Source: Nitrospira sp.
GTDB lineage: Bacteria; Nitrospirota; Nitrospiria; Nitrospirales; Nitrospiraceae
Assembly: GCA_030123565.1 (NCBI GenBank)
Contig: CP126122.1
Span: 248,001-312,000 of the forward strand
Reading direction: 5' to 3'
DNA: 64,000 nucleotides
Below, piece by piece: positions 1 to 64,000 of the stretch (the first letter of the stretch is position 1; every line of letters starts with the position of its first letter). Position numbers and translations under genes: made by a program. The notes under the pieces are model-generated. The model searched no databases and was not told where the DNA came from. It worked only from the letters and a program-made list of their open reading frames with translations.

Positions 1-1704
1 ACGGTGAAGGTTGAAGGGCCGGATGCCGGTCGCGTGACGATGGCGGCGACCTACGCCGGAGTGAAATTGCCGATTCCGGTCCTGGCGCAGCAGGCGCGTG
101 GCTTGGGCGTCATCAATCTTTCGGCCGATGCGGACGGACCGACCAGGCGAATTCCCCTGGTGAGGCAGGTGAAGGGAAGCCCGGTGCCGCACCTGTCGCT
201 GGCCCTGGCGCAATACCTGCTTGGCGCGGACAGACTATCGTTTCGGGACGGCAGCCTGCAGATCGGCACCAACAACATCCCCCTCGATGCGGATGGCAAC
301 CTCTTGCTCGAATGGCATGGGTCGTTGGAACAGACCTACCATGCCGGGAAGTATTCGATCGGGAGGGTCTTGCAGGCCTTCGCGCAACAGCAGAAGGGCG
401 AACGGCCTTCTCTCGATCCGGCGCTGTTCAAAGACAAGGTCGTGTTTATCGCCGGAACGGCGGCTGGTCTCTACGACTTACGCGTCACGCCGTTCTCCTC
501 GGCGACCCCCGGTGTGCTCATTCACATGGCGGCGTTGGACAACCTGCTGCACGGGCAGGCGTTGCAGACGGCTTCCGCCTGGTTCTCGCTCGCGACCCTG
601 CTGTTGCTCTGCCTGGTTTCGGCCGGGACCTTCATATTGTTCCGCTCCTATTTCATCAAGTTCGGCGTCACGATCGGATTGGCGGCGGCCTACTACGCCT
701 TGGTCGTGCATGCCTTCTCTGGGCATGAGCGCTGGCTGGAACTGGTGCTTCCCGAAGCGGCCTTGGCGCTGGCCTTCGGCACGGCTGCGACCGTCGAGTA
801 TGTGACCGAAGGGAAACAGCGCCGTCTGATGCGGGCGGCCTTCGATAAGTACATGTCCACCGAGGTCGTCGAAGAGATCATGCGGAATCCTGAGGCCATC
901 AAGCTCGGCGGCGAGAAAAAGGAAATTTCGATCTTCTTTTCCGACATCGCGGGCTTCACCACGATCTCGGAAAAGATGTCTCCCGAGGACCTGGTGACGC
1001 TGCTCAACCGCTATCTGTCGGCGATGACGACCATCATCAAGAACGGCCATCGCGGCAATGTGAACAAGTATCTCGGCGACGGGATCATGGCCCTCTTCGG
1101 CGCGCCCCTGGACGATCCCACCCATGCGTCACTCGCCTGCTACGCGGCGTTGGACTGCCAGGCTGAGTTAGCCCGGCTCCGCGGGATCTGGAGGCGGGAG
1201 GGATTGCCGGAGATCGGCGCCAGGATCGGCATCAATTCAGGTCCCTGCATCGTCGGCAACATGGGCTCCGAGGAGCGGATGGAATATACGGTGACCGGCG
1301 ACACGGTGAACCTGGCTTCACGCCTCGAAGGTGCCGGCAAGTTTTACGACACGTCGATTCTGATCGGACAGCGGACGGCGGAACTGGCCAAGAAGGACGT
1401 TGAAGTGCGGGAGATCGATCTGCTACGAGTGAAGGGCAAAAAAGAGCCGGTCGTCGTGTTCGAACTCCTGGCCCGGAAGGGACAGCTGGACGAGAAAAAA
1501 CGGCGGGTCGTCGAGGTATACCGAGAGGGCCTGGCGGCCTATAAAACGCGCAATTTTTCGACTGCCTGCGCGAGATTTTCGGAGGCCGTCGCTTTGGATC
1601 CATCGGATGGGCCCTCGCGGGTCTACCTGGAACGGTCCGCCAACTATCGACAGACCCCACCTCCATCGGATTGGGATGGAGTCTATGAATTGACGTCAAA
1701 ATAG
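1..1704 (+). CDS. CHASE2-type membrane adenylate/guanylate cyclase, 5' partial
   Basis: Class III nucleotide cyclase, probably making cAMP from ATP at the inner face of the membrane. The reading frame is open from the window edge, so the N-terminus (first membrane segment and start of the CHASE2 sensor) is missing; the first in-window GTG is not the real start. Residue numbers count from that GTG. Residues 1-190 are the rest of an extracytoplasmic CHASE2-like domain, 190-265 hold hydrophobic segments, and 305-490 are the catalytic domain. Metal-binding Asp314 (FSDIAGFT) and Asp359 (KYLGDG) are present. Lys355 and Asp433 match the adenine-selecting pair, and Asn436/Arg440 (VNLASR) the transition-state residues, so it should be active. 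The C-terminal 70 residues look TPR-like. It is followed 23 bp later by an SH3-domain gene, probably in one operon. Confidence 0.93.
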   Translation, partial: TVKVEGPDAGRVTMAATYAGVKLPIPVLAQQARGLGVINLSADADGPTRRIPLVRQVKGSPVPHLSLALAQYLLGADRLSFRDGSLQIGTNNIPLDADGNLLLEWHGSLEQTYHAGKYSIGRVLQAFAQQQKGERPSLDPALFKDKVVFIAGTAAGLYDLRVTPFSSATPGVLIHMAALDNLLHGQALQTASAWFSLATLLLLCLVSAGTFILFRSYFIKFGVTIGLAAAYYALVVHAFSGHERWLELVLPEAALALAFGTAATVEYVTEGKQRRLMRAAFDKYMSTEVVEEIMRNPEAIKLGGEKKEISIFFSDIAGFTTISEKMSPEDLVTLLNRYLSAMTTIIKNGHRGNVNKYLGDGIMALFGAPLDDPTHASLACYAALDCQAELARLRGIWRREGLPEIGARIGINSGPCIVGNMGSEERMEYTVTGDTVNLASRLEGAGKFYDTSILIGQRTAELAKKDVEVREIDLLRVKGKKEPVVVFELLARKGQLDEKKRRVVEVYREGLAAYKTRNFSTACARFSEAVALDPSDGPSRVYLERSANYRQTPPPSDWDGVYELTSK

Positions 1705-1727
1705 GCCGTGCTGAAGGGGAGGAAGCT

Positions 1728-2243
1728 GTGACAACACCACGATCGCTCTGGTTATCCCTCATGGGCCTATGGGTTGCTCTGGTTCTCCTGGGGACGGAAG
1801 CGCTGGCTGAAACGGTCTATGTGCAGGCCAGGACCGCGCAACTCCGCGCCGGGAAAACTTCGCTGGATGCCGTGGTGGGGAATGTGAAGTTCGGCGACGC
1901 CCTGGAGGTGGTCGGACGGGACGGCAGTTGGATGGAGGTGAAGACCTCGACCGGCGCGAGGGGATGGATCTTCGCCAACAAGACATCGCCTTCGAAACCG
2001 TCCGGGACGAACGACACCTTGGCTAAACTGGGTCAAAGCATGAGGTCCGGGGATGCCTCCTCCACGACGGCGTCGGCCGGCGCGCGGGGGCTGGACAAGG
2101 CGTCGGAGGGTTATGCCAACCGCACCGGGATTTCCGCGCGGGATCGGGAGGCGGTCGACCGCATGACGGCCTACCAGATTCCCGACCAAGAGGTCGAGGA
2201 GTTCATGCGGGAAGGAGGACTCGGTGAATATGCCAAGCAATAG
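1728..2243 (+). CDS. Secreted SH3-like domain protein
   Basis: Exported protein of 171 residues. It starts with GTG, preceded by a good AGGGGAGG ribosome-binding site. Residues 1-27 form a signal peptide ending near ALA-E. Residues 29-88 resemble a bacterial SH3 (SH3_3) domain with the usual VYVQARTAQLRAG opening and a GW-type end (GARGWIF). Such domains usually bind peptidoglycan or protein partners in the periplasm; the ligand here is unknown. The rest is low-complexity Ser/Thr/Gly followed by a conserved-looking C-terminal helix. Its last 20 bases overlap the start of the M48 protease gene, which implies translational coupling and possibly a shared envelope quality-control role. Confidence 0.85.
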   Translation: MTTPRSLWLSLMGLWVALVLLGTEALAETVYVQARTAQLRAGKTSLDAVVGNVKFGDALEVVGRDGSWMEVKTSTGARGWIFANKTSPSKPSGTNDTLAKLGQSMRSGDASSTTASAGARGLDKASEGYANRTGISARDREAVDRMTAYQIPDQEVEEFMREGGLGEYAKQ

Positions 2244-3096
2244 GAGCCTGCTGGCCGGTCTGGTCGTGCTTTCCATGAGCCTGGGCAGTTGCGCCGAGGT
2301 GCAGCGGGCGGCGGAGGGTGTTGCGAGACAATCGGGCAATCCGCGTTTAGCCGGCGCGATCCACGGCGCGGGCAATGTTGTCGGCAGTTTTCTCCCTATC
2401 GGATATGAAGAAGAATCGTCCATCGGGCAGGCGATCGCGTTGCAGGTCGTGGCGCGTTATGGCGGTGTGGTGGATCAGCCTGAACTGGTCCGATACGTGA
2501 ATCTGGTGGCCAGGGCGGTGGCCAATACGTCCGACCGGCCCGACATTCCCTACCGCGTCGCCATCCTGGACCACGAGTCGATCAACGCGTTTGCCGCCCC
2601 GGCCGGATACATCTTCGTGACCCGTGGATTGCTCAAGCAAATCCGCAACGAGGCGGAGTTGGCCGCAGTCTTGGGCCATGAAATCGCCCACGTGAGCGAA
2701 AAGCATATCCTCGAAGTGATTCAGCGGAGCAAACGCCTGGCAGGTGTGACCGAAGCAGGTCTGGCCTATGCCATCAGCAATCCCGCCGCGTTCAAGAGCG
2801 TGATCGATGGCGCCGTCAAGAAACTGCTCGATGAAGGTCTCGATCAAGCCAAAGAAACGGAGGCCGATCAGGTGGGCGAGGTGTTCGCGACCAGGGTGGG
2901 CTACGATGCCGAGGCCTATGTCGCCTTGTTGACGCGGCTGCGGGACCTCAAGGGGGACGACCGCGCGTTCTTCAAAACCCATCCCGACTTTTCTTCGCGC
3001 ATCGACGCCGTGCAACAGACGATTCGAACCAAGCACCTCACCGCGACGGGGCTGTTGCTGCAGGAGCGGTTTTCCCGCATGACCAAGCGGGTTTAA
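2224..3096 (+). CDS. M48-family zinc metalloprotease lipoprotein
   Basis: Periplasmic M48 (Ste24/HtpX/BepA-like) peptidase of 290 residues. A lipobox (SLGSC, Cys23) follows a short hydrophobic segment, so it is probably anchored in a membrane by lipid. The zinc motif HEIAH is at 152-156 with the third ligand probably Glu211 in ETEAD. This matches outer-membrane-associated proteases such as BepA/LoiP, although the C-terminal TPR of BepA is absent. The start is GTG at 2224 inside the SH3 gene; ATG at 2230 is an equally possible in-frame start. The close coupling to the SH3 gene suggests envelope maintenance. The substrate is not known. Confidence 0.9.
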   Translation: MNMPSNRSLLAGLVVLSMSLGSCAEVQRAAEGVARQSGNPRLAGAIHGAGNVVGSFLPIGYEEESSIGQAIALQVVARYGGVVDQPELVRYVNLVARAVANTSDRPDIPYRVAILDHESINAFAAPAGYIFVTRGLLKQIRNEAELAAVLGHEIAHVSEKHILEVIQRSKRLAGVTEAGLAYAISNPAAFKSVIDGAVKKLLDEGLDQAKETEADQVGEVFATRVGYDAEAYVALLTRLRDLKGDDRAFFKTHPDFSSRIDAVQQTIRTKHLTATGLLLQERFSRMTKRV

Positions 3097-3146
3097 CAGG
3101 AGGTTGGAACAGGCCGCCGGCGGCGCTCTAATAATTCTGAGAAACC

Positions 3147-5087
3147 TTAGCTCGCCGCAGGGCGGAAGCGGAGCGTGCTGGTGGTTCCTTTGCCGAGGCT
3201 GCTGGTCATTGCCAGGGTTCCGCCGTTGTCTTCGACGAGCCGCTTGACGTTCGTAAGGCCGAGGCCGGTTCCAAATTCCTTGGTCGTGAAGAAGGGCTCG
3301 AAGATCCGCGAAAGGTGATCGGGGGCGATGCCGCTTCCCGTATCGGCTACGTCGATTTCCACATCGCCCGCTTCTGTGAGGCGAGTGGTCAGGGTGAGTC
3401 TCCCCCCTTCCGGCATCGCTTCCCGCGCATTGATCAGGAGGTTCATCAAGGCCTCTTTCACCTGTTCCGGGTCGATCTGAATCGGGGGAAGGTTGCCCGC
3501 GAACCGCTGCTCGACCCTGATGCGTTCATGCCCGCCCTGCGCTTGCCACTGCCGGAGGGCGGCGCGTACCACCTCTTCCGCAGGGCACACCTTGAGGTCC
3601 GGCGGTTTCTGCCGGGCGTATCGCAGGAAGTCGTGCAGTCGATGGGAGAGCTTGTCGACCTCATCGATGATATAGCGGGCCATTTCCTGCCGGATGGCCT
3701 CTTCCTGCGGCCCGTCGAGCACGACTTGCGCCGAACTCCGGATGACGCCCAGGGGATTCCGGAGATCATGGGCGAGCGCCGCGAGGAGTTGGCCGACCGA
3801 CGCCAGTTTTTCCTGCCGGATCAGCTCATGTTGCTGGGAGCGGATCGTCCGCAGGTTTTCTTCCAGCACCTGTCTCATGGCCGCGAAGCTCTTCGCCAAG
3901 TCTTCGATCTCATCGCCGGTTTGATATTCCGACGGCAAGGCGGTGTTGTGCGGGCCGGCCGTGCCGTTCGGAGGCATCGTCAGGTCGCGGCGAAGCCCTT
4001 CGGCCTCCCGCTGGAGCGCCGCCAGCGGTTTCACAATGCGATAGCCGACGAGAAAGCCGAAGGCGGAGAGGACGATCACGAGCCCGAAGCCGATCACCCC
4101 CACCGTCAACAGCAGGGAATAGATCGGGGCATAGGTTTCTTCCGGCGCCTGCCGGACGAAGGCGTACCACCGGTCGCCTCCGAGGCTGGACGGAGTCAGT
4201 GTGTGACTGAAGCGAACCGGCGCAGCTCCGACGATCGCGTCGCGGCCTCCGTGTGCGTCATCGTCCGCCACCAGCCACAGGGGGTGGTCCAATGTCAGTC
4301 GGTTCAGCAAGGCCGTTGGAATCAGGTGCGCGGTCGGCGGAAGCATCGGGCAAATCAGCGGAGTGCCCTGGGTATCCAGGAGCATGCCGTGACCTGTGTT
4401 GCCGATATGAATCGGGAGAATCATCTCCGTGAGCAGGGCACGATGGATCACGAGATCGACCGCACCGACGGCGGCGCCTTGAGCTTCATCGAGAATGGGG
4501 ACTGCGACGTGAAAGACTGAGTCGCCGGCTCGGGAATCGGACGCCAGGCCGCTGACATAGTAGCTGTTGCCGGCAGCCTGCATGACTTCACGCCACCAGT
4601 TCTGGTCTGCCTGTTGCCGAGGCAGCAGCCGATCGGTCGAGGCGACGACCATGCCTCGCTGGTCGGCAATGGTCACCCGCACATAATGTCCTGATTCACG
4701 CATCCATTCTTCGAGGTAACGCAGGGTCGCGTTGTCGGCGCCCGGTGCGTCTCGGTCGCGCGGAGGGTCGATCGGTTCCCGACGGAGGTCGGTAGAGTCG
4801 GATGCCCGACGCGCCCGCTGATTCGCGAGCAGGACCGGTTGTCTGACGTGCTGGGGGACGAGGGCCAGCCGGACGGCGCGATCGATTTCATTGTCCACGG
4901 CTGCGGCCAGTCTGATGGCCGTGGAGCGGGCAATCTCCTGAAACCCTTCGCCGATCGCCTGTTTGAGACTGGCCGTGCTGGAGCGGTAGGTCGCCCAGAG
5001 CGCCACCATACCGGGTACGATGCCGACGATCAGCAGCGCGAAAAAGAACTTTCTCTGCAGTCCACCGGTTCGTCGTGCAGGACGCAT
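3147..5087 (-). CDS. Cache-domain sensor histidine kinase
   Basis: Membrane histidine kinase of 646 residues. A transmembrane segment at about 14-34 and another at 323-347 bracket a large periplasmic Cache-like sensor domain. A HAMP linker (about 347-410) follows, then HisKA with His440 in the AHDLRNPLG box, and an HATPase domain with N-box (NLLINAREAM), G1 (DTGSGIAPD) and G2 (GTGLGL). It resembles NtrB/AtoS/ZraS-type kinases paired with sigma-54 regulators. The start codon overlaps the stop of the upstream regulator gene (TGATG), so the two are translated together and form a cognate pair. The ligand is unknown; Cache domains usually bind small organic molecules. Confidence 0.93.
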   Translation of the reverse strand: MRPARRTGGLQRKFFFALLIVGIVPGMVALWATYRSSTASLKQAIGEGFQEIARSTAIRLAAAVDNEIDRAVRLALVPQHVRQPVLLANQRARRASDSTDLRREPIDPPRDRDAPGADNATLRYLEEWMRESGHYVRVTIADQRGMVVASTDRLLPRQQADQNWWREVMQAAGNSYYVSGLASDSRAGDSVFHVAVPILDEAQGAAVGAVDLVIHRALLTEMILPIHIGNTGHGMLLDTQGTPLICPMLPPTAHLIPTALLNRLTLDHPLWLVADDDAHGGRDAIVGAAPVRFSHTLTPSSLGGDRWYAFVRQAPEETYAPIYSLLLTVGVIGFGLVIVLSAFGFLVGYRIVKPLAALQREAEGLRRDLTMPPNGTAGPHNTALPSEYQTGDEIEDLAKSFAAMRQVLEENLRTIRSQQHELIRQEKLASVGQLLAALAHDLRNPLGVIRSSAQVVLDGPQEEAIRQEMARYIIDEVDKLSHRLHDFLRYARQKPPDLKVCPAEEVVRAALRQWQAQGGHERIRVEQRFAGNLPPIQIDPEQVKEALMNLLINAREAMPEGGRLTLTTRLTEAGDVEIDVADTGSGIAPDHLSRIFEPFFTTKEFGTGLGLTNVKRLVEDNGGTLAMTSSLGKGTTSTLRFRPAAS

Positions 5088-6469
5088 CAGCCTGAAGGCT
5101 GCGACAGGTTATGTTTGGCCATCCGGTAGCGAAGCGTGTTGCGCGTGATCTTGAGCAGACGGCTGGCTTCGGACACGTTGCCGCCGCTCTTCTGCAACGC
5201 CTCCTGGAGCATCGCCTTTTCGACTTCTTCGACCGAAAGCCCCAGGGAGAGAAGCGAGGGGGAGCCCGTCGGCGCCTCGGCGGGGCGCGGGGAGAGGGTC
5301 AACGAGGCAGGGAGCTGGTTGGGGGTAATCTCCTCCTGTTTACAGGTAATGGTCAACCACTCCACGACGTTGTGCAGTTCCCGCACGTTGCCGGGCCATG
5401 GGTATTGCTTCAAGACGGCCATGGCTTCGCCGGACACGCTTCGAATGCGGCTGCCTCGTTCCCTGCGTGCCCGATCCAGGAATTGGAGGAGAATCGGCTC
5501 GATGTCCTCCGGACGCTCGCGCAGGGCCGGCATCCGGAGTTGATACACGTTGAGGCGATAATACAGGTCCAAGCGGAAACGGCCCGCCTTGATAAGGTCG
5601 GGCAATTCCTGGTTGGTCGCGGCGATGACGCGGATATCCACCGCGATGCTGCGGACGCCGCCCAGCGGTTCCACGACATGTTGCTCGAGTACCCGTAGGA
5701 GCTTGGCCTGCGCCGTCAAACTCATCTCACCGATTTCGTCGAGGAACAGGGTGCCTCGATCGGCCAGCTGAAAACGTCCCGGCTTGGCTTTCTTGGCGTC
5801 GGTGAAGGCCCCTTTCTCATAGCCGAACAGCTCGGATTCGAGGAGGTGCTCGGGAATGCCGGCGCAGTTCAATGCCACCATCGGCCCCTGGGCGCGTGGA
5901 CTGACGAGGTGAATGGCGTGGGCGAGGAGATCCTTTCCCGTGCCGCTTTCGCCCGTGATGAGTACGGTGGCGTCGGTCTGCGCCACCTCCTGGGCGAGCC
6001 GCTTCACCAGTTCCATCTGTTTGGAGACGCTGACGATCCGGTCGAAGCCGAACTGCTCCTGCAACCCTGCCCGCAGGGTCCGGTTGTCGCGGGCGAGTTG
6101 GCGGACTTGCAACGCGCGGCCGATGACGATTTTCAACTCTTCATTGTCGATGGGCTTGGAAATGTAATCGTAGGCGCCTTTCTGCATGGCCTCGACGGCC
6201 GACTTGACGGTTCCATAGCCGGTCACGATGAGGACCGGTACGTCGGGCAGCTGTTGCCTGGCCGCCTCCAAGACGTCCATTCCCGACAGGCTGCCCAATT
6301 GAAGATCCGTGATGATCATGTCGAAGGATCCGTGGTCCTGGATCAGGCGGATCGCTTCGACCCCGGAACGGGCGAGCAACAACTCATAGCCGGCCGGTTT
6401 CAGCACCAGCTCGAAGAGCCGTCGCATCCGTTCTTCATCTTCGACGATCAGGAGAGTCGGTGCTTGCAT
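5087..6469 (-). CDS. NtrC-family sigma-54-dependent response regulator
   Basis: Regulator of 460 residues with receiver (1-120, phospho-acceptor Asp55), AAA+ ATPase (Walker A GESGTGKD at 173-180, LFLDEIGEMS Walker B) and a C-terminal Fis-type helix-turn-helix (about 420-455). It should activate sigma-54 promoters when phosphorylated by the downstream kinase, with which it overlaps by one base (TGATG). The sigma-54 contact loop reads GAFTDA (220-225) rather than the consensus GAFTGA. I saw no clear -24/-12 promoter nearby, so the target genes are unknown. No strong Shine-Dalgarno precedes the ATG. Confidence 0.94.
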   Translation of the reverse strand: MQAPTLLIVEDEERMRRLFELVLKPAGYELLLARSGVEAIRLIQDHGSFDMIITDLQLGSLSGMDVLEAARQQLPDVPVLIVTGYGTVKSAVEAMQKGAYDYISKPIDNEELKIVIGRALQVRQLARDNRTLRAGLQEQFGFDRIVSVSKQMELVKRLAQEVAQTDATVLITGESGTGKDLLAHAIHLVSPRAQGPMVALNCAGIPEHLLESELFGYEKGAFTDAKKAKPGRFQLADRGTLFLDEIGEMSLTAQAKLLRVLEQHVVEPLGGVRSIAVDIRVIAATNQELPDLIKAGRFRLDLYYRLNVYQLRMPALRERPEDIEPILLQFLDRARRERGSRIRSVSGEAMAVLKQYPWPGNVRELHNVVEWLTITCKQEEITPNQLPASLTLSPRPAEAPTGSPSLLSLGLSVEEVEKAMLQEALQKSGGNVSEASRLLKITRNTLRYRMAKHNLSQPSG

Positions 6470-6561
6470 GGCGTTGCACCAGGTTGAAGTGAGCCGTTGG
6501 ACAGCGAAGACCTGAGGCCGTAGCCTACCACTATCGGCAGGGGAGAAACAGGGGTGCCGAG

Positions 6562-7593
6562 TCAGCGCGTGGCGCCGTTCAACGGAGACGTCGTGGTGCG
6601 TTCGAGAGGCGTCATTGTCTCATTGGCCGTCGCCCAGGACAGGTTGCGTTGAAACCCGATGTATTTTGCGCGCCGTATGGGGCTCTGTTTGAACGTGACC
6701 GCGAAGGTCTGCTCGGTCATCCTTGTCAGCTGCAGCAGTGAAGGCGCCTTGGTCAGCGATGTAGGCTGGAAGCCCGGTTCGCTCGTCGGCTCCGCTTGGA
6801 GGTTGTAGGGGCAGACGTCCAAACAGTCGTCGCAGCCGAAAATTCGATTGCCGATTCCTCGACGCAGGTCATCCGGTACCGCCGGTTCGGCTCCGCGAAG
6901 TTCAATCGTGAGGTAGGAGATGCAACGTCCCGCATCCACGACGTAGGGTTCGGTAATCGCTCCTGTCGGGCAGGCCTGCAGACAGAGAGTGCAGGTTCCG
7001 CAGAGGTCGGTTCCCGCCTCATCCGGCTCCAGCTCCAAGGTCGTGAGGATTTCTCCCAGGAGCAGCCAGGAACCGAATTGCGGGGAGACCAAATTGGAAT
7101 GTTTACCGATCCAACCGAGGCCTGCCCGTTGGGCCCAGGCCTTTTCCATGACCGGTCCCGTATCGACGTAGGCGCGGTTGCAGCTCTTCGGAGCCAAGGT
7201 CGTGATCCGTTCGGCCAGTTGGGCCAATCGGTCGCCGATGATTCGATGGTAGTCGATGCCCCAGGCATAACGGGCGATACGTCCGTTCCCCGGACGCTCG
7301 TCGGCCCGATGCTCCGTGTAATAGTTCATGCCGACGGAGATGATGGAACGGCAACCAGGCAATACCAGGGTCGGATCGGCCCGACGTTCGGGGTCACGGG
7401 CCATCCAGGCCATGGTGGCGTGGAAGCCTCGCCCCAGCCATTCACGGAGCCGGCCGATGAGGTTGCCGGTCGGGGAAGGCTGATCGTGATCCGGCTCCCG
7501 GTCTGGTTTCGCTGGGAGCGTGCTGATGCCGACGGCATCGAATCCGAGATCGCGGGCTGCTTGTTTGACGGCGGTGGTGAGGGCGGCGGACAT
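6562..7593 (-). CDS. queG: Epoxyqueuosine reductase
   Basis: Cobalamin- and Fe-S-dependent enzyme for the last step of queuosine synthesis, reducing epoxyqueuosine to queuosine at the wobble base of tRNA. The chosen ATG at 7593 gives 343 residues, near the family length, and overlaps the stop of the upstream gene (TAATG). The longer frame starting at 7806 only reads antisense-like sequence from that upstream gene. Two ferredoxin-type 4Fe-4S motifs are visible: CGTCTLCLQACP and CDDCLDVCP. The N-terminal DUF1730-like region contains GMNYY and the MAWMARDPERRADP stretch typical of QueG. Cytoplasmic. The coupling to a small secreted protein gene upstream is odd. Confidence 0.93.
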   Translation of the reverse strand: MSAALTTAVKQAARDLGFDAVGISTLPAKPDREPDHDQPSPTGNLIGRLREWLGRGFHATMAWMARDPERRADPTLVLPGCRSIISVGMNYYTEHRADERPGNGRIARYAWGIDYHRIIGDRLAQLAERITTLAPKSCNRAYVDTGPVMEKAWAQRAGLGWIGKHSNLVSPQFGSWLLLGEILTTLELEPDEAGTDLCGTCTLCLQACPTGAITEPYVVDAGRCISYLTIELRGAEPAVPDDLRRGIGNRIFGCDDCLDVCPYNLQAEPTSEPGFQPTSLTKAPSLLQLTRMTEQTFAVTFKQSPIRRAKYIGFQRNLSWATANETMTPLERTTTSPLNGATR

Positions 7594-7967
7594 TACGGTT
7601 TCGAGCAGTCGAACCGCACCATGAATTGTCCCGTGCATTGGGCGGAATCGCATTTGCTGCAACGGCCGGTAATGCGAGTCTTCCAATCCGTGGTCTTTTC
7701 GTCGAACTTGCAGAAGGTGCGGCCGGCTTTGGAGACGGTGGTCCAGGGTTTCTTGGTTCCAGGGAAATGGGCGATGACGCAACCGGCTGGAATCGGCACC
7801 AGGCACTGGTGTGTCGGATCACCCTTGGCCATGCCGAAGCTGCAGGATTGTTCAGTCGTCGCGGAGGAATCCGTCGGCATCTGAGCCTGTCCCCTCTCTG
7901 GGACCATGCAGAGTGCGATGGTTGTGCCGAGCAGTACGGAGAGGGGCAAACGTATGAATCGAAACAT
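7593..7967 (-). CDS. Small secreted cysteine-rich protein, function unknown
   Basis: Protein of 124 residues, not assigned to a family. The ATG at 7967 is preceded by a strong AGGAGG at good spacing, which decides the start over the longer open frame. Residues 1-28 are a signal peptide (hydrophobic LPLSVLLGTTIALCM, cleavage near GQAQ). The mature part has eight cysteines, including CSKC, suggesting several disulfide bonds or a metal site in the periplasm. The stop codon overlaps the queG start (TAATG), so queG may be translated by ribosomes leaving this gene. I see no functional link between the two products. Confidence 0.75.
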   Translation of the reverse strand: MFRFIRLPLSVLLGTTIALCMVPERGQAQMPTDSSATTEQSCSFGMAKGDPTHQCLVPIPAGCVIAHFPGTKKPWTTVSKAGRTFCKFDEKTTDWKTRITGRCSKCDSAQCTGQFMVRFDCSKP

Positions 7968-8303
7968 CCAGTGGGCCTCCTGTGCGAGAGGGCATGGTAA
8001 CACAGTCGTGATTTCCGGGGCGAACCTTTCAGGAGCCGCGGTTCCCAGCAAAAGGTCCTCCGATTCTGTCCGGATGCTGTTCAAAAACCACCGCCTTGTA
8101 TGGTCGAACAGGGGCCTGTTCCCCGTAACATAGTGCCAATGCTCAGCGGAAGCAGTGGCATGTTAGTTGCGTTCCTCTGCGTCATTGAGGGGCGGGATTG
8201 GTGTGCGGTTCGAGGATCTTCTGGGACAGGTCGTGAGGGGCCGACTCGCCTTGATCCTGAGGCATGGGCATCTGGAACGATCTCGGTTCCAACCGGCTGT
8301 ACG
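7968..8303. other. Intergenic region between divergent genes
   Basis: About 336 bases between the secreted-protein gene (minus strand) and the REC-PAS gene (plus strand). Open frames across it read poorly (for example an unnatural N-terminal extension of the REC-PAS protein). It should hold divergent promoters. I see no strong -35/-10 pair and no RNA gene. Confidence 0.4.
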
Positions 8304-9059
8304 ATGGCACAGGCAAAAGTTCTCATTGTCGATGATGAAGTGGTGGTGGCCGAAGACATCAGGCGCCAGCTCCGTTCGCTTGGGTATCTGGTGGTCGGGG
8401 TGGTGTCTTCAGGAAGTGAGGCGGTGCGGCTGGCGGAGGAACATCAGCCGGACTTGATCCTGATGGACATCAAGTTGAAGGGACCGATGGACGGCATCGA
8501 GGCGGCACGGACGATTCAATCACAATACGCCATTCCCGTGATTTACCTGACGGCGTTCGCGGACGAGGAGACCCTGGAGCGGGCGAGACCGACGTTGCCG
8601 CTGGCCTATTTGATCAAGCCCTTTGTGAGCAGCGATTTGCGTGCGGCGGTGGAATTGGCTCTCTTTCGGCATCGGGTATCGCGGATCGCCGAACAACGCG
8701 GACGGTGGCTGGATGCCGTGTTGCACGCGATGGGGGACGCCGTCGTGACGGTCGATCGACAGGGGAAGGTCACCATGCTCAACCCTGCCGCGGAAGGTTT
8801 GACCGGTTGGCAGCAATCGGATGCCATAGGAAAGGCGGTGGAGGACATCGTGACCCTCCTGGAGCCGCAGAGCCGGAGGCCGGTCCTGAATCCGGCCTTG
8901 CATGTCCTGCATATGGGAAAGTCGTCGAACCTTGGGCAGCGCCCGTTCTTGTTGGTCAGCCGCCAAGGGGTCGAACACATGATCAGCGACAGTGCCGCGT
9001 TGATTCATGATGAGAAGGGCGCGCCTTCCGGAGTCGTGGTGGTATTCCGACCCGCGTAA
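8304..9059 (+). CDS. Response regulator with C-terminal PAS domain
   Basis: Protein of 251 residues starting MAQAKVLIVDDE. Residues 1-125 are a CheY-like receiver (acidic pair DD, phospho-acceptor in LILMDIKLKG, conserved Lys in LIKPF). A short helical linker leads to a PAS domain (about 140-250). There is no kinase, DNA-binding or cyclase output, so it may act by protein-protein contacts or as an input to a partner kinase. The start was chosen because the receiver fold begins there; the upstream in-frame extension is not domain-like. No clear Shine-Dalgarno is present. No cognate kinase is adjacent. Confidence 0.82.
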   Translation: MAQAKVLIVDDEVVVAEDIRRQLRSLGYLVVGVVSSGSEAVRLAEEHQPDLILMDIKLKGPMDGIEAARTIQSQYAIPVIYLTAFADEETLERARPTLPLAYLIKPFVSSDLRAAVELALFRHRVSRIAEQRGRWLDAVLHAMGDAVVTVDRQGKVTMLNPAAEGLTGWQQSDAIGKAVEDIVTLLEPQSRRPVLNPALHVLHMGKSSNLGQRPFLLVSRQGVEHMISDSAALIHDEKGAPSGVVVVFRPA

Positions 9060-9109
9060 ATATCGCGATCTCCACCCTCTATCTCCTCGCACTGCAGCCG
9101 GCCGATCGG

Positions 9110-9115
9110 TATAAT
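9110..9115 (+). promoter_or_regulatory. Candidate -10 box (TATAAT)
   Basis: A perfect TATAAT with no good -35 partner, 103 bases before the START-like gene at 9218. An ATG at 9121 just after it opens a 28-codon frame, so a short leader peptide is possible. Confidence 0.4.
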
Positions 9116-9217
9116 TCTTTCATGGTGTCGAGTGCCGGCGATGCTGTCCTGCGTATGACCATGGCGAATGGATTCGTCCGGTTCGCTTGGGTCTTCTCCA
9201 CACGTTGACTCGTTGCC

Positions 9218-9811
9218 ATGGTATGGCTCGTCTCCTTTCTCCTGCTGCTCTCCGCCTGTCCCATGGTCCTCGTTGCGTGTCCTGCCGCGATCGCGACGGC
9301 CGGGGAAGTCGGTTCGGTTCAGCTGCTGCGGGCGCTCGTGGTTCAGCCGGATCCGGCCGGCGGGGTGCGGGCGACGGCGACATTGTTGTTCCCCGGCAGT
9401 CCGGCCGTTCTCCAGTCGATCCTGTCCGAGTACCGCAAGTGGCCAGAACTCTTCGAGACCCAGATGCGATTGGCGCATCTGGAAGAGCGGGACGGTCTGG
9501 TCCTCACGGAGCTCTATATTTCCCATACGCTGTTGCCAGGCGAACACCGGTTGCTCTGTGAGTCGCGTGCCTTGCCCGGAGGCGGCCTCGTCACGGACCT
9601 CAAGGGCGGAGACTTCAAGCGATACCATCGAATGTGGAAGCTGCAACCGGCCGGCGATGGAAATCAAACAAGGGCGGAGTTTGAACTGCTGGTCGAGGTG
9701 AACACCATCGTCCCCGATTGGCTGGTCGCGGTCGCCATGGAGCGGGAGCTGAATGCGCACTTCCGCATCGTGCGGCAGAAGGCGTTGGACTACCTTACGG
9801 GGGAAAAGTGA
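9218..9811 (+). CDS. Exported START/SRPBCC-like lipid-binding-fold protein
   Basis: Protein of 197 residues with a signal peptide (about 1-28). The mature part has the pattern of the SRPBCC/START (polyketide cyclase/COG2867-like) fold: an initial strand, a helix with ILSEYRKWPELFE, strands LTELYISHTLLPG and a long C-terminal helix. Such proteins bind hydrophobic ligands. The ligand here is unknown. The gene ends 17 bases inside the 3' end of the convergent thiI. Confidence 0.72.
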   Translation: MVWLVSFLLLLSACPMVLVACPAAIATAGEVGSVQLLRALVVQPDPAGGVRATATLLFPGSPAVLQSILSEYRKWPELFETQMRLAHLEERDGLVLTELYISHTLLPGEHRLLCESRALPGGGLVTDLKGGDFKRYHRMWKLQPAGDGNQTRAEFELLVEVNTIVPDWLVAVAMERELNAHFRIVRQKALDYLTGEK

Positions 9812-10973
9812 AGGTAGAGCATTCGGCCTTCTCCACCCCTTGTTTGACGAACGTGCTGATCTCCAGACTCCGCTCGATCCGAAGAATGTCCTCAAGCCTG
9901 GTGCGCGTGCTCGGGTGCTGCGGCACAAAGAGCTTGCAACAATCCTGATCCGGCTCGATCGACGTGGCGAAGCTGCCGAGCTGCTGGGCCTGGTCGGTAA
10001 TTTCGATCTTGTCCATTCCGATCAGCGGGCGGAGGAGCGGGAGTTCCGCCGCCGCTTCGACCACTGCGAGATTCTCCGGCGTTTGCGAGGCGACTTGCCC
10101 CAGACTATCGCCGGTCACCAGCGCCCAACAGCCTTCACGCCGCGCCAGTTCCTCCGCGATCCTCACCATGATCCGCCGGTATAGGACGACACGAAAAGGC
10201 GCCGGGGCATGGGCCACGATCTCACGCTGAATCTCGCCGAACGGGATGACGTAGAGCCGCGAGGAATATTGGTATTCGGTGAGCAGCCGAACCAACTCCT
10301 GGACCTTCTCTTCCGACGCGCGGCTGACCAGTGGACGGCCGGAAAAATGTACGAAGACCGCCTTACAGCCTCGTTTCATCATGCGGTAGGCCGCGACGGG
10401 GGAATCGATTCCGCCGGAAATCAGGCAGGCCACCTTGCCGCTGGTTCCCACCGGCATGCCGCCGGGCCCGGGGATTTTCCTCGCTGCGACATGGGCTTCA
10501 CGGGTGAGCAGTTCGATGTAGAGGGTGAGGTCCGGTTGTTTCAGCCTGACGGTTTTCCCCGTGACCGCACAGAGATGCCCGCCGACTTCGCGTTCGACAT
10601 CCATCGAGGTCAGTGACAGACGTTTATCGGCGCGTTTCGCGGTGACGCGAAATGAGGTGAAGGATTGCCCCGCGACTTGCCGTTCGGCGACCTGTTTCAG
10701 CGCCGCCAAATCCGGGGCGCTCAGGTCCAGCGGCACGGATTCGGTCAGCAGGAAGTTCGAGACGCCGCAGGCCCTGCGCAATCGCTCCGCGACGAGATCG
10801 GGCGATACCGGTTCGGGAATCGTGATTCTGATGCGGCCCTGCAGGGACTCGACCCGCCGGATCTTCAGATCTTTCAGCGCCAGGCGGAGATTGCGGACAA
10901 GCCGTTGCTCGAAGAAATCGCGATTGCGTCCCTTGAGGGCCAATTCATGGTAGTGGACGATCGCACATCTCAT
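9795..10973 (-). CDS. thiI: tRNA 4-thiouridine synthase ThiI
   Basis: Enzyme of 392 residues that adenylates U8 of tRNA and inserts sulfur; in many bacteria it also serves thiamine thiazole synthesis. An N-terminal ferredoxin-like region and THUMP domain (RNA binding) are followed by a PP-loop ATPase with the signature SGGIDSPVA. The DQDCCKLFVP segment holds the conserved cysteine. The C-terminal rhodanese domain of E. coli ThiI is absent, as in the short form, so the sulfur must be passed differently. A palindromic repeat lies right upstream. No clear Shine-Dalgarno is seen before the ATG. Confidence 0.95.
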   Translation of the reverse strand: MRCAIVHYHELALKGRNRDFFEQRLVRNLRLALKDLKIRRVESLQGRIRITIPEPVSPDLVAERLRRACGVSNFLLTESVPLDLSAPDLAALKQVAERQVAGQSFTSFRVTAKRADKRLSLTSMDVEREVGGHLCAVTGKTVRLKQPDLTLYIELLTREAHVAARKIPGPGGMPVGTSGKVACLISGGIDSPVAAYRMMKRGCKAVFVHFSGRPLVSRASEEKVQELVRLLTEYQYSSRLYVIPFGEIQREIVAHAPAPFRVVLYRRIMVRIAEELARREGCWALVTGDSLGQVASQTPENLAVVEAAAELPLLRPLIGMDKIEITDQAQQLGSFATSIEPDQDCCKLFVPQHPSTRTRLEDILRIERSLEISTFVKQGVEKAECSTFTFPP

Positions 10974-10981
10974 GGTGGTTA

Positions 10982-11106
10982 CAGGATGCTGAAAATGGCC
11001 GCCAACTTTGTTCTCGGCTCGCTAAAATCCTCAACGTACCCCAGAGGGTACGCCTCCGCTTTTATCTCGCTTGCGGCCTCGTTGGACTGCCATTTTGAGC
11101 ATCCTG
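10982..11106. repeat. 125-bp imperfect palindromic repeat element
   Basis: The outer 18-bp arms (10982-10999 and 11089-11106) are complementary except for one base (CAGGATGCTGAAAATGGC against GCCATTTTGAGCATCCTG). The inner part pairs partly, ending in GTACCCC-AGA-GGGTAC at the centre. It fills nearly the whole gap between thiI and trxB. It looks like a REP/MITE-type interspersed repeat; I recall similar elements from Nitrospira genomes but cannot verify copies here. Confidence 0.75.
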
Positions 11107-11112
11107 GAGGAG

Positions 11113-12039
11113 TCACATCCGATGATCATTCGCTTCCAAAAATCGCTCGGCGTCGATGGCGGCCATGCAGCCGGAGCCGGCGGCCGTGACTGCTTGGCGG
11201 TACTTTGCGTCTTGCACGTCGCCTGCGGCGAAGACTCCCTGGATGCTGGTCGCCGTGCCCTGCGAGGTGAGCAGGTAGCCCTTTTCATCCATGTCGAGCT
11301 GGCCCTTGAACAGGTCGGTGTTGGGCCTGTGGCCGATGGCGACGAAGACGCCGGCGCAGGCCGGTTCCGTCGAATCACCGGTCACGACATTCTTGAGCCG
11401 GACGCCTGTGACTCGGTCCTGCCCGAGGATGTCCTCGACAATGGAGTTCCAGGCGAAGGAAATCTTTTCGTTCTTCATGGCGCGGTCCTGCATGATTTTT
11501 GAGGCCCGCAGCTTGTCCCGCCGGTGGACCACTGTGACCGTGCGGGCGAACTTGGTCAAGAAGATGGCTTCTTCCAGCGCGCTGTCGCCGCCGCCCACAA
11601 CCACCAAGTCCTTGCCGCGAAAAAAGTATCCGTCGCAGGTCGCGCAGGTCGAGACCCCGTGCCCGATGAGCCGCTCTTCGTTCGGCAATCCGAGGTGAAC
11701 GGCCGCCGCGCCGGTGGCGATAATCAGGGCGACGGTTTCGACCGTCCGTTCCCCGTCGATGGTCAGGCTGAACGGACGCCTGTTCAGATCTACCGCCGAG
11801 ACATCGCCGATCAAGAATTCCGTGCCGAACCGTTCAGCCTGGGCCCGCATCTCCTTCATCAACTCGGGTCCCATGATGCCTTTGGAAAAGCCCGGATAGT
11901 TCTCGACCTCGGTGGTGGTCGTCAGTTGCCCACCGGATTGCCAACCCTCGATGAGCAACGGAGACAGGTTCGCCCGCGCGGCATAGATGGCAGCCGTCAG
12001 TCCGGCAGGGCCTGATCCGATGATGGCAACTTGTCGCAT
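11113..12039 (-). CDS. trxB: Thioredoxin-disulfide reductase
   Basis: Flavoenzyme of 308 residues that passes electrons from NADPH to thioredoxin. The FAD motif [10 protein letters not shown] lies at the N-terminus, the redox pair Cys132/Cys135 is in CATCDG, the NADPH motif [10 protein letters not shown] follows, and the C-terminal FAD motif [10 protein letters not shown] is present. Length is standard. The ATG is preceded by a TAGCAT hexamer at 6 bases and no Shine-Dalgarno, so the transcript may be leaderless. Other thiol or redox genes occur in this window (ThiI, the disulfide reductase near 29 kb). Confidence 0.97.
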
Positions 12040-12045
12040 AGGCGG

Positions 12046-12051
12046 ATGCTA
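12046..12051 (-). promoter_or_regulatory. -10-like hexamer 6 nt before trxB ATG
   Basis: On the minus strand TAGCAT stands six bases before the trxB start codon, where transcription would begin at or next to the ATG. No good -35 is visible. Confidence 0.4.
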
Positions 12052-12082
12052 ACACACCGAAGCGATAAGGGAAAAGCGGCGA

Positions 12083-12685
12083 CTAGGCGAGGCCGTGCAA
12101 CTCGCGATAGAGTCGCCTCACCTGGCTCAGCAACCGAGTGCGGGGAGTTGTGCCGTCGAGGACGTAGTCTGCTGCTGCGGCCTTCTGTTTAATCGGCATC
12201 TGGCTTCGTATACGGCGAAGCGCTTCGGCGCGGCTGAAGCCGTTACGCGCCTTGAGGCGGGCGACTTGTGTCCGGCGGTTCGCCGTGACGACGACGACCA
12301 CATCCACTCGCCGATCGATCCCTGCTTCAAACAGGAGCGGGACTTCATACAGGATGACTGCCTTGGGGTGTTTGCGTGCGATGGCCTTGGTGACTCGCTC
12401 CTGCATTCCTGCCACTTGAGGATGGATGATGCGCTCCAATCGACGCAGCTTGGCCTTGTTGCGAAAGACGACGTTTCCGAGAGCGGCGCGGTTGACAGTA
12501 CGGTCGGCATTGAGGATCTGGGTGCCGAACGTCTTGACGATCGCGCGCCAGGCCGGCTTCCCCGGTTCCACCGCCTGGCGGGCCAGGACATCCGCATCGA
12601 TGGTATGGGCTCCGCATCGTTCGAACATCTTGGCGACCGTGCTCTTGCCGGTCGCGACTCCGCCGGTGAGGCCCACGAGGATCAT
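12083..12685 (-). CDS. coaE: Dephospho-CoA kinase
   Basis: Cytoplasmic kinase of 200 residues for the last step of coenzyme A synthesis, phosphorylating the 3'-hydroxyl of dephospho-CoA. The P-loop GGVATGKS is at the N-terminus, followed by DADVLAR (CoA-binding) and HP near the middle (ERIIHPQV), all typical. A longer frame extends upstream, but its first part overlaps the divergent beta-helix gene and is not CoaE-like. ATG at 12685 begins directly at the first strand (MILVGLTGG); ATG at 12703, which has a GAGG sequence upstream, is possible and would add six residues. Confidence 0.94.
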   Translation of the reverse strand: MILVGLTGGVATGKSTVAKMFERCGAHTIDADVLARQAVEPGKPAWRAIVKTFGTQILNADRTVNRAALGNVVFRNKAKLRRLERIIHPQVAGMQERVTKAIARKHPKAVILYEVPLLFEAGIDRRVDVVVVVTANRRTQVARLKARNGFSRAEALRRIRSQMPIKQKAAAADYVLDGTTPRTRLLSQVRRLYRELHGLA

Positions 12686-12757
12686 GGGGCGGGAACATAC
12701 CATGGGGGTCCAGTCCTCGCAACGACGGCAGATTGACTTCTCTCCCTGCCCGGCGTT

Positions 12758-13819
12758 ATGACCATGTTGATTATGACGAAATGGATGTTGAAGATCGTAT
12801 TCCTCTGCCTGGCGGTCGGGGCGATGGGCCCTTCGCCCTTGCGTGCGGAAGAGCCTGCCCGATCCGAGCCGCAACAGATTGTGGTCGCCTTGGACGGCTC
12901 CGGCCAGTACCGATCCATCCAGGAAGCGGTGGATGCCGCGAAGAAGGGGGATACGATCCTTATCAAGCCCGGCGCCTATGCCGAGGATGTGACCATCCAT
13001 AGCAAAGAGAAGATTCGCCTGATCGGGGCCGGCATGGATCAGGTCACGATCCTGGGGCGTGAGCGGGTGGGGGTGTTCCACGTCGGCAAGTGGCCCTACG
13101 GCGCGACCGATGTCGAAATCGCCGGCATCACGATCAACGAACATGGCGGTCATGCCATGGGAATCTTCAATGGGCACGGCATCGTCCTGCATCACGCGCG
13201 CGTGAAGGGCATGTTGTTCACCCAGCAGGTGGAGAATGTTCGCATCGAACATTGCATCATCGGGGGCAGTGAAACCACCGGGGTGCAGTTCGCGAATTCC
13301 CAGGCGGTCCTGCACAGCAACTTCATTCACGACAACGACCATGGGGTCAGCGTGGCGGGGAAGTCCGACGTGCGTCTCGAACGGAACATCATCATGCGGA
13401 GCCTGTTCGAGGCCGTGATCGTCAACGACCAGTCGCGAGCGGCCTTGGTCGGCAATACGCTCGTGAAAAACGGCGGGGGAGCGGCTTTTCTGGGAACTTC
13501 GCAGAACGAAGCGGCCGGCAACATCGTGAGCCTCAATGGGTATGGATTCGTCGTGGGGCCGTCCAGCCGAGTCGCCTTATCCTACAATGACATGCAGAAC
13601 TCCGGATCCAACTATCTCAGGCCCGGAACGCCGAACCAACCGGCTCCCGAACTGAAGCCCGATTCGGATTTGACGGTCGATCCACGGTTCGTTGACAGTA
13701 CGCGGGACGATTTCCGGCTCCGTGCCGATACAGCCCTGGTCAAAATCGGTGAATTTTCCTATCTCGGTGCACTCCCGCCCCTTGCGGAATCCCACGGAAA
13801 TTCGACGACAATGCAATAA
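12758..13819 (+). CDS. Secreted right-handed beta-helix (NosD/pectate-lyase-like) protein
   Basis: Protein of 353 residues with a signal peptide (about 1-30, the start could also be one of the two inner ATGs). The opening motif (GSGQYRSIQEAVDAA, then GDTILIKPGAYAE) is the classic start of a parallel beta-helix of the DUF1565/NosD/pectinesterase type. Repeated short strands with G-x-N and NxI patterns follow (for example NIIMRS, NTLVKNGG). It could bind or cleave a polysaccharide in the periplasm or outside the cell. The substrate cannot be told. The gene is divergent from coaE. Confidence 0.8.
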   Translation: MTMLIMTKWMLKIVFLCLAVGAMGPSPLRAEEPARSEPQQIVVALDGSGQYRSIQEAVDAAKKGDTILIKPGAYAEDVTIHSKEKIRLIGAGMDQVTILGRERVGVFHVGKWPYGATDVEIAGITINEHGGHAMGIFNGHGIVLHHARVKGMLFTQQVENVRIEHCIIGGSETTGVQFANSQAVLHSNFIHDNDHGVSVAGKSDVRLERNIIMRSLFEAVIVNDQSRAALVGNTLVKNGGGAAFLGTSQNEAAGNIVSLNGYGFVVGPSSRVALSYNDMQNSGSNYLRPGTPNQPAPELKPDSDLTVDPRFVDSTRDDFRLRADTALVKIGEFSYLGALPPLAESHGNSTTMQ

Positions 13820-13956
13820 CAAATTGAGAGGTTAGCCGCCACGCCTGGACGATGTCCGTCGTGTGCTATGCTTCCATAGTACGCATGACATCGACGATCC
13901 AATGGTGTGGCTCAAGAATTGCTGCGCCACAGCCGACAAAGGATGGGAGGTAACAG

Positions 13957-14142
13957 GTGGCCAGCTATCGATCCGATCTGGAAAAGCGCCGTACCGACGG
14001 GATTCCCAACCTGGCGGAGGTAGAATCCGGCAAGCTCGTAGGCGCGATTTTGCCGATGTCCGAGCAGGCACAACTCCAGTTGCGGGACAGCATCGAGGTC
14101 ATCGATTACCTCATGAATCAGGAAAGCGTCGTCTGGAGTTAA
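13957..14142 (+). CDS. Small conserved-looking protein, function unknown
   Basis: Protein of 61 residues with a GTG start and a GGGAGG ribosome-binding site six bases before it. It is hydrophilic, begins MASYRSDLEKRR and ends VVWS, with a helix-rich centre (LPMSEQAQLQLRDSIEVIDYLM). No signal peptide or known motif is visible. The good translation signal and protein-like composition support a real gene. It stands alone between the beta-helix and GH63 genes. Confidence 0.55.
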   Translation: MASYRSDLEKRRTDGIPNLAEVESGKLVGAILPMSEQAQLQLRDSIEVIDYLMNQESVVWS

Positions 14143-14427
14143 GGTTTTCCCGCTCGTTTCCGAGACTCTCTTCCCTTTGTTCTCCGGCCCATCCACCTGT
14201 CCATATCCGATCTGCTCTCGATTCCCCTGTCGGTTTTCCGGATCCTGTAAGGAGCGTCCTGCTCCTTCGACTGTTGCCATGAGACGGCGGCTATCGTGTC
14301 TTTCCCGAGCCTGCGGTCTGAGGTGCCGGTGGGGGTGCCATCGAATCCCAGTTGAATCTTTCCGGGCCTCGGTGCATGCTGCGCCAGTCTGAGCGACCGA
14401 TTTTCTTGTGGACAAGGAGTGTCTGTG

Positions 14428-17103
14428 ATGGCGAAACCAGCCGGAGAGCGTCCTGCGCGTCAGCAATCCGCTGAGCAGCGACGTCTCGATGAGGACGATT
14501 TGCGCCGGCAACATTGGAAACGCTGGGGGCCCTATGTCAGTGAACGGGCCTGGGGGACGGTCCGGGAGGATTACAGCCCCGGCGGAACGGCATGGGAAGC
14601 GGTGCCCCATGACCACGCCCGCTCCAAAGCCTATCGCTGGAATGAAGACGGGCTGGCCGGAGTATGCGACCGGCACCAGTTCATCTGCCTGGCCCTGGCG
14701 CTTTGGAACAGGCGCGATCCGATTCTCAAGGAGCGCCTATTCGGCCTCACCGGGAACGAAGGCAATCACGGGGAGGATGTGAAGGAATACTACTTCTACC
14801 TTGACTCGACGCCGACCCATTCCTACATGAAGTTTCTCTACAAATATCCCCAGGCGGCGTTCCCCTATGGGCGATTGGTGGAAGAAAACCGCCGGCGCAG
14901 CAGGACCGACCAGGAATTCGAATTGCTCGATACGGGGGTCTTCGACGACGACCGGTACTTCGACGTGTTCGTGGAATATGCCAAGGCCTCACCGGAGGAT
15001 CTGCTGCTGCGCATCCAGGTGATCAACCGCGGTCCCGATCAGGCGGAGTTGACGGTCTTGCCGACCCTGTGGTTTCGCAACACCTGGTCATGGGGGCTCG
15101 ATGTGCGCCGCCCGCGGATGCGGAAAGGCGAAGGGATGCCGGCGATCAGCGTGATCGAGTTCGACCACGACTATTACGGGCATCGCCGGCTTCTCTGCGA
15201 GGGAGGACCGGACCTGCTCTTCACCGAGAACGAAACCAATACGCGCCGTCTTTACGGCGATGTCGATGGGGCGCGCTATGTCAAAGACGGCATCAACGAC
15301 TACATCGTTCATGGCGACAAGGAGGCCGTGAATCCCGACCACATCGGTTCCAAGGCGGCGGCGCACTATAATTTGTCGGTGATGCCGAGGCAGCCCGTGA
15401 CCATTCGATTGCGGTTCACCAATGGGGCGGCCGAAGGGTCCCTCGATCCCAGGGCGTTCGATGCCGTCTTCGCGGAACGGATCAGGGAAGCCGATGAGTT
15501 TTATGCCTGGTTGGTGCCGCCGGATGTGTCCGAGGATGCGCGATCGGTGCAGCGACAGGCCTTTGCCGGGCTGCTATGGAGTAAGCAGTTCTACCATTAT
15601 GATGTCGATCGCTGGTTGAAGGGCGACCCGGCCGGTCCGGAGCCGCCGCGCGAGCGCCTCCGGGGGAGAAACGCCGATTGGACGCATCTCTACAATGCGG
15701 ATGTCATTTCCATGCCGGATAAGTGGGAATATCCCTGGTATGCGGCCTGGGACCTGGCGTTTCACTGCCTGCCGATCGCCCTCGTCGATTCGCGGTTCGC
15801 CAAGGATCAGCTCATCCTCATGCTCCGTGAATGGTACATGCATCCCAACGGGCAAATCCCTGCGTACGAATGGGCCCTGGGGGACGTGAATCCTCCGGTG
15901 CATGCCTGGGCGGCTTGGCGGGTATACAAGATCGAGAAAAAAAATAAGGGCGTGGGTGATCGTGTGTTTCTGGAGCGGGTGTTCCACAAGCTCCTGTTGA
16001 ATTTTACCTGGTGGGTGAATCGTAAGGATGCCGGAGGAAAAAATATTTTTCAGGGCGGGTTCCTCGGACTGGACAATATCGGCGTCTTCGACCGGAGCGC
16101 CCCTCTGCCGACCGGCGGGCACATCGAACAATCCGACGCGACCAGCTGGATGGGAATGTATTGCCTGAACATGCTTTCCATCGCCCTCGAACTGGCGCAA
16201 GAGGACCGGGCCTACGAAGATGTCGCCAGCAAGTTCTTTGAGCATTTCGTCTATATCTGCCGGGCGATGAACAACATCGGCAACGAGAAGATCGAGCTCT
16301 GGAACAAGGAAGACGGGTTCTTCTACGATGTGCTGCATCTGCCGGATGGAACGATGTTCCCCATGAAGGTCCGGTCGCTGGTCGGCCTGATCCCCCTCTT
16401 TGCCGTGGAGACCTTGAATTCCGAACTCGTCGACCAATTGCCCCGGTTCAAGCACCGGATGCAGTGGTTCATCGAGAATCGCCCTGATTTCGGTCTGCAT
16501 ATCGAAACGCATTCGCAGGACGGAGAGGTGCGCCGGTTCCTGTCGCTCGTCCACCGTCGCCGATTGATCCAGGTCTTGCGGTACATGTTGGACGAGAACG
16601 AGTTCCTGGCTCCCTACGGTGTGAGGGCCCTGTCCCGCCATCACAAGGATCACCCCTACGTGCTCTCGACCATGGGAATGGACTACTGCGTCGAGTACCA
16701 ACCGGCGGAGTCCACGACCGGCCTCTTCGGAGGCAATTCCAATTGGCGGGGTCCGGTCTGGTTTCCGGTGAACTATCTGTTGATCGAATCCCTCCAAAAG
16801 TTCCATTATTTTTTAGGCGACGGCTTTACCGTCGACTATCCGACGGGATCCGGGACGAAGATGAACCTGGCAGAGATTGCGGCAGAACTGTCGCGGCGTC
16901 TGACGCGCACGTTCCTGCGCGGGCAGGACGGCCGGCGTCCCGTCTATGGGAAGACCGAAAAGTTCCAACAGGACCCGCATTGGCGGGATCTGATCCTGTT
17001 CTACGAATATTTTCATGGAGACAACGGAGCCGGTATCGGCGCCGGGCACCAGACCGGTTGGACCGGACTCGTGGCCAAGTTGATTCAGCAGAGCGGCGAG
17101 TAA
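14428..17103 (+). CDS. GH63-family alpha-glucosidase-like glycoside hydrolase
   Basis: Large cytoplasmic enzyme of 891 residues, related to GH63 (mannosyl-oligosaccharide glucosidase, mannosylglycerate/glucosylglycerate hydrolase). ATG at 14428 is preferred because AAGGAG ends 8 bases before it; an in-frame GTG at 14419 overlaps that site. An N-terminal beta domain (about 1-350) is followed by an (alpha/alpha)6 barrel. The acid region [25 protein letters not shown] and the C-terminal [12 protein letters not shown] are the family hallmarks. It probably hydrolyses an alpha-glucosidic bond; the substrate (a glucan or a glucosylglycerate-type solute) is not determined. The GH133 debranching gene follows within 100 bases, so a joint role in alpha-glucan or compatible-solute turnover is likely. 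Confidence 0.85.
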
Positions 17104-17200
17104 AGGGCCGTCGGCCGTCAGCTCCCAGGGTTCAGCCGAAGACGTGATCGCAAGGTCTTCCTGAATGTTGGGCGCTGATCCCTGACGCAGAAAGTGGACT

Positions 17201-19186
17201 ATGGACGTCGGTGCGCAAGACTGTCAGAGTCTCGAACGGGCGCTCGCGCTCGAATGGCTGGAGACGAACGGGCGCGGCGGCTATGCCTCCGGGACGGTCG
17301 CGGGCGCGAATACGCGGCGTTATCACGCGTTGCTCCTGATCGCCAGGAATCCGCCGGTCGATCGTGTGGCCCTGGTGAATCATCTGGAGGAATGGGTGGA
17401 GGCAGGCGGTCACACGTTTCCGCTCTCTACGAACCTCTACGAGGGCGCGGTCCATCCGGAGGGCTACCGGCATTGCGAGGGGTTTTCCGCGCTTCCCTGG
17501 CCGACCTGGCGCTATGGAGCGCATGGGATACGCATTGAGCGGGAACTCTTCTGCCCGCACGGCCGGGACATGGTCGTCGTGCGGTGGCGCCTGGCGGATG
17601 ACGCACCGTCGGCGATCGTCCTGCGAGTGAGGCCGATGCTGTCGGGACGCGATTACCATGCGACCCACCATGAGAATACCGGAGCCCATACCCAAGCCGA
17701 CATCGGCGAGGGGCAGGTGACCTGGCATCCCTACGACGGTGTGCCTCAGGTCCATGCCCTTCACAGCGGACAGTATCGCCATCAGCCGGACTGGTACAGG
17801 GCCGTTCAGTATCCCATCGAGCGCGAACGGGGACTCGACCATGTGGAAGATTGGTGGTCGCCCGGTGAGTGGCTGTTCACCCTGACGCCTGGAACGGCGG
17901 CCGACCTCGTCTTCACCACGGAGGGCCTTCCATCCGTCGATGTCGCACAGGTCATGGCAGAGGAGCGAGGTCGTCGTGCAGGGCGGTCGGAATGTCTGAA
18001 GACGGACGACCGGTTGGCGCGCAGGCTTTGGACCGCCACCGGCACGTACCTTTCGAAACGGGGGGACCGGCAGACGGTAATCGCCGGTTATCCCTGGTTC
18101 GCCGATTGGGGGCGCGACACGTTCATGGCCTTGCCGGGACTCTGCCTGGTGACCGGTCGTTATGACATTGCCAAGCAGGTGATCGGGGCCTTTGCTTCAC
18201 AGTTGTCGGAGGGTATGGTGCCGAATCGATTCCCCGACGTGGGCGAGCAACCGGAATACAACACAATCGATGCGTCGCTGTGGTTCGTCCACGCCGTGGA
18301 TCGGTACCTGCACTATAGCCGTGACCAGGCCGGAGTGCGCCTCACGGCCTGGCCTGCGGTCAAACAGATTGTCGAAGGCTATCGCCGGGGCACGCGATTC
18401 GGCATTCATATGGATGACGACGGACTGATCACGGGCGGAGCGGAGGGTGCCCAGCTCACCTGGATGGATGCCAAGGTTGGAGACTGGGTGGTAACGCCTC
18501 GTCAGGGCAAACCGGTGGAGATCCAAGCCCTCTGGGTGCGGGCGTTGGCGGTTGCGGCGGAATTGGCGGAGCAGTTCGGGGAGCAGGACTATGCGGCACA
18601 ATGCCGAAAGGATCGCGCGCGCGCCGTGGAATCGTTTCGTGCCAGGTTCTGGTATCCGACCGGCGGATACCTGTTCGATGTCGTGGACGGTCCGACCGGA
18701 GACGATGCGTCGCTCCGCCCCAACCAAATCTATGCACTCGCTCTGGACGATCAGCTCGTGAGTGAATCGCAGGCGAAACGCGTGTTGCAGGTGGTGAAGG
18801 AGCGGTTGCTCACGCCGGTCGGGTTGCGCACGCTGGCGCCGGAAGACGTTCGGTTCTGCGCCTCCTATGCCGGCGGTTTGTCTGATCGTGACGGCGCGTA
18901 CCATCAAGGCACCGTGTGGCCCTTTCTCCTCGGTCCGTTCGTGACGGCGTGGGTGAAGACCCATGGCGACGGCGCGGCGGTGCGGCATGAAGCGCGGACG
19001 TTTCTCGGAGGGCTGCTCGATCACCTTGATGAGGCCTGCTTGGGCCAGGTGTCGGAAATTTTCGACGGCCAGGCGCCATATCTGCCTCGTGGTTGTTTCG
19101 CGCAGGCCTGGTCCGTGGCGGAACCGTTGCGCGCGTTGATCGAAGATATCGGAGTTGAGCGAGAGCATTCGTCGTCCGCGCAGTGA
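17201..19186 (+). CDS. Glycogen debranching enzyme (amylo-alpha-1,6-glucosidase, GH133-like)
   Basis: Cytoplasmic enzyme of 661 residues. The N-terminal part (about 1-250) is the GDE_N-type beta domain, opening with EWLETNGRGGYASGTV and NTRRYHALL, which is diagnostic. The C-terminal (alpha/alpha)6 barrel contains GYPWFADWGRDTFMALPGL, NTIDASLWFVHAVD, TWMDAKVGDWVVTPRQG and HQGTVWPFLLGPF. It should remove alpha-1,6-linked glucose stubs from branched glucan. No complete glycogen synthesis cluster is in the window. It probably forms an operon with the GH63 gene upstream. Confidence 0.92.
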   Translation: MDVGAQDCQSLERALALEWLETNGRGGYASGTVAGANTRRYHALLLIARNPPVDRVALVNHLEEWVEAGGHTFPLSTNLYEGAVHPEGYRHCEGFSALPWPTWRYGAHGIRIERELFCPHGRDMVVVRWRLADDAPSAIVLRVRPMLSGRDYHATHHENTGAHTQADIGEGQVTWHPYDGVPQVHALHSGQYRHQPDWYRAVQYPIERERGLDHVEDWWSPGEWLFTLTPGTAADLVFTTEGLPSVDVAQVMAEERGRRAGRSECLKTDDRLARRLWTATGTYLSKRGDRQTVIAGYPWFADWGRDTFMALPGLCLVTGRYDIAKQVIGAFASQLSEGMVPNRFPDVGEQPEYNTIDASLWFVHAVDRYLHYSRDQAGVRLTAWPAVKQIVEGYRRGTRFGIHMDDDGLITGGAEGAQLTWMDAKVGDWVVTPRQGKPVEIQALWVRALAVAAELAEQFGEQDYAAQCRKDRARAVESFRARFWYPTGGYLFDVVDGPTGDDASLRPNQIYALALDDQLVSESQAKRVLQVVKERLLTPVGLRTLAPEDVRFCASYAGGLSDRDGAYHQGTVWPFLLGPFVTAWVKTHGDGAAVRHEARTFLGGLLDHLDEACLGQVSEIFDGQAPYLPRGCFAQAWSVAEPLRALIEDIGVEREHSSSAQ

Positions 19187-19202
19187 TTCCTCCATCTTGT
19201 GC

Positions 19203-19221
19203 CTGTCTCGTTTTTAGACAG
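19203..19221 (+). other. Small stem-loop after the debranching-enzyme gene
   Basis: Perfect 6-bp stem CTGTCT/AGACAG with a T-rich 7-base loop, 17 bases after the stop codon. No T tract follows the stem, so it is only a possible RNA end or stability structure. Confidence 0.25.
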
Positions 19222-19265
19222 TGCTTCAGTTTGACGCCTTTTCTTCATTCTGCGACCCGAAAATC

Positions 19266-19295
19266 TTGACAGTGAGAGAAACGATCCGGTAAGGA
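19266..19295 (+). promoter_or_regulatory. Candidate sigma-70 promoter
   Basis: Perfect -35 TTGACA at 19266-19271 and TAAGGA at 19290-19295, spacing 18. The lipoprotein gene starts 28 bases further on. Confidence 0.4.
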
Positions 19296-19322
19296 TAAGA
19301 AAGGACCGGCGACCCAATAGCT

Positions 19323-19820
19323 ATGAAGGCTGTTCTTCTATTTTTCACTATCCTGTTGTCCGGCTGCCAATTGGTTCAGCCGTCCGATCGCTTGTCCGCT
19401 CCACGCCCCATCTCCGTGATGTCGATGTGGGAGTTGTATCGACATTGCCAGTCCAGCGGCGATGTCGAGACGGTCCTGTCGGCGGCAAAGCAACTCCAAC
19501 AGTCCGCAGATACCCATGTCGTTCCGACTCCCGATCTTCCCATGACGCTCGATCGATTTGTGACAAGGCAACCGGTGCGTACGACCGTCGATCCCAAGGC
19601 CCTCGCCGCCTCTTGTACCCTGCAGGCTGCGAGGACCAGTCTGAGCGCCGGACGGGAGCAAGAGGCCGAACAACTCCTCCATGCCGTGGTGGTGAGTTAT
19701 CCGGAAACCGACTACACCTTCTATGTCGCGCAGGCTAAGGTCTGGATCGAGGAACTCCGCCGTCCCGGCCCCCTCAGTCCTGTGATCCATCCCATCTCCA
19801 GTCATTCTTCCGGTTACTAA
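19323..19820 (+). CDS. Lipoprotein of unknown function
   Basis: Protein of 165 residues with a very short signal sequence and lipobox LLSGC (Cys15), so it is lipid-anchored. The mature part is mostly helical; the segment MWELYRHCQSSGDVETVLSA and the later AARTSLSAGREQEAEQLL resemble TPR-like helical hairpins, as in assembly or scaffolding lipoproteins. No family recognised. It stands alone with its own candidate promoter. Confidence 0.7.
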   Translation: MKAVLLFFTILLSGCQLVQPSDRLSAPRPISVMSMWELYRHCQSSGDVETVLSAAKQLQQSADTHVVPTPDLPMTLDRFVTRQPVRTTVDPKALAASCTLQAARTSLSAGREQEAEQLLHAVVVSYPETDYTFYVAQAKVWIEELRRPGPLSPVIHPISSHSSGY

Positions 19821-19936
19821 CCGGGTTGATCCCCTCACATACCGGATCTGCCGGACTCTGTTTGGTCCGTTCCATCGTCCCTCCTCCTGTTCGTACAGTT
19901 TCCTGCTCGCCTCGGTTGGTACGTAGGGGTCGAGTA

Positions 19937-19965
19937 TTGACAGATCGCTTCGAGCGCCGTAGGCT
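19937..19965 (+). promoter_or_regulatory. Sigma-70 promoter TTGACA-N17-TAGGCT
   Basis: TTGACA at 19937-19942, 17-bp spacer, TAGGCT at 19960-19965. Transcription would start near 19972, giving a 65-base leader before the GlcG-like gene. Confidence 0.6.
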
Positions 19966-20036
19966 CGCACCTCGACTCTGTAGTTGTACGCGGTCGGAAA
20001 GAAAGTCTTACAGACAGCCGAATAGGGAGGAATAGA

Positions 20037-20588
20037 ATGGCGAGGGCAAGGTACCTGTATGGACGAGGGTTGGGGTGCGCCGGAGTCATCGCTGGGGTGG
20101 TGCTGTTGGCCGGTGGGTGGCCTGTTGCGGCGCATGCGGCTGAAGATTTGCCGAAAGAATCCGTCTTGCCGGCGGCTCTGGCGGGAAAAGCCGTCCAGAC
20201 GGCGCTCGAGTTCTGCAAGAAGGACGGGTACAAGGTGAGTGCGTCGGTGGTGGATCGTGCGGGAGTGCTGCGCGCGATGTTGCGTGCCGATGGGGCGGGA
20301 CCGCACACGGTCGAAAGCAGCAGAAAGAAAGCCTATACGGCTGCCAGTTTGCGACGCCCGACGACCGATCTGGCAGAGATGATCGCCAAGCAACCCGCAC
20401 TCCAATCGCTGCGCGATATGAACGACAGCATTTTGATGGTCGGCGGCGGCTTGCCGATCGAAATCGCCGGCGAGGTAGTGGGGGCGATCGGGGTCGGCGG
20501 GGCACCGGGTGCCCATCTGGATGATGCCTGTGCCGAAGCAGGGCTGGATGCGATCGGAGCCGCCCCGAAGGTTCCCGTCGCCAAGTGA
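20037..20588 (+). CDS. Secreted GlcG/HbpS-family protein
   Basis: Protein of 183 residues with a signal peptide (about 1-35, cleavage near AHAAE). The mature part is a GlcG/HbpS (Pfam Haem_degrading) fold: ALEFCKKDGYKVSASVVDRAG, then KKAYTAASLRRPT and GGGLPIEIAGEVVGAIGVGG are typical. Members bind haem or small organic acids; HbpS-type proteins in the periplasm act in haem or redox sensing. The ligand here is unknown. A GGGAGG site precedes the ATG. The stop overlaps the start of the next gene (GTGA), so the two are coupled. Confidence 0.88.
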   Translation: MARARYLYGRGLGCAGVIAGVVLLAGGWPVAAHAAEDLPKESVLPAALAGKAVQTALEFCKKDGYKVSASVVDRAGVLRAMLRADGAGPHTVESSRKKAYTAASLRRPTTDLAEMIAKQPALQSLRDMNDSILMVGGGLPIEIAGEVVGAIGVGGAPGAHLDDACAEAGLDAIGAAPKVPVAK

Positions 20589-21043
20589 ACCCGATGCGAG
20601 GACCGGTCCGGATGGTGATCGGGCTGGTCCTCCTCCTGTCGGCCTGCAACAGCGATCGTCCCGAGCCGGCCGAGGTCGATCTTCCCACCGCCGGACTTCA
20701 CCTGACCATTACCCGTGTCGCAACCCACCCATTCCTCTCGCGCTACCGTTTGATCCTTCAGGTCGATGGGGCCCAAGGCTGTACTGCCACGGCCGAGCTC
20801 TTTCCCGATACGGGGTATGCCGGACGACGTAACCTGTATCGGCAAGAGTCGGGCGCCATCATCGTCTTGGGACAGTACGACGCGCGGGTGGTCGATCGGG
20901 ACAGTTGCACCATCAGGCTGGTGGAGTTTCGATCGCTGGACGGACGGCCCACGTTTCTCGGCGCCTTCGACGTCGACGAGCAGAAGCGGTGGCGCTACTT
21001 TTCCTCATCCGTACGGGCGGAACGGCCCTTTGAAAAGCAGTAA
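20585..21043 (+). CDS. Lipoprotein of unknown function
   Basis: Protein of 152 residues. The GTG start overlaps the upstream stop by four bases; ATG at 20594 is an alternative. The lipobox LLSAC marks it as a lipoprotein. The mature part is beta-rich (LHLTITRVATHPF, RLILQVDG) with two cysteines (GCTAT, DSCTI) that may form a disulfide. No family recognised. It is co-transcribed with the GlcG-like gene and may act with it in the envelope. It converges with the SnoaL-like gene 19 bases away. Confidence 0.7.
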   Translation: MNPMRGPVRMVIGLVLLLSACNSDRPEPAEVDLPTAGLHLTITRVATHPFLSRYRLILQVDGAQGCTATAELFPDTGYAGRRNLYRQESGAIIVLGQYDARVVDRDSCTIRLVEFRSLDGRPTFLGAFDVDEQKRWRYFSSSVRAERPFEKQ

Positions 21044-21062
21044 TCGGAATCGAGGATCGCGC

Positions 21063-21437
21063 TTACGTCGCCCCATACGGATGGTCGATGGCGAACAGCC
21101 AACCGCCGTTGGGCTGTCGGCGGGCCACTTCGACGTTCTTTCCATTCATCTCCACCGGCTTGTTGTCGGGACCGGTCCCGATCAGGCGCCACTCGCCTCG
21201 AAGAAGGGCGAGGTCGCCGGCACGGATCACGTACACAGTCTTGATATCGATGCGACCCTTGAGCGCCATGAATTGCTGCAACGCTTGGCGATTGGCCGAG
21301 AGTCCCCTGGTGACTTGCCCTGGTTGCGGTGCCAGGGCTGCGTCCGCCTCGTAGAGCTTCATGACCGCATCGAGGTCGCCGGAATTGAAGGCACTGGTAA
21401 AGTGTTGATGGAGATGTTCCGGTTCGGTGATGCCCAT
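21063..21437 (-). CDS. SnoaL/NTF2-like (DUF4440-type) protein
   Basis: Cytoplasmic protein of 124 residues with the NTF2-like cone fold pattern: HLHQHFTSAFNSGDLDAVMKLYE at the start, then a strand-rich half ending GGWLFAIDHPYG. Members are small-molecule binding or isomerase-like proteins, often of unknown function. It lies 18 bases after a secreted protein gene on the same strand and is probably co-transcribed with it. Confidence 0.8.
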   Translation of the reverse strand: MGITEPEHLHQHFTSAFNSGDLDAVMKLYEADAALAPQPGQVTRGLSANRQALQQFMALKGRIDIKTVYVIRAGDLALLRGEWRLIGTGPDNKPVEMNGKNVEVARRQPNGGWLFAIDHPYGAT

Positions 21438-21455
21438 GTTCGATCCTTTCTTCCG

Positions 21456-22427
21456 TTACATGATCAGTTCGGCCAGGCCATAGAGCGGGATGAGGCGGCC
21501 GCCATAGGATAATTCGCCGGTAACGATGCCCATGGAAAATCCTCCCAGGAGCCAGCTCGTGAAGGTTTTGTGAAACGAGAGGCTGAGCGTCATCGTCGCC
21601 GGTCCTGCACTGCCGGTCCAGGTGATGCGCCAGGCCTTGGGCCAACGAAACAATCCCGGCGCAAACTCGTCGTCCAGCACCTCCACATGTAAATCTTTCA
21701 ACAGTTCCGGTACCTCGCCGAACACCGAAAACCCCGTGAGTCGGGCGACCAACGGCGCCAGCCGTTCACTCCGGTGCGTATGGAGGTAGAGGTCCTCCGA
21801 TGATCCGGCCAAGAGGTAGAAGCCTTGGAAGGCGTTCCACATGCCCCAGTAGGTTCTGGTGAGCCGATTGAAATTCGGCATCATGAGGTATTCGTACATC
21901 ACGCGCCCTTGGATGTGTCGTCCGTGCCAGGTGAGTTCCGCGGGGCCGGACCCCATCCAGGTAAGGCCTCCGTCATGTTCTTGCCGGGTGCGAGGGGTCA
22001 GGCGCCCGATCTTGAGGAGCAGATCATTCCTCATGCTCGTGATCGTGAGGCCCGTTTCCGGGGTGCCGTCGAACTGGAAGAAGGGGGAGTTCGGCAGGTG
22101 TTCGAGCTCCTTTTGGCTGTTGGGATAGGCGCCGTTGCCCACGGTCTCGACCCATCCGGTTCGTTCATCATGCAGGACCACTAAGTGCTCAGCTTGATGC
22201 TTGGCACCATCCCGCCCGCGGTTGGTATCCAGGGCGAAGGCAATCCGTCCTTGACCGTCCGTGCCCACGAAGGAAACGTAATCAGAGAGGTAGATGAGGG
22301 CGGAGGCTTGCAGGGGATCGGCCTGTGCGATCGGCTCTGCCGCCCGAGCAAGGCTGCCGGGGTGGCTACAGGCGGCAATGAGGAGGCAGCGTCGAACCAA
22401 GCGAAGGGTGGTCTGTTCAGTCCACAC
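21456..22427 (-). CDS. Exported lipocalin/AttH-like protein, function uncertain
   Basis: Protein of 323 residues with a GTG start. A hydrophobic N-terminal segment ends in LIAAC, so it is probably a lipoprotein or cleaved near LARAAE. The mature part is rich in beta strands and Trp (GLTWMGSGPAELTWHG, WRITWTGSAG) and has the overall look of the CrtC/AttH (lipocalin-like) superfamily, but that is only a resemblance. It ends 18 bases before the SnoaL-like gene and likely forms an operon with it. A good promoter lies about 70 bases upstream. Confidence 0.6.
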   Translation of the reverse strand: MWTEQTTLRLVRRCLLIAACSHPGSLARAAEPIAQADPLQASALIYLSDYVSFVGTDGQGRIAFALDTNRGRDGAKHQAEHLVVLHDERTGWVETVGNGAYPNSQKELEHLPNSPFFQFDGTPETGLTITSMRNDLLLKIGRLTPRTRQEHDGGLTWMGSGPAELTWHGRHIQGRVMYEYLMMPNFNRLTRTYWGMWNAFQGFYLLAGSSEDLYLHTHRSERLAPLVARLTGFSVFGEVPELLKDLHVEVLDDEFAPGLFRWPKAWRITWTGSAGPATMTLSLSFHKTFTSWLLGGFSMGIVTGELSYGGRLIPLYGLAELIM

Positions 22428-22495
22428 TGTGATGAGGGCGCCCTTGAGTGCGAAGCAACGGCCTCGAATAGTACGTAGGCCGCTGTTGAGGCGGA

Positions 22496-22524
22496 AGCCT
22501 AACGAGAATGTCGGCCCTTGTCAA
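22496..22524 (-). promoter_or_regulatory. Sigma-70 promoter TTGACA-N17-TAGGCT
   Basis: On the minus strand TTGACA (22524-22519), 17 bases, TAGGCT (22501-22496). It lies just beyond the stop of the dehydrogenase gene and would drive the gene starting at 22427. Both hexamers are identical to the promoter at 19937. Confidence 0.55.
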
Positions 22525-23424
22525 TTATCGACCCTGCCGGTCCTTGAAGGTCAGTTCGGCCACCGCAGACTTGTCCAGCTCCCCCTTGCCGAGGTCGATC
22601 AGCCGTCGATACTGATCGTGGGTAGCCTTCGCGAGGGGAAGGTCAAGGCCGACCTGTCGAGCCAGGTCTAAGGCGATGCCGGAATCTTTGGCCGCATGGG
22701 CGGCGGAGAAGTAACAGTCATGGGCGTGTTGCTGCATGTCTTCACCGTCGGTCTCCAGCACACGGGAGCCGGCGCCGGTTTGGGAGAAGACCTCACGGAG
22801 CATCGAGAGGTCCAGCCCGAGAGCCGCTCCCAATCCGAGTCCTTCCGCCAGCACCGCAGTGTTGGCGTTCATCACCATGTTGACCAAGGCCTTCACCTTG
22901 GCTGCCTCGCCCGCCGGCCCGATATAGCGCAGTTGAATGCTCAAGTCCTGCAGCAGCGGTTTCGCGCGTTCGAACACATCCGGGCGGCCGCCGCACATCA
23001 AACACAGGGTCCCTTGGCGCGCTTGGGTGATGCTGCCGGCCATGCAGGCTTCGAGGCTCTGGCCGCCCTGTTGCTCCACCAGGGTTTGGACTTCTGATTG
23101 AATGGATGGAGAAAGGGTGGCGCAATTGATGAACAGTCGGTCCGTGCCATGGGACAGCAGACTGTCCGGTTCACCGACCGCATAGATACGGCGCATGGCC
23201 CCATCGTCGGAGACCACGGTGAAAATGGTGTTGGCCTGTATTGCGAGGGCTGCCGCTGTCGGCTGGGCCTCACAGTTCAGTTCCTTGGCCAGGGCCTTCG
23301 CCCTTTGCGCGTCGGTATCGTATACCGCCACAATCGGATAGTGACGGTCGAGCAGCCGGCGAGCCATGTTGTCCCCCATCCGTCCCACCCCCACGATCCC
23401 GATGCGATAGTCCGACTTTGCCAT
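22525..23424 (-). CDS. NAD(P)-dependent beta-hydroxyacid dehydrogenase family protein
   Basis: Oxidoreductase of 299 residues of the 3-hydroxyisobutyrate / tartronate-semialdehyde / GLYR1-type family. The Rossmann motif GIVGVGRMGDNMA begins at residue 8. The substrate-binding stretch EACMAGSITQARQGTL and the catalytic-lysine region KVKALVNMVMNAN are present. The family reduces or oxidises small beta-hydroxy acids, including succinic semialdehyde and glyoxylate in plant-type members; the substrate here is open. An AGGAGG site precedes the ATG. Confidence 0.9.
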   Translation of the reverse strand: MAKSDYRIGIVGVGRMGDNMARRLLDRHYPIVAVYDTDAQRAKALAKELNCEAQPTAAALAIQANTIFTVVSDDGAMRRIYAVGEPDSLLSHGTDRLFINCATLSPSIQSEVQTLVEQQGGQSLEACMAGSITQARQGTLCLMCGGRPDVFERAKPLLQDLSIQLRYIGPAGEAAKVKALVNMVMNANTAVLAEGLGLGAALGLDLSMLREVFSQTGAGSRVLETDGEDMQQHAHDCYFSAAHAAKDSGIALDLARQVGLDLPLAKATHDQYRRLIDLGKGELDKSAVAELTFKDRQGR

Positions 23425-23466
23425 CCTCGACCTCCTGGAAAACGTGTTACCCTGTGATGGCGCGGG

Positions 23467-23495
23467 AGTGTAGCACAGTCCTCCCGACCGCAGAA
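23467..23495 (-). promoter_or_regulatory. Candidate promoter with extended -10
   Basis: Minus strand: TTCTGC, 17 bases, TACACT preceded by TGC (extended -10). It would serve the dehydrogenase gene starting at 23424. Confidence 0.4.
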
Positions 23496-23588
23496 ATCAT
23501 GGAACTCGGTCGCGCCGTGAGGTTGTGCCGGGCGTGAGGTCGTCTCTCGGTCGGTCCATGGAGAAGGAAAGCACGTAAGGGGTCGGTC

Positions 23589-23780
23589 ATGCAGCAGAAC
23601 ATCGTCGGGTATCATCAAGATGAAGAAGGCCATTGGGTGGCCGATCTGCAATGTGGTCATGGGCAACATGTGCGGCATCAACCGCCCATGACCAGCCGCC
23701 CTTGGGTGTTGACGGAAGAAGGGAGACGGGCCTTTCTCGGGACCCAGTTGAATTGCAAAAAATGCGAGGAGGGGACTTAG
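23589..23780 (+). CDS. DUF3565-family small protein
   Basis: Protein of 63 residues. The pattern IVGYHQDEEGHWVADLQCGHGQHVRH, with RPWV and a final CKKC, is the DUF3565 family; the paired Cys/His residues suggest a zinc site. Cytoplasmic, function unknown. The gene is divergent from the dehydrogenase and preceded by AAGGGG. (Only short parts of the motif are diagnostic: CGHGQHVRH and NCKKC.). Confidence 0.85.
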   Translation: MQQNIVGYHQDEEGHWVADLQCGHGQHVRHQPPMTSRPWVLTEEGRRAFLGTQLNCKKCEEGT

Positions 23781-23850
23781 GCGATCGGCCCCGCCGAGAT
23801 CCTTGTGGGAAATCCCGGCAGGACCGGGTGGTGATCGGCAGTCAAGGCAT

Positions 23851-24654
23851 CTAGGTCCAGAGCCAGTCGAAGAGAGAGGTCAACCAACCGGTCAGGCTCG
23901 AAAACCAGGAATCGTCCTGGGGCGCCGATGGGACTGTGGGAGTCTGGGATGGTGGTGCGACCGGTGCCGCCGGTGCGATTTTGGCGGGAGTGCCGTGAGC
24001 TGCCGACGTCGCCACGATGGCCGGCGTTGCCTGGGGAGCGACTGCCGGTGTGTCTGCCGCCTGAGGGGGAGTCGTCCCAAGGGTTGTCGCCTGGTTGTCC
24101 GCTCGATTCGATTGCGGAGTGATGACGGCAACCAGACGTTGTTCTTGCGGGGCGCTCTCCGCTTGTATGACATGGGCATCAGGCCCGGCCGGCAGTTGTT
24201 CTGTCTGTTGTGCCTGTTGTTCGGTAATCGCCTGTAACCGCCGCTCGTACCGCTTCGTCTCGCTGATTTCCTTCAACATGGCCTGATGCCGGGCGCGTAA
24301 GGCGGCGATGTTGTGCCGGAGGGCGGCAAGTTTGGCTTGATTGGCCTTCTGGATCTGGTCGTACGAGGCCTGAATCTTCGCGATCTCGCTCCTCAAGCCG
24401 GCCAGAGCCTGCTCGTCCCGTTTGTTGGCGGCGTGGGCATCGTCCCGCTGTTGCTCCAAGGCCTGGATCTCGGCCTGGGTCTGGGCAAGTGCGGTGGACT
24501 GTTCCTTTACCTCCTGTCTGGCGCTGTTGTAGGTCTGTTGGGAGACACAGCCCAGCGTCAAGGCAGCGCTTCCCACCATCCAACAGAGGGCGATGCGTCG
24601 GATGTTCCCTGGATGAGAGGCGGCGAATGTTCGGCGTGATGTCATCGATGGCAT
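23851..24654 (-). CDS. Coiled-coil lipoprotein
   Basis: Protein of 267 residues. A long N-terminal region with a hydrophobic segment ends at lipobox LTLGC (Cys36). Residues about 40-150 are a long coiled coil rich in Ala, Gln and Glu. Residues 165-240 are Pro/Ala/Thr-rich and likely extended, as in wall-spanning linkers. The C-terminus is a Trp-rich amphipathic stretch (SWFSSLTGWLTSLFDWLW) that could insert into a membrane. It looks like a structural envelope tether. No family recognised. TGAGGA precedes the ATG. Confidence 0.72.
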   Translation of the reverse strand: MPSMTSRRTFAASHPGNIRRIALCWMVGSAALTLGCVSQQTYNSARQEVKEQSTALAQTQAEIQALEQQRDDAHAANKRDEQALAGLRSEIAKIQASYDQIQKANQAKLAALRHNIAALRARHQAMLKEISETKRYERRLQAITEQQAQQTEQLPAGPDAHVIQAESAPQEQRLVAVITPQSNRADNQATTLGTTPPQAADTPAVAPQATPAIVATSAAHGTPAKIAPAAPVAPPSQTPTVPSAPQDDSWFSSLTGWLTSLFDWLWT

Positions 24655-24810
24655 GGGACATTCCTCACAGGTACATGCAGTGCAGGACCGGCGACAGGCA
24701 TCCGTTCGCTCGGAGCCACTTGTTCCAGATTAATTTTTCAGAAAAGGGGAGAAACGGCAAAAGATTTCAGGAAAACTGCAGATGACTGCCGGGAGCGGAA
24801 CATGCGTGTC

Positions 24811-25911
24811 CTATCGGATCGTCACGCGGACGGCGGGAGAGGGCACCTGCATATCGAGTCCGGCTTCCTGCCAAGGGTGGAGCAGGGGACCGCTATAGCG
24901 ATAGCCACCCACAACCGGATCGGTCGAAAGGAGTAACGGTGTATCAAGGTCCAGGATGTCGAACCCGCCCAGTCCCAATACCAGACTGAAGGAACAGCCC
25001 ATCGCAATGCGTGTTTCCACCATACCCCCGACCATCAGGCGCAGGCCGGCAGAGCGGGCGAATGCGGCGATTCGGAGCGCTTCCGCCACGCCGGTCTTCA
25101 TGATCTTGATGTTGATGTAGTCGGCGGCTTGCAGCCGGGCGACACGGCCTGCATCGTCCAACGACCGGACCGACTCATCCGCCGCCACGGGAATACCGGT
25201 GAGGTGGCGAATGGCCTGAAGGCCTTCAAGGTCGTCGCGGACGACCGGTTGTTCGAGGAGCACCAGCCGACCGCCGAATTTTTTCACGCCGGTGGCGAAG
25301 CTGATGCAGTCTTCTCGGGAGAAGCCCTGATTGCCGTCACCGATGAAACTGATGTCCGGAAGGGAGTCATGCACGGCTTCCAGCCGTCGAATATCCTGCT
25401 CGACATCCTGTCCGACCTTCATTTTGAAAAGACGAAATCCCTGGGCATACCAGCCGCGCGAGAGCTCCAATGTTTTTTCCACAGTACAGATGGGAATGGT
25501 GATGTCGGTTTCCCGCTGTCTGACATCTGCCGAGCCCCATAGCCGCCAGAGAGGGATGCGAAGCGTCCGGCAATGGGCGTCGAGCATCGCCGTTTCCAAT
25601 CCGCAGCGGGCGGCTGGATTGAGCGGCGCCTGCTCCTGGAGGACGTCCGCGAGGACCTGGTAGTCGGCGACGGATTGCCCGATCAGGCTGTGAGCCAATG
25701 TTGTGGCTGCGGCGAGGCAAGAGGTACGGTCTTCGCCCCCGACTTCAGGAAAGGGCGCGGCTTCCCCATACCCCTGAATCCCATCGCACAATGTGACGCG
25801 CATGAACAGGTTCTGCGCCGTCGTCCGTGCTCCGGTTGCGACGACGAAGGGATCGGTGATCGGGACATCCACCGGCCAGATCTCGATGGTCTGTATGGCG
25901 TTGAGATTCAC
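24811..25911 (-). CDS. Enolase-superfamily dipeptide epimerase / muconate-lactonizing-like enzyme
   Basis: Protein of 366 residues of the MLE subgroup. Catalytic Lys in LFKMKVG (KxK) and in NIKIMK, and metal ligands Asp (IGDGNQG), Glu (LLEQPV) and Asp (VAADES) are all present, so it should be active. The set fits L-Ala-D/L-Glu-type dipeptide epimerases better than o-succinylbenzoate synthase, but specificity cannot be fixed from sequence reading. A role in murein peptide recycling would be typical. It lies 27 bases downstream of the sulfite-oxidase-like gene on the same strand. Confidence 0.85.
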   Translation of the reverse strand: MNLNAIQTIEIWPVDVPITDPFVVATGARTTAQNLFMRVTLCDGIQGYGEAAPFPEVGGEDRTSCLAAATTLAHSLIGQSVADYQVLADVLQEQAPLNPAARCGLETAMLDAHCRTLRIPLWRLWGSADVRQRETDITIPICTVEKTLELSRGWYAQGFRLFKMKVGQDVEQDIRRLEAVHDSLPDISFIGDGNQGFSREDCISFATGVKKFGGRLVLLEQPVVRDDLEGLQAIRHLTGIPVAADESVRSLDDAGRVARLQAADYINIKIMKTGVAEALRIAAFARSAGLRLMVGGMVETRIAMGCSFSLVLGLGGFDILDLDTPLLLSTDPVVGGYRYSGPLLHPWQEAGLDMQVPSPAVRVTIR

Positions 25912-25938
25912 AGGGTCGTCTTGGTCTGAAGGGATTGC

Positions 25939-26583
25939 TCACCCGTAGCGATCGTTCTGCCAGGGGAGGGCACTGTTGGAATAGCCACGTACTTCCCAGA
26001 AACCCTTCTCGTCGTGGTCTGAGAAGGTGATTTCCTTGATCCACTTGGCACCCTTCCACGCGTAGCGTTTAGGGATGATCATGCGCACCGGGCCGCCGTG
26101 CTCCTTGGTGAGGGGACGGCGGTTCCATTTGTAGGTAAGCAGCACATCTTCGTCGTTGCAGGCATCCAGAGGCAGGTTGGTGGTGTAATCGTCGTAGGAT
26201 TTAAACAGCACGAATTTGGCCAGGGGAAGCGGCCGGACGACGGCCATCAACTGTTTGAAACTGACCCCTTCCCATTCGTTGTCATAGCGGCTCCAGGACG
26301 TCACACAATGGAAATCGGATACATCCTTGAACTGAGGTTGCGCGAGGAAGTCCGCCCAAGTCCAGATCACAGACGTGGTGACAGCGCCGCCGATGGTCAG
26401 CGTCCATTCTGAGAGCGGAATATCCGGTTTCTGGCCGAGGTCCAGCACTGGCCAGGTTTCCACGAGGTGTTGTCCGGGAGGGAGCCGGTCGTCTCCCTCA
26501 TAGAAGACCTCGCGTTCTTCCCCACCGCGTCGAGCCTTCGCCCAATTCTCCTTGGTTTTTATCAAACGATCATTTTGATCCAT
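25939..26583 (-). CDS. Sulfite-oxidase-like molybdopterin oxidoreductase
   Basis: Protein of 214 residues with the oxidoreductase molybdopterin-binding domain (SUOX/YedY fold). The molybdenum-ligating cysteine lies in DFHCVTSWSR, and GGPVRMIIPKRYAWKGAKW is the conserved C-terminal part. No signal peptide, so it is cytoplasmic, unlike MsrP (YedY). ATG at 26583 follows GGGAGG at good spacing and is preferred over the frame start at 26613. The substrate is unknown. It heads an apparent two-gene unit with the epimerase. Confidence 0.9.
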   Translation of the reverse strand: MDQNDRLIKTKENWAKARRGGEEREVFYEGDDRLPPGQHLVETWPVLDLGQKPDIPLSEWTLTIGGAVTTSVIWTWADFLAQPQFKDVSDFHCVTSWSRYDNEWEGVSFKQLMAVVRPLPLAKFVLFKSYDDYTTNLPLDACNDEDVLLTYKWNRRPLTKEHGGPVRMIIPKRYAWKGAKWIKEITFSDHDEKGFWEVRGYSNSALPWQNDRYG

Positions 26584-26839
26584 ACCGGGCCTCCCTGGGA
26601 CAGAGTAGGTCAAGAGGGTACAATCTTACAAGGCCGAGACAATGGACCGGTTCGTCTTGCGAGCAGGCAAGTTGCTGCTCAGCAAGGTGAAGCCGGTTTT
26701 TTTCTTGGGGTTGGACCTGATGGACGGTACTGCGGAGACGGGTAAGGCCGAGGATCCGCTGATTCGGAGGCAAGGTAAACGCGAGACAGCCGTCTTACTG
26801 GCACTCGGCACTCACTACCTTTGCATCTGTCGGCATTGA

Positions 26840-26989
26840 TCAGACGTGCAGTCTGGTCTCTCGCTCGCACCAGCGCTGGGGACGCATCAAGGTACTCAAC
26901 GCAGCAACGGCGCAGATCGTCGCCAACAGAAGAAAGCTCGCAATGAGAAAAAATCCACCTTTCATATCGTGCAGCGAGAATGGCCCCAT
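26840..26989 (-). CDS. Small single-pass membrane protein (49 aa)
   Basis: Short frame found by reading the minus strand. It starts MGPFSLHDMKGG, has one strong hydrophobic helix (about residues 12-34, FFLIASFLLLATICAVAAL) and a charged, Arg-rich C-terminal tail, so the tail should face the cytoplasm. GAGGGG stands about 7 bases before the ATG. Such small proteins often accompany respiratory or transport complexes, but nothing here shows a partner. A real gene is likely but unproved. Confidence 0.5.
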   Translation of the reverse strand: MGPFSLHDMKGGFFLIASFLLLATICAVAALSTLMRPQRWCERETRLHV

Positions 26990-27021
26990 TATGCCACCCC
27001 TCACGTCCTTATTCTACCACT

Positions 27022-27219
27022 TCAATCAGTTTGCCAACCGCATCCGCAACGCCATGATTCTTCGGGCGATTTTTTCCTCAGGAGCGAAGAGCACCGAGGA
27101 CAGGGTCGCATCCATACATGTGATGTAGTGTCGCAGGGAACGTGGGAGACATGGACTTGGCGCAGAACCGTACTTGTCTTCAACATGGCCGCTTCCAGGA
27201 GTTGGGTTGGTACATTCAT
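27022..27219 (-). CDS. Small zinc-ribbon-like protein (65 aa)
   Basis: Starts MNVPTQ with AGGAGG 11 bases upstream. The C-terminal part has CPRC and, 14 residues later, CGCGW, a CxxC...CxC arrangement typical of small zinc ribbons. The N-terminal 35 residues have no clear feature, so the true start could be the inner Met before RPCPRC. It lies upstream of the small membrane protein on the same strand. Confidence 0.45.
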   Translation of the reverse strand: MNVPTQLLEAAMLKTSTVLRQVHVSHVPCDTTSHVWMRPCPRCSSLLRKKSPEESWRCGCGWQTD

Positions 27220-27484
27220 TTGTCACATTACCTCCTCTCATGCCCCATCATCAATAGACCTTTCGGCGGGAGGAGGTTCGTTCTTGAGCCGGAGATAGAG
27301 GATTTCTTCGTCACCGGCCTATTCGCCAATCCATTGCAGGTCCTCGCTCGTACATTATCTCTAATAATCTATGTGGTGCACGGAGTCACGTCCCTCCTGT
27401 AAGTTCTGCGTCTTTTCTACGACCAAAGGTCATAGACAGTCGGTTCGAAACAGTGAGAGATTGACACATGAGTGAGGAGACACC
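27220..27484. other. Intergenic region upstream of the TVP38 operon
   Basis: About 265 bases between the small zinc-ribbon gene (minus) and the TVP38 gene (plus). It must carry the divergent promoters. I see no convincing -35/-10 pair, RNA gene or repeat. Confidence 0.3.
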
Positions 27485-28222
27485 ATGATACCGATCCAGA
27501 GCGCAATGACCACTTCTGTAGAATCGTCCGCCACTCCGAAACACGCCGGCCTCGGCAAATTGTTGTTGGGGTTTGCAGTCGGCCTCGGAATCGCCGCCTT
27601 TTTCTATTTCGACCTCGGCCGGTACTTGTCGCTCGATGGGCTCAAGTCCAACCGGGATCATCTGCTCGCATTCGCGGAAGCCAACTACACGGCGGCGGTG
27701 GCCATCTTTGTGGTCGCCTATTGCATGATCGTCGGGCTGTCGTTGCCGGGCGGGGCGATCATGACGCTGGCCGGCGGGTTTCTATTCGGCAGTGTGCTGG
27801 GGACGCTGTATGTGAATGTCGGTGCGACTGTGGGGGCGACATTGGCGTTTCTGGTGGCTCGGTATCTCTTGAGGGACTGGGTCGAACAGAAATTCGGAAG
27901 CCGGCTGGGTCCTATTCAAGAGGGCTTCGCCAGGAACGCGTTCAGTTACCTCATGACCCTCCGCCTGATTCCTCTATTCCCATTTTTCCTGGTCAACATG
28001 GTATCGGGACTGACCAGGGTCAGCATCGGGACCTACATGGCGGCGACCTCTCTCGGCATCATCCCAGGCAGTTTCGTCTTTGCCTATGCTGGTCGCCAAC
28101 TCGGTACGATCAACTCGCTCAAGGAAATCGCCTCGCCCAATGTGTTGATGGCCTTTACGCTGCTGGGACTCTTGGCGCTGGTACCCATTCTCTATAAGAA
28201 ATTCGCCGGCAAGGCGGTCTGA
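27485..28222 (+). CDS. TVP38/TMEM64 (VTT/DedA-superfamily) membrane protein
   Basis: Integral membrane protein of 245 residues with about six hydrophobic segments. The VTT-domain core is clear: the LSLPGGAIMTLAGGFLFG re-entrant motif, then GATVGATLAFLVARY and the RLIPLFPFFLVN motif. The superfamily includes phospholipid scramblases and putative half-transporters. The downstream genes encode an FAD disulfide reductase and a DUF3047 protein on the same strand with short gaps. TVP38 genes are commonly found beside, or fused to, mercuric-reductase-like flavoproteins, so a joint function at the membrane is likely. Confidence 0.9.
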   Translation: MIPIQSAMTTSVESSATPKHAGLGKLLLGFAVGLGIAAFFYFDLGRYLSLDGLKSNRDHLLAFAEANYTAAVAIFVVAYCMIVGLSLPGGAIMTLAGGFLFGSVLGTLYVNVGATVGATLAFLVARYLLRDWVEQKFGSRLGPIQEGFARNAFSYLMTLRLIPLFPFFLVNMVSGLTRVSIGTYMAATSLGIIPGSFVFAYAGRQLGTINSLKEIASPNVLMAFTLLGLLALVPILYKKFAGKAV

Positions 28223-28281
28223 ACAGAGCGAACGACGGTTCCTGACAAGGATCAAAGCCCACAGATGGAAAGGCGACAACC

Positions 28282-29868
28282 ATGCCTACCTCACAGACGG
28301 AGAACCTGGATCAGGTGAATACCAATGTCGAGAGTCTGGTGCTGCCGAATGACGAGCACAACCGGAAGTTGGTTGAAAATGTGCATCCGCCCAATTGGGT
28401 GAATCCAGAGCCCGGCGGTCGCTATAACATCGTGGTGATCGGAGCCGGAACTGCGGGGTTGGTCACCGCAGTCATTGCGGCCGGAGTGGGCGCAAGGGTC
28501 GCGCTCATTGAACGCCATTTGATGGGGGGCGACTGCCTGAACGTAGGCTGTGTGCCGTCAAAAGGGCTGATTCGTGCGGCCAATGCTTGGGCGGAATTGC
28601 GCGATGCGTCGAAGTTCGGCCTGCAGATCCCGCCGGGGGTAAAGTATGACTTCGGCGTGGCCATGGCTCGAATGAGAGAACTGCGCGCTAGGATCAGCCA
28701 TACAGATTCCGCTCACCGATACAAATCGCTGGGTGTCGATGTCTACATCGGTCAGGCCCGATTCGCCGGAGAGGATAGGGTGACGGTAGAAGGACCGGCT
28801 GGAAATCGGACGTTGTCCTTCGTGAAGGCAGCGATCTGCACTGGCGCGAGGGCCTCCGCCCTCGCCACCCCGGGGTTGGAAGAAGCGGGGTATCTCACGA
28901 ACGAAACGGTGTTCTCGCTGACGGAATTGCCGGCTCGCATCGGCGTCATCGGCGCGGGACCGATCGGCTGTGAGTTGGCGCAGGCCTTCGCTCGCTTCGG
29001 CAGCCAGGTGTACCTCATCGAGGCGATGCACGGCATCATGCCCAATGAAGACCGTGACGCGGCGGACATCGTCCATCAGTCCATGGTCCGCGACGGGGTT
29101 ACGCTTCTCTGTTGCGGGAAGGATCTGACGATCGCGAAAGACACTGCAGGCAAGCGACTCTCCGTCGATTCACATGGGCAACAGTATGACGTGCCGGTCG
29201 ATGAGATCCTGGTGGGTGTCGGCCGCACGCCGAACGTGCATGGGTTGGGGTTGGAGGCCCTCGGGGTCGAATACGACAAGTCCGGGGTGAAAGTGAACGA
29301 TCGGCTGCAGACGACGAATCCGCGCATCTATGCCGCCGGTGACATCTGTTCGCGCTACAAATTTACGCACGCCGCGGATGCGATGGCGCAGATCGTGATT
29401 CAGAATGCGCTCTTTCCGCACCCCTTCGGGCTTGGGTATGCAAGCATGGACTCGTTGATCATGCCCTGGTGCACGTTCACTGCGCCGGAAATCGCCCATG
29501 TCGGCCTCTACGAGGCTGATGCCAAGAAGAAGGGGCTTGAGGTGGAAACCTACACCTACAAGCTCGATGAAGTCGACCGAGCGATCCTTGACGGCGAGGA
29601 GGAGGGTTTTGCCCGTGTCCACATTCAGAAAGGGACCGACAAGATCCTGGGGGCGACCATTGTGGCCGCCCATGCCGGCGACATGATCAATGAATTCTCA
29701 GTCTTGATGAAGGCCGGCGCCGGCGTCAAGACGATTGCCGCCACGATCCACCCCTATCCCACCCAAGCGGAAGTCAACAAGAAGGTCGTCAATCTCTGGC
29801 GCAAGACGCACTTCACTCCACGGACCAGAACCTTGCTGGCCAGGCTCTTCGCCTGGTTGAGACGATAA
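28282..29868 (+). CDS. Mercuric-reductase/lipoamide-dehydrogenase-like FAD oxidoreductase
   Basis: Protein of 528 residues of the class I pyridine nucleotide-disulfide family. An extra N-terminal segment of about 45 residues precedes the FAD motif IGAGTAGLV. The redox disulfide is in GGDCLNVGCVPSK, the NAD(P)H motif is GAGPIGCELAQAF, and the C-terminal His-Glu pair is in HPYPTQAE. The vicinal C-terminal Cys pair of true MerA is absent, and so is an N-terminal MerA metal-binding domain, so mercury reduction is unlikely. Together with the TVP38 protein it may move reducing power to a membrane acceptor. The acceptor is unknown. Confidence 0.9.
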   Translation: MPTSQTENLDQVNTNVESLVLPNDEHNRKLVENVHPPNWVNPEPGGRYNIVVIGAGTAGLVTAVIAAGVGARVALIERHLMGGDCLNVGCVPSKGLIRAANAWAELRDASKFGLQIPPGVKYDFGVAMARMRELRARISHTDSAHRYKSLGVDVYIGQARFAGEDRVTVEGPAGNRTLSFVKAAICTGARASALATPGLEEAGYLTNETVFSLTELPARIGVIGAGPIGCELAQAFARFGSQVYLIEAMHGIMPNEDRDAADIVHQSMVRDGVTLLCCGKDLTIAKDTAGKRLSVDSHGQQYDVPVDEILVGVGRTPNVHGLGLEALGVEYDKSGVKVNDRLQTTNPRIYAAGDICSRYKFTHAADAMAQIVIQNALFPHPFGLGYASMDSLIMPWCTFTAPEIAHVGLYEADAKKKGLEVETYTYKLDEVDRAILDGEEEGFARVHIQKGTDKILGATIVAAHAGDMINEFSVLMKAGAGVKTIAATIHPYPTQAEVNKKVVNLWRKTHFTPRTRTLLARLFAWLRR

Positions 29869-29879
29869 GGGGCTCCATC

Positions 29880-30614
29880 GTGCATACGAGGCTTCTCCCG
29901 CTCGCGCTGTTCCTGGGAACTGCGGTGGGTGGCTTTGCGCAGGGACCGGCGCTGTTGGAGGTCGGCAAGTTTTCTGTCGCCGCCGAGGGTGTTGCGTTGC
30001 CGGACGGGTGGAAGCCGCTGACGTTCAAGAAGGTCGGACGGCACACAAAATATGAGGTAGTGAAAGAGGGATCAACCGCTGTGGTGAAGGCCGTCAGCGA
30101 GGCCTCCGCTTCCGGATTGACCAAAGAGGTGACGATCGATCCGCATGAATACCCGATCGTGCGGTGGCGATGGAAGGTGGAGAACCTGCTGCAGAAGAGC
30201 GACGTGAACCGCAAGGACGGCGACGACTATCCGGCAAGGCTCTACATTACCTTCGCCTATGAACCGGAGAGGGTGAGTTTTGGCAAAAAACTCAAGTACA
30301 AGGCGGGGCAGGCGCTTTTCGGAGATATTCCTATCGGGGCGCTCAACTACATCTGGGACACGAAGAGCCTGGTCGGCATGATCGTGGACAATGCGTTCAC
30401 CGACTTCGCCAAGATGATCGTGGTCGAGAGCGGGCCGCAGCGGATCGGCTCCTGGGTTGAGGAAGAGCGGAACGTCTATGAGGATTACAAGGCGGCTTTC
30501 GGCGAAGAGCCCCCTGCGATCAACGGGGTGGCGATCATGAGCGATACGGACAATACCAAGGAGCGCGCCGTCGCCTATTACGGCGATATTGTGTTTGCCA
30601 AGGTATCGAAATGA
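29880..30614 (+). CDS. Secreted DUF3047-domain protein
   Basis: Protein of 244 residues with a GTG start and a signal peptide (about 1-20, cleavage near GFAQ). The mature part is DUF3047: RWRWKVENLLQKSDVNRKDGDDYPARLYI, with the FDYx-like YIWDTK and the final YYGDIVFAK. (Short hallmarks: RWRWKVEN and DDYPARLYI.) The family is beta-rich and may bind a glycan or lipid; its function is unknown. It starts 11 bases after the flavoprotein gene and belongs to the same operon. Confidence 0.88.
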   Translation: MHTRLLPLALFLGTAVGGFAQGPALLEVGKFSVAAEGVALPDGWKPLTFKKVGRHTKYEVVKEGSTAVVKAVSEASASGLTKEVTIDPHEYPIVRWRWKVENLLQKSDVNRKDGDDYPARLYITFAYEPERVSFGKKLKYKAGQALFGDIPIGALNYIWDTKSLVGMIVDNAFTDFAKMIVVESGPQRIGSWVEEERNVYEDYKAAFGEEPPAINGVAIMSDTDNTKERAVAYYGDIVFAKVSK

Positions 30615-30717
30615 GAGACAGGGTGGAGGGTGGCGATCAGGAAGGTGGAGGGGCGGCCTGTGTGGCCGGTCCCTCCACGACCACAACGAACCGATGCTGG
30701 TTCGCAGCGCCGGTGGG

Positions 30718-31125
30718 CTACTGGATGGAGTTGGCGAAGCCACCATGGGTGATCTCAGCTCGGATGCTGTCGCCCACCTTTTTGTTGCTTCGCAGGTGCT
30801 TGGTGCTTTGCCCGACATACAGCTTCATCTGATTGCCCTCAAAATCCTCGATGGTGTAGACCTCCCCCTGGATGTTCTTGACGGTGCCGCCGACCGTCTT
30901 CCAGGCCACCCCTGGCTTGGAGTCATGCTGGCCCGGCTTGGGGGCGGGAGACGATTCGGGGACAGAGCCTAGGAGGGAAGAGGCCGCCGCTGCCGATGTA
31001 GTGGTCGCCTGCTTCGACTGTTTGCTGCTCTTCTCTTTGGCCGCTGCCGGGACGACGGTCAAGGCGACGGCAGTGAGGGTCGCCGCTGCAATTGTGAGCA
31101 TTGAAGATGGGAGTTGCGAGTTCAT
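30718..31125 (-). CDS. Exported OB-like domain protein, function unknown
   Basis: Protein of 135 residues. ATG at 31125 follows a strong AGGAGG and is preferred over the upstream frame start. A signal peptide (about 1-30, cleavage near AAAKE) is followed by a Ser/Ala/Lys-rich linker and a C-terminal beta domain (GGTVKNIQGEVYTIEDFEGN, then KVGDSIRAEIT). That pattern resembles small OB-fold/DUF5666-like periplasmic domains. Found as a single gene, divergent from the DUF547 operon. Confidence 0.7.
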   Translation of the reverse strand: MNSQLPSSMLTIAAATLTAVALTVVPAAAKEKSSKQSKQATTTSAAAASSLLGSVPESSPAPKPGQHDSKPGVAWKTVGGTVKNIQGEVYTIEDFEGNQMKLYVGQSTKHLRSNKKVGDSIRAEITHGGFANSIQ

Positions 31126-31449
31126 AACGATCCTCCTTGCAGTGAATACAGCCGAGTATCGGAGAATCATCCAGCAAGCAGTATGCCGAAGAAACAGTGG
31201 CCTGACGTGCAGGATCGCTCGGATTTGTGCCGATTACGTCGGTATTGTGCCGGAGGGAAGCAGGCGGGACGGATGAAAAACGGCAAGATCCGTTCAAATA
31301 TGGTCACAGCGCAAGGTGATTCCCTTAGCCTCTGAACGCTCACTCAGGATGATCACCGACCGGGTGGAGTGGGTCGTATATCTTCTGTGAGGGGGAGGAC
31401 TCGGCGTCCACGATATTGCGACGTACCAGTGAGGCAGTAGGAGCGGCGA
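31126..31449. other. Divergent intergenic region with spaced direct repeat
   Basis: Region of 324 bases between two divergent genes. It holds TTGTGCCG twice (31225-31232 and 31245-31252), start to start 20 bp, that is two helical turns. No gene or classic promoter pair is convincing. Confidence 0.4.
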
Positions 31450-32226
31450 ATGATGCGATCGTTCATGGTCGTTCTGCTCATTCTCGTGGCCACCGGCTGT
31501 ACGACCGTTCCAACCTCATTCACTCCGTCGAATCCCATCCCTCCCAGCCGGTTTTCCCACGAGGGCTGGCAGAACCTGTTGCGCGCGCATGTGCATGACG
31601 GCATGGTGGATTATCCGGCCATCGAAAGGGAAGGACAGCTCCCATCCTACCTGGCGTTGCTGGATCGCGTGGATCCGAACCAACTGCCGGCGAACGACCG
31701 GCTGGCCTTCTGGATCAATGCCTACAATGCCTTCGCGGTGAAGGGAATTCTGGACGGCTGTTCGCCCGCGACCCTGTTCGGCCGGTACCGGTACTTCATC
31801 GCGCGCGACTACCAAGTCGGGGGACAGATCATCAATCTATACGATCTGGAACGAGCAATCCTGATCCCCCAGTTCCACGAACCACGGATGCATTTTGCCA
31901 TTGTCTGTGCCTCGGCTTCCTGTCCCGCCCTTCAACCGTGGGCCTACGAGGGGCATCAACTCGATCGCCAACTGGACCGGGTCACGAGGGATTTCATCAA
32001 TGACCCCTCACGCAATCGGTTCGACCGAGCGAAAAAAGTCGCCTCCCTGTCGATGATCTTCAAATGGTTCGAGAAAGATTTCATCACGCATTCGGGGTCG
32101 GTGGTCGGGTTCGTCCGGCACTATGTGCAGGATGCCGCACTGAAGCAGGACCTGCAGACGCAGCGGTACGAGGTCGAGTTTCTCGACTATGACTGGAGCC
32201 TCAACGGGCCTCCGCCCGGACGATAA
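31450..32226 (+). CDS. DUF547-domain lipoprotein
   Basis: Protein of 258 residues with lipobox VATGC (Cys17). The DUF547 core is evident: LAFWINAYNAFAVKGIL, FHEPRMHFAIVCASASCP and KVASLSMIFKWFEKDF. The conserved Cys/His/Asn residues of that family suggest a papain-like or transglutaminase-like fold, but no activity is established. A ferritin-like protein and a glycosyltransferase follow with 11-bp and -4-bp gaps, so the three genes form an operon. Confidence 0.88.
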   Translation: MMRSFMVVLLILVATGCTTVPTSFTPSNPIPPSRFSHEGWQNLLRAHVHDGMVDYPAIEREGQLPSYLALLDRVDPNQLPANDRLAFWINAYNAFAVKGILDGCSPATLFGRYRYFIARDYQVGGQIINLYDLERAILIPQFHEPRMHFAIVCASASCPALQPWAYEGHQLDRQLDRVTRDFINDPSRNRFDRAKKVASLSMIFKWFEKDFITHSGSVVGFVRHYVQDAALKQDLQTQRYEVEFLDYDWSLNGPPPGR

Positions 32227-32237
32227 GGGCGCACGAC

Positions 32238-32873
32238 ATGTTGGTCTTGCCCGATGAACGAGTTCCGATCGCCCGCTTGCTCTCCTTTCTCGAACAGGGT
32301 GAACGGATGGCCCATACCTGTGCGAAGGCGCAGGTGGCTTTGGCGCCGGATGCAACGGCGCAGCGGTTTCTGACGACTCAGGCCAAGCAGGAAGCCGTGC
32401 ATGCCATGGTTTTCCAGGGGGCGATTGCGTGGCTTGCTCCACGCCATCTCGGGGATGCGCCGTTCCTGCCGGCGTTGGAGGACTATCGCCGCCTGCTCGA
32501 TGAAGCGATTCGACATGGCGATTGGCTCGAAAGTATTCTGGCGGAGCAGGTGATTCTCGAGGGGTTGGGCGAGGCGATTCTGATGAGGATCGAAGCGGGG
32601 ATGGAGAAACGTGGGGCGCCGTTCCAAAGATTGCGGCGGATTCTGTTGGGTCAGGAGGAGGCTCACCATGGGTTCGGACGGCGAGTGTTGGAACAAGCCC
32701 TCACAGATGGGAGGGCAGATCCGGACCGGTTGCGCCGGCAGGCGGAAGACTACCTGGTGTTGACGGAGGCCATGGTGCTTACCCTGGCCCAACTCTTCGA
32801 GACGATCGATGAAGATGCTGCCGCCTGGGCGGCGGATGTCCGCGCCTTCCTCCCAAACTGGTTGGCGCCATGA
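32238..32873 (+). CDS. Ferritin-like di-iron carboxylate protein
   Basis: Cytoplasmic four-helix protein of 211 residues. Iron-ligand-like motifs recur in each helix: EQGERMAH, KQEAVHAMV, EQVILEGLGE and GQEEAHHGF, giving the E...ExxH pattern of di-iron ferritin-like enzymes. It may be an oxygenase or an iron-binding protein; the substrate is unknown. It overlaps the following glycosyltransferase gene (ATGA), so the two should be made together. Confidence 0.72.
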   Translation: MLVLPDERVPIARLLSFLEQGERMAHTCAKAQVALAPDATAQRFLTTQAKQEAVHAMVFQGAIAWLAPRHLGDAPFLPALEDYRRLLDEAIRHGDWLESILAEQVILEGLGEAILMRIEAGMEKRGAPFQRLRRILLGQEEAHHGFGRRVLEQALTDGRADPDRLRRQAEDYLVLTEAMVLTLAQLFETIDEDAAAWAADVRAFLPNWLAP

Positions 32874-33583
32874 TCTCCGTCGTCATTCCCGCCTATAACG
32901 AAGAACGCGCGCTGCCTGTCACGTTGCGTCGACTGCTCGAGCAGACCGGCGACTACGAAGTGATCGTCGTCGACGGCGGCAGCACCGATCGTACGCGAGA
33001 GATTCTTCAGGGGGCTTCCTTTCAGCAGACCCCCTCACCCCTGACTCCTTACCCCTCACGAATCTTGCTCACCGCCCCCAAGGGACGGGCTTCGCAGATG
33101 AACGCCGGTGCCAAGGTGGCCAGGGGCGAATGGCTGCTGTTTCTCCATGCCGATACGATTCTGCCGGTCCATGCGTTGAACCGGCTCAATGTCTTGGAAG
33201 CGGATCATGCGGTTCAGGCCGGAGGGTTTCGCCATCGATTTTCGGGATCGGACTGGCGACTCCGGATGATCTCGTTTTTGGATAATATTCGATGCGCCAG
33301 GAGCCGCATCATCTATGGGGATCAAGCGCTGTTCGTGCGCAGGACCCTGTTCGAGCGGCTGGGCGGATTCCCCGATCGGCCGATCCTGGAAGACGTGGCA
33401 TTCTGTGAGACGCTGCTCCGGGTGACGACGCCGGTGCTGCTTGCTCCGCCGGTCGTGACGGATGCCCGCAAGTTTCTTCAGATGGGTGTCTGCCGCAGTT
33501 TCCTGCGCGTGCTGCTCATCATCCTGCATGTGGAGTTTGGATTTCCGTACCTGCCGCAGGTCTTTTTTCAAGACATTCGTTGA
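32870..33583 (+). CDS. TIGR04283-type family 2 glycosyltransferase
   Basis: Enzyme of 237 residues. The GT-A nucleotide-sugar motifs are present: VVIPAYNEERALP, VVDGGSTDRT, GRASQMNAGA and FLHADTILP. This subfamily has been linked to arsenosugar synthesis in some bacteria, but many members have no such context. Residues 55-63 are encoded by an inserted tract of four 7-bp units between the strand of VDGGSTD and GRASQMN, where the family is variable. It overlaps the ferritin-like gene by four bases. Confidence 0.88.
   Translation: MISVVIPAYNEERALPVTLRRLLEQTGDYEVIVVDGGSTDRTREILQGASFQQTPSPLTPYPSRILLTAPKGRASQMNAGAKVARGEWLLFLHADTILPVHALNRLNVLEADHAVQAGGFRHRFSGSDWRLRMISFLDNIRCARSRIIYGDQALFVRRTLFERLGGFPDRPILEDVAFCETLLRVTTPVLLAPPVVTDARKFLQMGVCRSFLRVLLIILHVEFGFPYLPQVFFQDIR
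33032..33059 (+). repeat. Four phased heptamers inside the glycosyltransferase gene
   Basis: CCCTCAC, CCCTGAC, TCCTTAC and CCCTCAC follow one another without gaps. The units match the complement of those at 56441-56468 in lhr. The tract encodes a Pro/Ser/Thr-rich loop. Confidence 0.75.
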
Positions 33584-33653
33584 CCGCTGTTCCCTGTCGA
33601 ACCTCTATTTGCGGCGGTCTTGGGAAGCGCCCACATGGAAAACGCCGTTTTCA

Positions 33654-33682
33654 TTGTCAACGGCCGGGAGCCTTTGTACGTT
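33654..33682 (+). promoter_or_regulatory. Candidate promoter with upstream palindrome
   Basis: TTGTCA, 17 bases, TACGTT. A 13-bp palindrome AAAACGCCGTTTT (33639-33651) lies just upstream of the -35 and could be an operator. It would drive the gene at 33732. Confidence 0.35.
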
Positions 33683-33731
33683 GTGAGGGGGTAACAGCAG
33701 AACGTTCCTCAACTCAACTGACGGAGGCTCT

Positions 33732-34046
33732 ATGCAGAAGGTAATCTGGGGTGTTGCATTGTTGTCGTTGTGTGCGACGTCGGCGTTCGCCCAGGCGAAT
33801 ACGCCGAGGATCGATCAGCGGCAGGCCAATCAGGAGCAGCGGATCGACCAGGGGATTGCCGGCGGCCAGTTGAATGGGCGGGAAACCAATCGACTGAACA
33901 ATCAGCAGGAGCATATCAACAGGATGGAAGACAAGGCGAAGTCCGACGGCGTCGTGACGAAAAAGGAACGGGCCAAAATCAGTCACACCCAAGATCGCGC
34001 CTCCCGCCAGATCGCCCGCCAAAAACACGACCGCCAGCAACGATAG
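33732..34046 (+). CDS. Small secreted Gln/Arg-rich repeat protein
   Basis: Protein of 104 residues with a clear signal peptide (1-20, cleavage after AFA). The mature part is hydrophilic and helical with an internal repeat: RIDQRQANQEQRIDQGIAGG, then a related unit with NRLNNQQEHINRMEDKAKSDG. Similar small periplasmic proteins are widespread and unnamed. The ribosome-binding site is GGAGG. Its own promoter is likely. Abundant, stress-inducible periplasmic proteins often look like this, but that is inference. Confidence 0.75.
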   Translation: MQKVIWGVALLSLCATSAFAQANTPRIDQRQANQEQRIDQGIAGGQLNGRETNRLNNQQEHINRMEDKAKSDGVVTKKERAKISHTQDRASRQIARQKHDRQQR

Positions 34047-34161
34047 ACCGACGGCTTGGCTTGGCGGCCCGGCCGGAGCATGGCTCCATACCGGGTCGCT
34101 ACGTTCCGATGATGGTCCTGTTTCTCCGCAGCCGGCCCTGAATCGAACGGCGCAATGCTGT

Positions 34162-34167
34162 TAGAAT
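34162..34167 (+). promoter_or_regulatory. -10-like hexamer 6 nt before the tRNA nucleotidyltransferase ATG
   Basis: TAGAAT ends six bases before the start codon; no Shine-Dalgarno is present. The transcript would begin at the ATG. Confidence 0.4.
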
Positions 34168-34173
34168 GCCGGC

Positions 34174-36840
34174 ATGGACCTGATCACGACCCATCTGAAC
34201 GCGGACTTTGACGGGTTGGCCTCGATGGTCGCCGCACGGAAGCTCTATCCCGGAGCGGTACTCGTCTTCCCGGGCGGGGTGCAGAAAGCGGTGCGAAATT
34301 TTCTTGCCGACCATGATGTGGACATCAGCCGGGTCAAGGATGTGGCGCTGGAACGGGTGCGACGGCTGATTCTGGTGGATGTCCAGGAGCCGGAGCGGCT
34401 TGGACCGTTGAAGACGCTCAGTTCTCGATCGGACGTGGAGGTCCATATCTACGACCACCATGAAGTCGATGGCTCGGCAGGAGAACAGGCGCCGTTCCCA
34501 TGGCCGTTAGTGACCCAACGGGATGTACAGCCGGTCGGCGCCACGACCACGTTGCTCGTCGAGCGATTGAAGGAGCGGCAAGTCTCGCTCACGCCCTCCG
34601 AAGCGACCATCCTGGCGCTCGGTCTCTATGAGGAAACAGGATCGCTGGCCTACACCTCCACGACCCCGCGCGATCTGGAAGCGGCGGCCTTCGTGCTGCG
34701 GGCCGGCGCCGATTTGAACCTCGTCGCGGAAACTCTCCGCCATCCGCTGGATCCCGATTTGATCGCGCTGCTGAACGACCTGTTGCAGTCCGGAGAAATC
34801 TATTACCTGGAAGGCCGCAAGATCCTGGTTGCGACGAGCACCTATGACCGCTATACGGGCGATCTTGCCGAGGCGGTTCAGCGGTTGGCGGACTTGCAGG
34901 GACTCGACGCCGTGATCGTGGCCATTTCGCTTGAGGAGAAGGTTCAGATCATCGGCCGGAGCCGGCGGCCTGAAGTCGACGTGGCCTGGATCGCGCGCGA
35001 GTTCGGCGGAGGCGGGCACGCCGTCGCGGCGGCCGCCAGCGTGAAGGGCAAAACGTTGGTGGAAGTCCAGGAGCAACTCAAGAGTCTGCTGACGCAGCGC
35101 TATCGCCCTATCCTGTTGGCCAGGGATGTGATGACGAAACCGGTGAAGTCGATCAGGAGCGATGCCACGGTGGCCGAGGCGGAACGGACGATGACGAGGT
35201 ATGGTGTCAACGTCCTGCCGGTCTTGGACAAGAAGGAGCGATATATCGGGCTCATTTCACGCGAGATCGTCCAGAAAGCTCTGTTTCATCACCTGGAGGA
35301 TCAACGGATCGAGGACCTTGCCAGGACCGATCAGTACAACGCGCAGCCGGACACGCCCTTTCATGACATCGAGGCGCGGATGATCGAACTGAATCAGCGG
35401 TTCGTGCCGGTGTTGTCCGGTTCAAAAATCGTGGGGGTCATCACGCGGACCGATTTGCTTCGCACATTGCACGATGATGTGTTGGCGGCTGCCAGGGGCA
35501 AACCAAAATCGTTGATGGGGCTTGAATCCATGGGCGGCGTGCGACGGCGGGATGTCGGCGGCCTGTTGCGTGACCGGATCCCCCATCCCCTGCAGCATCT
35601 GCTGCGGGCGGCCGGCGAATTGGCGGAACGGCTCGGGTATTCGGCCTATGTCGTCGGCGGATTTGTCCGCGACCTGTTGCTCGGCCTCGACAACCTCGAC
35701 ATCGACCTCGTGGTGGAAGGCGACGGAATTGCGTTCGCGCGCGCCCTGGCCAAGGACAAGGGCGGCCGCGTCAAGGTGCACGAGCGATTCGGAACGGCCG
35801 TGATCCTCTTTCCCGATGGGTTCAAGCTGGATGTGGCGACGGCCCGCACGGAGTATTACGAATACCCGACCGCCCTGCCGACGGTCGAGCAGAGTTCCAT
35901 CAAGAAGGACCTCTACCGGCGGGACTTCACCATCAACACGTTGGCGGTTCGGCTCAATCCCCGCACCTTCGGTCAACTCATCGACTTCTACGGCGGGCAG
36001 CGTGATCTCAAGGAACGGATCATCCGGGTGCTTCACAGTTTGAGCTTCGTGGAGGATCCGACCAGGGTCTTTCGCGCGATTCGTTTTGAATTACGCTTCG
36101 GATTTCGTTTGAGCAAGGAAACGTTGGCGCTCATCAAGGGCGCAGTGAAGATGGAGTTGTTCCATCGGCTGTCCGGCCAACGGTTGCTGGATGAACTGCG
36201 GCTCTTGTTTTCCGAGCGGACGCCGCGGAATGCCGTCCGCCGGCTGGCGGACCTCGACCTCCTACGGTTCATCCATCCGACGCTCGACTGGTCGAGCCGC
36301 TTGGACCGGCGGCTGATCGAGGTGGAAGAGGCGTTGGACTGGTACCGATTTTCCTGTCTCGATCGGACGATCGACCGGTGGCTGGTCTATGCAATGGCGC
36401 TCGTCGAGGTCTTGCCGGATCAGGCGGTCCACGAGGTGCTCGAGCGATTTCCCTTTACGGAAGAGGAGCGAGTCGCGATCACGGCGGCCCGCTTCCTCAC
36501 CCTGCAGGTGTGCCGGCAATTGAACCGCCGTGCGCCCCTCCGACCGTCGGAAACGGTTCGGCTGCTGACCGGCCTCTCGGATGAGACCCTGGTGTTTTTG
36601 CTGGCGAAGAATAAATCGGAATCGGCGAAGCGGCAGCTGTCCACCTACCTCACCACGTACCGCAGCGTGAAACCCTCCTTGACCGGGAAGGAGTTGAAGG
36701 CGTTGGGCGTCACCCCCGGCCCCCTCTATAGGACGATCCTGGCCCGTTTGACTGAGGCGCGGCTGGATGGTGAAGTGAAGAGTGATGCGGAGGAACGGGA
36801 TCTGGCCGAGCGCTTGGTCGAGGAGCGCGGTGTGGGCTAG
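34174..36840 (+). CDS. DHH-CBS-polyA-polymerase-type tRNA nucleotidyltransferase
   Basis: Protein of 888 residues with three modules. Residues 1-310 are a DHH/DHHA1 phosphoesterase-like domain (ITTHLNADFDG, HIYDHHEVD, GGGGHAVAAAA). Residues 318-435 are a CBS pair (RDVMTKPVKSI). From about 470 is a class II nucleotidyltransferase head (YVVGGFVRDLLLG, DIDLVVEG with catalytic carboxylates, then RRDFTINTLAV) with the RNA-binding body and tail. This architecture is known from deep-branching bacteria with split CCA- and A-adding enzymes. Here it is probably the enzyme that adds the terminal A or CCA to tRNA. Which of the two cannot be read from motifs alone. The gene stop overlaps the convergent lipoprotein gene by four bases. 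Confidence 0.9.
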   Translation: MDLITTHLNADFDGLASMVAARKLYPGAVLVFPGGVQKAVRNFLADHDVDISRVKDVALERVRRLILVDVQEPERLGPLKTLSSRSDVEVHIYDHHEVDGSAGEQAPFPWPLVTQRDVQPVGATTTLLVERLKERQVSLTPSEATILALGLYEETGSLAYTSTTPRDLEAAAFVLRAGADLNLVAETLRHPLDPDLIALLNDLLQSGEIYYLEGRKILVATSTYDRYTGDLAEAVQRLADLQGLDAVIVAISLEEKVQIIGRSRRPEVDVAWIAREFGGGGHAVAAAASVKGKTLVEVQEQLKSLLTQRYRPILLARDVMTKPVKSIRSDATVAEAERTMTRYGVNVLPVLDKKERYIGLISREIVQKALFHHLEDQRIEDLARTDQYNAQPDTPFHDIEARMIELNQRFVPVLSGSKIVGVITRTDLLRTLHDDVLAAARGKPKSLMGLESMGGVRRRDVGGLLRDRIPHPLQHLLRAAGELAERLGYSAYVVGGFVRDLLLGLDNLDIDLVVEGDGIAFARALAKDKGGRVKVHERFGTAVILFPDGFKLDVATARTEYYEYPTALPTVEQSSIKKDLYRRDFTINTLAVRLNPRTFGQLIDFYGGQRDLKERIIRVLHSLSFVEDPTRVFRAIRFELRFGFRLSKETLALIKGAVKMELFHRLSGQRLLDELRLLFSERTPRNAVRRLADLDLLRFIHPTLDWSSRLDRRLIEVEEALDWYRFSCLDRTIDRWLVYAMALVEVLPDQAVHEVLERFPFTEEERVAITAARFLTLQVCRQLNRRAPLRPSETVRLLTGLSDETLVFLLAKNKSESAKRQLSTYLTTYRSVKPSLTGKELKALGVTPGPLYRTILARLTEARLDGEVKSDAEERDLAERLVEERGVG

Positions 36841-37460
36841 GGGAAGATCCGCTTGTCGGTCTCGAGCTTGCCGAACACGTCGTTCAGTGCCGCCTGAACC
36901 GATTTGTTGATCGGGCCTTCGTCGTCTTCCCTGGAGCCTCGAGAGACGAGGCCGAATGCCTTGCCGAAGCCGGTGTAGGTCGCGAGGGTCCTCCCACTAT
37001 GGGGGTCTTTCAGGACCGCATCGGTTTTCGCGATGTAGGTGTGGTTAAACTTGAATCCGAGACCGGGATCGATATACAGGAAGATCCGCAACGCCACGAT
37101 CACGTCCGCCCGCCCTCCTTCTACGACCTTGCGGAAGGTCTGACGAGCAGCCACATAGTCAGTGACCGAGGCGGTCCATTCTTGCGCCGAGAGTCCGGGA
37201 ACGGATGTGGCTTGCGTCACCGAGTCTTGCAAATTCGGATTCGCCAGCAGCGTCGCTCCCGGTTCCACCATATGGGCGGCAAGTTCCGTCAATTGCACCT
37301 GTGCGCTGTAGGGGAGCGATGATTTGGTCGGGACAACCGGTGCCGGGTGAAAGGTGAGTTTGGTGCAACCGGTCGCGAGTATGGCTATTCCGGTTACCGT
37401 GCAGATGGCGAGTCGCCTGCAATAGTGGCTTCGATGTGCCATGGATTGATCCGTCGGCAA
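36837..37460 (-). CDS. Lipoprotein of unknown function
   Basis: Protein of 207 residues. The open frame starts with TTG at 37460, with AGAGGA 5-6 bases upstream; ATG at 37442 is the alternative and has no good site. A hydrophobic segment ends in the lipobox LATGC (Cys32). The mature part contains SLPYSAQVQL, a predicted beta sandwich (ALRIFLYIDPG, YIAKTDAVL) and a helical C-terminus, resembling DUF4410-like or CsgG-related lipoprotein domains only loosely. It converges on the tRNA nucleotidyltransferase gene. Confidence 0.65.
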   Translation of the reverse strand: MPTDQSMAHRSHYCRRLAICTVTGIAILATGCTKLTFHPAPVVPTKSSLPYSAQVQLTELAAHMVEPGATLLANPNLQDSVTQATSVPGLSAQEWTASVTDYVAARQTFRKVVEGGRADVIVALRIFLYIDPGLGFKFNHTYIAKTDAVLKDPHSGRTLATYTGFGKAFGLVSRGSREDDEGPINKSVQAALNDVFGKLETDKRIFP

Positions 37461-37740
37461 GTCATTCCTCTTCTCCTTTCACCATACTCTCCGCAGAATG
37501 GTGGTGCAAGCAGACCAAGGTCCTGCTGAGGGCAGGATTGGGATGAACATCGGATCCGGGCTATGCAAGGCGCAGAGCGGCGACGTTTCGATCATCGTAC
37601 GTAAACCGGTGCGTCGCATCGATCGATGGAAACGGTGGCGGAGGTCCCTGATGGTGGAGGCGAAGAAGGAGCGAACCTGATTGCAGACCTGTCAGGAAGC
37701 GGACGGCACAATTCCGCAGAGGAGCAATCGCATGGAAGGG

Positions 37741-37941
37741 TCAAGCCAACGGCTCGACCGGCTCAAGTTCGTCGTGGATTTCGACGGTCCGAGCGTCTTT
37801 TCCCATCGCGGCGAGGATGCCGTCATAGACGATACGAGCCGCGTCGGACCATTTCGGATTGAATGGGCGACCGGTGAAAGCGGCTTCGGCAGCCTTTTTC
37901 TCATCGTGAGTGATCTGTCGAGGAGCGATCATAGTATCCAT
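37741..37941 (-). CDS. Small acidic protein (66 aa), function unknown
   Basis: Hydrophilic protein that starts MDTMIAPRQITHDEKKAAEA and ends in an acidic tail (DELEPVEPLA). No motif known to me. It has a strong promoter whose -10 box lies 7 bases before the ATG and no Shine-Dalgarno, so it should be expressed from a leaderless transcript; ATG at 37932 could also serve. Composition and codon use are protein-like. Confidence 0.62.
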   Translation of the reverse strand: MDTMIAPRQITHDEKKAAEAAFTGRPFNPKWSDAARIVYDGILAAMGKDARTVEIHDELEPVEPLA

Positions 37942-37948
37942 AGGAATA

Positions 37949-37976
37949 ATAATAGATCGCTTCGGGACATTGTCAA
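37949..37976 (-). promoter_or_regulatory. Strong sigma-70 promoter, leaderless gene
   Basis: Minus strand: perfect TTGACA (37976-37971), 16 bases, TATTAT (37954-37949), then 7 bases to the ATG at 37941. Expected transcription start is at or beside the start codon. Confidence 0.65.
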
Positions 37977-38007
37977 GGACTCGACGAAACGACGATGAAC
38001 ACTTCTG

Positions 38008-38994
38008 CTAGAAAAACGAACGGGAGTCCGGAGCGTTGTGCGGCGGCAACAGACGGTCCAGTTCAGCATGGGCCGACCGAAGCAGATCGACGGCCTTGTC
38101 AGGGGTGACGACGGTGAACAAGAGCCTGTCTCCCGGCGCCAACTGTGCAGCGGGCGAACGATCGACTACGATCATCGCGGCGAGTTTCGCATAGCCGCCG
38201 GTCGTGTGGCAGTCCGCCATGAGCAGGATCGGTTGTCGATCAGCCGGCACTTGGATTGCGCCGAAGGTGACGGCATCGGAGATGATATCGGGGGAGGTCC
38301 GGTGTTCCAGCTCCAACCCGCTCAAACGATAACCCATCCGGTCGGATTCTGCCGTCAGGAGATAGGGACTCCGGCAGAGCACCTGCAGCGCGTCTTCGGC
38401 GAAACGATCGGCTTGCGGCCCCGGCACGACCCGCAGGGTCGGTGAGGGGGAATAGCGCGGTCGATGCAACTCGGGAAGCGCATGGCCTACGTATTGTGTC
38501 TCAATCGTTCGTCCCGGTCCCGCCACCAGCCGATCCCACTTCTTGAGCGCCCGGCCTGCGAGACCTCCCATTCCACTGCGGACATGGGTCGACCGGCTGC
38601 CGAGAATCAGCGGGCCGTCGATTCCACCGGCCACGGCGACATAGGCGCGGGCGCCTTGTCGTCGCAGGCCGAACTGCAATCGACTACCGGCCGGCATCGC
38701 GACCACGGTCCACGGAGGGAGCGGGCGGCCGTTGCCGGTCGGCGAGAGGTCTGCGCCGGTGATGGCCACGGCTAGCGCCTGTTCGAACAGCAGTTCAGGT
38801 CCTTGGATCGTGATTTCCAACCCGGCGGCCTCGTCGGGGTTGCCGAGCAGCCGGTTCCCCACTACGAGGGCCCAGCGATCCATCGCGCCGCTCACCGAGA
38901 CGCCGAATCGTCGATAGCCGTACCGCCCCAGATCCTGGATGGTGGTGAACAGACCGGGGCGCAACACGTGGATGATCGGCTGGTTAAGAGACAT
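38008..38994 (-). CDS. pxpC: 5-oxoprolinase subunit C
   Basis: Protein of 328 residues (KipA/biotin-dependent carboxylase-like domain). It begins IHVLRPGLFTTIQDLGRYGYRRFGVSVSG, of which TTIQDLGR and GAMD are the usual hallmarks, and continues with LEITIQGPEL and GGIDGPLILGSRST. With PxpA and PxpB it hydrolyses 5-oxoproline (pyroglutamate) to glutamate using ATP. It is the last gene of a carrier-pxpB-pxpA-pxpC operon and overlaps pxpA by 11 bases. Confidence 0.93.
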   Translation of the reverse strand: MSLNQPIIHVLRPGLFTTIQDLGRYGYRRFGVSVSGAMDRWALVVGNRLLGNPDEAAGLEITIQGPELLFEQALAVAITGADLSPTGNGRPLPPWTVVAMPAGSRLQFGLRRQGARAYVAVAGGIDGPLILGSRSTHVRSGMGGLAGRALKKWDRLVAGPGRTIETQYVGHALPELHRPRYSPSPTLRVVPGPQADRFAEDALQVLCRSPYLLTAESDRMGYRLSGLELEHRTSPDIISDAVTFGAIQVPADRQPILLMADCHTTGGYAKLAAMIVVDRSPAAQLAPGDRLLFTVVTPDKAVDLLRSAHAELDRLLPPHNAPDSRSFF

Positions 38995-39760
38995 GGTCCA
39001 ATCGTCGAACGAGGATTCCTTCCTCGTCGAGCATCCTCCGCAGGGCTTGAGCGAGCTGCAGGGCGCCGGGAGTGTCGCCGTGCAGGCAGAGGGTGTCGAT
39101 GCGCCGGCGCAGCGGAGAACCGTCGACGGCCTGGATCATGTCGTTCCGGATCAATGAGCGTGCGCGTGCCATGACCGTCGATTCATCGTGGATCACGGCA
39201 CCCTCGTGATCACGTGGGACCAGGCGGCCGGCCGGGTCGTAGGTTCGATCGGCAAACCCTTCGGAAGCGACCGCCAGGCCCCACGCTAGTCCGGCGGCGA
39301 GGAGTTCCGACCCGGCCGAACCGACCAGGATCAACCTTCCATCGTTCTGAGCCGTTCCCGCCGCCACGGCCTCGGCGATGGTGCGGTCGCGCGCTGCTAC
39401 ATTGTAGAGTGCCCCGTGTGGTTTGACGTGGGAGAGCCGGACGCCTTCCTCCCGGCAGATCGCCATCAAGGCGCCGACTTGTGACAGGATCAACTCCAGC
39501 ACGAACGAATGGGACAACGGCTGCTCGCGGCGGCCCCGCGTTTCTCGATCCGGCAGCCCCGGGTGTGCGCCGATCGCGAGACCTCGCTGTCGTGCCAGTT
39601 GTACGGTCCGGCGCATCAGCGCGGCGTCTCCTGCATGGACGCCGCAGGCGATATTCACGGAGGTGACGTAGGCCATGAGGCGTGCCTCAAGGTCCAGCTG
39701 CTCCGGCGTCGCGCCTTCTCCGAGATCACAGTTGAGGTCGATGGAACGTCGATCGTTCAT
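38984..39760 (-). CDS. pxpA: 5-oxoprolinase subunit A (LamB/YcsF family)
   Basis: Protein of 258 residues. IDLNCDLGEG at the N-terminus, then SVNIACGVHAGD, GAHPGLPD, HVKPHGALYN and CLHGDTPGA are the family signature, with His and Asp residues that line the active site. It catalyses part of ATP-dependent 5-oxoproline cleavage together with PxpB and PxpC. It overlaps pxpB by ATGA and pxpC by 11 bases, so the three subunits are coupled in translation. Confidence 0.95.
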   Translation of the reverse strand: MNDRRSIDLNCDLGEGATPEQLDLEARLMAYVTSVNIACGVHAGDAALMRRTVQLARQRGLAIGAHPGLPDRETRGRREQPLSHSFVLELILSQVGALMAICREEGVRLSHVKPHGALYNVAARDRTIAEAVAAGTAQNDGRLILVGSAGSELLAAGLAWGLAVASEGFADRTYDPAGRLVPRDHEGAVIHDESTVMARARSLIRNDMIQAVDGSPLRRRIDTLCLHGDTPGALQLAQALRRMLDEEGILVRRLDHVS

Positions 39761-40449
39761 GTTCTGCCGGTGGAAAGGTCTCGGAATTCATCCCCGTCGA
39801 TCGGCACAAATTGCACCTGATCGCCGGGGGCGAGGAGAAAAGGCTTGGGCCTGGTGAGGCTGAACAGCCTGACCGGTGTACGCCCGATGATGCGCCATCC
39901 TCCGGGACTGGCCTGCGGATAAATGCCGGTTTGCATGCCCGCGATGCCCACCGATCCTTCAGCCACCTGTTTGCGCGGTGTCGGCAAACGCGGAGTGGCG
40001 ATGCGGTCCGGTACCGGGCCGAGATAGGGAAATCCCGGACTGAAGCCCAACATGTAGCAACGATAGGTGACGGAGGCATGCAACGTGATGACTTGCTCGG
40101 GGGTGAGTCCGGCCCACGCTGCGACCTCGTTCAGGTCCGGTCCTGCGTCGCCTCCGTAGAAAACGGGAATCCGGTGGGTGGTGGGCCGGTGGGATGGTTC
40201 AGGAATCGCCCCCGTGATCAGCCTGCGCACAAGTTCTGTGACCGTCGCTGCATCGGTGAGGAGCGGGCTGAAATAGATGGTGGCGGAGCGGTAGGTCGGC
40301 ACCACCTCCATGAAGCCGGGAATGGTCGCCCGTTCCACCGCGTCGGCAAAGGCCAAGACCAGCTCGTTGGTACGGAGATCGATGGTCTCGTCGAATTCGA
40401 CGGTCAGGCCTTGTTCGCCGAGCGGCACGATGCGTGGGGTGACCTTCAC
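39757..40449 (-). CDS. pxpB: 5-oxoprolinase subunit B
   Basis: Protein of 230 residues (KipI-like, allophanate hydrolase subunit 1 fold). The GTG at 40449 is chosen because it opens just before the first strand (RIVPLGEQGLTVEF); the longer frame to 40548 reads through the end of the carrier gene. Motifs HRIPVFYGGDAGPDL, CYMLGFSPGFPYLG and GWRIIGRTP are typical. It works with PxpA and PxpC to turn 5-oxoproline into glutamate. It lies 40 bases after the MFS gene. Confidence 0.9.
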   Translation of the reverse strand: MKVTPRIVPLGEQGLTVEFDETIDLRTNELVLAFADAVERATIPGFMEVVPTYRSATIYFSPLLTDAATVTELVRRLITGAIPEPSHRPTTHRIPVFYGGDAGPDLNEVAAWAGLTPEQVITLHASVTYRCYMLGFSPGFPYLGPVPDRIATPRLPTPRKQVAEGSVGIAGMQTGIYPQASPGGWRIIGRTPVRLFSLTRPKPFLLAPGDQVQFVPIDGDEFRDLSTGRT

Positions 40450-40489
40450 GGGTTTCTCGGTTGCAGCCCGAAGATCGAGCCGCTGGTCG

Positions 40490-41770
40490 TCATTCGGGCA
40501 AGGGTTTTCCCTTCGTTTCCTCTGCGAAGGGGAGTACCAGCAGGCCAAGAAGATAAATCACCGCAATGGTGCCGGCTGCCTTGTTGAAGGAGCCGAGCAG
40601 GCCGATCAGCCAGCCGGTGACGAAGGGCGCCATGGAGGCGAGCACGCGGCCTGCGTTGAAGCAGAAGCCGGCGCCGGTCGCCCGCAATCGCGTCGGATAG
40701 AGTTCGGGAAGGTAAATCGGGAAGCCGCTGAAGATGCCGTTGTTGAAGAAGCCGAGAATCGGCAGCAACAGCAGCACGTCCGTATAACTGTGCGGCACCG
40801 AATAGGTGACCGGCAGCATGATCAAGCTTCCCAGACACATGAATGCGAATATGGGGCGGCGTCCGAACCGTTCTGCCAGCGGCCCAAAGCCCAGGTATCC
40901 GAACAAGGCGCCGGCATTCAGTGCCATGATGGCGTAACTCACCTTCTTTGCCAATGTGGCGGCGTCCTGCCCCTGGAGATCGGGCATGGCGCGGACCAGG
41001 GTCGGGGCCCAATTGGTCGCGCCCCAGAGCCCGAACACCGCCACGAAGGCCAAGGTCGAGCCCACCAGGGTGCTTCGGCGTAACGACGGCTGGAACAGCT
41101 CGGTCAGGTGCATGAACGTCACATGGGCCGAGCGCAGGTCACGGTCGTGTGCCTTGACCCATCGTTCCGGCTCCTTCACCCACCAACGGACGAGCAAGGC
41201 CACGAAGGCCGGCAGGACTCCCACGAGAAACAGGGTTCGCCAGCCGTAGTCTTTCAGCAGCAGGTTGAAGGCGGCGGCCAGAAAGAACCCGCCGGCCCAA
41301 GCCGACTGCAGGATGCCGGCGGCCTTGGCGCGTTTGTCTTCAGGCCAGGTCTCGGCCACGATCGCGGCGCCGGCGGCCCACTCCCCGCCGATTCCCAGCG
41401 CCGTGAGAAAGCGGTAGATCGCGAGATGCCACCACTCCTGCGCCAGCGCGGCCATGCCGGTGAAGATGGCGTAAATCAGAATGGTCGCGATCAGGGTTTT
41501 GGTGCGACCGAAGTAGTCGGCCGCCATGCCGAAGCAAATCCCGCCGACGGCCCATCCGATCAGAAAAATCGAAAACACGATGCCGCCGTACCAGCCGATC
41601 TGCTCGGAGGGAACGGTGCCGCCGGAGGCGCCGGTTTGCAGGAGGTCATGCAGGGCCGGATGGAGCACAATCGCATAGATGGTCGCGTCCATGGCGTCGA
41701 ACACCCAGCCGAGCCAGGCCACGAACAGGACCAGCCATTGATACCTCGTCACGCCCTGCGTCCAGGACAA
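40490..41770 (-). CDS. MFS transporter (sugar-acid/sialate:H+ symporter type)
   Basis: Inner-membrane carrier of 426 residues with twelve hydrophobic segments and the MFS loop motif FGMAADYFGRTK between helices 2 and 3, repeated as FGPLAERFGRRP. It is closest in pattern to the metabolite:H+ symporters of the SHS/AAHS groups. TTG at 41770 is preferred because AAGGAG lies 5 bases upstream; the frame opens with another TTG at 41809. As first gene of the pxpBAC operon it probably imports 5-oxoproline or a related organic acid. That substrate is inferred from context only. Confidence 0.88.
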   Translation of the reverse strand: MSWTQGVTRYQWLVLFVAWLGWVFDAMDATIYAIVLHPALHDLLQTGASGGTVPSEQIGWYGGIVFSIFLIGWAVGGICFGMAADYFGRTKTLIATILIYAIFTGMAALAQEWWHLAIYRFLTALGIGGEWAAGAAIVAETWPEDKRAKAAGILQSAWAGGFFLAAAFNLLLKDYGWRTLFLVGVLPAFVALLVRWWVKEPERWVKAHDRDLRSAHVTFMHLTELFQPSLRRSTLVGSTLAFVAVFGLWGATNWAPTLVRAMPDLQGQDAATLAKKVSYAIMALNAGALFGYLGFGPLAERFGRRPIFAFMCLGSLIMLPVTYSVPHSYTDVLLLLPILGFFNNGIFSGFPIYLPELYPTRLRATGAGFCFNAGRVLASMAPFVTGWLIGLLGSFNKAAGTIAVIYLLGLLVLPFAEETKGKPLPE

Positions 41771-41862
41771 GTGCGCTCCTTCCTCTCTGGGCCGATTGAT
41801 GCCGCGCAAGGCTACGGTGGCGAAGGAGGGCTGTCAAGGTGAACGTGGCGCAGCGGGCATGG

Positions 41863-41868
41863 TATAGT
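41863..41868 (+). promoter_or_regulatory. -10-like hexamer 10 nt before the J-domain gene
   Basis: TATAGT, then 10 bases and the ATG. No Shine-Dalgarno. Leaderless or near-leaderless transcript expected. Confidence 0.4.
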
Positions 41869-41878
41869 CGCTTCCAAC

Positions 41879-42517
41879 ATGCCTCGGTTGGATTATTATC
41901 GTGTCCTCGGCGTCTCGCGGGACGTTTCCGACGACGACATCAAGAAAGCCTACCGGAAGCTCGTCTTCCAGCACCATCCCGACCGCAATCCCGACAATGC
42001 CAAGGCGGAAGAAAAGATCCGCGAAATCAATTCTGCCTATGAAGTCTTGGGCGATCCCGAGAGCCGGCGCACCTATGATCGGTTGCATTGGGGCGAAGAG
42101 CCGAGGGCCGAGACGGTGGATCCGTCCTTCATCCTCGACGAGATGGAAAAAAAGCTCTTCGACGAAGGACGGAAGGAAGTCTTCGCCTTGCTCATGAAGA
42201 TGCTGCCGCGGGTGAAGGCGGAACTTGCCGTGATTCGGGAACGGACGGTCGCGCAGCAGGGGTACGATTCGTTCAAGGTTCCGATCGTAGAGAGGCGCGC
42301 GGCGGAAGTCATGGACGAGTTCGTCACGCCCGAAATGGAACAGCGGAAGCAGCGCCTGCTCGAAGTGGCGGTCCAGATGATGCTGTCGCAGAGCGTCGTG
42401 GCGCGAGGGGATGAAGGCGGCATTCGCGCGTTGCGGGGACGGCTGGAGGAGATGTTTCGCAAGGGCCGGGTCAAGGGCTTCGAAGCGGCGCTGGAGTTGC
42501 TTTACGAACGACGATAA
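41879..42517 (+). CDS. DnaJ-domain co-chaperone-like protein
   Basis: Cytoplasmic protein of 212 residues. Residues 1-70 are a J domain with the HPD tripeptide ([10 protein letters not shown]) and the flanking [10 protein letters not shown] and [16 protein letters not shown], so it should stimulate a DnaK. The G/F, zinc and peptide-binding domains of DnaJ are absent. The C-terminal 140 residues are helical and charged without a known domain; it may bring Hsp70 to a specific client. No dnaK is in the window. Confidence 0.88.
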
Positions 42518-42536
42518 CGCGAGAAGTGCCGAGTTC

Positions 42537-43745
42537 TCACCTTTCCATCAGCGCTCCCGCCACGAACCGCCCGCGTTGCATCACCCCCGCGATGCGATCC
42601 TGTTTCAGCAGCACCCCGATATTCCTGAGCGGGTTCCCTTCCACGAACAGCAAATCGGCCTGTTTCCCTGCGGCAATGGTTCCGATCTCGTGGTCGAGTT
42701 TCAACAACCGCGCGGCGGCGGAGGTACTCGTCATGATCGCCTCCATCGGAGCCATCCCGAGGGCGACCATCCGTTCCAGCTCTTGGGCATTTTCTCCGTG
42801 GTGGTTGAACGGAGTCCCCGCATCCGTGCCGAGGGCGATCGGGATCCCACGTCGAACTGCCGCGCGGAAACTTTTTTCGTGCTGTTTCACCATGTTTCTG
42901 GCTTTGGTGCGGGCGCTCTCGGGAATACCGCAGCCGGCCGGGCAGGCGGCGGTTGTGGCGAGGGCGGAGAGGGTCGGCACCATGAAGACGCTGCGTTGCG
43001 TCATCAACTCTGCCGCCTCCTCGTCCATGAGGGTCGCATGTTCGATGGAATGGACGCCGGCGCGGAGGGCGTTTTTCATGCCAGTCGCTCCGTGAGCATG
43101 GGCCGCTACATGCCGTCCATGGGCGACGGCGACTTGGACAGCCGCCGTCAATTCTTCGACCGTCATCTGGGCCTCGTCCGGAGAGGTGCCGGGAGTGAGC
43201 ACGCCGCCGGAGGCGATGAGCTTGATGACCTCGGCGCCCGCGGCCAGTTGATCCTGTACTGCCGCCTGAACAGCCTGGACGCCGGAGGCCTCACGCCCGA
43301 TGAAGCGGGCATGGCCGCCCGGCATGCAGATGGCCAAGCCTGCCGCCAAGATGCGGGGGCCGGGGGTCATACCGGACTCGATGGCCTGTTTCAGCGCAAA
43401 GACGGCATGGTCCCGAAATCCCACGTCCCGCACGGTCGTAAATCCGGCCTTGAGGGTGCGGCGCGCCGCTTCGGCTGCTTTCAGCAACGTGACCGGCGAG
43501 GGTTCTCGCTCCGTCGCTGCGACGACATCCGCTTCCGCCCCTAAACACAAGTGGACGTGACAATCGATGAGGCCGGGGAGGACCGTCAGGCCCCGGCCGT
43601 CGATCCGTCTGGCTCCTTTCGGAGCACGAATGTCCCGGTCCGGCCCGACCGCCAGGATACGGCCGCCTTCGATGACGAGGGTGCCGAGTTCAAGACGGTG
43701 GCCGAGGCCGTCCAGGATTCGAATCCGGCGGATAACGACGGTCAT
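42537..43745 (-). CDS. Amidohydrolase-superfamily metal-dependent hydrolase
   Basis: Cytoplasmic enzyme of 402 residues (imidazolonepropionase/prolidase-like COG1228 group). Metal ligands: HxH in LIDCHVHLCLG, a Lys/His series in AAGAEVIKLIASGG, AAHAHGATG, and SIEHATLM, and the final Asp in IALGTDAGTPF. ATG at 43745 is right for the family because the first strand follows; the longer frame upstream covers the DUF3365 gene. Substrates of this group include cyclic amides and Xaa-Pro dipeptides. It overlaps the DUF3365 gene by ATGA. Confidence 0.88.
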   Translation of the reverse strand: MTVVIRRIRILDGLGHRLELGTLVIEGGRILAVGPDRDIRAPKGARRIDGRGLTVLPGLIDCHVHLCLGAEADVVAATEREPSPVTLLKAAEAARRTLKAGFTTVRDVGFRDHAVFALKQAIESGMTPGPRILAAGLAICMPGGHARFIGREASGVQAVQAAVQDQLAAGAEVIKLIASGGVLTPGTSPDEAQMTVEELTAAVQVAVAHGRHVAAHAHGATGMKNALRAGVHSIEHATLMDEEAAELMTQRSVFMVPTLSALATTAACPAGCGIPESARTKARNMVKQHEKSFRAAVRRGIPIALGTDAGTPFNHHGENAQELERMVALGMAPMEAIMTSTSAAARLLKLDHEIGTIAAGKQADLLFVEGNPLRNIGVLLKQDRIAGVMQRGRFVAGALMER

Positions 43746-44344
43746 GGTTCCTCGGTGATGGGAATGGTGACGATGACGCCGCCCATGATGTCGTTGAGTT
43801 TGAAGTCTCGCCTTGGGCTGTTGGCGTGGGCATTGTGACAGGACACGCAACTCTCGGACACGGCACGGTCGGCGTAGATCCCTTGAAAATAGCGGACACC
43901 GCCCTGTTGATAAAAACCGGTGAAGGGTTTGTCCGGTGCGTTCATGACAGCCTCCAGCCCCCGCCGTTCGAAGTCGCTGTTCGGCCCGTTCCAAACGTAG
44001 ATCGGCGTGAGGCTGGCAAGCCGGAAACTGAGTTTCATGCCCTTTTGCGCAACCAAACGTCCGGATTCGAGCAGAAACTGGGCGGGCAGCGGGAGGCCCT
44101 TTTCTTCTTTCCAATGTTCGAGCGCTTCGACGACGCCTTGGTTGTGCAACTTATCTACGACGTTCTGGGTGTAGTTGGCGCGGTTTGCATCGATCACCGC
44201 GTGGATGAAGCTGGTCACCCGTTCGGGAGGCACCATGTCGGCCTTGCGTGATTCTGCGACTGCGAGGGCGATGATCCAGTAGGTAACGGCGGCTACGAAA
44301 CCGGCCACTCCTGCCGCCACGATCCATAACCCGCTGCGACTCAT
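43742..44344 (-). CDS. DUF3365 (Tll0287-like) c-type haem protein
   Basis: Exported membrane-anchored protein of 200 residues. One N-terminal transmembrane segment (about 6-28) is followed by a periplasmic domain with DUF3365 features (FIHAVIDANRANYTQNVV, RLASLTPI) and a single haem c motif CVSCH near residue 167. This class works as a redox or gas sensor module or a small electron carrier. The lack of a kinase or cyclase output suggests a stand-alone haem protein. It is coupled by ATGA overlaps on both sides, to an aminotransferase and an amidohydrolase, which is a strange mixture. Confidence 0.88.
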   Translation of the reverse strand: MSRSGLWIVAAGVAGFVAAVTYWIIALAVAESRKADMVPPERVTSFIHAVIDANRANYTQNVVDKLHNQGVVEALEHWKEEKGLPLPAQFLLESGRLVAQKGMKLSFRLASLTPIYVWNGPNSDFERRGLEAVMNAPDKPFTGFYQQGGVRYFQGIYADRAVSESCVSCHNAHANSPRRDFKLNDIMGGVIVTIPITEEP

Positions 44345-45558
44345 GCACTCCTCCTCGCCGATGTCTGTGAATAGGTATAGGTTTCCACCGCCGCTTGCAC
44401 CGCGCAGCCCGGCTGCGACAGCCGGCCGTTGCCGGCAAGGATGTCTTCCAAGGCGTTCAGCAGTGTCAGTACATAGGCCTGCCGGCAGGATTCGCCCATC
44501 AGTCCGATGCGCCAGACTCGTCCGCGCAGCGGTCCCAGCCCGCCGCCGATTTCAATGCCGTGGTCGTTCAGCAGTCGAGTCCTGACCGTCTGGTCGTCGA
44601 GCCGGTCCGGCAGCGTGACACAGTTGAGCGTCGGGAGCCGATGGCCGATCGGAGGGAGGGGGACGAGGTCCAGGGTTCGAAGTCCCGCCAGCAGCGCGTC
44701 GCTGTTCAGTTGATGGCGGGCGAAGCGCGTCTCGAGCCCCTCCTCCTGCACGAGCCGCAAGGCTTCCCGGAGTCCGTAGAGCATCGAGATCGGAGCGGTG
44801 TGGTGATAGGCGCGGGTCTGGTCGGACCAATAGTCGGCAATGAGGGACAGGTCGAGGTACCAACTGCGACAGGGTGTGCGCCGATGACGGATGACGTCCA
44901 GGGCGCGTGGGCTCAAGGTCAGCGGGGCCAGGCCTGGAGGGCAGCTGAGGCATTTCTGGGTGCCGCTGTAACAGGCATCGATTCCCCAGGCATCCACTTC
45001 GACCGGGATGCCTCCGAGCGAGGTGACGGCATCGACGATGAACAGGGCATCATGGGTGCGACAGAGGGTTCCTATTTCCGACAGAGGTTGCCGGGCGCCG
45101 GTGGACGTCTCGGCCTGGACCAGAACCACCGCCTTGACCGGACCGGAATGTGAGAGCCGGTCTTGCAACAGATCCAGGGGAATCGTGGTTCCCCAGGGTG
45201 CTTCGATGCGGAGCGCTGTGCCGCCGGCGCGTTCGACCATCGTGGCCAGGCGTGAGCCGAAGACCCCGTTCACGCCGACGATGGCGCGATCGCCAGGCTC
45301 GATCAGATTCGTGATGACTGCTTCCATGCCGGCCGATCCGGTCCCGGACAGGGCGATCGTGAATTCGTTCCCTGTTTGGAACGTGGCGCGCAGCAGGGCC
45401 TGGATGTCGTTCATCAGGCCGAGGAACAGCGGATCGAGGTGTCCGAGCAACGGCAGGGAAAGTGCGTGCAGGACACGGGGGTGCACCATGCTCGGCCCCG
45501 GGCCCATGAGGAGGCGGTGGGGCGGAACGAAGTCATGGTACTGAGAGACGATGGTCAT
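44341..45558 (-). CDS. Class V aminotransferase (alanine-glyoxylate type)
   Basis: PLP enzyme of 405 residues. Opening LLMGPGPSMVHPRVL, ALSGTGSAGMEAV, FIVDAVTSLGG and the PLP lysine in SGTQKCLSCPPG are those of alanine/serine-glyoxylate aminotransferases. It should convert glyoxylate to glycine with alanine or serine as donor. The C-terminal 30 residues after the fold are poorly conserved in look. It heads a three-gene operon with ATGA overlaps and is divergent from the CPBP gene. Confidence 0.92.
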   Translation of the reverse strand: MTIVSQYHDFVPPHRLLMGPGPSMVHPRVLHALSLPLLGHLDPLFLGLMNDIQALLRATFQTGNEFTIALSGTGSAGMEAVITNLIEPGDRAIVGVNGVFGSRLATMVERAGGTALRIEAPWGTTIPLDLLQDRLSHSGPVKAVVLVQAETSTGARQPLSEIGTLCRTHDALFIVDAVTSLGGIPVEVDAWGIDACYSGTQKCLSCPPGLAPLTLSPRALDVIRHRRTPCRSWYLDLSLIADYWSDQTRAYHHTAPISMLYGLREALRLVQEEGLETRFARHQLNSDALLAGLRTLDLVPLPPIGHRLPTLNCVTLPDRLDDQTVRTRLLNDHGIEIGGGLGPLRGRVWRIGLMGESCRQAYVLTLLNALEDILAGNGRLSQPGCAVQAAVETYTYSQTSARRSA

Positions 45559-45733
45559 TGCCGATGTCGATCATTGGTGGTCGTCATAGGGGGTCGCCGG
45601 TCGGCCCGCGGGCCTGTCGGCGAGAGGGGTGTAGTATAGCGAAACAGGGGGAATTCAGCCATGGGATTGTCGGTCGCATCTCCAAGCAGTATTTAGATGG
45701 AACGGTCGTTCAGTTTCGCGTCGTGAAAGGCCG

Positions 45734-47257
45734 ATGGTATACTCCGGCCCTCACGAGGTTCCTGTGGAAGCTCTCGAACCGACAGGGTCGCTGCCGGACA
45801 AGGCTGTGCCTTCGCCCCCCTGCATTGGGGCTCCGCCGCCTCCGCACCCCTATAATCCGGGATTTTCCCGTGCGGTCACCCTGTTGTCCGCGATCGTCCT
45901 CTGTACGTCCATTGCCATGGTGGCCTGGTTGTCGTTCGATGTGCCGCGTGTCGATCGTGTGCCGGATGCAGAGCGGGCTCTCAATCACATGGTCGGTCGC
46001 TTGATGGATGTGGAGGAGGGACTGAAGTCCCTCCCGCCCTGGGAACGGTTGCTCTACGAAGCGACGATGGGGAGTGACGCCAATGATCGCGAGCAGGCCA
46101 TCGAATGGTATCGTGAATTGGCCGAGGAGTCTCCCGACCCGTTCGTCGACCTGCACTTGGCGATTTTAGAAGGGGAGGCTGGTCTGCTTCCGGACCTGCA
46201 GCAAAGAGTTTCGCGATGGGCCAGGCAGCATGAGCCGTACCAACTCTTTGCCAGGCTCCTGCAGGCCGGCTATATGGATGCGCACCTGGCCTCCGCCGAT
46301 GCCTTCGACCTACAGGCCCAACTCGCGGAGCAACCGGTGACCGGATGGTTCTATGGCCGCCTTGCGGCCCGTCTTGCGGAACGGGCCGGGGACAGGCCGT
46401 TGCTGGCGACGATCGAGGCCTCCGCCCGGCAGCGGGTGGAGGTCCTGCTGCGGCGCTCCATGGCCTTTGCCGCCCTCGAACTTGTGCTGATGGTCGTGGG
46501 CCTGTTCGTTTTGTCGCGGTGGGTGCGTCGTGGCGGACGTACGACGATGTTTCGTGTGGGATCGGCTGAACTGCCGCCCCTATGGGCCGGTGGGTTGGGA
46601 GCGGGCGTGTTATTGCGGGGCGGCGCCATCGGTGCACTGCTGACCATGGCGTTTTTGTTCGGAGCCTTCGACTTTGCTTCGTGGCGGGTCTTGGTGGTGC
46701 CCCTGTCCAATTTCCCCTTGCTCGCGCTCGCCTATTATCATCTGTTCCGGCCGCAGCGGCAGACGTTCTGGGCGGGGTTTGGATTGCGCGTCGAGCCGCG
46801 TCACCTGGGACGGTTGGGATTCGCGGTCTTGGCGGTGGTCGCAGCGGGGTTACTCGGCGAGTGGGTGATGGGCAGGATTGCCGAACCGTTGAATCTGGTC
46901 AGTCATTGGACGGAATGGTTCGATGCCGATCTGGTGTGGGGAGCGCCCTCGACCCTCGCGGTCAGCCTGATGGAATATGTGCTCTTTGCTCCGGTGTTTG
47001 AAGAATTGGCGTTTCGCGGATTGTTGTTCGGTGTGCTCCGCCGGCGTTTTCAGTGGGGCCCGGCCGCCCTGCTGAGCGCAGCCTTGTTCGCCCTCGCGCA
47101 CGGCTATGGGTGGATCGGATTCCTCAGCGTCTTTTGGAGCGGGGTGATTTGGGCCTGGTCCTACGAACGGACCGGCAGCTTGTGGCCGGGGATTCTGGGC
47201 CATGCGATCAACAACCTGCTGGTGTGTTTGAGCGTCATGGCGTTGATGAGAGCCTAG
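45734..47257 (+). CDS. CPBP/CAAX-type intramembrane metalloprotease
   Basis: Integral membrane protein of 507 residues, longer than usual. An N-terminal transmembrane segment (about 46-66), a helical TPR-like soluble domain (about 75-230) and six or more C-terminal transmembrane helices are visible. The CPBP motifs are present: FEELAFRG (EExxxR), ALFALAHGYGW and GHAINN. It may process lipoproteins or bacteriocin-like peptides, as known for the family. The start is uncertain: ATG at 45734 has no Shine-Dalgarno, and a TATACT at 45738-45743 may be a -10 box, which would place the start at GTG 45764. Confidence 0.85.
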   Translation: MVYSGPHEVPVEALEPTGSLPDKAVPSPPCIGAPPPPHPYNPGFSRAVTLLSAIVLCTSIAMVAWLSFDVPRVDRVPDAERALNHMVGRLMDVEEGLKSLPPWERLLYEATMGSDANDREQAIEWYRELAEESPDPFVDLHLAILEGEAGLLPDLQQRVSRWARQHEPYQLFARLLQAGYMDAHLASADAFDLQAQLAEQPVTGWFYGRLAARLAERAGDRPLLATIEASARQRVEVLLRRSMAFAALELVLMVVGLFVLSRWVRRGGRTTMFRVGSAELPPLWAGGLGAGVLLRGGAIGALLTMAFLFGAFDFASWRVLVVPLSNFPLLALAYYHLFRPQRQTFWAGFGLRVEPRHLGRLGFAVLAVVAAGLLGEWVMGRIAEPLNLVSHWTEWFDADLVWGAPSTLAVSLMEYVLFAPVFEELAFRGLLFGVLRRRFQWGPAALLSAALFALAHGYGWIGFLSVFWSGVIWAWSYERTGSLWPGILGHAINNLLVCLSVMALMRA

Positions 47258-47321
47258 CGATCACGGTTCGGTACGGGCCTTGTCGATTCCGCACAGCAGC
47301 GTTCCCTTCCTCGTCCCAGAC

Positions 47322-47342
47322 GGGGATGAGCCCCTTGTTTTT
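47322..47342 (+). terminator. Weak intrinsic terminator candidate
   Basis: Four-base GGGG/CCCC stem with a five-base loop followed by TTGTTTTT, 65 bases after the CPBP gene. The stem is short. Confidence 0.35.
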
Positions 47343-47429
47343 CACTCGGCGAGTCCCCCTCATTCAAGAAACGCTGAGGTTTCTCCACCGGACAATGGGG
47401 AGTCCTGGCTCTGGAGGTCAGGGTCGGCG

Positions 47430-48038
47430 TTACATGACTTGACGGACGGTGACGATGAGTATTTGAGCGGGCTTTCGGCTGGTATTCCGCCAGCAGTGAT
47501 GGCTTCCGGATGGAATGCTGGCGGCATCGCCCCGCTTCAGGTCATGGACGTTTTCCTCAAGGGTCAATTCCACGGTTCCCTGAAGGACCACGGCCAATTG
47601 TTCCGCCTGGCGCACATAGGGGCGTGACCCACTGGCGCCGCCGGGCTGCAAGGTGATGACCATCGGTTCCAGCTGACTGTCTCTGCTGATCGGCCCGAGC
47701 GCTTCGATCTTGGCGCGAGACCATTCACTCTGCACCACCGGTCTGGCATCGGCGCGGATCACCGCCGGAAGGGATGGGTCGACCGCTCGAAAGAATTCTC
47801 CAAGGGTGACGCCGAGCGAAGCGGCGATACGCTCGGTGGATGCGATGGAGGGGGACGCCTGACGAAGTTCGACCTGTGAGATGAAGCTGGGAGAGAATCC
47901 GCACTTGTCGGCCAACATGCGGACCGAAAGCTGCCGGGTCTTACGGAGCCGGCGGACGATATCCCCTACATGTAATTCTTTCCGGCCCGCCTGCTTCCCC
48001 GCCTGCCGTAGGGAGCTTTTCCGGTCCTTCTTATCCAT
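47430..48038 (-). CDS. XRE-family regulator with C-terminal cupin domain
   Basis: DNA-binding protein of 202 residues. A Lys/Arg-rich N-terminal tail, then an HTH_3 domain (about 26-80, RRLRKTRQLSVRMLADKCGFSPSFISQVE; short core SPSFISQVELRQ), then a cupin domain (about 120-200, QAEQLAVVLQGTVELTL and GDAASIPSGSHHCWRN). This HTH-cupin class (SutR/PuuR-like) senses small metabolites and usually represses nearby or its own gene. ATG at 48038 gives a natural start. A promoter with an overlapping perfect palindrome lies 75 bases upstream, which points to autoregulation. Confidence 0.92.
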   Translation of the reverse strand: MDKKDRKSSLRQAGKQAGRKELHVGDIVRRLRKTRQLSVRMLADKCGFSPSFISQVELRQASPSIASTERIAASLGVTLGEFFRAVDPSLPAVIRADARPVVQSEWSRAKIEALGPISRDSQLEPMVITLQPGGASGSRPYVRQAEQLAVVLQGTVELTLEENVHDLKRGDAASIPSGSHHCWRNTSRKPAQILIVTVRQVM

Positions 48039-48112
48039 AGGTGCTTGTCGAGGCGTATAGCAACCATGCCCCGAGTTCTTCTCGGCAAAGACCGGAGGCA
48101 TCCATTGTTTCC

Positions 48113-48141
48113 CCTATAGCATATTTTGAGACTGGTCTCAA
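48113..48141 (-). promoter_or_regulatory. Promoter of the XRE-cupin gene overlapped by a 16-bp operator
   Basis: Minus strand: -35 TTGAGA (48141-48136), 17 bases, -10 TATAGG (48118-48113). The palindrome TTGAGAC-TG-GTCTCAA (48126-48141) covers the -35 and half of the spacer, an ideal place for a repressor. The leader would be about 68 bases. Confidence 0.65.
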
Positions 48142-48278
48142 GCAACGGGGTGAAGCGCTATAGGTGGGCTCTTTGCTGGTTACGCATGCGTCGTCGCCGA
48201 CGAATCATCATAAAAGCGACTACGCGGTGACTGGGGGTTTCACCGAGGCCATCTGCCGCAAAAAATAATTTCTTGTGG

Positions 48279-48297
48279 TGTCCAGCGGTGCTGGACA
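48279..48297. promoter_or_regulatory. 19-bp perfect inverted repeat (operator or hairpin)
   Basis: TGTCCAGC, GGT, GCTGGACA: eight-base arms with a three-base centre, in the divergent region 60 bases before the SGNH hydrolase start. Different in sequence from the palindrome at 48126. Confidence 0.5.
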
Positions 48298-48356
48298 TAT
48301 GGTAAGCTACCTTGCGAATGGTGGCCGGAGGTGAGTAATCACACTGAGGAGCGTCC

Positions 48357-49739
48357 GTGCAGTTGCCGAAGGAGAGATCTGCGGTGGTGACTTTTCTGAT
48401 CTTCCTGGGAGGATGTGCCGTCCTGTGGGGTACGGGAAGCATCAATACCAGGCATCTGATCGATAATATCGTGGCAAGCTATTTCCTGGTTTGGGGGCTT
48501 TATGCTTTCTTGTCGGGCCTTCCGAAAAAAGAAGTTCAAGCACGTTTCGTGTTGATGACCGTGACTTGGGCGGCAGTCCTTGGAGCAGCCGAAATGCTGG
48601 GGGTGCTCGGTCTCGTCAATTACCAGTCGCTGCTTGGCGGCCCCGAGCGAGGCTTGTGGGACCGCCCTGGTTTTGTCCGTGACCCCGAGCTGCTCTATCG
48701 GCATGTGCCGCATCATCGCGAGCGCGGCTTGTATGTGCGGGGCAACCTTGGTGAAGGTCTTTGCCTCCCTCCGAATCCGCCCAAAGAGTACGATCTCCGG
48801 TACGACCACAATGGATTTCGAAACGACGAGGATCTGGACCATGCCGACGTGGTTGTGCTCGGCGATTCTTATGTGGAAGGCGCCATGCTGCCGAGTTCCG
48901 ATCTGTTGACCGCCGCCCTTGCCCAGAAGCTGGGAACACCGGTGGCCAATTTGGGAGTCAATGGGTATGGTCCGGAACAGGAACTGTTCGTTTTGAAGCG
49001 GTACGCGCTGAGTCTTCAACCGAAGACCATCGTCTGGGTGTTTTTCGAAGGAAACGATCTGCTGCAGGTGCACCCCAGAGAAGAGGAAGCAGAAGGTTCA
49101 TCCCCGGGTGCGGTCGTTTTGCAGGACGACTATTGGTTTCGTTCATTGACCCGCAATCTGATCTTTGCTGCGAAGAAAGTGGTCCAAGGCTGTGTGCCGA
49201 ACCGCACCTTGTTCCAGTTCCGTGGAAAGTTCCAGGAGGCCGGCGGCCGGCAAACCGAGTTGTTTTTTGTGGAGGAACCCTGGCCGACTCGGGACAAGGG
49301 TCGTACCCCGCTCAAACGGGTAAGAGCGATCCTGACGGAGGCCTACGAGCTGACTCGCCTCCGTGGGATTCGGTTCATCGTCGCCTATGCCCCGACCAGT
49401 TACCGGGTGCATCACGGGTTGAGAAATTTTGAGCCCTCAACCTCACAATTAAAAAAATTGCCGGTGAACAGCTTGCTCGAGGAGTTCGAGCAAATGCTGG
49501 AGTCGATCGCTCCGGATATCGAATTCGTGGATTTGACCATTCCCTTGCGTGAAGCGGCCGCGGCGGGGATCTTGACGTATCTGCCCGACGATACGCATTG
49601 GACTTCGGAAGGGCAACGCATAGCAGGACAGGCCATTCATCAGCAGTTGACGGCGACCGCGTCGCGAGAATCCGGCAACCGGCATGTCTCTGAGCAAGGC
49701 CTATCCAAACGGAAGGGAAGCAGTCTGCATCGTCTGTAG
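48357..49739 (+). CDS. Membrane-anchored SGNH/GDSL hydrolase-like protein
   Basis: Protein of 460 residues with a GTG start and GAGGAG upstream. Residues about 8-105 hold three hydrophobic segments; the rest is an SGNH domain on one face of the membrane. Block I VVLGDSYVEG (nucleophile Ser), block II NLGVNGYGP, block III EGNDLL and block V DDTHWTSEG (Asp and His) are complete, so an active esterase/O-acyl hydrolase is expected. Such proteins add or remove acetyl groups on polysaccharides; the substrate is open. The last 39 bases overlap the convergent SDR gene. Confidence 0.85.
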   Translation: MQLPKERSAVVTFLIFLGGCAVLWGTGSINTRHLIDNIVASYFLVWGLYAFLSGLPKKEVQARFVLMTVTWAAVLGAAEMLGVLGLVNYQSLLGGPERGLWDRPGFVRDPELLYRHVPHHRERGLYVRGNLGEGLCLPPNPPKEYDLRYDHNGFRNDEDLDHADVVVLGDSYVEGAMLPSSDLLTAALAQKLGTPVANLGVNGYGPEQELFVLKRYALSLQPKTIVWVFFEGNDLLQVHPREEEAEGSSPGAVVLQDDYWFRSLTRNLIFAAKKVVQGCVPNRTLFQFRGKFQEAGGRQTELFFVEEPWPTRDKGRTPLKRVRAILTEAYELTRLRGIRFIVAYAPTSYRVHHGLRNFEPSTSQLKKLPVNSLLEEFEQMLESIAPDIEFVDLTIPLREAAAAGILTYLPDDTHWTSEGQRIAGQAIHQQLTATASRESGNRHVSEQGLSKRKGSSLHRL

Positions 49740-50513
49740 CGCTTCGTAGAGATCCTGATGTCGCAGCGTAGAGCCGAACTGAGTGAGAAGTTTGTGGTTG
49801 AGGATACGCTTGCCCGGCCCGTTCGGCCTCGTCCCTTCTGGACCGACTACCCCCCATCGCCGAGCGACTTCTTCGCAAATGCTGCACCAGCGGCGCGGCA
49901 GGCCATCGCTCACGTTGTAGATTTCCCCGGCAATGCCAGTGTGGACGGCAAGGAGACAGAGGTGCGCCAGGTCTTCGACATGGATTAGGTTGACGAACTT
50001 GTCGGTCGGACCGACGCGGCCTTGTCTGATCCAATCCACAGGGTTGCGTTGCGGGCCATAGATCCCGGCCACGCGCAGGATGACGGCTCCGTGGTGGATG
50101 CGCAGATATTCTTCTCCCCGGACGCGGAGAAGGTCGTGGTTGATGGGAGCCGTCTCGTCAAGCCAGGGCGGAGGATCCACTGCCTTGTTGCTTCCTGTGT
50201 CGTAGGCGGAGGTGCTGCCCAAGACCACCAATCTCCGAGGAGGACCGCAAGAGTGACGGGCAAAGGCCTGCACCTGTTCGAATGGGGCGGCGGGGAACGT
50301 CCAGATCAGGTCTGCGTCCCGAGGTAGTGCGGACCAGGTGGTGGGGTCGGCCAGGTCGAATCGCAGTCGTGCCGGAGGGGCGACAGAGCCGAGATGGCGA
50401 TCAGGCCTGCGGCTGCTGGCAAGGATCGGCTGGGCCTGTCGGGCGGCCAATTTGTAAATCCATTCTCCGGTATAGCCGGATCCTAAAATGACGATGGGGC
50501 GACGACCTGACAT
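49701..50513 (-). CDS. NAD(P)-binding SDR-family protein (atypical epimerase)
   Basis: Protein of 270 residues. The Rossmann start VILGSGYTGEWIYKLA differs from classic GxxGxxG but fits the atypical SDR group (YeeZ-like). LVVLGSTSAYDTG, then the RGEEYLRIHHGAVILRVAGIYGP stretch (short: ILRVAGIYGP) are conserved. The usual active-site YxxxK is replaced (RGEE region), so it may bind NAD(P) without epimerase activity. The start codon stands 6 bases after a TATGAT hexamer with no Shine-Dalgarno. Confidence 0.82.
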   Translation of the reverse strand: MSGRRPIVILGSGYTGEWIYKLAARQAQPILASSRRPDRHLGSVAPPARLRFDLADPTTWSALPRDADLIWTFPAAPFEQVQAFARHSCGPPRRLVVLGSTSAYDTGSNKAVDPPPWLDETAPINHDLLRVRGEEYLRIHHGAVILRVAGIYGPQRNPVDWIRQGRVGPTDKFVNLIHVEDLAHLCLLAVHTGIAGEIYNVSDGLPRRWCSICEEVARRWGVVGPEGTRPNGPGKRILNHKLLTQFGSTLRHQDLYEALQTMQTASLPFG

Positions 50514-50519
50514 CGCCGC

Positions 50520-50525
50520 ATCATA
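50520..50525 (-). promoter_or_regulatory. -10-like hexamer 6 nt before the SDR gene ATG
   Basis: Minus strand TATGAT, six bases, ATG at 50513. No ribosome-binding site. Confidence 0.4.
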
Positions 50526-50599
50526 CCCGAACCGCCGCTCGTTTTGCCTGGCCGGTTCATGGCCCTCCTGGTCCTAGGCGAGAGGGAGAGGCACGTGCT

Positions 50600-50605
50600 A
50601 GAATC
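50600..50605 (+). promoter_or_regulatory. -10-like hexamer 9 nt before the kinase ATG
   Basis: TAGAAT at 50600-50605, nine bases, ATG at 50615. Together with the hexamer at 50520 it forms a divergent pair about 80 bases apart. Confidence 0.4.
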
Positions 50606-50614
50606 GACCCCCGT

Positions 50615-51757
50615 ATGACGCCCCTCGATGAGCAACAGGGAGAGAGCGGGGTGCAGGCGGACGCGATGGTCGAGGCTGCCGCGCGTCGCCGGCAGACCCT
50701 GATGGTCGGGGCGGCGGGCCTGTTGGCCTGTCTCTTTTTTGCCCTCGATCTCCTGTTGCCGCTCGGAGTCGCGAATGCGGTCTTGTACAGTGCCGTGGTG
50801 TTGTTGTCCGCCGCCAGTCCGTATCGATGGTTGCCCGTCGCGACGGCTACCGTCTGTTCGCTCGTGACTGTCATTGTGGCACCCTTCAGCCCGCGCATCC
50901 CCGGTCTTCCCTCGTGGTTTGAGTGGGGGAATCATCTGTTCAGCCTGTTCGGGATTTGGGCGCCGGTGGCATTTGTGTATCAGCGCCGCCGCAGCGAATG
51001 GCTGTTGAAGGAAGTCAACGAACGGCTTGAACAGCGCGTGGAGGAACGTACGGCGGACCTTGCGGCCAGCCGTCAAGCGCTGGAACGGAGCGAAGAACAG
51101 CTGCATACGCTCACGGGTCGGATTCTGACGGCGCAGGAAGAGGAACGCCGGCGGATCGCCCGGGATCTGCATGACGATGTGAACCAGCGGCTCGCGTTGC
51201 TCATGTTGGATCTGCAGAGGATCGAGCGGCAGGTGGGGGCATTATCGGCTGAGGCCCAGGACGGAGTCCGCAACGTGTTGAAGGGACTTGAGGACCTTTC
51301 CGACGACGTGCGCTATATGGCCTATCGATTCCACCCCTCCATCCTCGATGATTTAGGGTTGAAGGCGGCGTTACAGCGTTTGTTGGATGATTTTTCGAGC
51401 CGGACCGGCGTGAAAGCGCTGTTCGTCCATCAACCGCTCGACCATGCCCTCGACAAGACCGTTGCGACGGCCCTCTATCGAGTCGTGCAGGAGAGCCTCT
51501 CGAATATCGCACGGCATGCGAAGGCCACCAGGGTGGAGGTCGAAGTGACGGTCGAAGAAGAGGAGGTCGTCGTGATGGTGCGTGACGATGGCAAGGGGTT
51601 CGATCGGACGGCGATCGAGCGGGCTGAAAGCGGCTTGGGGTTGTTGAACATGCGGGAGCGCCTGCTGACCGTGCAGGGATCTTGTGAGGTCGAGTCCGTT
51701 CCGGGAAAGGGAACGACGGTGTCGATGCATGTGCCCCTGGTACGGGTGGCGACATGA
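50615..51757 (+). CDS. NarX/DegS-type sensor histidine kinase
   Basis: Protein of 380 residues. Three to four hydrophobic segments (about 28-125) form a membrane domain without a large periplasmic loop. A coiled coil (130-165) leads to a HisKA_3 domain with the phospho-acceptor His in ARDLHDDVNQRL and a C-terminal HATPase (ESLSNIARHAKA, VRDDGKGFD, GLGLLNMRERL). It should phosphorylate the NarL-type regulator whose gene overlaps its stop (ATGA). The signal is unknown; it is probably sensed within or near the membrane. Confidence 0.93.
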   Translation: MTPLDEQQGESGVQADAMVEAAARRRQTLMVGAAGLLACLFFALDLLLPLGVANAVLYSAVVLLSAASPYRWLPVATATVCSLVTVIVAPFSPRIPGLPSWFEWGNHLFSLFGIWAPVAFVYQRRRSEWLLKEVNERLEQRVEERTADLAASRQALERSEEQLHTLTGRILTAQEEERRRIARDLHDDVNQRLALLMLDLQRIERQVGALSAEAQDGVRNVLKGLEDLSDDVRYMAYRFHPSILDDLGLKAALQRLLDDFSSRTGVKALFVHQPLDHALDKTVATALYRVVQESLSNIARHAKATRVEVEVTVEEEEVVVMVRDDGKGFDRTAIERAESGLGLLNMRERLLTVQGSCEVESVPGKGTTVSMHVPLVRVAT

Positions 51758-52398
51758 CACGACCGCGCGTTCTCCTGGCAGATGACCATACCCTCGTCTT
51801 GGAGGGGTTTCGGCGGCTGCTCGACGACGAATGTGAATTGGTGGGGACTGTCGGAGACGGGCGCGCTCTGCTGGAAGCCGTTCCACAGTTGAAGCCGGAC
51901 ATCGTGATTCTGGATATTTCGATGCCGGTGCTGAACGGGATCGACGCGGCCCGTGTGTTGAAGGTCAAGCACCCCCAGGTCAAGGTGGTGTTTATCACGA
52001 TGCATGCCGACCCGGCCTATGTGCGGGCGGCCTTTGAGGCCGGTGCCTCCGCCTATTTGCTCAAACGTTGCGTGGGGGAAGAGTTGGGGCAGGCGATGCG
52101 CGCCGTACGAAGCGGCAACTTCTATGTCACTCCACTCGTCACCAAGGAGGTCGTCGAAGGCATGTTGCGCGGGTTCGACGGCGGGGTGCCGGCAGGGCCG
52201 GAACTCACGACCAGACAGCGCGAGGTGCTGCAACTCCTGGCGGAAGGCCATACGGTGAAGGATATCGCCGGCACGCTCAAGATTTCGCCGCGCACCGTCG
52301 AGTTTCACAAGGGGCAAATCATGGAACAGCTCAACCTGCATACGACCGTCGAGTTGGTGAAATATGCGCTGGCGCAGGGCTTGACGGGCCAATCGTAA
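51754..52398 (+). CDS. NarL/FixJ-family response regulator
   Basis: Protein of 214 residues with a receiver domain (1-120; DDH acidic pair, phospho-acceptor in IVILDISMPVLNG, Lys in YLLKR) and a LuxR-type HTH (about 148-210, LTTRQREVLQLLAEGHTVKD; core SPRTVEFHKG). Cognate partner of the kinase upstream, with ATGA overlap. Targets are unknown; I saw no inverted-repeat site common to nearby promoters. Confidence 0.94.
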   Translation: MTRPRVLLADDHTLVLEGFRRLLDDECELVGTVGDGRALLEAVPQLKPDIVILDISMPVLNGIDAARVLKVKHPQVKVVFITMHADPAYVRAAFEAGASAYLLKRCVGEELGQAMRAVRSGNFYVTPLVTKEVVEGMLRGFDGGVPAGPELTTRQREVLQLLAEGHTVKDIAGTLKISPRTVEFHKGQIMEQLNLHTTVELVKYALAQGLTGQS

Positions 52399-52558
52399 GA
52401 CTTCCCAGATCCGCTGCCGTTCCTCCTGACTACCAGTTCATTTGCACGTATATTTTAAGTCATCACCCTCGTGTTTTTACGCGTGTGGTTTTTCCTTCAC
52501 TTGCCTACCATACGCCTCCCTTTTCGAGACCGTGCCTGGCAGGAATATTGGAGACAAG

Positions 52559-52978
52559 ATGCCCCGTCCGCGTGTGCTGATCGGTGATTCGTCTCGGGCG
52601 ATGTTGGCCTTCCTGGAAATCCTCTTGGAACCTCAGTTCGAAGTCGTCGCCTCCGTCACCGACGGTGAGGCACTGGTGCTGGCTGCACAACGGCTGATCC
52701 CGGACCTGGTCGTCTTGGATTTTTCCCTGTCGTTTCTCGACGGGCTCTCGGTCGGCCGGCAACTTCAAGACCTGGTGCCGAACAGCAAAGTCGTGTTTTT
52801 TTCGTCCCATGAAGATCCGGCCTATGCCGCCGCGGCCTTCGAGATTGGAGCCAAGGGCTACCTCGTCAAACACCTCACGGTGGATCTCGGGCACTATCTC
52901 GGGCGAGTGCTGCGAGGTGAACGGGTTTGTTGCCCCGACCATATTCAAGGAAAAGCGGGGACTGCCATCGAGAAGTAA
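52559..52978 (+). CDS. Stand-alone receiver-domain protein
   Basis: Protein of 139 residues with only a CheY-like receiver. The acidic pocket reads LIGDSS (one acidic residue where two are usual), the phospho-acceptor is in LVVLDFSLSFLDG, and the conserved Lys is in GYLVKH. It has no output domain, so it may be a phosphate sink or may bind a partner. ATG at 52559 is preceded by GGAG at good spacing; the longer frame upstream is not receiver-like. It follows a NarL-type two-component pair 160 bases away and may branch off the same kinase. Confidence 0.85.
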   Translation: MPRPRVLIGDSSRAMLAFLEILLEPQFEVVASVTDGEALVLAAQRLIPDLVVLDFSLSFLDGLSVGRQLQDLVPNSKVVFFSSHEDPAYAAAAFEIGAKGYLVKHLTVDLGHYLGRVLRGERVCCPDHIQGKAGTAIEK

Positions 52979-53027
52979 TCGCAAGGTACCGGGTGAAGAG
53001 GCGGATTCGCGCAAGAGGAGGCCGACG

Positions 53028-53228
53028 ATGGTTCGAGTCGTACCGATGTGTGGACTGTGCCGACGTGTCCGTGACGACGGATTCGCAACGAGGGGAATGG
53101 TCCGGTGGGTGGATTTTCCCAGCTACCTTGCGCGGTATGTCGTGCCGCCTTCCCAAGTCCGGTTTTCGAGCGATTATTGCAGCGAGTGTCTCCTGTCCTA
53201 CGACATTTTGAAGGCCTACGGCAGGTAA
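53028..53228 (+). CDS. Small CxxC-CxxC protein (66 aa)
   Basis: Starts MVRVVPMCGLCRRVRDDG with a strong AGGAGG in front. Cysteines are arranged as CGLC near the N-terminus and CSEC near the C-terminus (YCSECLLSYDILKAYG), which suggests one zinc site holding the ends together. It sits 49 bases after the stand-alone receiver gene and may act with it. The gene is too short for most family calls; similar small proteins follow receiver or PAS genes in related genomes, as I recall. Confidence 0.72.
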   Translation: MVRVVPMCGLCRRVRDDGFATRGMVRWVDFPSYLARYVVPPSQVRFSSDYCSECLLSYDILKAYGR

Positions 53229-53283
53229 GGGAGCGCAGGTCCGGGACCCTAGCTTGCTCCGTCTGTGCTACGATGGGAGCCTG

Positions 53284-56200
53284 ATGTCCGCCCTGCCGTT
53301 CCATCCCATCATCGCCGCGTGGTTCACGACGCGGTTCGCCGGCGCAACCGATGTCCAACGACAGGCTTGGCCTGCCATTCAATCGGGCAGCCATGTGTTG
53401 ATCGCAGCACCGACCGGATCGGGCAAGACCCTGGCGGCCTTCCTCTCCTGTATCGACAGACTCTTCCGGCAGGCGGTGGACTGCGAACTGCGGGATGAGA
53501 CCCAGGTGCTCTATGTTTCGCCGCTGAAGGCGCTCAGCAACGACATCCAGAAAAATCTTCAGCAGCCGCTCAACGAAATCGGCCGGGCCGCGCTGGCGTC
53601 CGGCCTGTTGCTGCCAGAGTTGCGTGTCGTCGTACGCACCGGGGATACGCCGATGATCGAGCGGCAGCAGATGTTGCGGCGCCCGCCTCATATCCTCATC
53701 ACCACGCCAGAGTCCCTCTTTATCCTCCTGACGGCAGAAAAAAGCCGCGCGATGCTGAAGACGGTACGCACGGTCATCGTGGACGAAATCCATGCCGTGG
53801 CCCCCAACAAGCGTGGCGCCCATTTGGCGTTGTCGCTGGAACGGGTGGAAGCGCTCACCGGCTGTGCTCCGCAGCGGATCGGCCTTTCGGCGACGCAGCG
53901 GCCCATCGAGACCGTGGCGGAGTTTCTGGTCGGGGCGAGACCGCCGTCTCTCGTGAAGCGTGAAGCGTCTCTCGCAAGAGGACAGACGAACGACGAGAGA
54001 CGAGAGACGAACGACGTGATGGTCATCGACGTGGGCCATCGCCGTGATATGGACCTGGCCGTCGAGGTGCCGAAGGACGAACTGGGGGCGGTCGCGACGA
54101 ATGCGATCTGGAGCGATGTGTATGATCGGCTCGCGGACCTCGTCGAAGCCCACCGGTCCACCCTGGTCTTTGTGAATACACGTCGGTTGGCCGAGCGTGT
54201 CGCTCATTATTTGGAGGAGCGGCTGCGCCATCTCGGTGAAGGGGTGGTGGCGGCGCACCACGGCAGCCTGTCGCGACAGATCCGCCTGTCGGCGGAAGAT
54301 CGCTTGAAGGCCGGGTCCGTCCGTGTGGTCGTCGCGACGGCATCGTTGGAACTCGGGATCGATGTGGGGACGGTCGATCTCGCCTGCCAGATTGGGTCGC
54401 CCCGTTCGATCGCCACCGCTCTCCAGCGCATGGGCCGGGCAGGCCATTGGATTCATGCGATCCCGAAAGGCCGGCTCTTCGCGACCACGCGGGACGAATT
54501 GATCGAGTGTGCCGCCCTGATCCGGGCGATCAGGGCCGGATTGTTGGACCATATCGACGTGCCCGCCGCGCCGCTGGACGTCTTGTCGCAACAGATCGTG
54601 GCTGCTGCCGCGACTCAAGGCTGGCACGAAGAAGAATTGTACGCCCTCTGCCGAAGGGCCATGCCCTATCGCGATCTCACCCGCCCGGCCTTCGATGCCG
54701 TGGTGAGGATGCTCGCCGAGGGGTTCGTCACCAGCCGGGGCCGTGGGCGCGCGTTTCTTCACCATGACCGCATCAACCGTCACATTCGAGGTCGGCGCGG
54801 GGCGCGGCTGGCGGCCATCACCTCCGGCGGCGCGATTCCCGATACGGCCAACTACGCGGTGATCGCGGAGCCGGACGGGACGATGGTGGGGTCGGTGGAC
54901 GAGGATTTCGCCGTCGAGAGTCTGGCGGGGGACATCATCCTATTGGGCAATACCTCCTGGCGGATCAGGGGTGTCGAGACCGGCAAGATGCGGGTCGAGG
55001 ATGCGCAGGGTGCTCCGCCGACCATTCCCTTTTGGCGTGGCGAGGCGCCGGCCCGCACGGCTGATTTGTCGAGAGAAGTCGCGCGGCTCAAGGATGACAT
55101 CGCTCATCGCCTTAACGACGACCAGGCGCCTCTGCCCGCCTCCGCTCCTCCGGTGCAGTGGCTGAGGCAGGAGTGTTGCCTCGACCAGCGCGGGGCGCAA
55201 CAGGCCGTCGAGTATATACTGGCGGGCAAGGCGGTGCTGGGGACCGTGCCGACTCAACACACCATCGTGGCGGAGCGGTTCTTCGATGAAAGCGGCGGCA
55301 TGCAACTCGTCATCCATGCACCCTTCGGCGGCCGGGTGAACCGGGCCTGGGGGCTGGCCCTGCGGAAGCGATTTTGTGTCGCCTTCGATTTTGAACTGCA
55401 GGCAGCCGCGACCGATGAAGGCATCGTGTTGTCGTTGGGCGAGAAGCACAGTTTCCCGCTCGACACGGTGTTCGCGTTCCTGAATGCCAAGACCGTACGA
55501 GAGGTGCTGACCCAGGCCCTGCTGCAGGCGCCGATGTTCATGACCCGCTGGCGATGGAATGCCACGCGCGCATTGGCCCTGCTGCGGTTCGTCGGCGGGA
55601 AGCGGGTGGCGCCGCAGATTCAACGGATGCGGGCCGAAGATTTACTGGCCGCCGTCTTTCCCGATGCGATCGCCTGTCAGGACAATTTTCACGGAGAACG
55701 GACGCAGCGAGACATTCCCGACCATCCGCTGGTGCAGGAGACGATCCGGGATTGCCTGACCGAGGCGATGGATCTCGATGGATTGATCGCCCTGTTGGAG
55801 AAGATCGAGAGCGGCGCCATTACTTGCCTGGCGGTCGATACGCCGCTGCCCTCCGCCTTCTGCCATGAAATCTTGAACGCCAACCCCTATGCGTTTCTCG
55901 ACGATGCACCGCTTGAAGAACGCCGGGCACGGGCGGTGGAGATGCGGCGTACCCTGCCGGCTGAATTGGCCGGTCAGATGGGCGCGCTGGACCAATCGGC
56001 CATCGATCAGGTTATTGAGGAATCCTGGCCCGTCGTGCGCGATGCGGAGGAGTTTCATGATGCGCTGCTGACTCTGGGCTGGGTGCCTTGCGCGCATAGG
56101 CCCGAGTGGGAGCGATGGGCACCATCGTTGGAGCAGGCCGGTCGTGTGGCGACCCTGTGGTGCGGTGAGGCGCAGTTGGGCTGGGTGGCGGCGGAGTCCC

Positions 56201-57696
56201 GCCACTACGGGAGTCTCCTGTTTCCTGAGGCTCGGATCGAGCCGGCAGTGGAGTCGCCGGAACCGCCCGAACACCTCGATCGTGAAGAGGTCCTGGACCG
56301 GGTGGTGTTGGGGTGGATGGAATCAGTCGGTCCCACGACGGCGCTGGAACTCTCCGAGACCCTGCATCTTCCCGAACAGGACATCGATGGATCGTTGTTA
56401 AGGCTCGAAGCGCAGGGTCATCTTCTGCGGGGCAGCTTCCGTGAGGCGTCAGGCGTCAAGCGTGAGGGGAAAGAATTATCACCTCATTCTTCACTCCTTA
56501 CCCCTTACGAGTTTTGCCATCGCCGGTTGCTCGCCAGGATTCACCGATTGACGATCGGGCGGTTGCGCAAGGAGATCGAGCCGGTCTCCGCCGCGGAGTT
56601 CATGCAGTTCCTCTTCCAATGGCAACATGCTGCGCCTGGGGTGCGGTTGCACGGCGAGGCAGGACTCCTTGAAGTGGTGAAGCAGCTCGGAGGATTCGAA
56701 GCGGCTGCGTCGGCCTGGGAATCGCAACTCCTACGGGTCAGACTGGCCAAGTACGAGCCGGAGTGGCTGGATCGACTCTGCTTGAGCGGGGCCGTGATGT
56801 GGGGGCGCCTGACGCCGCATCCCCGATTGATGCAGGAATTGAATCCGGCGCCGGGGCGTCGAGTCGTTCCTACGCGGGTGGCGCCGGTGAGCCTCTTTGC
56901 CCGAGAAGATGCGCCGGTCTTGCTGGCTGCCGCCGGTGAAGAACTGGCGCGAGTGGATATGGCCGCCCGCCTCAGTGCATCGGCGCAGGCAGTCCGCCGT
57001 TGCCTGCAGGAACGCGGCGCGAGTTTCTTCAACGAGCTGCTGCACGCGACCCGCCTGCTGCCGTCTGAAGTGGAGGACGGTCTGTGGGAATTGGTGGCGG
57101 CCGGTCTGGTCACGGCGGATGGGTTCGACAACCTGCGCGCGCTCATCGACCCGCGACGGCGGCGCGCCGAGGGGCGTGATCGAAGCCGCCGGCCGCGCCA
57201 CGTCGGTGGGCGCTGGTCGCTCCTCAGGCCGGCCGATGGCTCTCAGTCGGCGGCTGTCGGCCGGTCGGAACCTGTGGCTCGGCAATTGTTGCGCCGGTAC
57301 GGCGTCGTGTTTCGCGACCTGTTGGGGCGGGAGTCGATGGTGTCGTCCTGGCGCGATTTGTTGGTCTGTTACCGCCGTCTTGAATCGACCGGGGAGATCC
57401 GGGGCGGCAGGTTCGTCGGTGGTTTCACGGGTGAACAGTTCGCGTTGCCGGAAGCGCTGGAATCGCTGCGGGCGCTCAAGAAGCGGCCTGGTGCCGCCGT
57501 CCAACAGGAGATCAAGATTTCCGCCGCCGATCCGCTGAATCTCGCCGGGCTCATGTTACCGGGGCCGCGCATCGCCGCCGTGCCGTCGAACTTCGTGGTC
57601 TTTCGGGACGGTTTGGTGATTCGCACGGTAGTGGGGCGCGAGTCGAACGATCGGCAGGAGCCGTCGATCGTCGAGGTGGGCCGGATCAGAACGTAG
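53284..57696 (+). CDS. lhr: Lhr-type ATP-dependent DNA helicase (full length)
   Basis: Superfamily 2 helicase of 1470 residues, close to the full bacterial Lhr length. Walker A APTGSGKT (Lys48), DEIH with AVAPNKRG, SATQ, then helicase domain 2 (LVFVNTRR, ELGIDVG, QRMGRAGH), a winged helix and the large Lhr C-terminal region are all present. Lhr translocates 3'-5' on single-stranded DNA and is tied to DNA repair. ATG at 53284 (MSALPF) is preferred to the frame start at 53254; TACGAT and GGGAG precede it. Two heptamer-repeat tracts are inserted in frame (residues about 224-244 and 1053-1075) in variable loops, without breaking the frame. Confidence 0.95.
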   Translation: MSALPFHPIIAAWFTTRFAGATDVQRQAWPAIQSGSHVLIAAPTGSGKTLAAFLSCIDRLFRQAVDCELRDETQVLYVSPLKALSNDIQKNLQQPLNEIGRAALASGLLLPELRVVVRTGDTPMIERQQMLRRPPHILITTPESLFILLTAEKSRAMLKTVRTVIVDEIHAVAPNKRGAHLALSLERVEALTGCAPQRIGLSATQRPIETVAEFLVGARPPSLVKREASLARGQTNDERRETNDVMVIDVGHRRDMDLAVEVPKDELGAVATNAIWSDVYDRLADLVEAHRSTLVFVNTRRLAERVAHYLEERLRHLGEGVVAAHHGSLSRQIRLSAEDRLKAGSVRVVVATASLELGIDVGTVDLACQIGSPRSIATALQRMGRAGHWIHAIPKGRLFATTRDELIECAALIRAIRAGLLDHIDVPAAPLDVLSQQIVAAAATQGWHEEELYALCRRAMPYRDLTRPAFDAVVRMLAEGFVTSRGRGRAFLHHDRINRHIRGRRGARLAAITSGGAIPDTANYAVIAEPDGTMVGSVDEDFAVESLAGDIILLGNTSWRIRGVETGKMRVEDAQGAPPTIPFWRGEAPARTADLSREVARLKDDIAHRLNDDQAPLPASAPPVQWLRQECCLDQRGAQQAVEYILAGKAVLGTVPTQHTIVAERFFDESGGMQLVIHAPFGGRVNRAWGLALRKRFCVAFDFELQAAATDEGIVLSLGEKHSFPLDTVFAFLNAKTVREVLTQALLQAPMFMTRWRWNATRALALLRFVGGKRVAPQIQRMRAEDLLAAVFPDAIACQDNFHGERTQRDIPDHPLVQETIRDCLTEAMDLDGLIALLEKIESGAITCLAVDTPLPSAFCHEILNANPYAFLDDAPLEERRARAVEMRRTLPAELAGQMGALDQSAIDQVIEESWPVVRDAEEFHDALLTLGWVPCAHRPEWERWAPSLEQAGRVATLWCGEAQLGWVAAESRHYGSLLFPEARIEPAVESPEPPEHLDREEVLDRVVLGWMESVGPTTALELSETLHLPEQDIDGSLLRLEAQGHLLRGSFREASGVKREGKELSPHSSLLTPYEFCHRRLLARIHRLTIGRLRKEIEPVSAAEFMQFLFQWQHAAPGVRLHGEAGLLEVVKQLGGFEAAASAWESQLLRVRLAKYEPEWLDRLCLSGAVMWGRLTPHPRLMQELNPAPGRRVVPTRVAPVSLFAREDAPVLLAAAGEELARVDMAARLSASAQAVRRCLQERGASFFNELLHATRLLPSEVEDGLWELVAAGLVTADGFDNLRALIDPRRRRAEGRDRSRRPRHVGGRWSLLRPADGSQSAAVGRSEPVARQLLRRYGVVFRDLLGRESMVSSWRDLLVCYRRLESTGEIRGGRFVGGFTGEQFALPEALESLRALKKRPGAAVQQEIKISAADPLNLAGLMLPGPRIAAVPSNFVVFRDGLVIRTVVGRESNDRQEPSIVEVGRIRT
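53953..54015 (+). repeat. Nine phased heptamers in frame inside lhr
   Basis: Units of 7 bp, each G...: GTGAAGC, GTGAAGC, GTCTCTC, GCAAGAG, GACAGAC, GAACGAC, GAGAGAC, GAGAGAC, GAACGAC. The whole is 63 bp, thus 21 extra codons, and encodes a charged Arg/Glu/Thr/Asn loop between helicase motifs. Confidence 0.8.
56441..56508 (+). repeat. Two opposed heptamer arrays inside lhr
   Basis: GTGAGGC, GTCAGGC, GTCAAGC, GTGAGGG (56441-56468), 12 bases, then ACCTCAT, TCTTCAC, TCCTTAC, CCCTTAC (56481-56508). The second array is the complement type of the first, so the tract could fold back. It encodes a hydrophilic linker. Confidence 0.78.
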
Positions 57697-57776
57697 CGCA
57701 TAGTCTGCAGCAGGCTGCGGAAAAACTCGGTAGTCGCAAACTATCGCGCTGCGGCCGGCAAGACGCCCGCTCCTGG

Positions 57777-58631
57777 TCAGACGAGCGAGGCAGGGATTGC
57801 GAGCAGCGGACAACGTGCTCCACGGAGCACCCGCTCGGTCGTGGTGCCGCGCAATATGTCCAACAGGCTGTCCTGGCCTTTCGTCGCCATCACGATCAAA
57901 TCCACGTCGAATTCGTCGCCTGCCGCGAGAATCCATTCCACCGGATCACCCTTGCCGAACAACTGATTCCAGGTCCAATCCGCTTTCTGCGGAAGCACCA
58001 ACTTATCGACGCCGGTCTCCTCTCCCGCATGGACCAGCGTCAAGGTGACGGGGGTCGTCGCCAGTTGCGAGACCAGCGAGCTTGCGGCATCGATGGCCGG
58101 CTGAGAGGGTGGATCGGTCGAGATCGGCAACAGGAGGCGATGGAGCGAGGTGTGGCCGGTATCGCGGGAGACAAAACCCTCCACGTGCGACGGCACGAAC
58201 AGCGTCGTCACTTGCATCTCACGCGAGACCGGTTCCGCCACCGAATCGTGGAGCCAACGGCTCACCCCCTCGTGCTGATGCGTAGACAGCACCATCAGAT
58301 CCGCCGGCGATGCCGTGAGATGGTGAATGATGGCCTGCTTGGCGTCGGCGGCCAAGGCGCGAACCTTTCTGACTCGGATGCCCAGCTTCGCCACGTCGCT
58401 TTTGGCACTCGATTCCGGAAGCAGGCCCCATTGCGCCAGGGTCGGGCGGATGCGGGGAAAGTCTTCGAATCCTTCCGGAGCGACGGCGGGATCCACATGC
58501 ATGATCGTCAGTTCCGCGCGGTACACCAGCGCCAGTTTGAGCGCATGGGCGAAGGCGATCTGACTGTCCTTGGAAAAATCCGTAGGGTGGAAGATCCGTT
58601 GGATGGTCCCGGAATCAAGGGTGACGTTCAT
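57777..58631 (-). CDS. Tandem universal stress protein (two UspA domains)
   Basis: Cytoplasmic protein of 284 residues. Two UspA domains follow one another (about 10-150 and 165-284). Each begins with the strand/IFHPTDFS or LLLPIS region and the second ends with an ATP-binding-like VMATKGQDSLLDILRGTTTERVLR (short: GTTTERVLRGA). The first domain has the weaker VLSTHQHEG version. Such proteins support survival under stress. ATG at 58631 begins at the natural start; the longer frame is an extension across the upstream lipoprotein gene. Confidence 0.9.
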   Translation of the reverse strand: MNVTLDSGTIQRIFHPTDFSKDSQIAFAHALKLALVYRAELTIMHVDPAVAPEGFEDFPRIRPTLAQWGLLPESSAKSDVAKLGIRVRKVRALAADAKQAIIHHLTASPADLMVLSTHQHEGVSRWLHDSVAEPVSREMQVTTLFVPSHVEGFVSRDTGHTSLHRLLLPISTDPPSQPAIDAASSLVSQLATTPVTLTLVHAGEETGVDKLVLPQKADWTWNQLFGKGDPVEWILAAGDEFDVDLIVMATKGQDSLLDILRGTTTERVLRGARCPLLAIPASLV

Positions 58632-58698
58632 GGCGACATGGGTCTCCGGTGAAATGCTGTCGTCGGCCCTGACGGCTGCAGGCCGATCACTCGGACGT

Positions 58699-59094
58699 TC
58701 AGCGGCCTGTCGATTGCAACTGCCGTACAAGGTCGCCGGTCGAAGAATTTCCGGACCGGCTCCATCGGCTGTATGAGTCCTGGGCGAGGAGCGGAAACGT
58801 CTGGTCGTCGGTGCGGCCCATGAGCGTTTCCAGGGATGCCAGGTATTCGCCTTGCCCGCGCGCCAGGTCCTGTTCCAGGTTCCGGGCATTGTAGGCGGTG
58901 AAGGCGGCGACCTTGTGTTCCGGTTTCAACAGGCCGTCTTCATTCCACCAGATGCGTCCGGACGTCGAGGCCGTGATGTTGCTGGTCGTGTCGGTGATCT
59001 CTTGAGTCGTGCCCTTGAGAGTGCAGGCTGAGAACAGGAACAGGATAGACAAGCCGCCGAGCACTGCGATGGCCGGACAATGGTGCAGGATCAT
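58699..59094 (-). CDS. DUF3015-like lipoprotein
   Basis: Protein of 131 residues. ATG at 59094 has AGGAGC upstream. The lipobox FLFSAC marks it as lipid-anchored. The mature part is helical; TSNITASTSGRIWWNEDG and the later YLASLETLMG resemble DUF3015 or related proteins. Envelope location, function unknown. It is 67 bases upstream of the UspA gene on the same strand. Confidence 0.7.
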   Translation of the reverse strand: MILHHCPAIAVLGGLSILFLFSACTLKGTTQEITDTTSNITASTSGRIWWNEDGLLKPEHKVAAFTAYNARNLEQDLARGQGEYLASLETLMGRTDDQTFPLLAQDSYSRWSRSGNSSTGDLVRQLQSTGR

Positions 59095-59214
59095 GGTGAG
59101 GCTCCTTTCGTGAGGAGAAGGGAATCTGGGGGCCAACTATACCATAGTACGGACGGGAATGAGCCGGAGGAGATATCGACCTCGCCATTCTGTCGTGAGG
59201 GGGCGGGCCTGTGG

Positions 59215-61440
59215 TCAGTTTGTCCACAAGCGCTGATACCATTTCTTTTCTTCACCGCTCGGCCATGACGCCAGGTTCATCGCCTTGCGGATCTCGCCGA
59301 TGTTCCAGCCGGTCAAGGTCGCCAAGGTCTGCGCCTCCCTTTCATACCGTTCGCGGAGCTGCCGGCGATAGGCCGTGGCAGCGGGGCACTTGTCGGTACC
59401 GGTCCAGGGGTGTCGCAGGATGTAGCGGGCCTGGAAATGGACGCGATCGGAAGTTTCCTGGAACAGCAGGTCTTCGGGAAAATGTGCGGCGTCGTACCGT
59501 ACGTGCAGGCGCGTGAGAAAGACGTGCTGCGCTTGGCCCTTGCCGTTCCCCACCCGTCCGTTGTCGTCCTGCCAGAAGACGCCCAGGCTGCGCAGTTCCT
59601 CGGCTGAGAGCGGATCTGCCGCGCAGGGGTCGCACCAGTTCATGTCCCAGGCATATTCCAGAAATACACCCCGCTCACTCTCGCGCGTTACCTGTTGTGT
59701 GAACAGGTCGCGGTAGAAGTCGCTGAACTTGTCTTTCACGTAAAGCGGGATTTCCTGCGCTTCCGGCACACGCACCGTGCGATAGTTCGTCGTCTCGACA
59801 CGGCCCTGTTTCGTAAGGAAGTAGATGAACAGCTCCTGTGCGCCGTCGGCGTTCACGGTACCCAGGCGGATCGGCAGCATGAACTTGGGCGATTCGAAGG
59901 CGATCTGGAGCGGGCGGAGGTGCGTCAGGCCGAGCTTCGCCTGCTCGCCGAGATTCACCTTCGCCACGAAGAATTTCATGTGTTGTCTCAGATAACTGTG
60001 CAGCACCGATGCCGCGCCGTTCGGAATGCGGTAGCCGTTTTCAGACAGCCAGGTTTCAAGCCCGGCGCTCTCCTTGGCCGAGAGGATCAGGATGTCGTAC
60101 TCGCCGACGGTATATTGCGCTTCGACCGTGACACCCAAGGCGCGGTCGCGTTCACGGCTCGCCGCCGCGGCCGGCGCCATATTCTTCATCGCGTCCATAC
60201 TTTTTCTTTCCAGCAACTCATACCTCATGCAGGGATTCTCATCGAAGTATTCCACCAGCCTCGGGGCTGAATAGTCGGCCAGGTGTTTGAGTACCGCCGG
60301 ATCGCCGACGTGGATCTGGTCCTTCTCCAGGACGGTCGGTACCGGCACCACCAGTACGAATTCTTTCACCTCGCCGCGAAAGTCATTCGCCATCGTGATG
60401 ACCGTCTTGTTGTCGTGGCGTGCGACGGCCACTTCGGACGCCTTGTTGAAGAGTTTCGTGTCGGCCTTGCCGACGTAGAACCCGCAAAAGGCCGAAACGT
60501 CGCCGGTCCAGAAAATCAGACTCGTGAAGAGGGTCAGTGCAAGCACAAGCGCATTGGTCATGGGAACCTCCTTGGTGAAGGGACTGGTCGGCGCAACATG
60601 GGGGACGAGTCGTCCCATTGATGGGCGGGACCAGTCGTAACGGACAGCGGGACAAACATGGTCGAGCAGAGGAACCAGCGGGGCGCAGGCGATCAGGCCC
60701 CAGAGCGGGCCGTTGGGGCGGAACAGGCTGAACTGCACGTAGAGGGCAACGAACGCGACGATGAATGCGAAGACGATGCGGCCGGTTCGGGAATCCGGCG
60801 TCGTTTTTGGATCAGAGATCATGAAGAAGGCAAAGATCAGCAGTGCGCCGCTCTCTATCTGATGGAGCGGAATCGTGAGCGGATCCCCGAGCCAGAGGGC
60901 GCGTGTCACCAGTAGGCCGACGTAGAAGGTGAGAAAGGCCAGCGTGATATCGGCCCGCGCGGCGCGGGTGACCACGAGGCTGCCCAGGCAGGCGGTGAGA
61001 AAACCGAACCAGGCCACCTGCCCCCACTGTCCCGGCGAGATCCAGCCAAGCCCGCTTGTGATTATGACGACCAGGGCAAGGTTGGTGGGATTGAAGAGGT
61101 GTTTGTCCTTCCAACGGAGGACGAACTTGCTGCCGACGGCAAGGAACGAGGCGAGCGCTGCGACGACAAGATCGTTCGTGCGCAGCAGCAAACAGAGGGA
61201 GAGGGCCGAGATCAAGGCGCTGCGGGGATCGAACGAGGGAAGCTGTGTGAGGCGTGTCCCGGCATATTGGGTCAGCAGGGCCGTGCCGATTGTGAGGACC
61301 ATCTGCCAGGGAGACACATCGAAGTGCAGCCACAGCAGGCCATAGAGCAATAGCATGCTCAAACTGGCGATTTGGTAGAGGCGGGGATCGAACGGTTTTG
61401 TCGGCTCGGCCGGTTGGGGATTGCTGTCTCCTTTGTCCAT
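59215..61440 (-). CDS. RnfD-like membrane protein fused in frame to a DUF2330 protein
   Basis: One frame of 741 residues. Residues 1-268 have about nine hydrophobic segments and RnfD/NqrB-like features (KDKHLFNPTNLALV, FFMISDPKTTP, RPNGPLWGLIACAPLVPLLD). A 25-residue unpatterned link follows. Residues 294-741 begin with a fresh signal peptide (MTNALVLALTLFTSLIFW, cleavage near VSA) and form a DUF2330 protein (periplasmic). In other genomes, as I recall, these are separate genes. The inner Met (60561) has its own AGGAGG 5 bases upstream. Thus either both products are made or a stop was lost. A hairpin covers the outer Shine-Dalgarno. Its role is unclear; RnfD-like proteins bind flavin in membrane electron transfer. 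Confidence 0.85.
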   Translation of the reverse strand: MDKGDSNPQPAEPTKPFDPRLYQIASLSMLLLYGLLWLHFDVSPWQMVLTIGTALLTQYAGTRLTQLPSFDPRSALISALSLCLLLRTNDLVVAALASFLAVGSKFVLRWKDKHLFNPTNLALVVIITSGLGWISPGQWGQVAWFGFLTACLGSLVVTRAARADITLAFLTFYVGLLVTRALWLGDPLTIPLHQIESGALLIFAFFMISDPKTTPDSRTGRIVFAFIVAFVALYVQFSLFRPNGPLWGLIACAPLVPLLDHVCPAVRYDWSRPSMGRLVPHVAPTSPFTKEVPMTNALVLALTLFTSLIFWTGDVSAFCGFYVGKADTKLFNKASEVAVARHDNKTVITMANDFRGEVKEFVLVVPVPTVLEKDQIHVGDPAVLKHLADYSAPRLVEYFDENPCMRYELLERKSMDAMKNMAPAAAASRERDRALGVTVEAQYTVGEYDILILSAKESAGLETWLSENGYRIPNGAASVLHSYLRQHMKFFVAKVNLGEQAKLGLTHLRPLQIAFESPKFMLPIRLGTVNADGAQELFIYFLTKQGRVETTNYRTVRVPEAQEIPLYVKDKFSDFYRDLFTQQVTRESERGVFLEYAWDMNWCDPCAADPLSAEELRSLGVFWQDDNGRVGNGKGQAQHVFLTRLHVRYDAAHFPEDLLFQETSDRVHFQARYILRHPWTGTDKCPAATAYRRQLRERYEREAQTLATLTGWNIGEIRKAMNLASWPSGEEKKWYQRLWTN
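60559..60572 (-). promoter_or_regulatory. Internal ribosome-binding site and start of DUF2330 part
   Basis: Minus strand AGGAGG (60572-60567), five bases, ATG at 60561. It lies inside the longer frame, just before a signal peptide. In the +1 frame a TGA overlaps this ATG (ATGA), the usual sign of a coupled gene start. Confidence 0.7.
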
Positions 61441-61444
61441 GGTG

Positions 61445-61463
61445 TCCTCCGTTCATTGGAGGA
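61445..61463 (-). promoter_or_regulatory. Hairpin covering the Shine-Dalgarno of the RnfD-like gene
   Basis: Minus strand TCCTCC, a 7-base loop and GGAGGA, followed by CACC and the ATG. The stem's right arm is the ribosome-binding site itself, so translation may be held back until the stem opens. Confidence 0.5.
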
Positions 61464-61765
61464 TATGGCGCGAGGAGGGGAATCCTTTCACCGAATGATA
61501 GGAAGGCGAGGTAGCGGGCCTAGTCTCTTTGCTCGCGGAATGCGCGCCCTCAGAAGGAAGGGGACGGACGGACCAGGCGATCTCCTGTGTTCGTGCAACA
61601 CGCGGTCTCGGGAAGGCCCTCGTTGGACATGCGCAGTGGGAGATCACCTAGTCCGCCCTCGGGAAGAACAGGAAGCCATAGACGTGTGAAGGAGAGCCTA
61701 TGCCAGCCATCTCGCCGGAGATGGGTGATATCGGGAAAGGTTACAAATGGAGAAGCAGAGGGAGG
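61464..61765. other. Intergenic region between RnfD-like and HepT genes
   Basis: About 300 bases with only poor open frames. A plus-strand frame starting at 61700 runs antisense through hepT and is not believable. It should hold the promoter of the RnfD-like/DUF2330 unit. Confidence 0.35.
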
Positions 61766-62185
61766 TCAGGCGGACTTGATCCGAAGACTGACTGCTTCGG
61801 CGAAGTGTTTAAAATCGTCGAGGCGATGACGGCAGATCTGATACACGATGTTCCAGTCTATGAGCTGGTAGCTGTGGACAGCGATGTTTCTGAACCCGAC
61901 CGATTTCGTCATTCGTTCAGCGAGGGTAGGCTTGAGGATCTTCAGGTCTTGGAGGATTTCGAAATTCTCCGCCATGGTGGAGGGTGGTCGCGCGTCGGTG
62001 TCGGCAATGACATGGGCTGCGAGGTCCACACAAAGTTGGACGGCTCGCTGGAGATTCAATGCGATGATGTCCTGCAAGTCGAGATCACGCGTCAGCTGGT
62101 CGGCAGATGGAGGTGTCTTGGCCGCGATCCGCTCGACGCAACGACGGAGGGATTCGAGCTTGGCCTCGATCAGATCCCGATCCAT
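61766..62185 (-). CDS. hepT: HepT-like ribonuclease toxin (DUF86)
   Basis: HEPN-domain protein of 139 residues. The active motif Rx4HxY is present as RNIAVHSY (Arg99, His104, Tyr106). HepT cleaves RNA (tRNA in the best-studied case) unless its tyrosine is AMPylated by the paired MntA. The gene overlaps mntA by 16 bases and is the second gene, the usual order for this type VII toxin-antitoxin pair. Confidence 0.9.
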   Translation of the reverse strand: MDRDLIEAKLESLRRCVERIAAKTPPSADQLTRDLDLQDIIALNLQRAVQLCVDLAAHVIADTDARPPSTMAENFEILQDLKILKPTLAERMTKSVGFRNIAVHSYQLIDWNIVYQICRHRLDDFKHFAEAVSLRIKSA

Positions 62186-62613
62186 GCTTTTCTCCTGTCC
62201 GCAAGTATTCGGCGATAGTACGGCATGAAGTCGGCTTCATCATAGACCATCCGGCGGAGCAGGTCGGCATAACGCGTTCGGTCTTTGCAGAGGATCAGTT
62301 TCCCCTGCGTCAGGATTTGGTGAAGCAGCGGGCCATGCAGGTGATCGAGATCGATCAGATCTACCGGACGTCCGAATACCATGGCAAGGTCTTCGATCAG
62401 GTCTAGCCGAGCTTGTGGGGTGAGCGGCGTAGCGGCGGCGACGGCCAGGTCGAGGTCGCTGTCGAAGCGGGCGCGTCCTGTGGCCATCGAGCCGAAGAGA
62501 AAAGCCATGGTTATGGCAGAATGGTGAGCGAGGAGTTGTTCAATAGCGGGACGGACTTCGACTCGTTCATTCGGTGCGGGGTGGTTCATGGGGGAATTCT
62601 CGCTCATGCCCAT
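62170..62613 (-). CDS. mntA: MntA-like nucleotidyltransferase antitoxin
   Basis: Minimal nucleotidyltransferase of 147 residues. The GSx10DxD motif is clear: Gly41-Ser42 and Asp51-x-Asp53 in FGSMATGRARFDSDLD. It is expected to AMPylate HepT and neutralise it. Start at 62613 or at the inner ATG 62589. A transposase remnant lies upstream, so the pair may have arrived with mobile DNA. Confidence 0.9.
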   Translation of the reverse strand: MGMSENSPMNHPAPNERVEVRPAIEQLLAHHSAITMAFLFGSMATGRARFDSDLDLAVAAATPLTPQARLDLIEDLAMVFGRPVDLIDLDHLHGPLLHQILTQGKLILCKDRTRYADLLRRMVYDEADFMPYYRRILADRRKAWIGI

Positions 62614-62787
62614 CAGTTATCACGAATGGCGGGATGGCGCAAGGAGAGGGGAGGGGTGAGGCGACTGGTCCAAATGGAAACTCAAGACCAAAGAGGAGGG
62701 GCGCCGGGAGGAAGAGTTTCCGGCTGCATCGCAGGCTCATGTCCTTGCTCGACGCCGCGCTGTTCATGGTCGATCCGCGTGCGCCAC

Positions 62788-62844
62788 GGCGGCTGGCGCA
62801 ACGAGAATCTCAACGGCCTGTTGCGCCAATGCTTCCCTCGCGAT
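62788..62844 (+). pseudogene. IS30-family transposase C-terminal remnant
   Basis: The frame here encodes GGWRNENLNGLLRQCFPRD. The NENxNGLLRQxFP pattern is the C-terminal signature of IS30 transposases. No other part of the gene remains and no inverted repeats were seen. Confidence 0.65.
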
Positions 62845-62851
62845 CACATAT

Positions 62852-63823
62852 TTATTTCATATGCTTGTCGATGAAGGGAATGATTTTTTCGGGAGAGCGC
62901 CCGAAATAATTATACCCATCCTTGAACCGCCGCGTGGTGTTCTCGATCCACAGCAGTTCCTTCTCCTTGCTGCCGAGCAGGTCGAAGGTCTTCTGCGCGT
63001 CTTCGGGATTGCGAGTCCAGCTATCTTTCAGAACTTGGACCATCAACACCGGCATCTTCACACTGGCGGCCCACAGGTGCGGGGTCATTTCGGCGGCAAC
63101 AAACGCGCCCATCTTAAGTAGTTCCAGATCGATCAACTCTTGGTACTGCCTCACGCCCTGCAACTCCGAGAAGGCATCATAGATCGCCGCCATGGAGACG
63201 ACCATGGGACTCACCATGCATCGCACGTTTTCAAACAGGTCGGGGCGGCGGTGAATGGCATGATATTGCGAGTTTCCTCCCATGCACTGACTGTAGAGGG
63301 CGACCTTCATCTTCGAGAGCGTCGGGTGGTTGTCTACAAATTTCTTGACGCCGACACAGTCGCGCCACTCCCATTGCCCGATGCCGCTCAGGCCGTTGTT
63401 GGCGGCGCTGCTGTTGCCGTGATTGCGGATGTCATAGGTGAGCACGTTGTAGCCTGCATCGGTCAGGTGCTTGTACTGGATCACGAAGTCGATCTCGACC
63501 GCATCATACATGCTCCACGGCTCACCCAGATGGCCGGGGAAGCCGGCGCGGCACATCGGCAGAGCGTGGTTAAAGATGACCAGCTTGTCGCTCGCGCCAC
63601 CCTTGGCCGGGATGTACCAGGCTTCCAGCGGGGTGCCGTCATCTGACCGGATCACGAGATCGTACCACCCAGTCATCCCGTAATCATCGGGGGTCTTGAA
63701 GAGAAAGCTACGCAACGGCCGGACGATGTTGGCAATGTTTTTGACCTTGGCGTGATCTTCCTTTGAGATGGTCTTGAGTTGTTCCAAGGCCTTTTTCATT
63801 CTCTCTTTGGATATTCTGCCCAT
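62852..63823 (-). CDS. Alpha/beta-hydrolase-fold protein with Cys nucleophile position
   Basis: Protein of 323 residues. Helical N-terminus, then an alpha/beta hydrolase core (LVIFNHALPM oxyanion region, VLTYDIRNHGNS, nucleophile elbow YSQCMGGNS). The elbow has Cys180 where Ser is usual, as in dienelactone hydrolases. The acid is probably Asp267 (VLKDSWTR). The catalytic His expected near TTRRFKDGYNYFG is absent. It may bind ligands or use an unusual mechanism. TGAGGTG precedes the ATG. The upstream 177 bases hold no gene that I can see. Confidence 0.82.
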   Translation of the reverse strand: MGRISKERMKKALEQLKTISKEDHAKVKNIANIVRPLRSFLFKTPDDYGMTGWYDLVIRSDDGTPLEAWYIPAKGGASDKLVIFNHALPMCRAGFPGHLGEPWSMYDAVEIDFVIQYKHLTDAGYNVLTYDIRNHGNSSAANNGLSGIGQWEWRDCVGVKKFVDNHPTLSKMKVALYSQCMGGNSQYHAIHRRPDLFENVRCMVSPMVVSMAAIYDAFSELQGVRQYQELIDLELLKMGAFVAAEMTPHLWAASVKMPVLMVQVLKDSWTRNPEDAQKTFDLLGSKEKELLWIENTTRRFKDGYNYFGRSPEKIIPFIDKHMK

Positions 63824-64000
63824 GATGTCACCTCATGTGTTGTTTAGTTTTAGTGGACGGAGTTACGAGCCAGATCAAGGAACGGGGCTGCCTACTCGTC
63901 GCACAGCCCCATCTTCCATCGACATGCGTGTCGCCTCGACGATGTGAGGATCCTCGCTCATCTGTCCTTAAAGATTTTCCTTGTAGAAAACCTCCAGTTT

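Follow-up and report, generated by a model that had tools for sequence, protein, structure and literature searches.

Bradyrhizobium fbcH encodes a cytochrome b/c1 precursor that is cut at an internal signal peptide. A literature search over titles and the starts of abstracts found no papers on bacterial precursors cut in this way. RnfD and NqrB are membrane proteins of ten helices and are related to urea and ammonium transporters, according to the available part of PMC12174285. Two-subunit Nqr/Rnf-like complexes are also described (PMC8238504, PMC10979944); as far as the accessible sections of these papers go, an RnfD-like subunit without the flavinylated Thr is joined by one extracytosolic partner of the NqrC/RnfG type, and a cytosolic PF00175 domain is part of the membrane subunit. 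Coupling of genes by termination and reinitiation needs overlaps or very short distances, and short overlaps are over-represented in genes that encode subunits of complexes (PMC10666635, in the portion available).

How does the present locus compare? In the window (the whole 64,000-nucleotide stretch of Nitrospira sp. DNA that was analysed), one open frame of 741 codons runs from an RnfD-like part into a DUF2330 part without an intervening stop. The gene and its parts are as follows.

59215 to 61440, minus strand: fused gene of 741 amino acids (RnfD-like part, linker, DUF2330 part); a single open frame with Pfam matches to PF03116 and PF10092.
60631 to 61440, minus strand: RnfD-like membrane part, residues 1-270 (PF03116; AlphaFold2 model; Foldseek match to RnfD 8rbq_D).
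60562 to 60630, minus strand: linker, residues 271-293, 69 nt or 23 codons, holding the ribosome-binding site; its length is 0 mod 3 as in fused loci, and divergence is flat over codon positions in 13 fused-clade loci.
60567 to 60573, minus strand: AAGGAGG, ribosome-binding core of the second part, invariant in 16/16 fused-clade loci.
60559 to 60561, minus strand: internal ATG, residue 294; the next base is A, giving ATGA, the overlap type of split relatives.
60490 to 60561, minus strand: putative internal signal peptide MTNALVLALTLFTSLIFWTGDVSA, with V-S-A at the expected cut, before FCGFYV (peptide and cut site read by eye).
59218 to 60489, minus strand: mature DUF2330 part, residues 318-741 (PF10092; 33-row alignment; model).

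The layout recalls fbcH, in which a polytopic membrane part likewise runs in frame into a redox partner that is exported by a signal peptide of its own, although the proteins are unrelated and the RnfD-like/DUF2330 pair alternates between fused and split states within one family. What is unusual is that the state switched many times within one family and that start, spacer frame and cleavage motif are all kept at once. The main features of the joint had been described in the initial annotation, and most were borne out: the two parts are read without a stop, AGGAGG (60572-60567) lies five bases before an ATG beginning at 60561 that opens a signal peptide, and the base after that ATG is A, so that a TGA in another frame overlaps it as ATGA. 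In the frame of the window, AAGGAGG encodes Lys-Glu and the G of a Val. The DUF2330 part comprises residues 294-741, and a product initiated at the internal ATG would have 448 amino acids. The genome of the window consists of one 4.6-Mb contig and carries DUF2330 once.

The assignment of the first part to the RnfD family is based on several comparisons. PF03116 (NQR2_RnfD_RnfE) matches residues 136-264 (E 4.1e-12; 46.5 bits against a cut-off of 27.7), a match that spans only positions 167-291 of the 296 in the profile, i.e. its C-terminal half. Foldseek places RnfD 8rbq_D first (E 7.5e-08) and also finds 9eri_D, 7zc6_D and 8a1t_B, with RnfD and NqrB structures ranging from E 7.5e-08 to 2.2e-03, and phmmer matches the part to 8ahx_D (E 3.4e-06). 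As in RnfD and NqrB, a ten-helix membrane fold is predicted. Unlike them, the part is short (about 280 aa), reaches only 36.1 bits with the model for RnfD proper (TIGR01946), below the subfamily cut-off of 207.05, and has DUF2330 as its sole fixed neighbour among the annotated locus neighbours. The AlphaFold2 model (mean pLDDT 72.8, 46-row alignment) has ten helices in this part, and not the nine of the initial annotation, a difference that matters for topology.

Residues 19-36, 44-64, 72-85, 91-107 and 118-128: predicted helices 1-5 of the RnfD-like part (AlphaFold2).
Residues 140-155, 163-184, 198-209, 218-238 and 244-262: predicted helices 6-10 of the RnfD-like part (AlphaFold2).

An eleventh helix of the model, residues 295-310, lies at the signal peptide. 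Mean Lys/Arg counts per loop are 0.9-2.5 for predicted inside loops and 0.04-1.0 for predicted outside loops (28 rows), the two ranges touching around helix 3. Since there are ten predicted helices and the inner loops are mostly positive, the linker is probably cytoplasmic and the internal signal peptide N-in, i.e. in the right orientation. A periplasmic location of DUF2330, which had been proposed earlier, thus agrees with the predicted helices and loop charges.

The second part is assigned by PF10092 (DUF2330), which matches residues 316-660 with E 1.9e-79 and 267.2 bits (cut-off 24.7), over positions 4-278 of a 279-position profile. Five cysteines, two of them in the motif WCDPCA, are invariant in 33/33 aligned DUF2330 rows. 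Comparisons with known structures are less telling: a profile search of PDB sequences with DUF2330 gave no matches, and Foldseek with the model found nothing at E ≤ 0.001, the best being baculovirus P35 at 1.6e-03. VIA-align scored the model at Z 10.6 against P35, and at about 7 against both M1-aminopeptidase N-terminal domains and OST domains, with sequence identities of 3-10%. These matches are too weak, and an assignment of function from fold likeness was dropped. DUF2330 was not named in the literature searched. Flavinylation of DUF2330 was also considered and rejected, as the motif [ST]GA[ST] is present in 10/95 sequences and is not conserved.

Is the fusion real? A total of 97 distinct loci with both parts were collected, 32 of them fused (the window's included) and 65 split; first counts of fused loci, 18/22 and 25/59, were redundant, and duplicates were removed for this set. 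Start-based counts use 95 of the 97 loci, as no start was resolved in L082 and L097. Weak rows are L125, which contains Ns and was counted as fused, and L062 and L110, which have a frameshifted RnfD-like copy. Seven fused loci are in complete or single-contig genomes (the complete Nitrospira moscoviensis genome, and G000, G001, G016, G021, G029 and G059). In a 69-locus tree, built with a simpler model without mixture and with two split outgroups as its root, the nearest named kin of the window locus are Nitrospira, and the locus forms one fused pair (100/98) with L017. This nearest relative, from a single-contig genome, is 86% identical over 704 columns and shares both the frame and the 69-nt linker. 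The tree also has an all-fused clade of 16 loci (99/97). It is scarcely credible that sequencing or assembly indels in the linker produced the open frame, the outcome that the initial annotation had named as fatal to a fusion. The singletons L055 and L106 do have 75-nt linkers near short homopolymers where their split sisters have 74, and the Ns of L125 point the same way. However, the fusion is common to the window genome and L017, to the 16-locus clade, and to the complete genomes of N. moscoviensis and of an organism taken as Ca. N. defluvii. For the window, an origin by sequencing error is rejected, as independent genomes of its clade have the same frame.

The fusion has also recurred. There are most likely nine changes between the fused and split states on the 69-locus tree (bootstrap 5-95% range 8-10), at least six of them forced. 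A 96-row tree with other phyla, a quick build that warns of long branches, has 14 changes, at least eight of them forced. L110, a short RnfD fragment, was left off the trees, and L096 was counted with the Nitrospiraceae because it nests there; titled Nitrosospira, it falls inside Nitrospira and is probably a mislabelled bin. A history of two coupled genes, as had been suggested, is well reflected in the split relatives. Stop and start overlap in 37 of 40 split Nitrospiraceae loci (35 as ATGA or GTGA, 2 as TGATG), which is the joint type of termination-reinitiation pairs (as described in the available text of PMC10666635), whereas the window and 31 other loci read through in frame. Coupling is not universal, since the remaining three of the 40 are uncoupled and most split pairs outside the family do not overlap: among 23 such loci there are one ATGA and two long overlaps, and the rest have stops upstream, mostly by 6-199 nt. 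The other outcome held to count against that history, an identical fusion with a conserved linker in all relatives, was not what the relatives revealed; their linkers vary and both states occur. The recurrence of the fusion, and the retention of the signal-peptidase motif described below, are points absent from the initial annotation. With this joint found repeatedly in either state, its ribosome-binding core and cleavage motif retained, the locus offers a natural replicated experiment on the passage from operon to fusion.

Fused and split loci differ by a shift in linker length from 2 to 0 mod 3. Among 67 Nitrospiraceae loci the linker phase is 0 in 27 (the fused ones), 2 in 39 and 1 in one. 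Parsimony, with the three uncoupled split loci left out, gives 22 length changes and nine phase changes (64 loci, 63 on the tree). With the phase-1 locus added, nine of ten phase changes lead from one coupled phase to the other (P 0.011), and phase is preserved in 13 of 23 length changes (P 0.019 against one third). These tests are rough, as parsimony gives too few changes and phase 0 is part of the definition of a fused locus. Linkers of the 16-locus clade have no in-frame stop in frame 0 (0/16), compared with 7/16 in each other frame, and in neutral simulation all 16 linkers stay open in 1-3% of runs. Phase and simulation tests alike are of modest strength (P 0.01-0.03), and their basis is a single clade and parsimony counts.

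Does the linker peptide itself matter? On the stretch before the ribosome-binding site, divergence in the fused clade at the three codon positions is 0.38/0.30/0.33 (7 loci, 90 nt) and 0.27/0.28/0.27 (6 loci, 123 nt), close to the third-position rates of the RnfD core (0.34 and 0.28). Equal divergence at the three positions, near the third-position rate, makes the peptide look free in this clade. It is not free everywhere: in split loci this stretch encodes the end of the first protein, and in 20 of them, all with 74-nt linkers, divergence at the three codon positions is 0.42/0.23/0.57, so that tail is under mild protein-level constraint.

The signals for the second part are kept within this drifting linker. 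AAGGAGGT and the ATG are invariant in 16/16 fused-clade loci. The ten bases preceding the core are likewise well conserved (10-16 of 16), so part of the signal retention could be inheritance. AAGGAG is kept in 28/32 fused loci, a count biased towards finding a site because starts were picked by script with the longest ribosome-binding match preferred. The base that makes ATGA has been lost in 10/27 fused loci (at least four changes) and in 0/37 overlapping split Nitrospiraceae loci (Fisher P 6e-05, kinship ignored); fusion releases the overlap constraint. A cleavage motif, A or V at -3 and A at -1, precedes FCGFYV in 32/32 fused loci. It is general in split loci too, and was therefore retained, and not gained, in the fused ones.

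Two further ideas were rejected. The window signal peptide has no Lys or Arg in residues 2-9, a point against its working as a signal peptide; as a mark of fusion, such a loss was set aside, since it occurs in 3/32 fused and 9/63 split loci, without a trend. A conserved RNA structure hiding the ribosome-binding site was sought by folding seven junctions, of which only that of the window clearly beats shuffled sequences (z -2.6; the other six, -0.4 to 1.3).

The retained ribosome-binding core and ATG, together with the many state switches, might be read as signs of a neutral near-accident: DUF2330 would be initiated at the kept ATG, read-through would be tolerated noise, and the fusion would be neither selected nor needed. 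This is distinctly unlikely, for two reasons. With no intervening stop, the RnfD-like protein of a fused locus can be made only joined to the signal peptide, and the frame-0 openness of the 16-locus clade is improbable under neutrality (P 0.01-0.03).

With moderate confidence, we see in the pair a coupled unit that is expressed either by stop-and-restart or as a read-through polyprotein cut at the internal signal peptide. An RnfD-like membrane protein would be encoded first and an exported DUF2330 protein second, their translation coupled in the Nitrospiraceae in two interchangeable ways. In the split state, the ribosome would end the first gene at a stop overlapping the second start codon and restart there. 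In the fused state, an indel would have brought the two genes into one frame, and each ribosome completing the RnfD-like part would continue into DUF2330. The RnfD-like part would end in the cytoplasm after ten helices, and the signal peptide would enter the membrane as an eleventh, N-in helix. Signal peptidase I might then cleave behind V-S-A. Mature DUF2330 would thereby reach the periplasm and a short tail would remain on the RnfD-like protein; a share of DUF2330 could also arise by initiation at the internal ATG. Such cutting would yield the same two proteins as in split species; since the signal-peptidase motif is kept, a fused locus probably gives, as a rule, these two and not one stable protein of 741 residues.

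Could the signal peptide instead stay uncut, the eleventh helix tethering DUF2330 to the RnfD-like part, so that fused and split forms differ in function? The helix modelled at 295-310 fits such a protein, as does a linker open and in frame in 16/16 loci of one clade, but it is unlikely given the A/V-x-A motif kept in 32/32 fused loci and about nine state switches among 69 loci, which suggest that the products of the two states are near-equivalent. Under the favoured reading, cutting into two proteins, a broader proposal can be offered tentatively: stop-and-restart and read-through-and-cut may be interchangeable, with some nine switches in one family, and the pair, under seven phylum labels, may be an obligate, co-translationally assembled envelope module with a redox or transport function. 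The enrichment of short overlaps among complex subunits (PMC10666635, in its available part) fits an obligate pair.

What the pair does is much less certain than its coupling. Most likely it combines a small membrane conduit derived from RnfD, for electrons or solutes, with a periplasmic partner that bears cysteines; our favoured guess is that electrons pass from the membrane to DUF2330. The two-subunit Nqr/Rnf-like complexes offer a parallel, as they too combine an RnfD-like subunit lacking the flavinylated Thr with a single extracytosolic partner (PMC8238504 and PMC10979944, in the sections accessible). They appear to differ in the partner, the fixed one here being DUF2330 among the annotated neighbours, and they differ in the cytosolic PF00175 domain of their membrane subunit; PF00175 was absent among the Pfam matches of the window's fused protein and of eight further fused or split RnfD-like proteins. 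A channel role, for solutes or ions and in place of electron transfer, with DUF2330 as a periplasmic binding or gating partner, seems rather doubtful. In its favour, the flavinylation motif [ST]GA[ST] is absent from all 95 RnfD-like parts (0/95), and urea transporters, relatives of RnfD/NqrB as noted above, do appear in the fold search at E 0.03-0.15, but RnfD and NqrB structures match better.

How widely is the pair distributed? DUF2330 is present in 25/29 genomes of the genus and in 61/147 sampled genomes of the family, 58 of which have both proteins; the RnfD-like protein is found in 58/147, every one with DUF2330. The three DUF2330-only copies (G028, G017, G002) start less than 30 bases from a contig end. 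A scan of named genomes gave 164 confirmed stretches, of which the 80 best were kept; since its patterns came from both halves and ranking was by match to the whole fused protein, the scan favours pairs and Nitrospira. Among these 80, 75 loci have upstream room and 70 of the 75 have an RnfD-like gene within 2.5 kb, a share that for the same reasons is an upper view. Ten lack an RnfD-like part within reach, and five of these ten lie at contig ends. In L129, L130, L132, L136 and L145 (Dadabacteria, Parabeggiatoa, Methylococcaceae and Thiomargarita records), DUF2330 occurs without an RnfD-like gene in the flanks.

The pair is recorded under seven phylum labels, namely Nitrospirota, Pseudomonadota, Acidobacteriota, Myxococcota, Verrucomicrobiota, Rokuibacteriota and Thermodesulfobacteriota, the last being the NCBI filing of Dadabacteria; many of the records are bins, and labels may err. 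Pfam confirmed the families in ten more proteins from eight loci, fused and split. The pair occurs in nitrite oxidisers and, by record names, in methanotrophs, sulfur oxidisers and others. It links the uncharacterised DUF2330 with an RnfD-like membrane protein, the two likely forming a functional unit that can be tested together. A wider conserved operon was rejected, as neighbours beyond the pair are shared chiefly among Nitrospira or among members of the Marinicaulis group. The widest cross-phylum neighbour cluster, response-regulator-like by eye, is found at 15 loci in four phyla (12 in Pseudomonadota) at varying positions; cluster 0 merges both genes of the pair because fused members join them.

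Some loci show internal stops or a frameshift in the DUF2330 or the RnfD-like part, i.e. L062 (G125) and G066:C2:182037-182795, which may represent decay or assembly errors. In the window, a HepT/MntA type VII toxin-antitoxin pair (61766-62613, minus strand) is immediately upstream of the fused gene, and genes for a DUF3015 protein (58699-59136) and a two-domain universal stress protein (57777-58889) follow downstream on the same strand.
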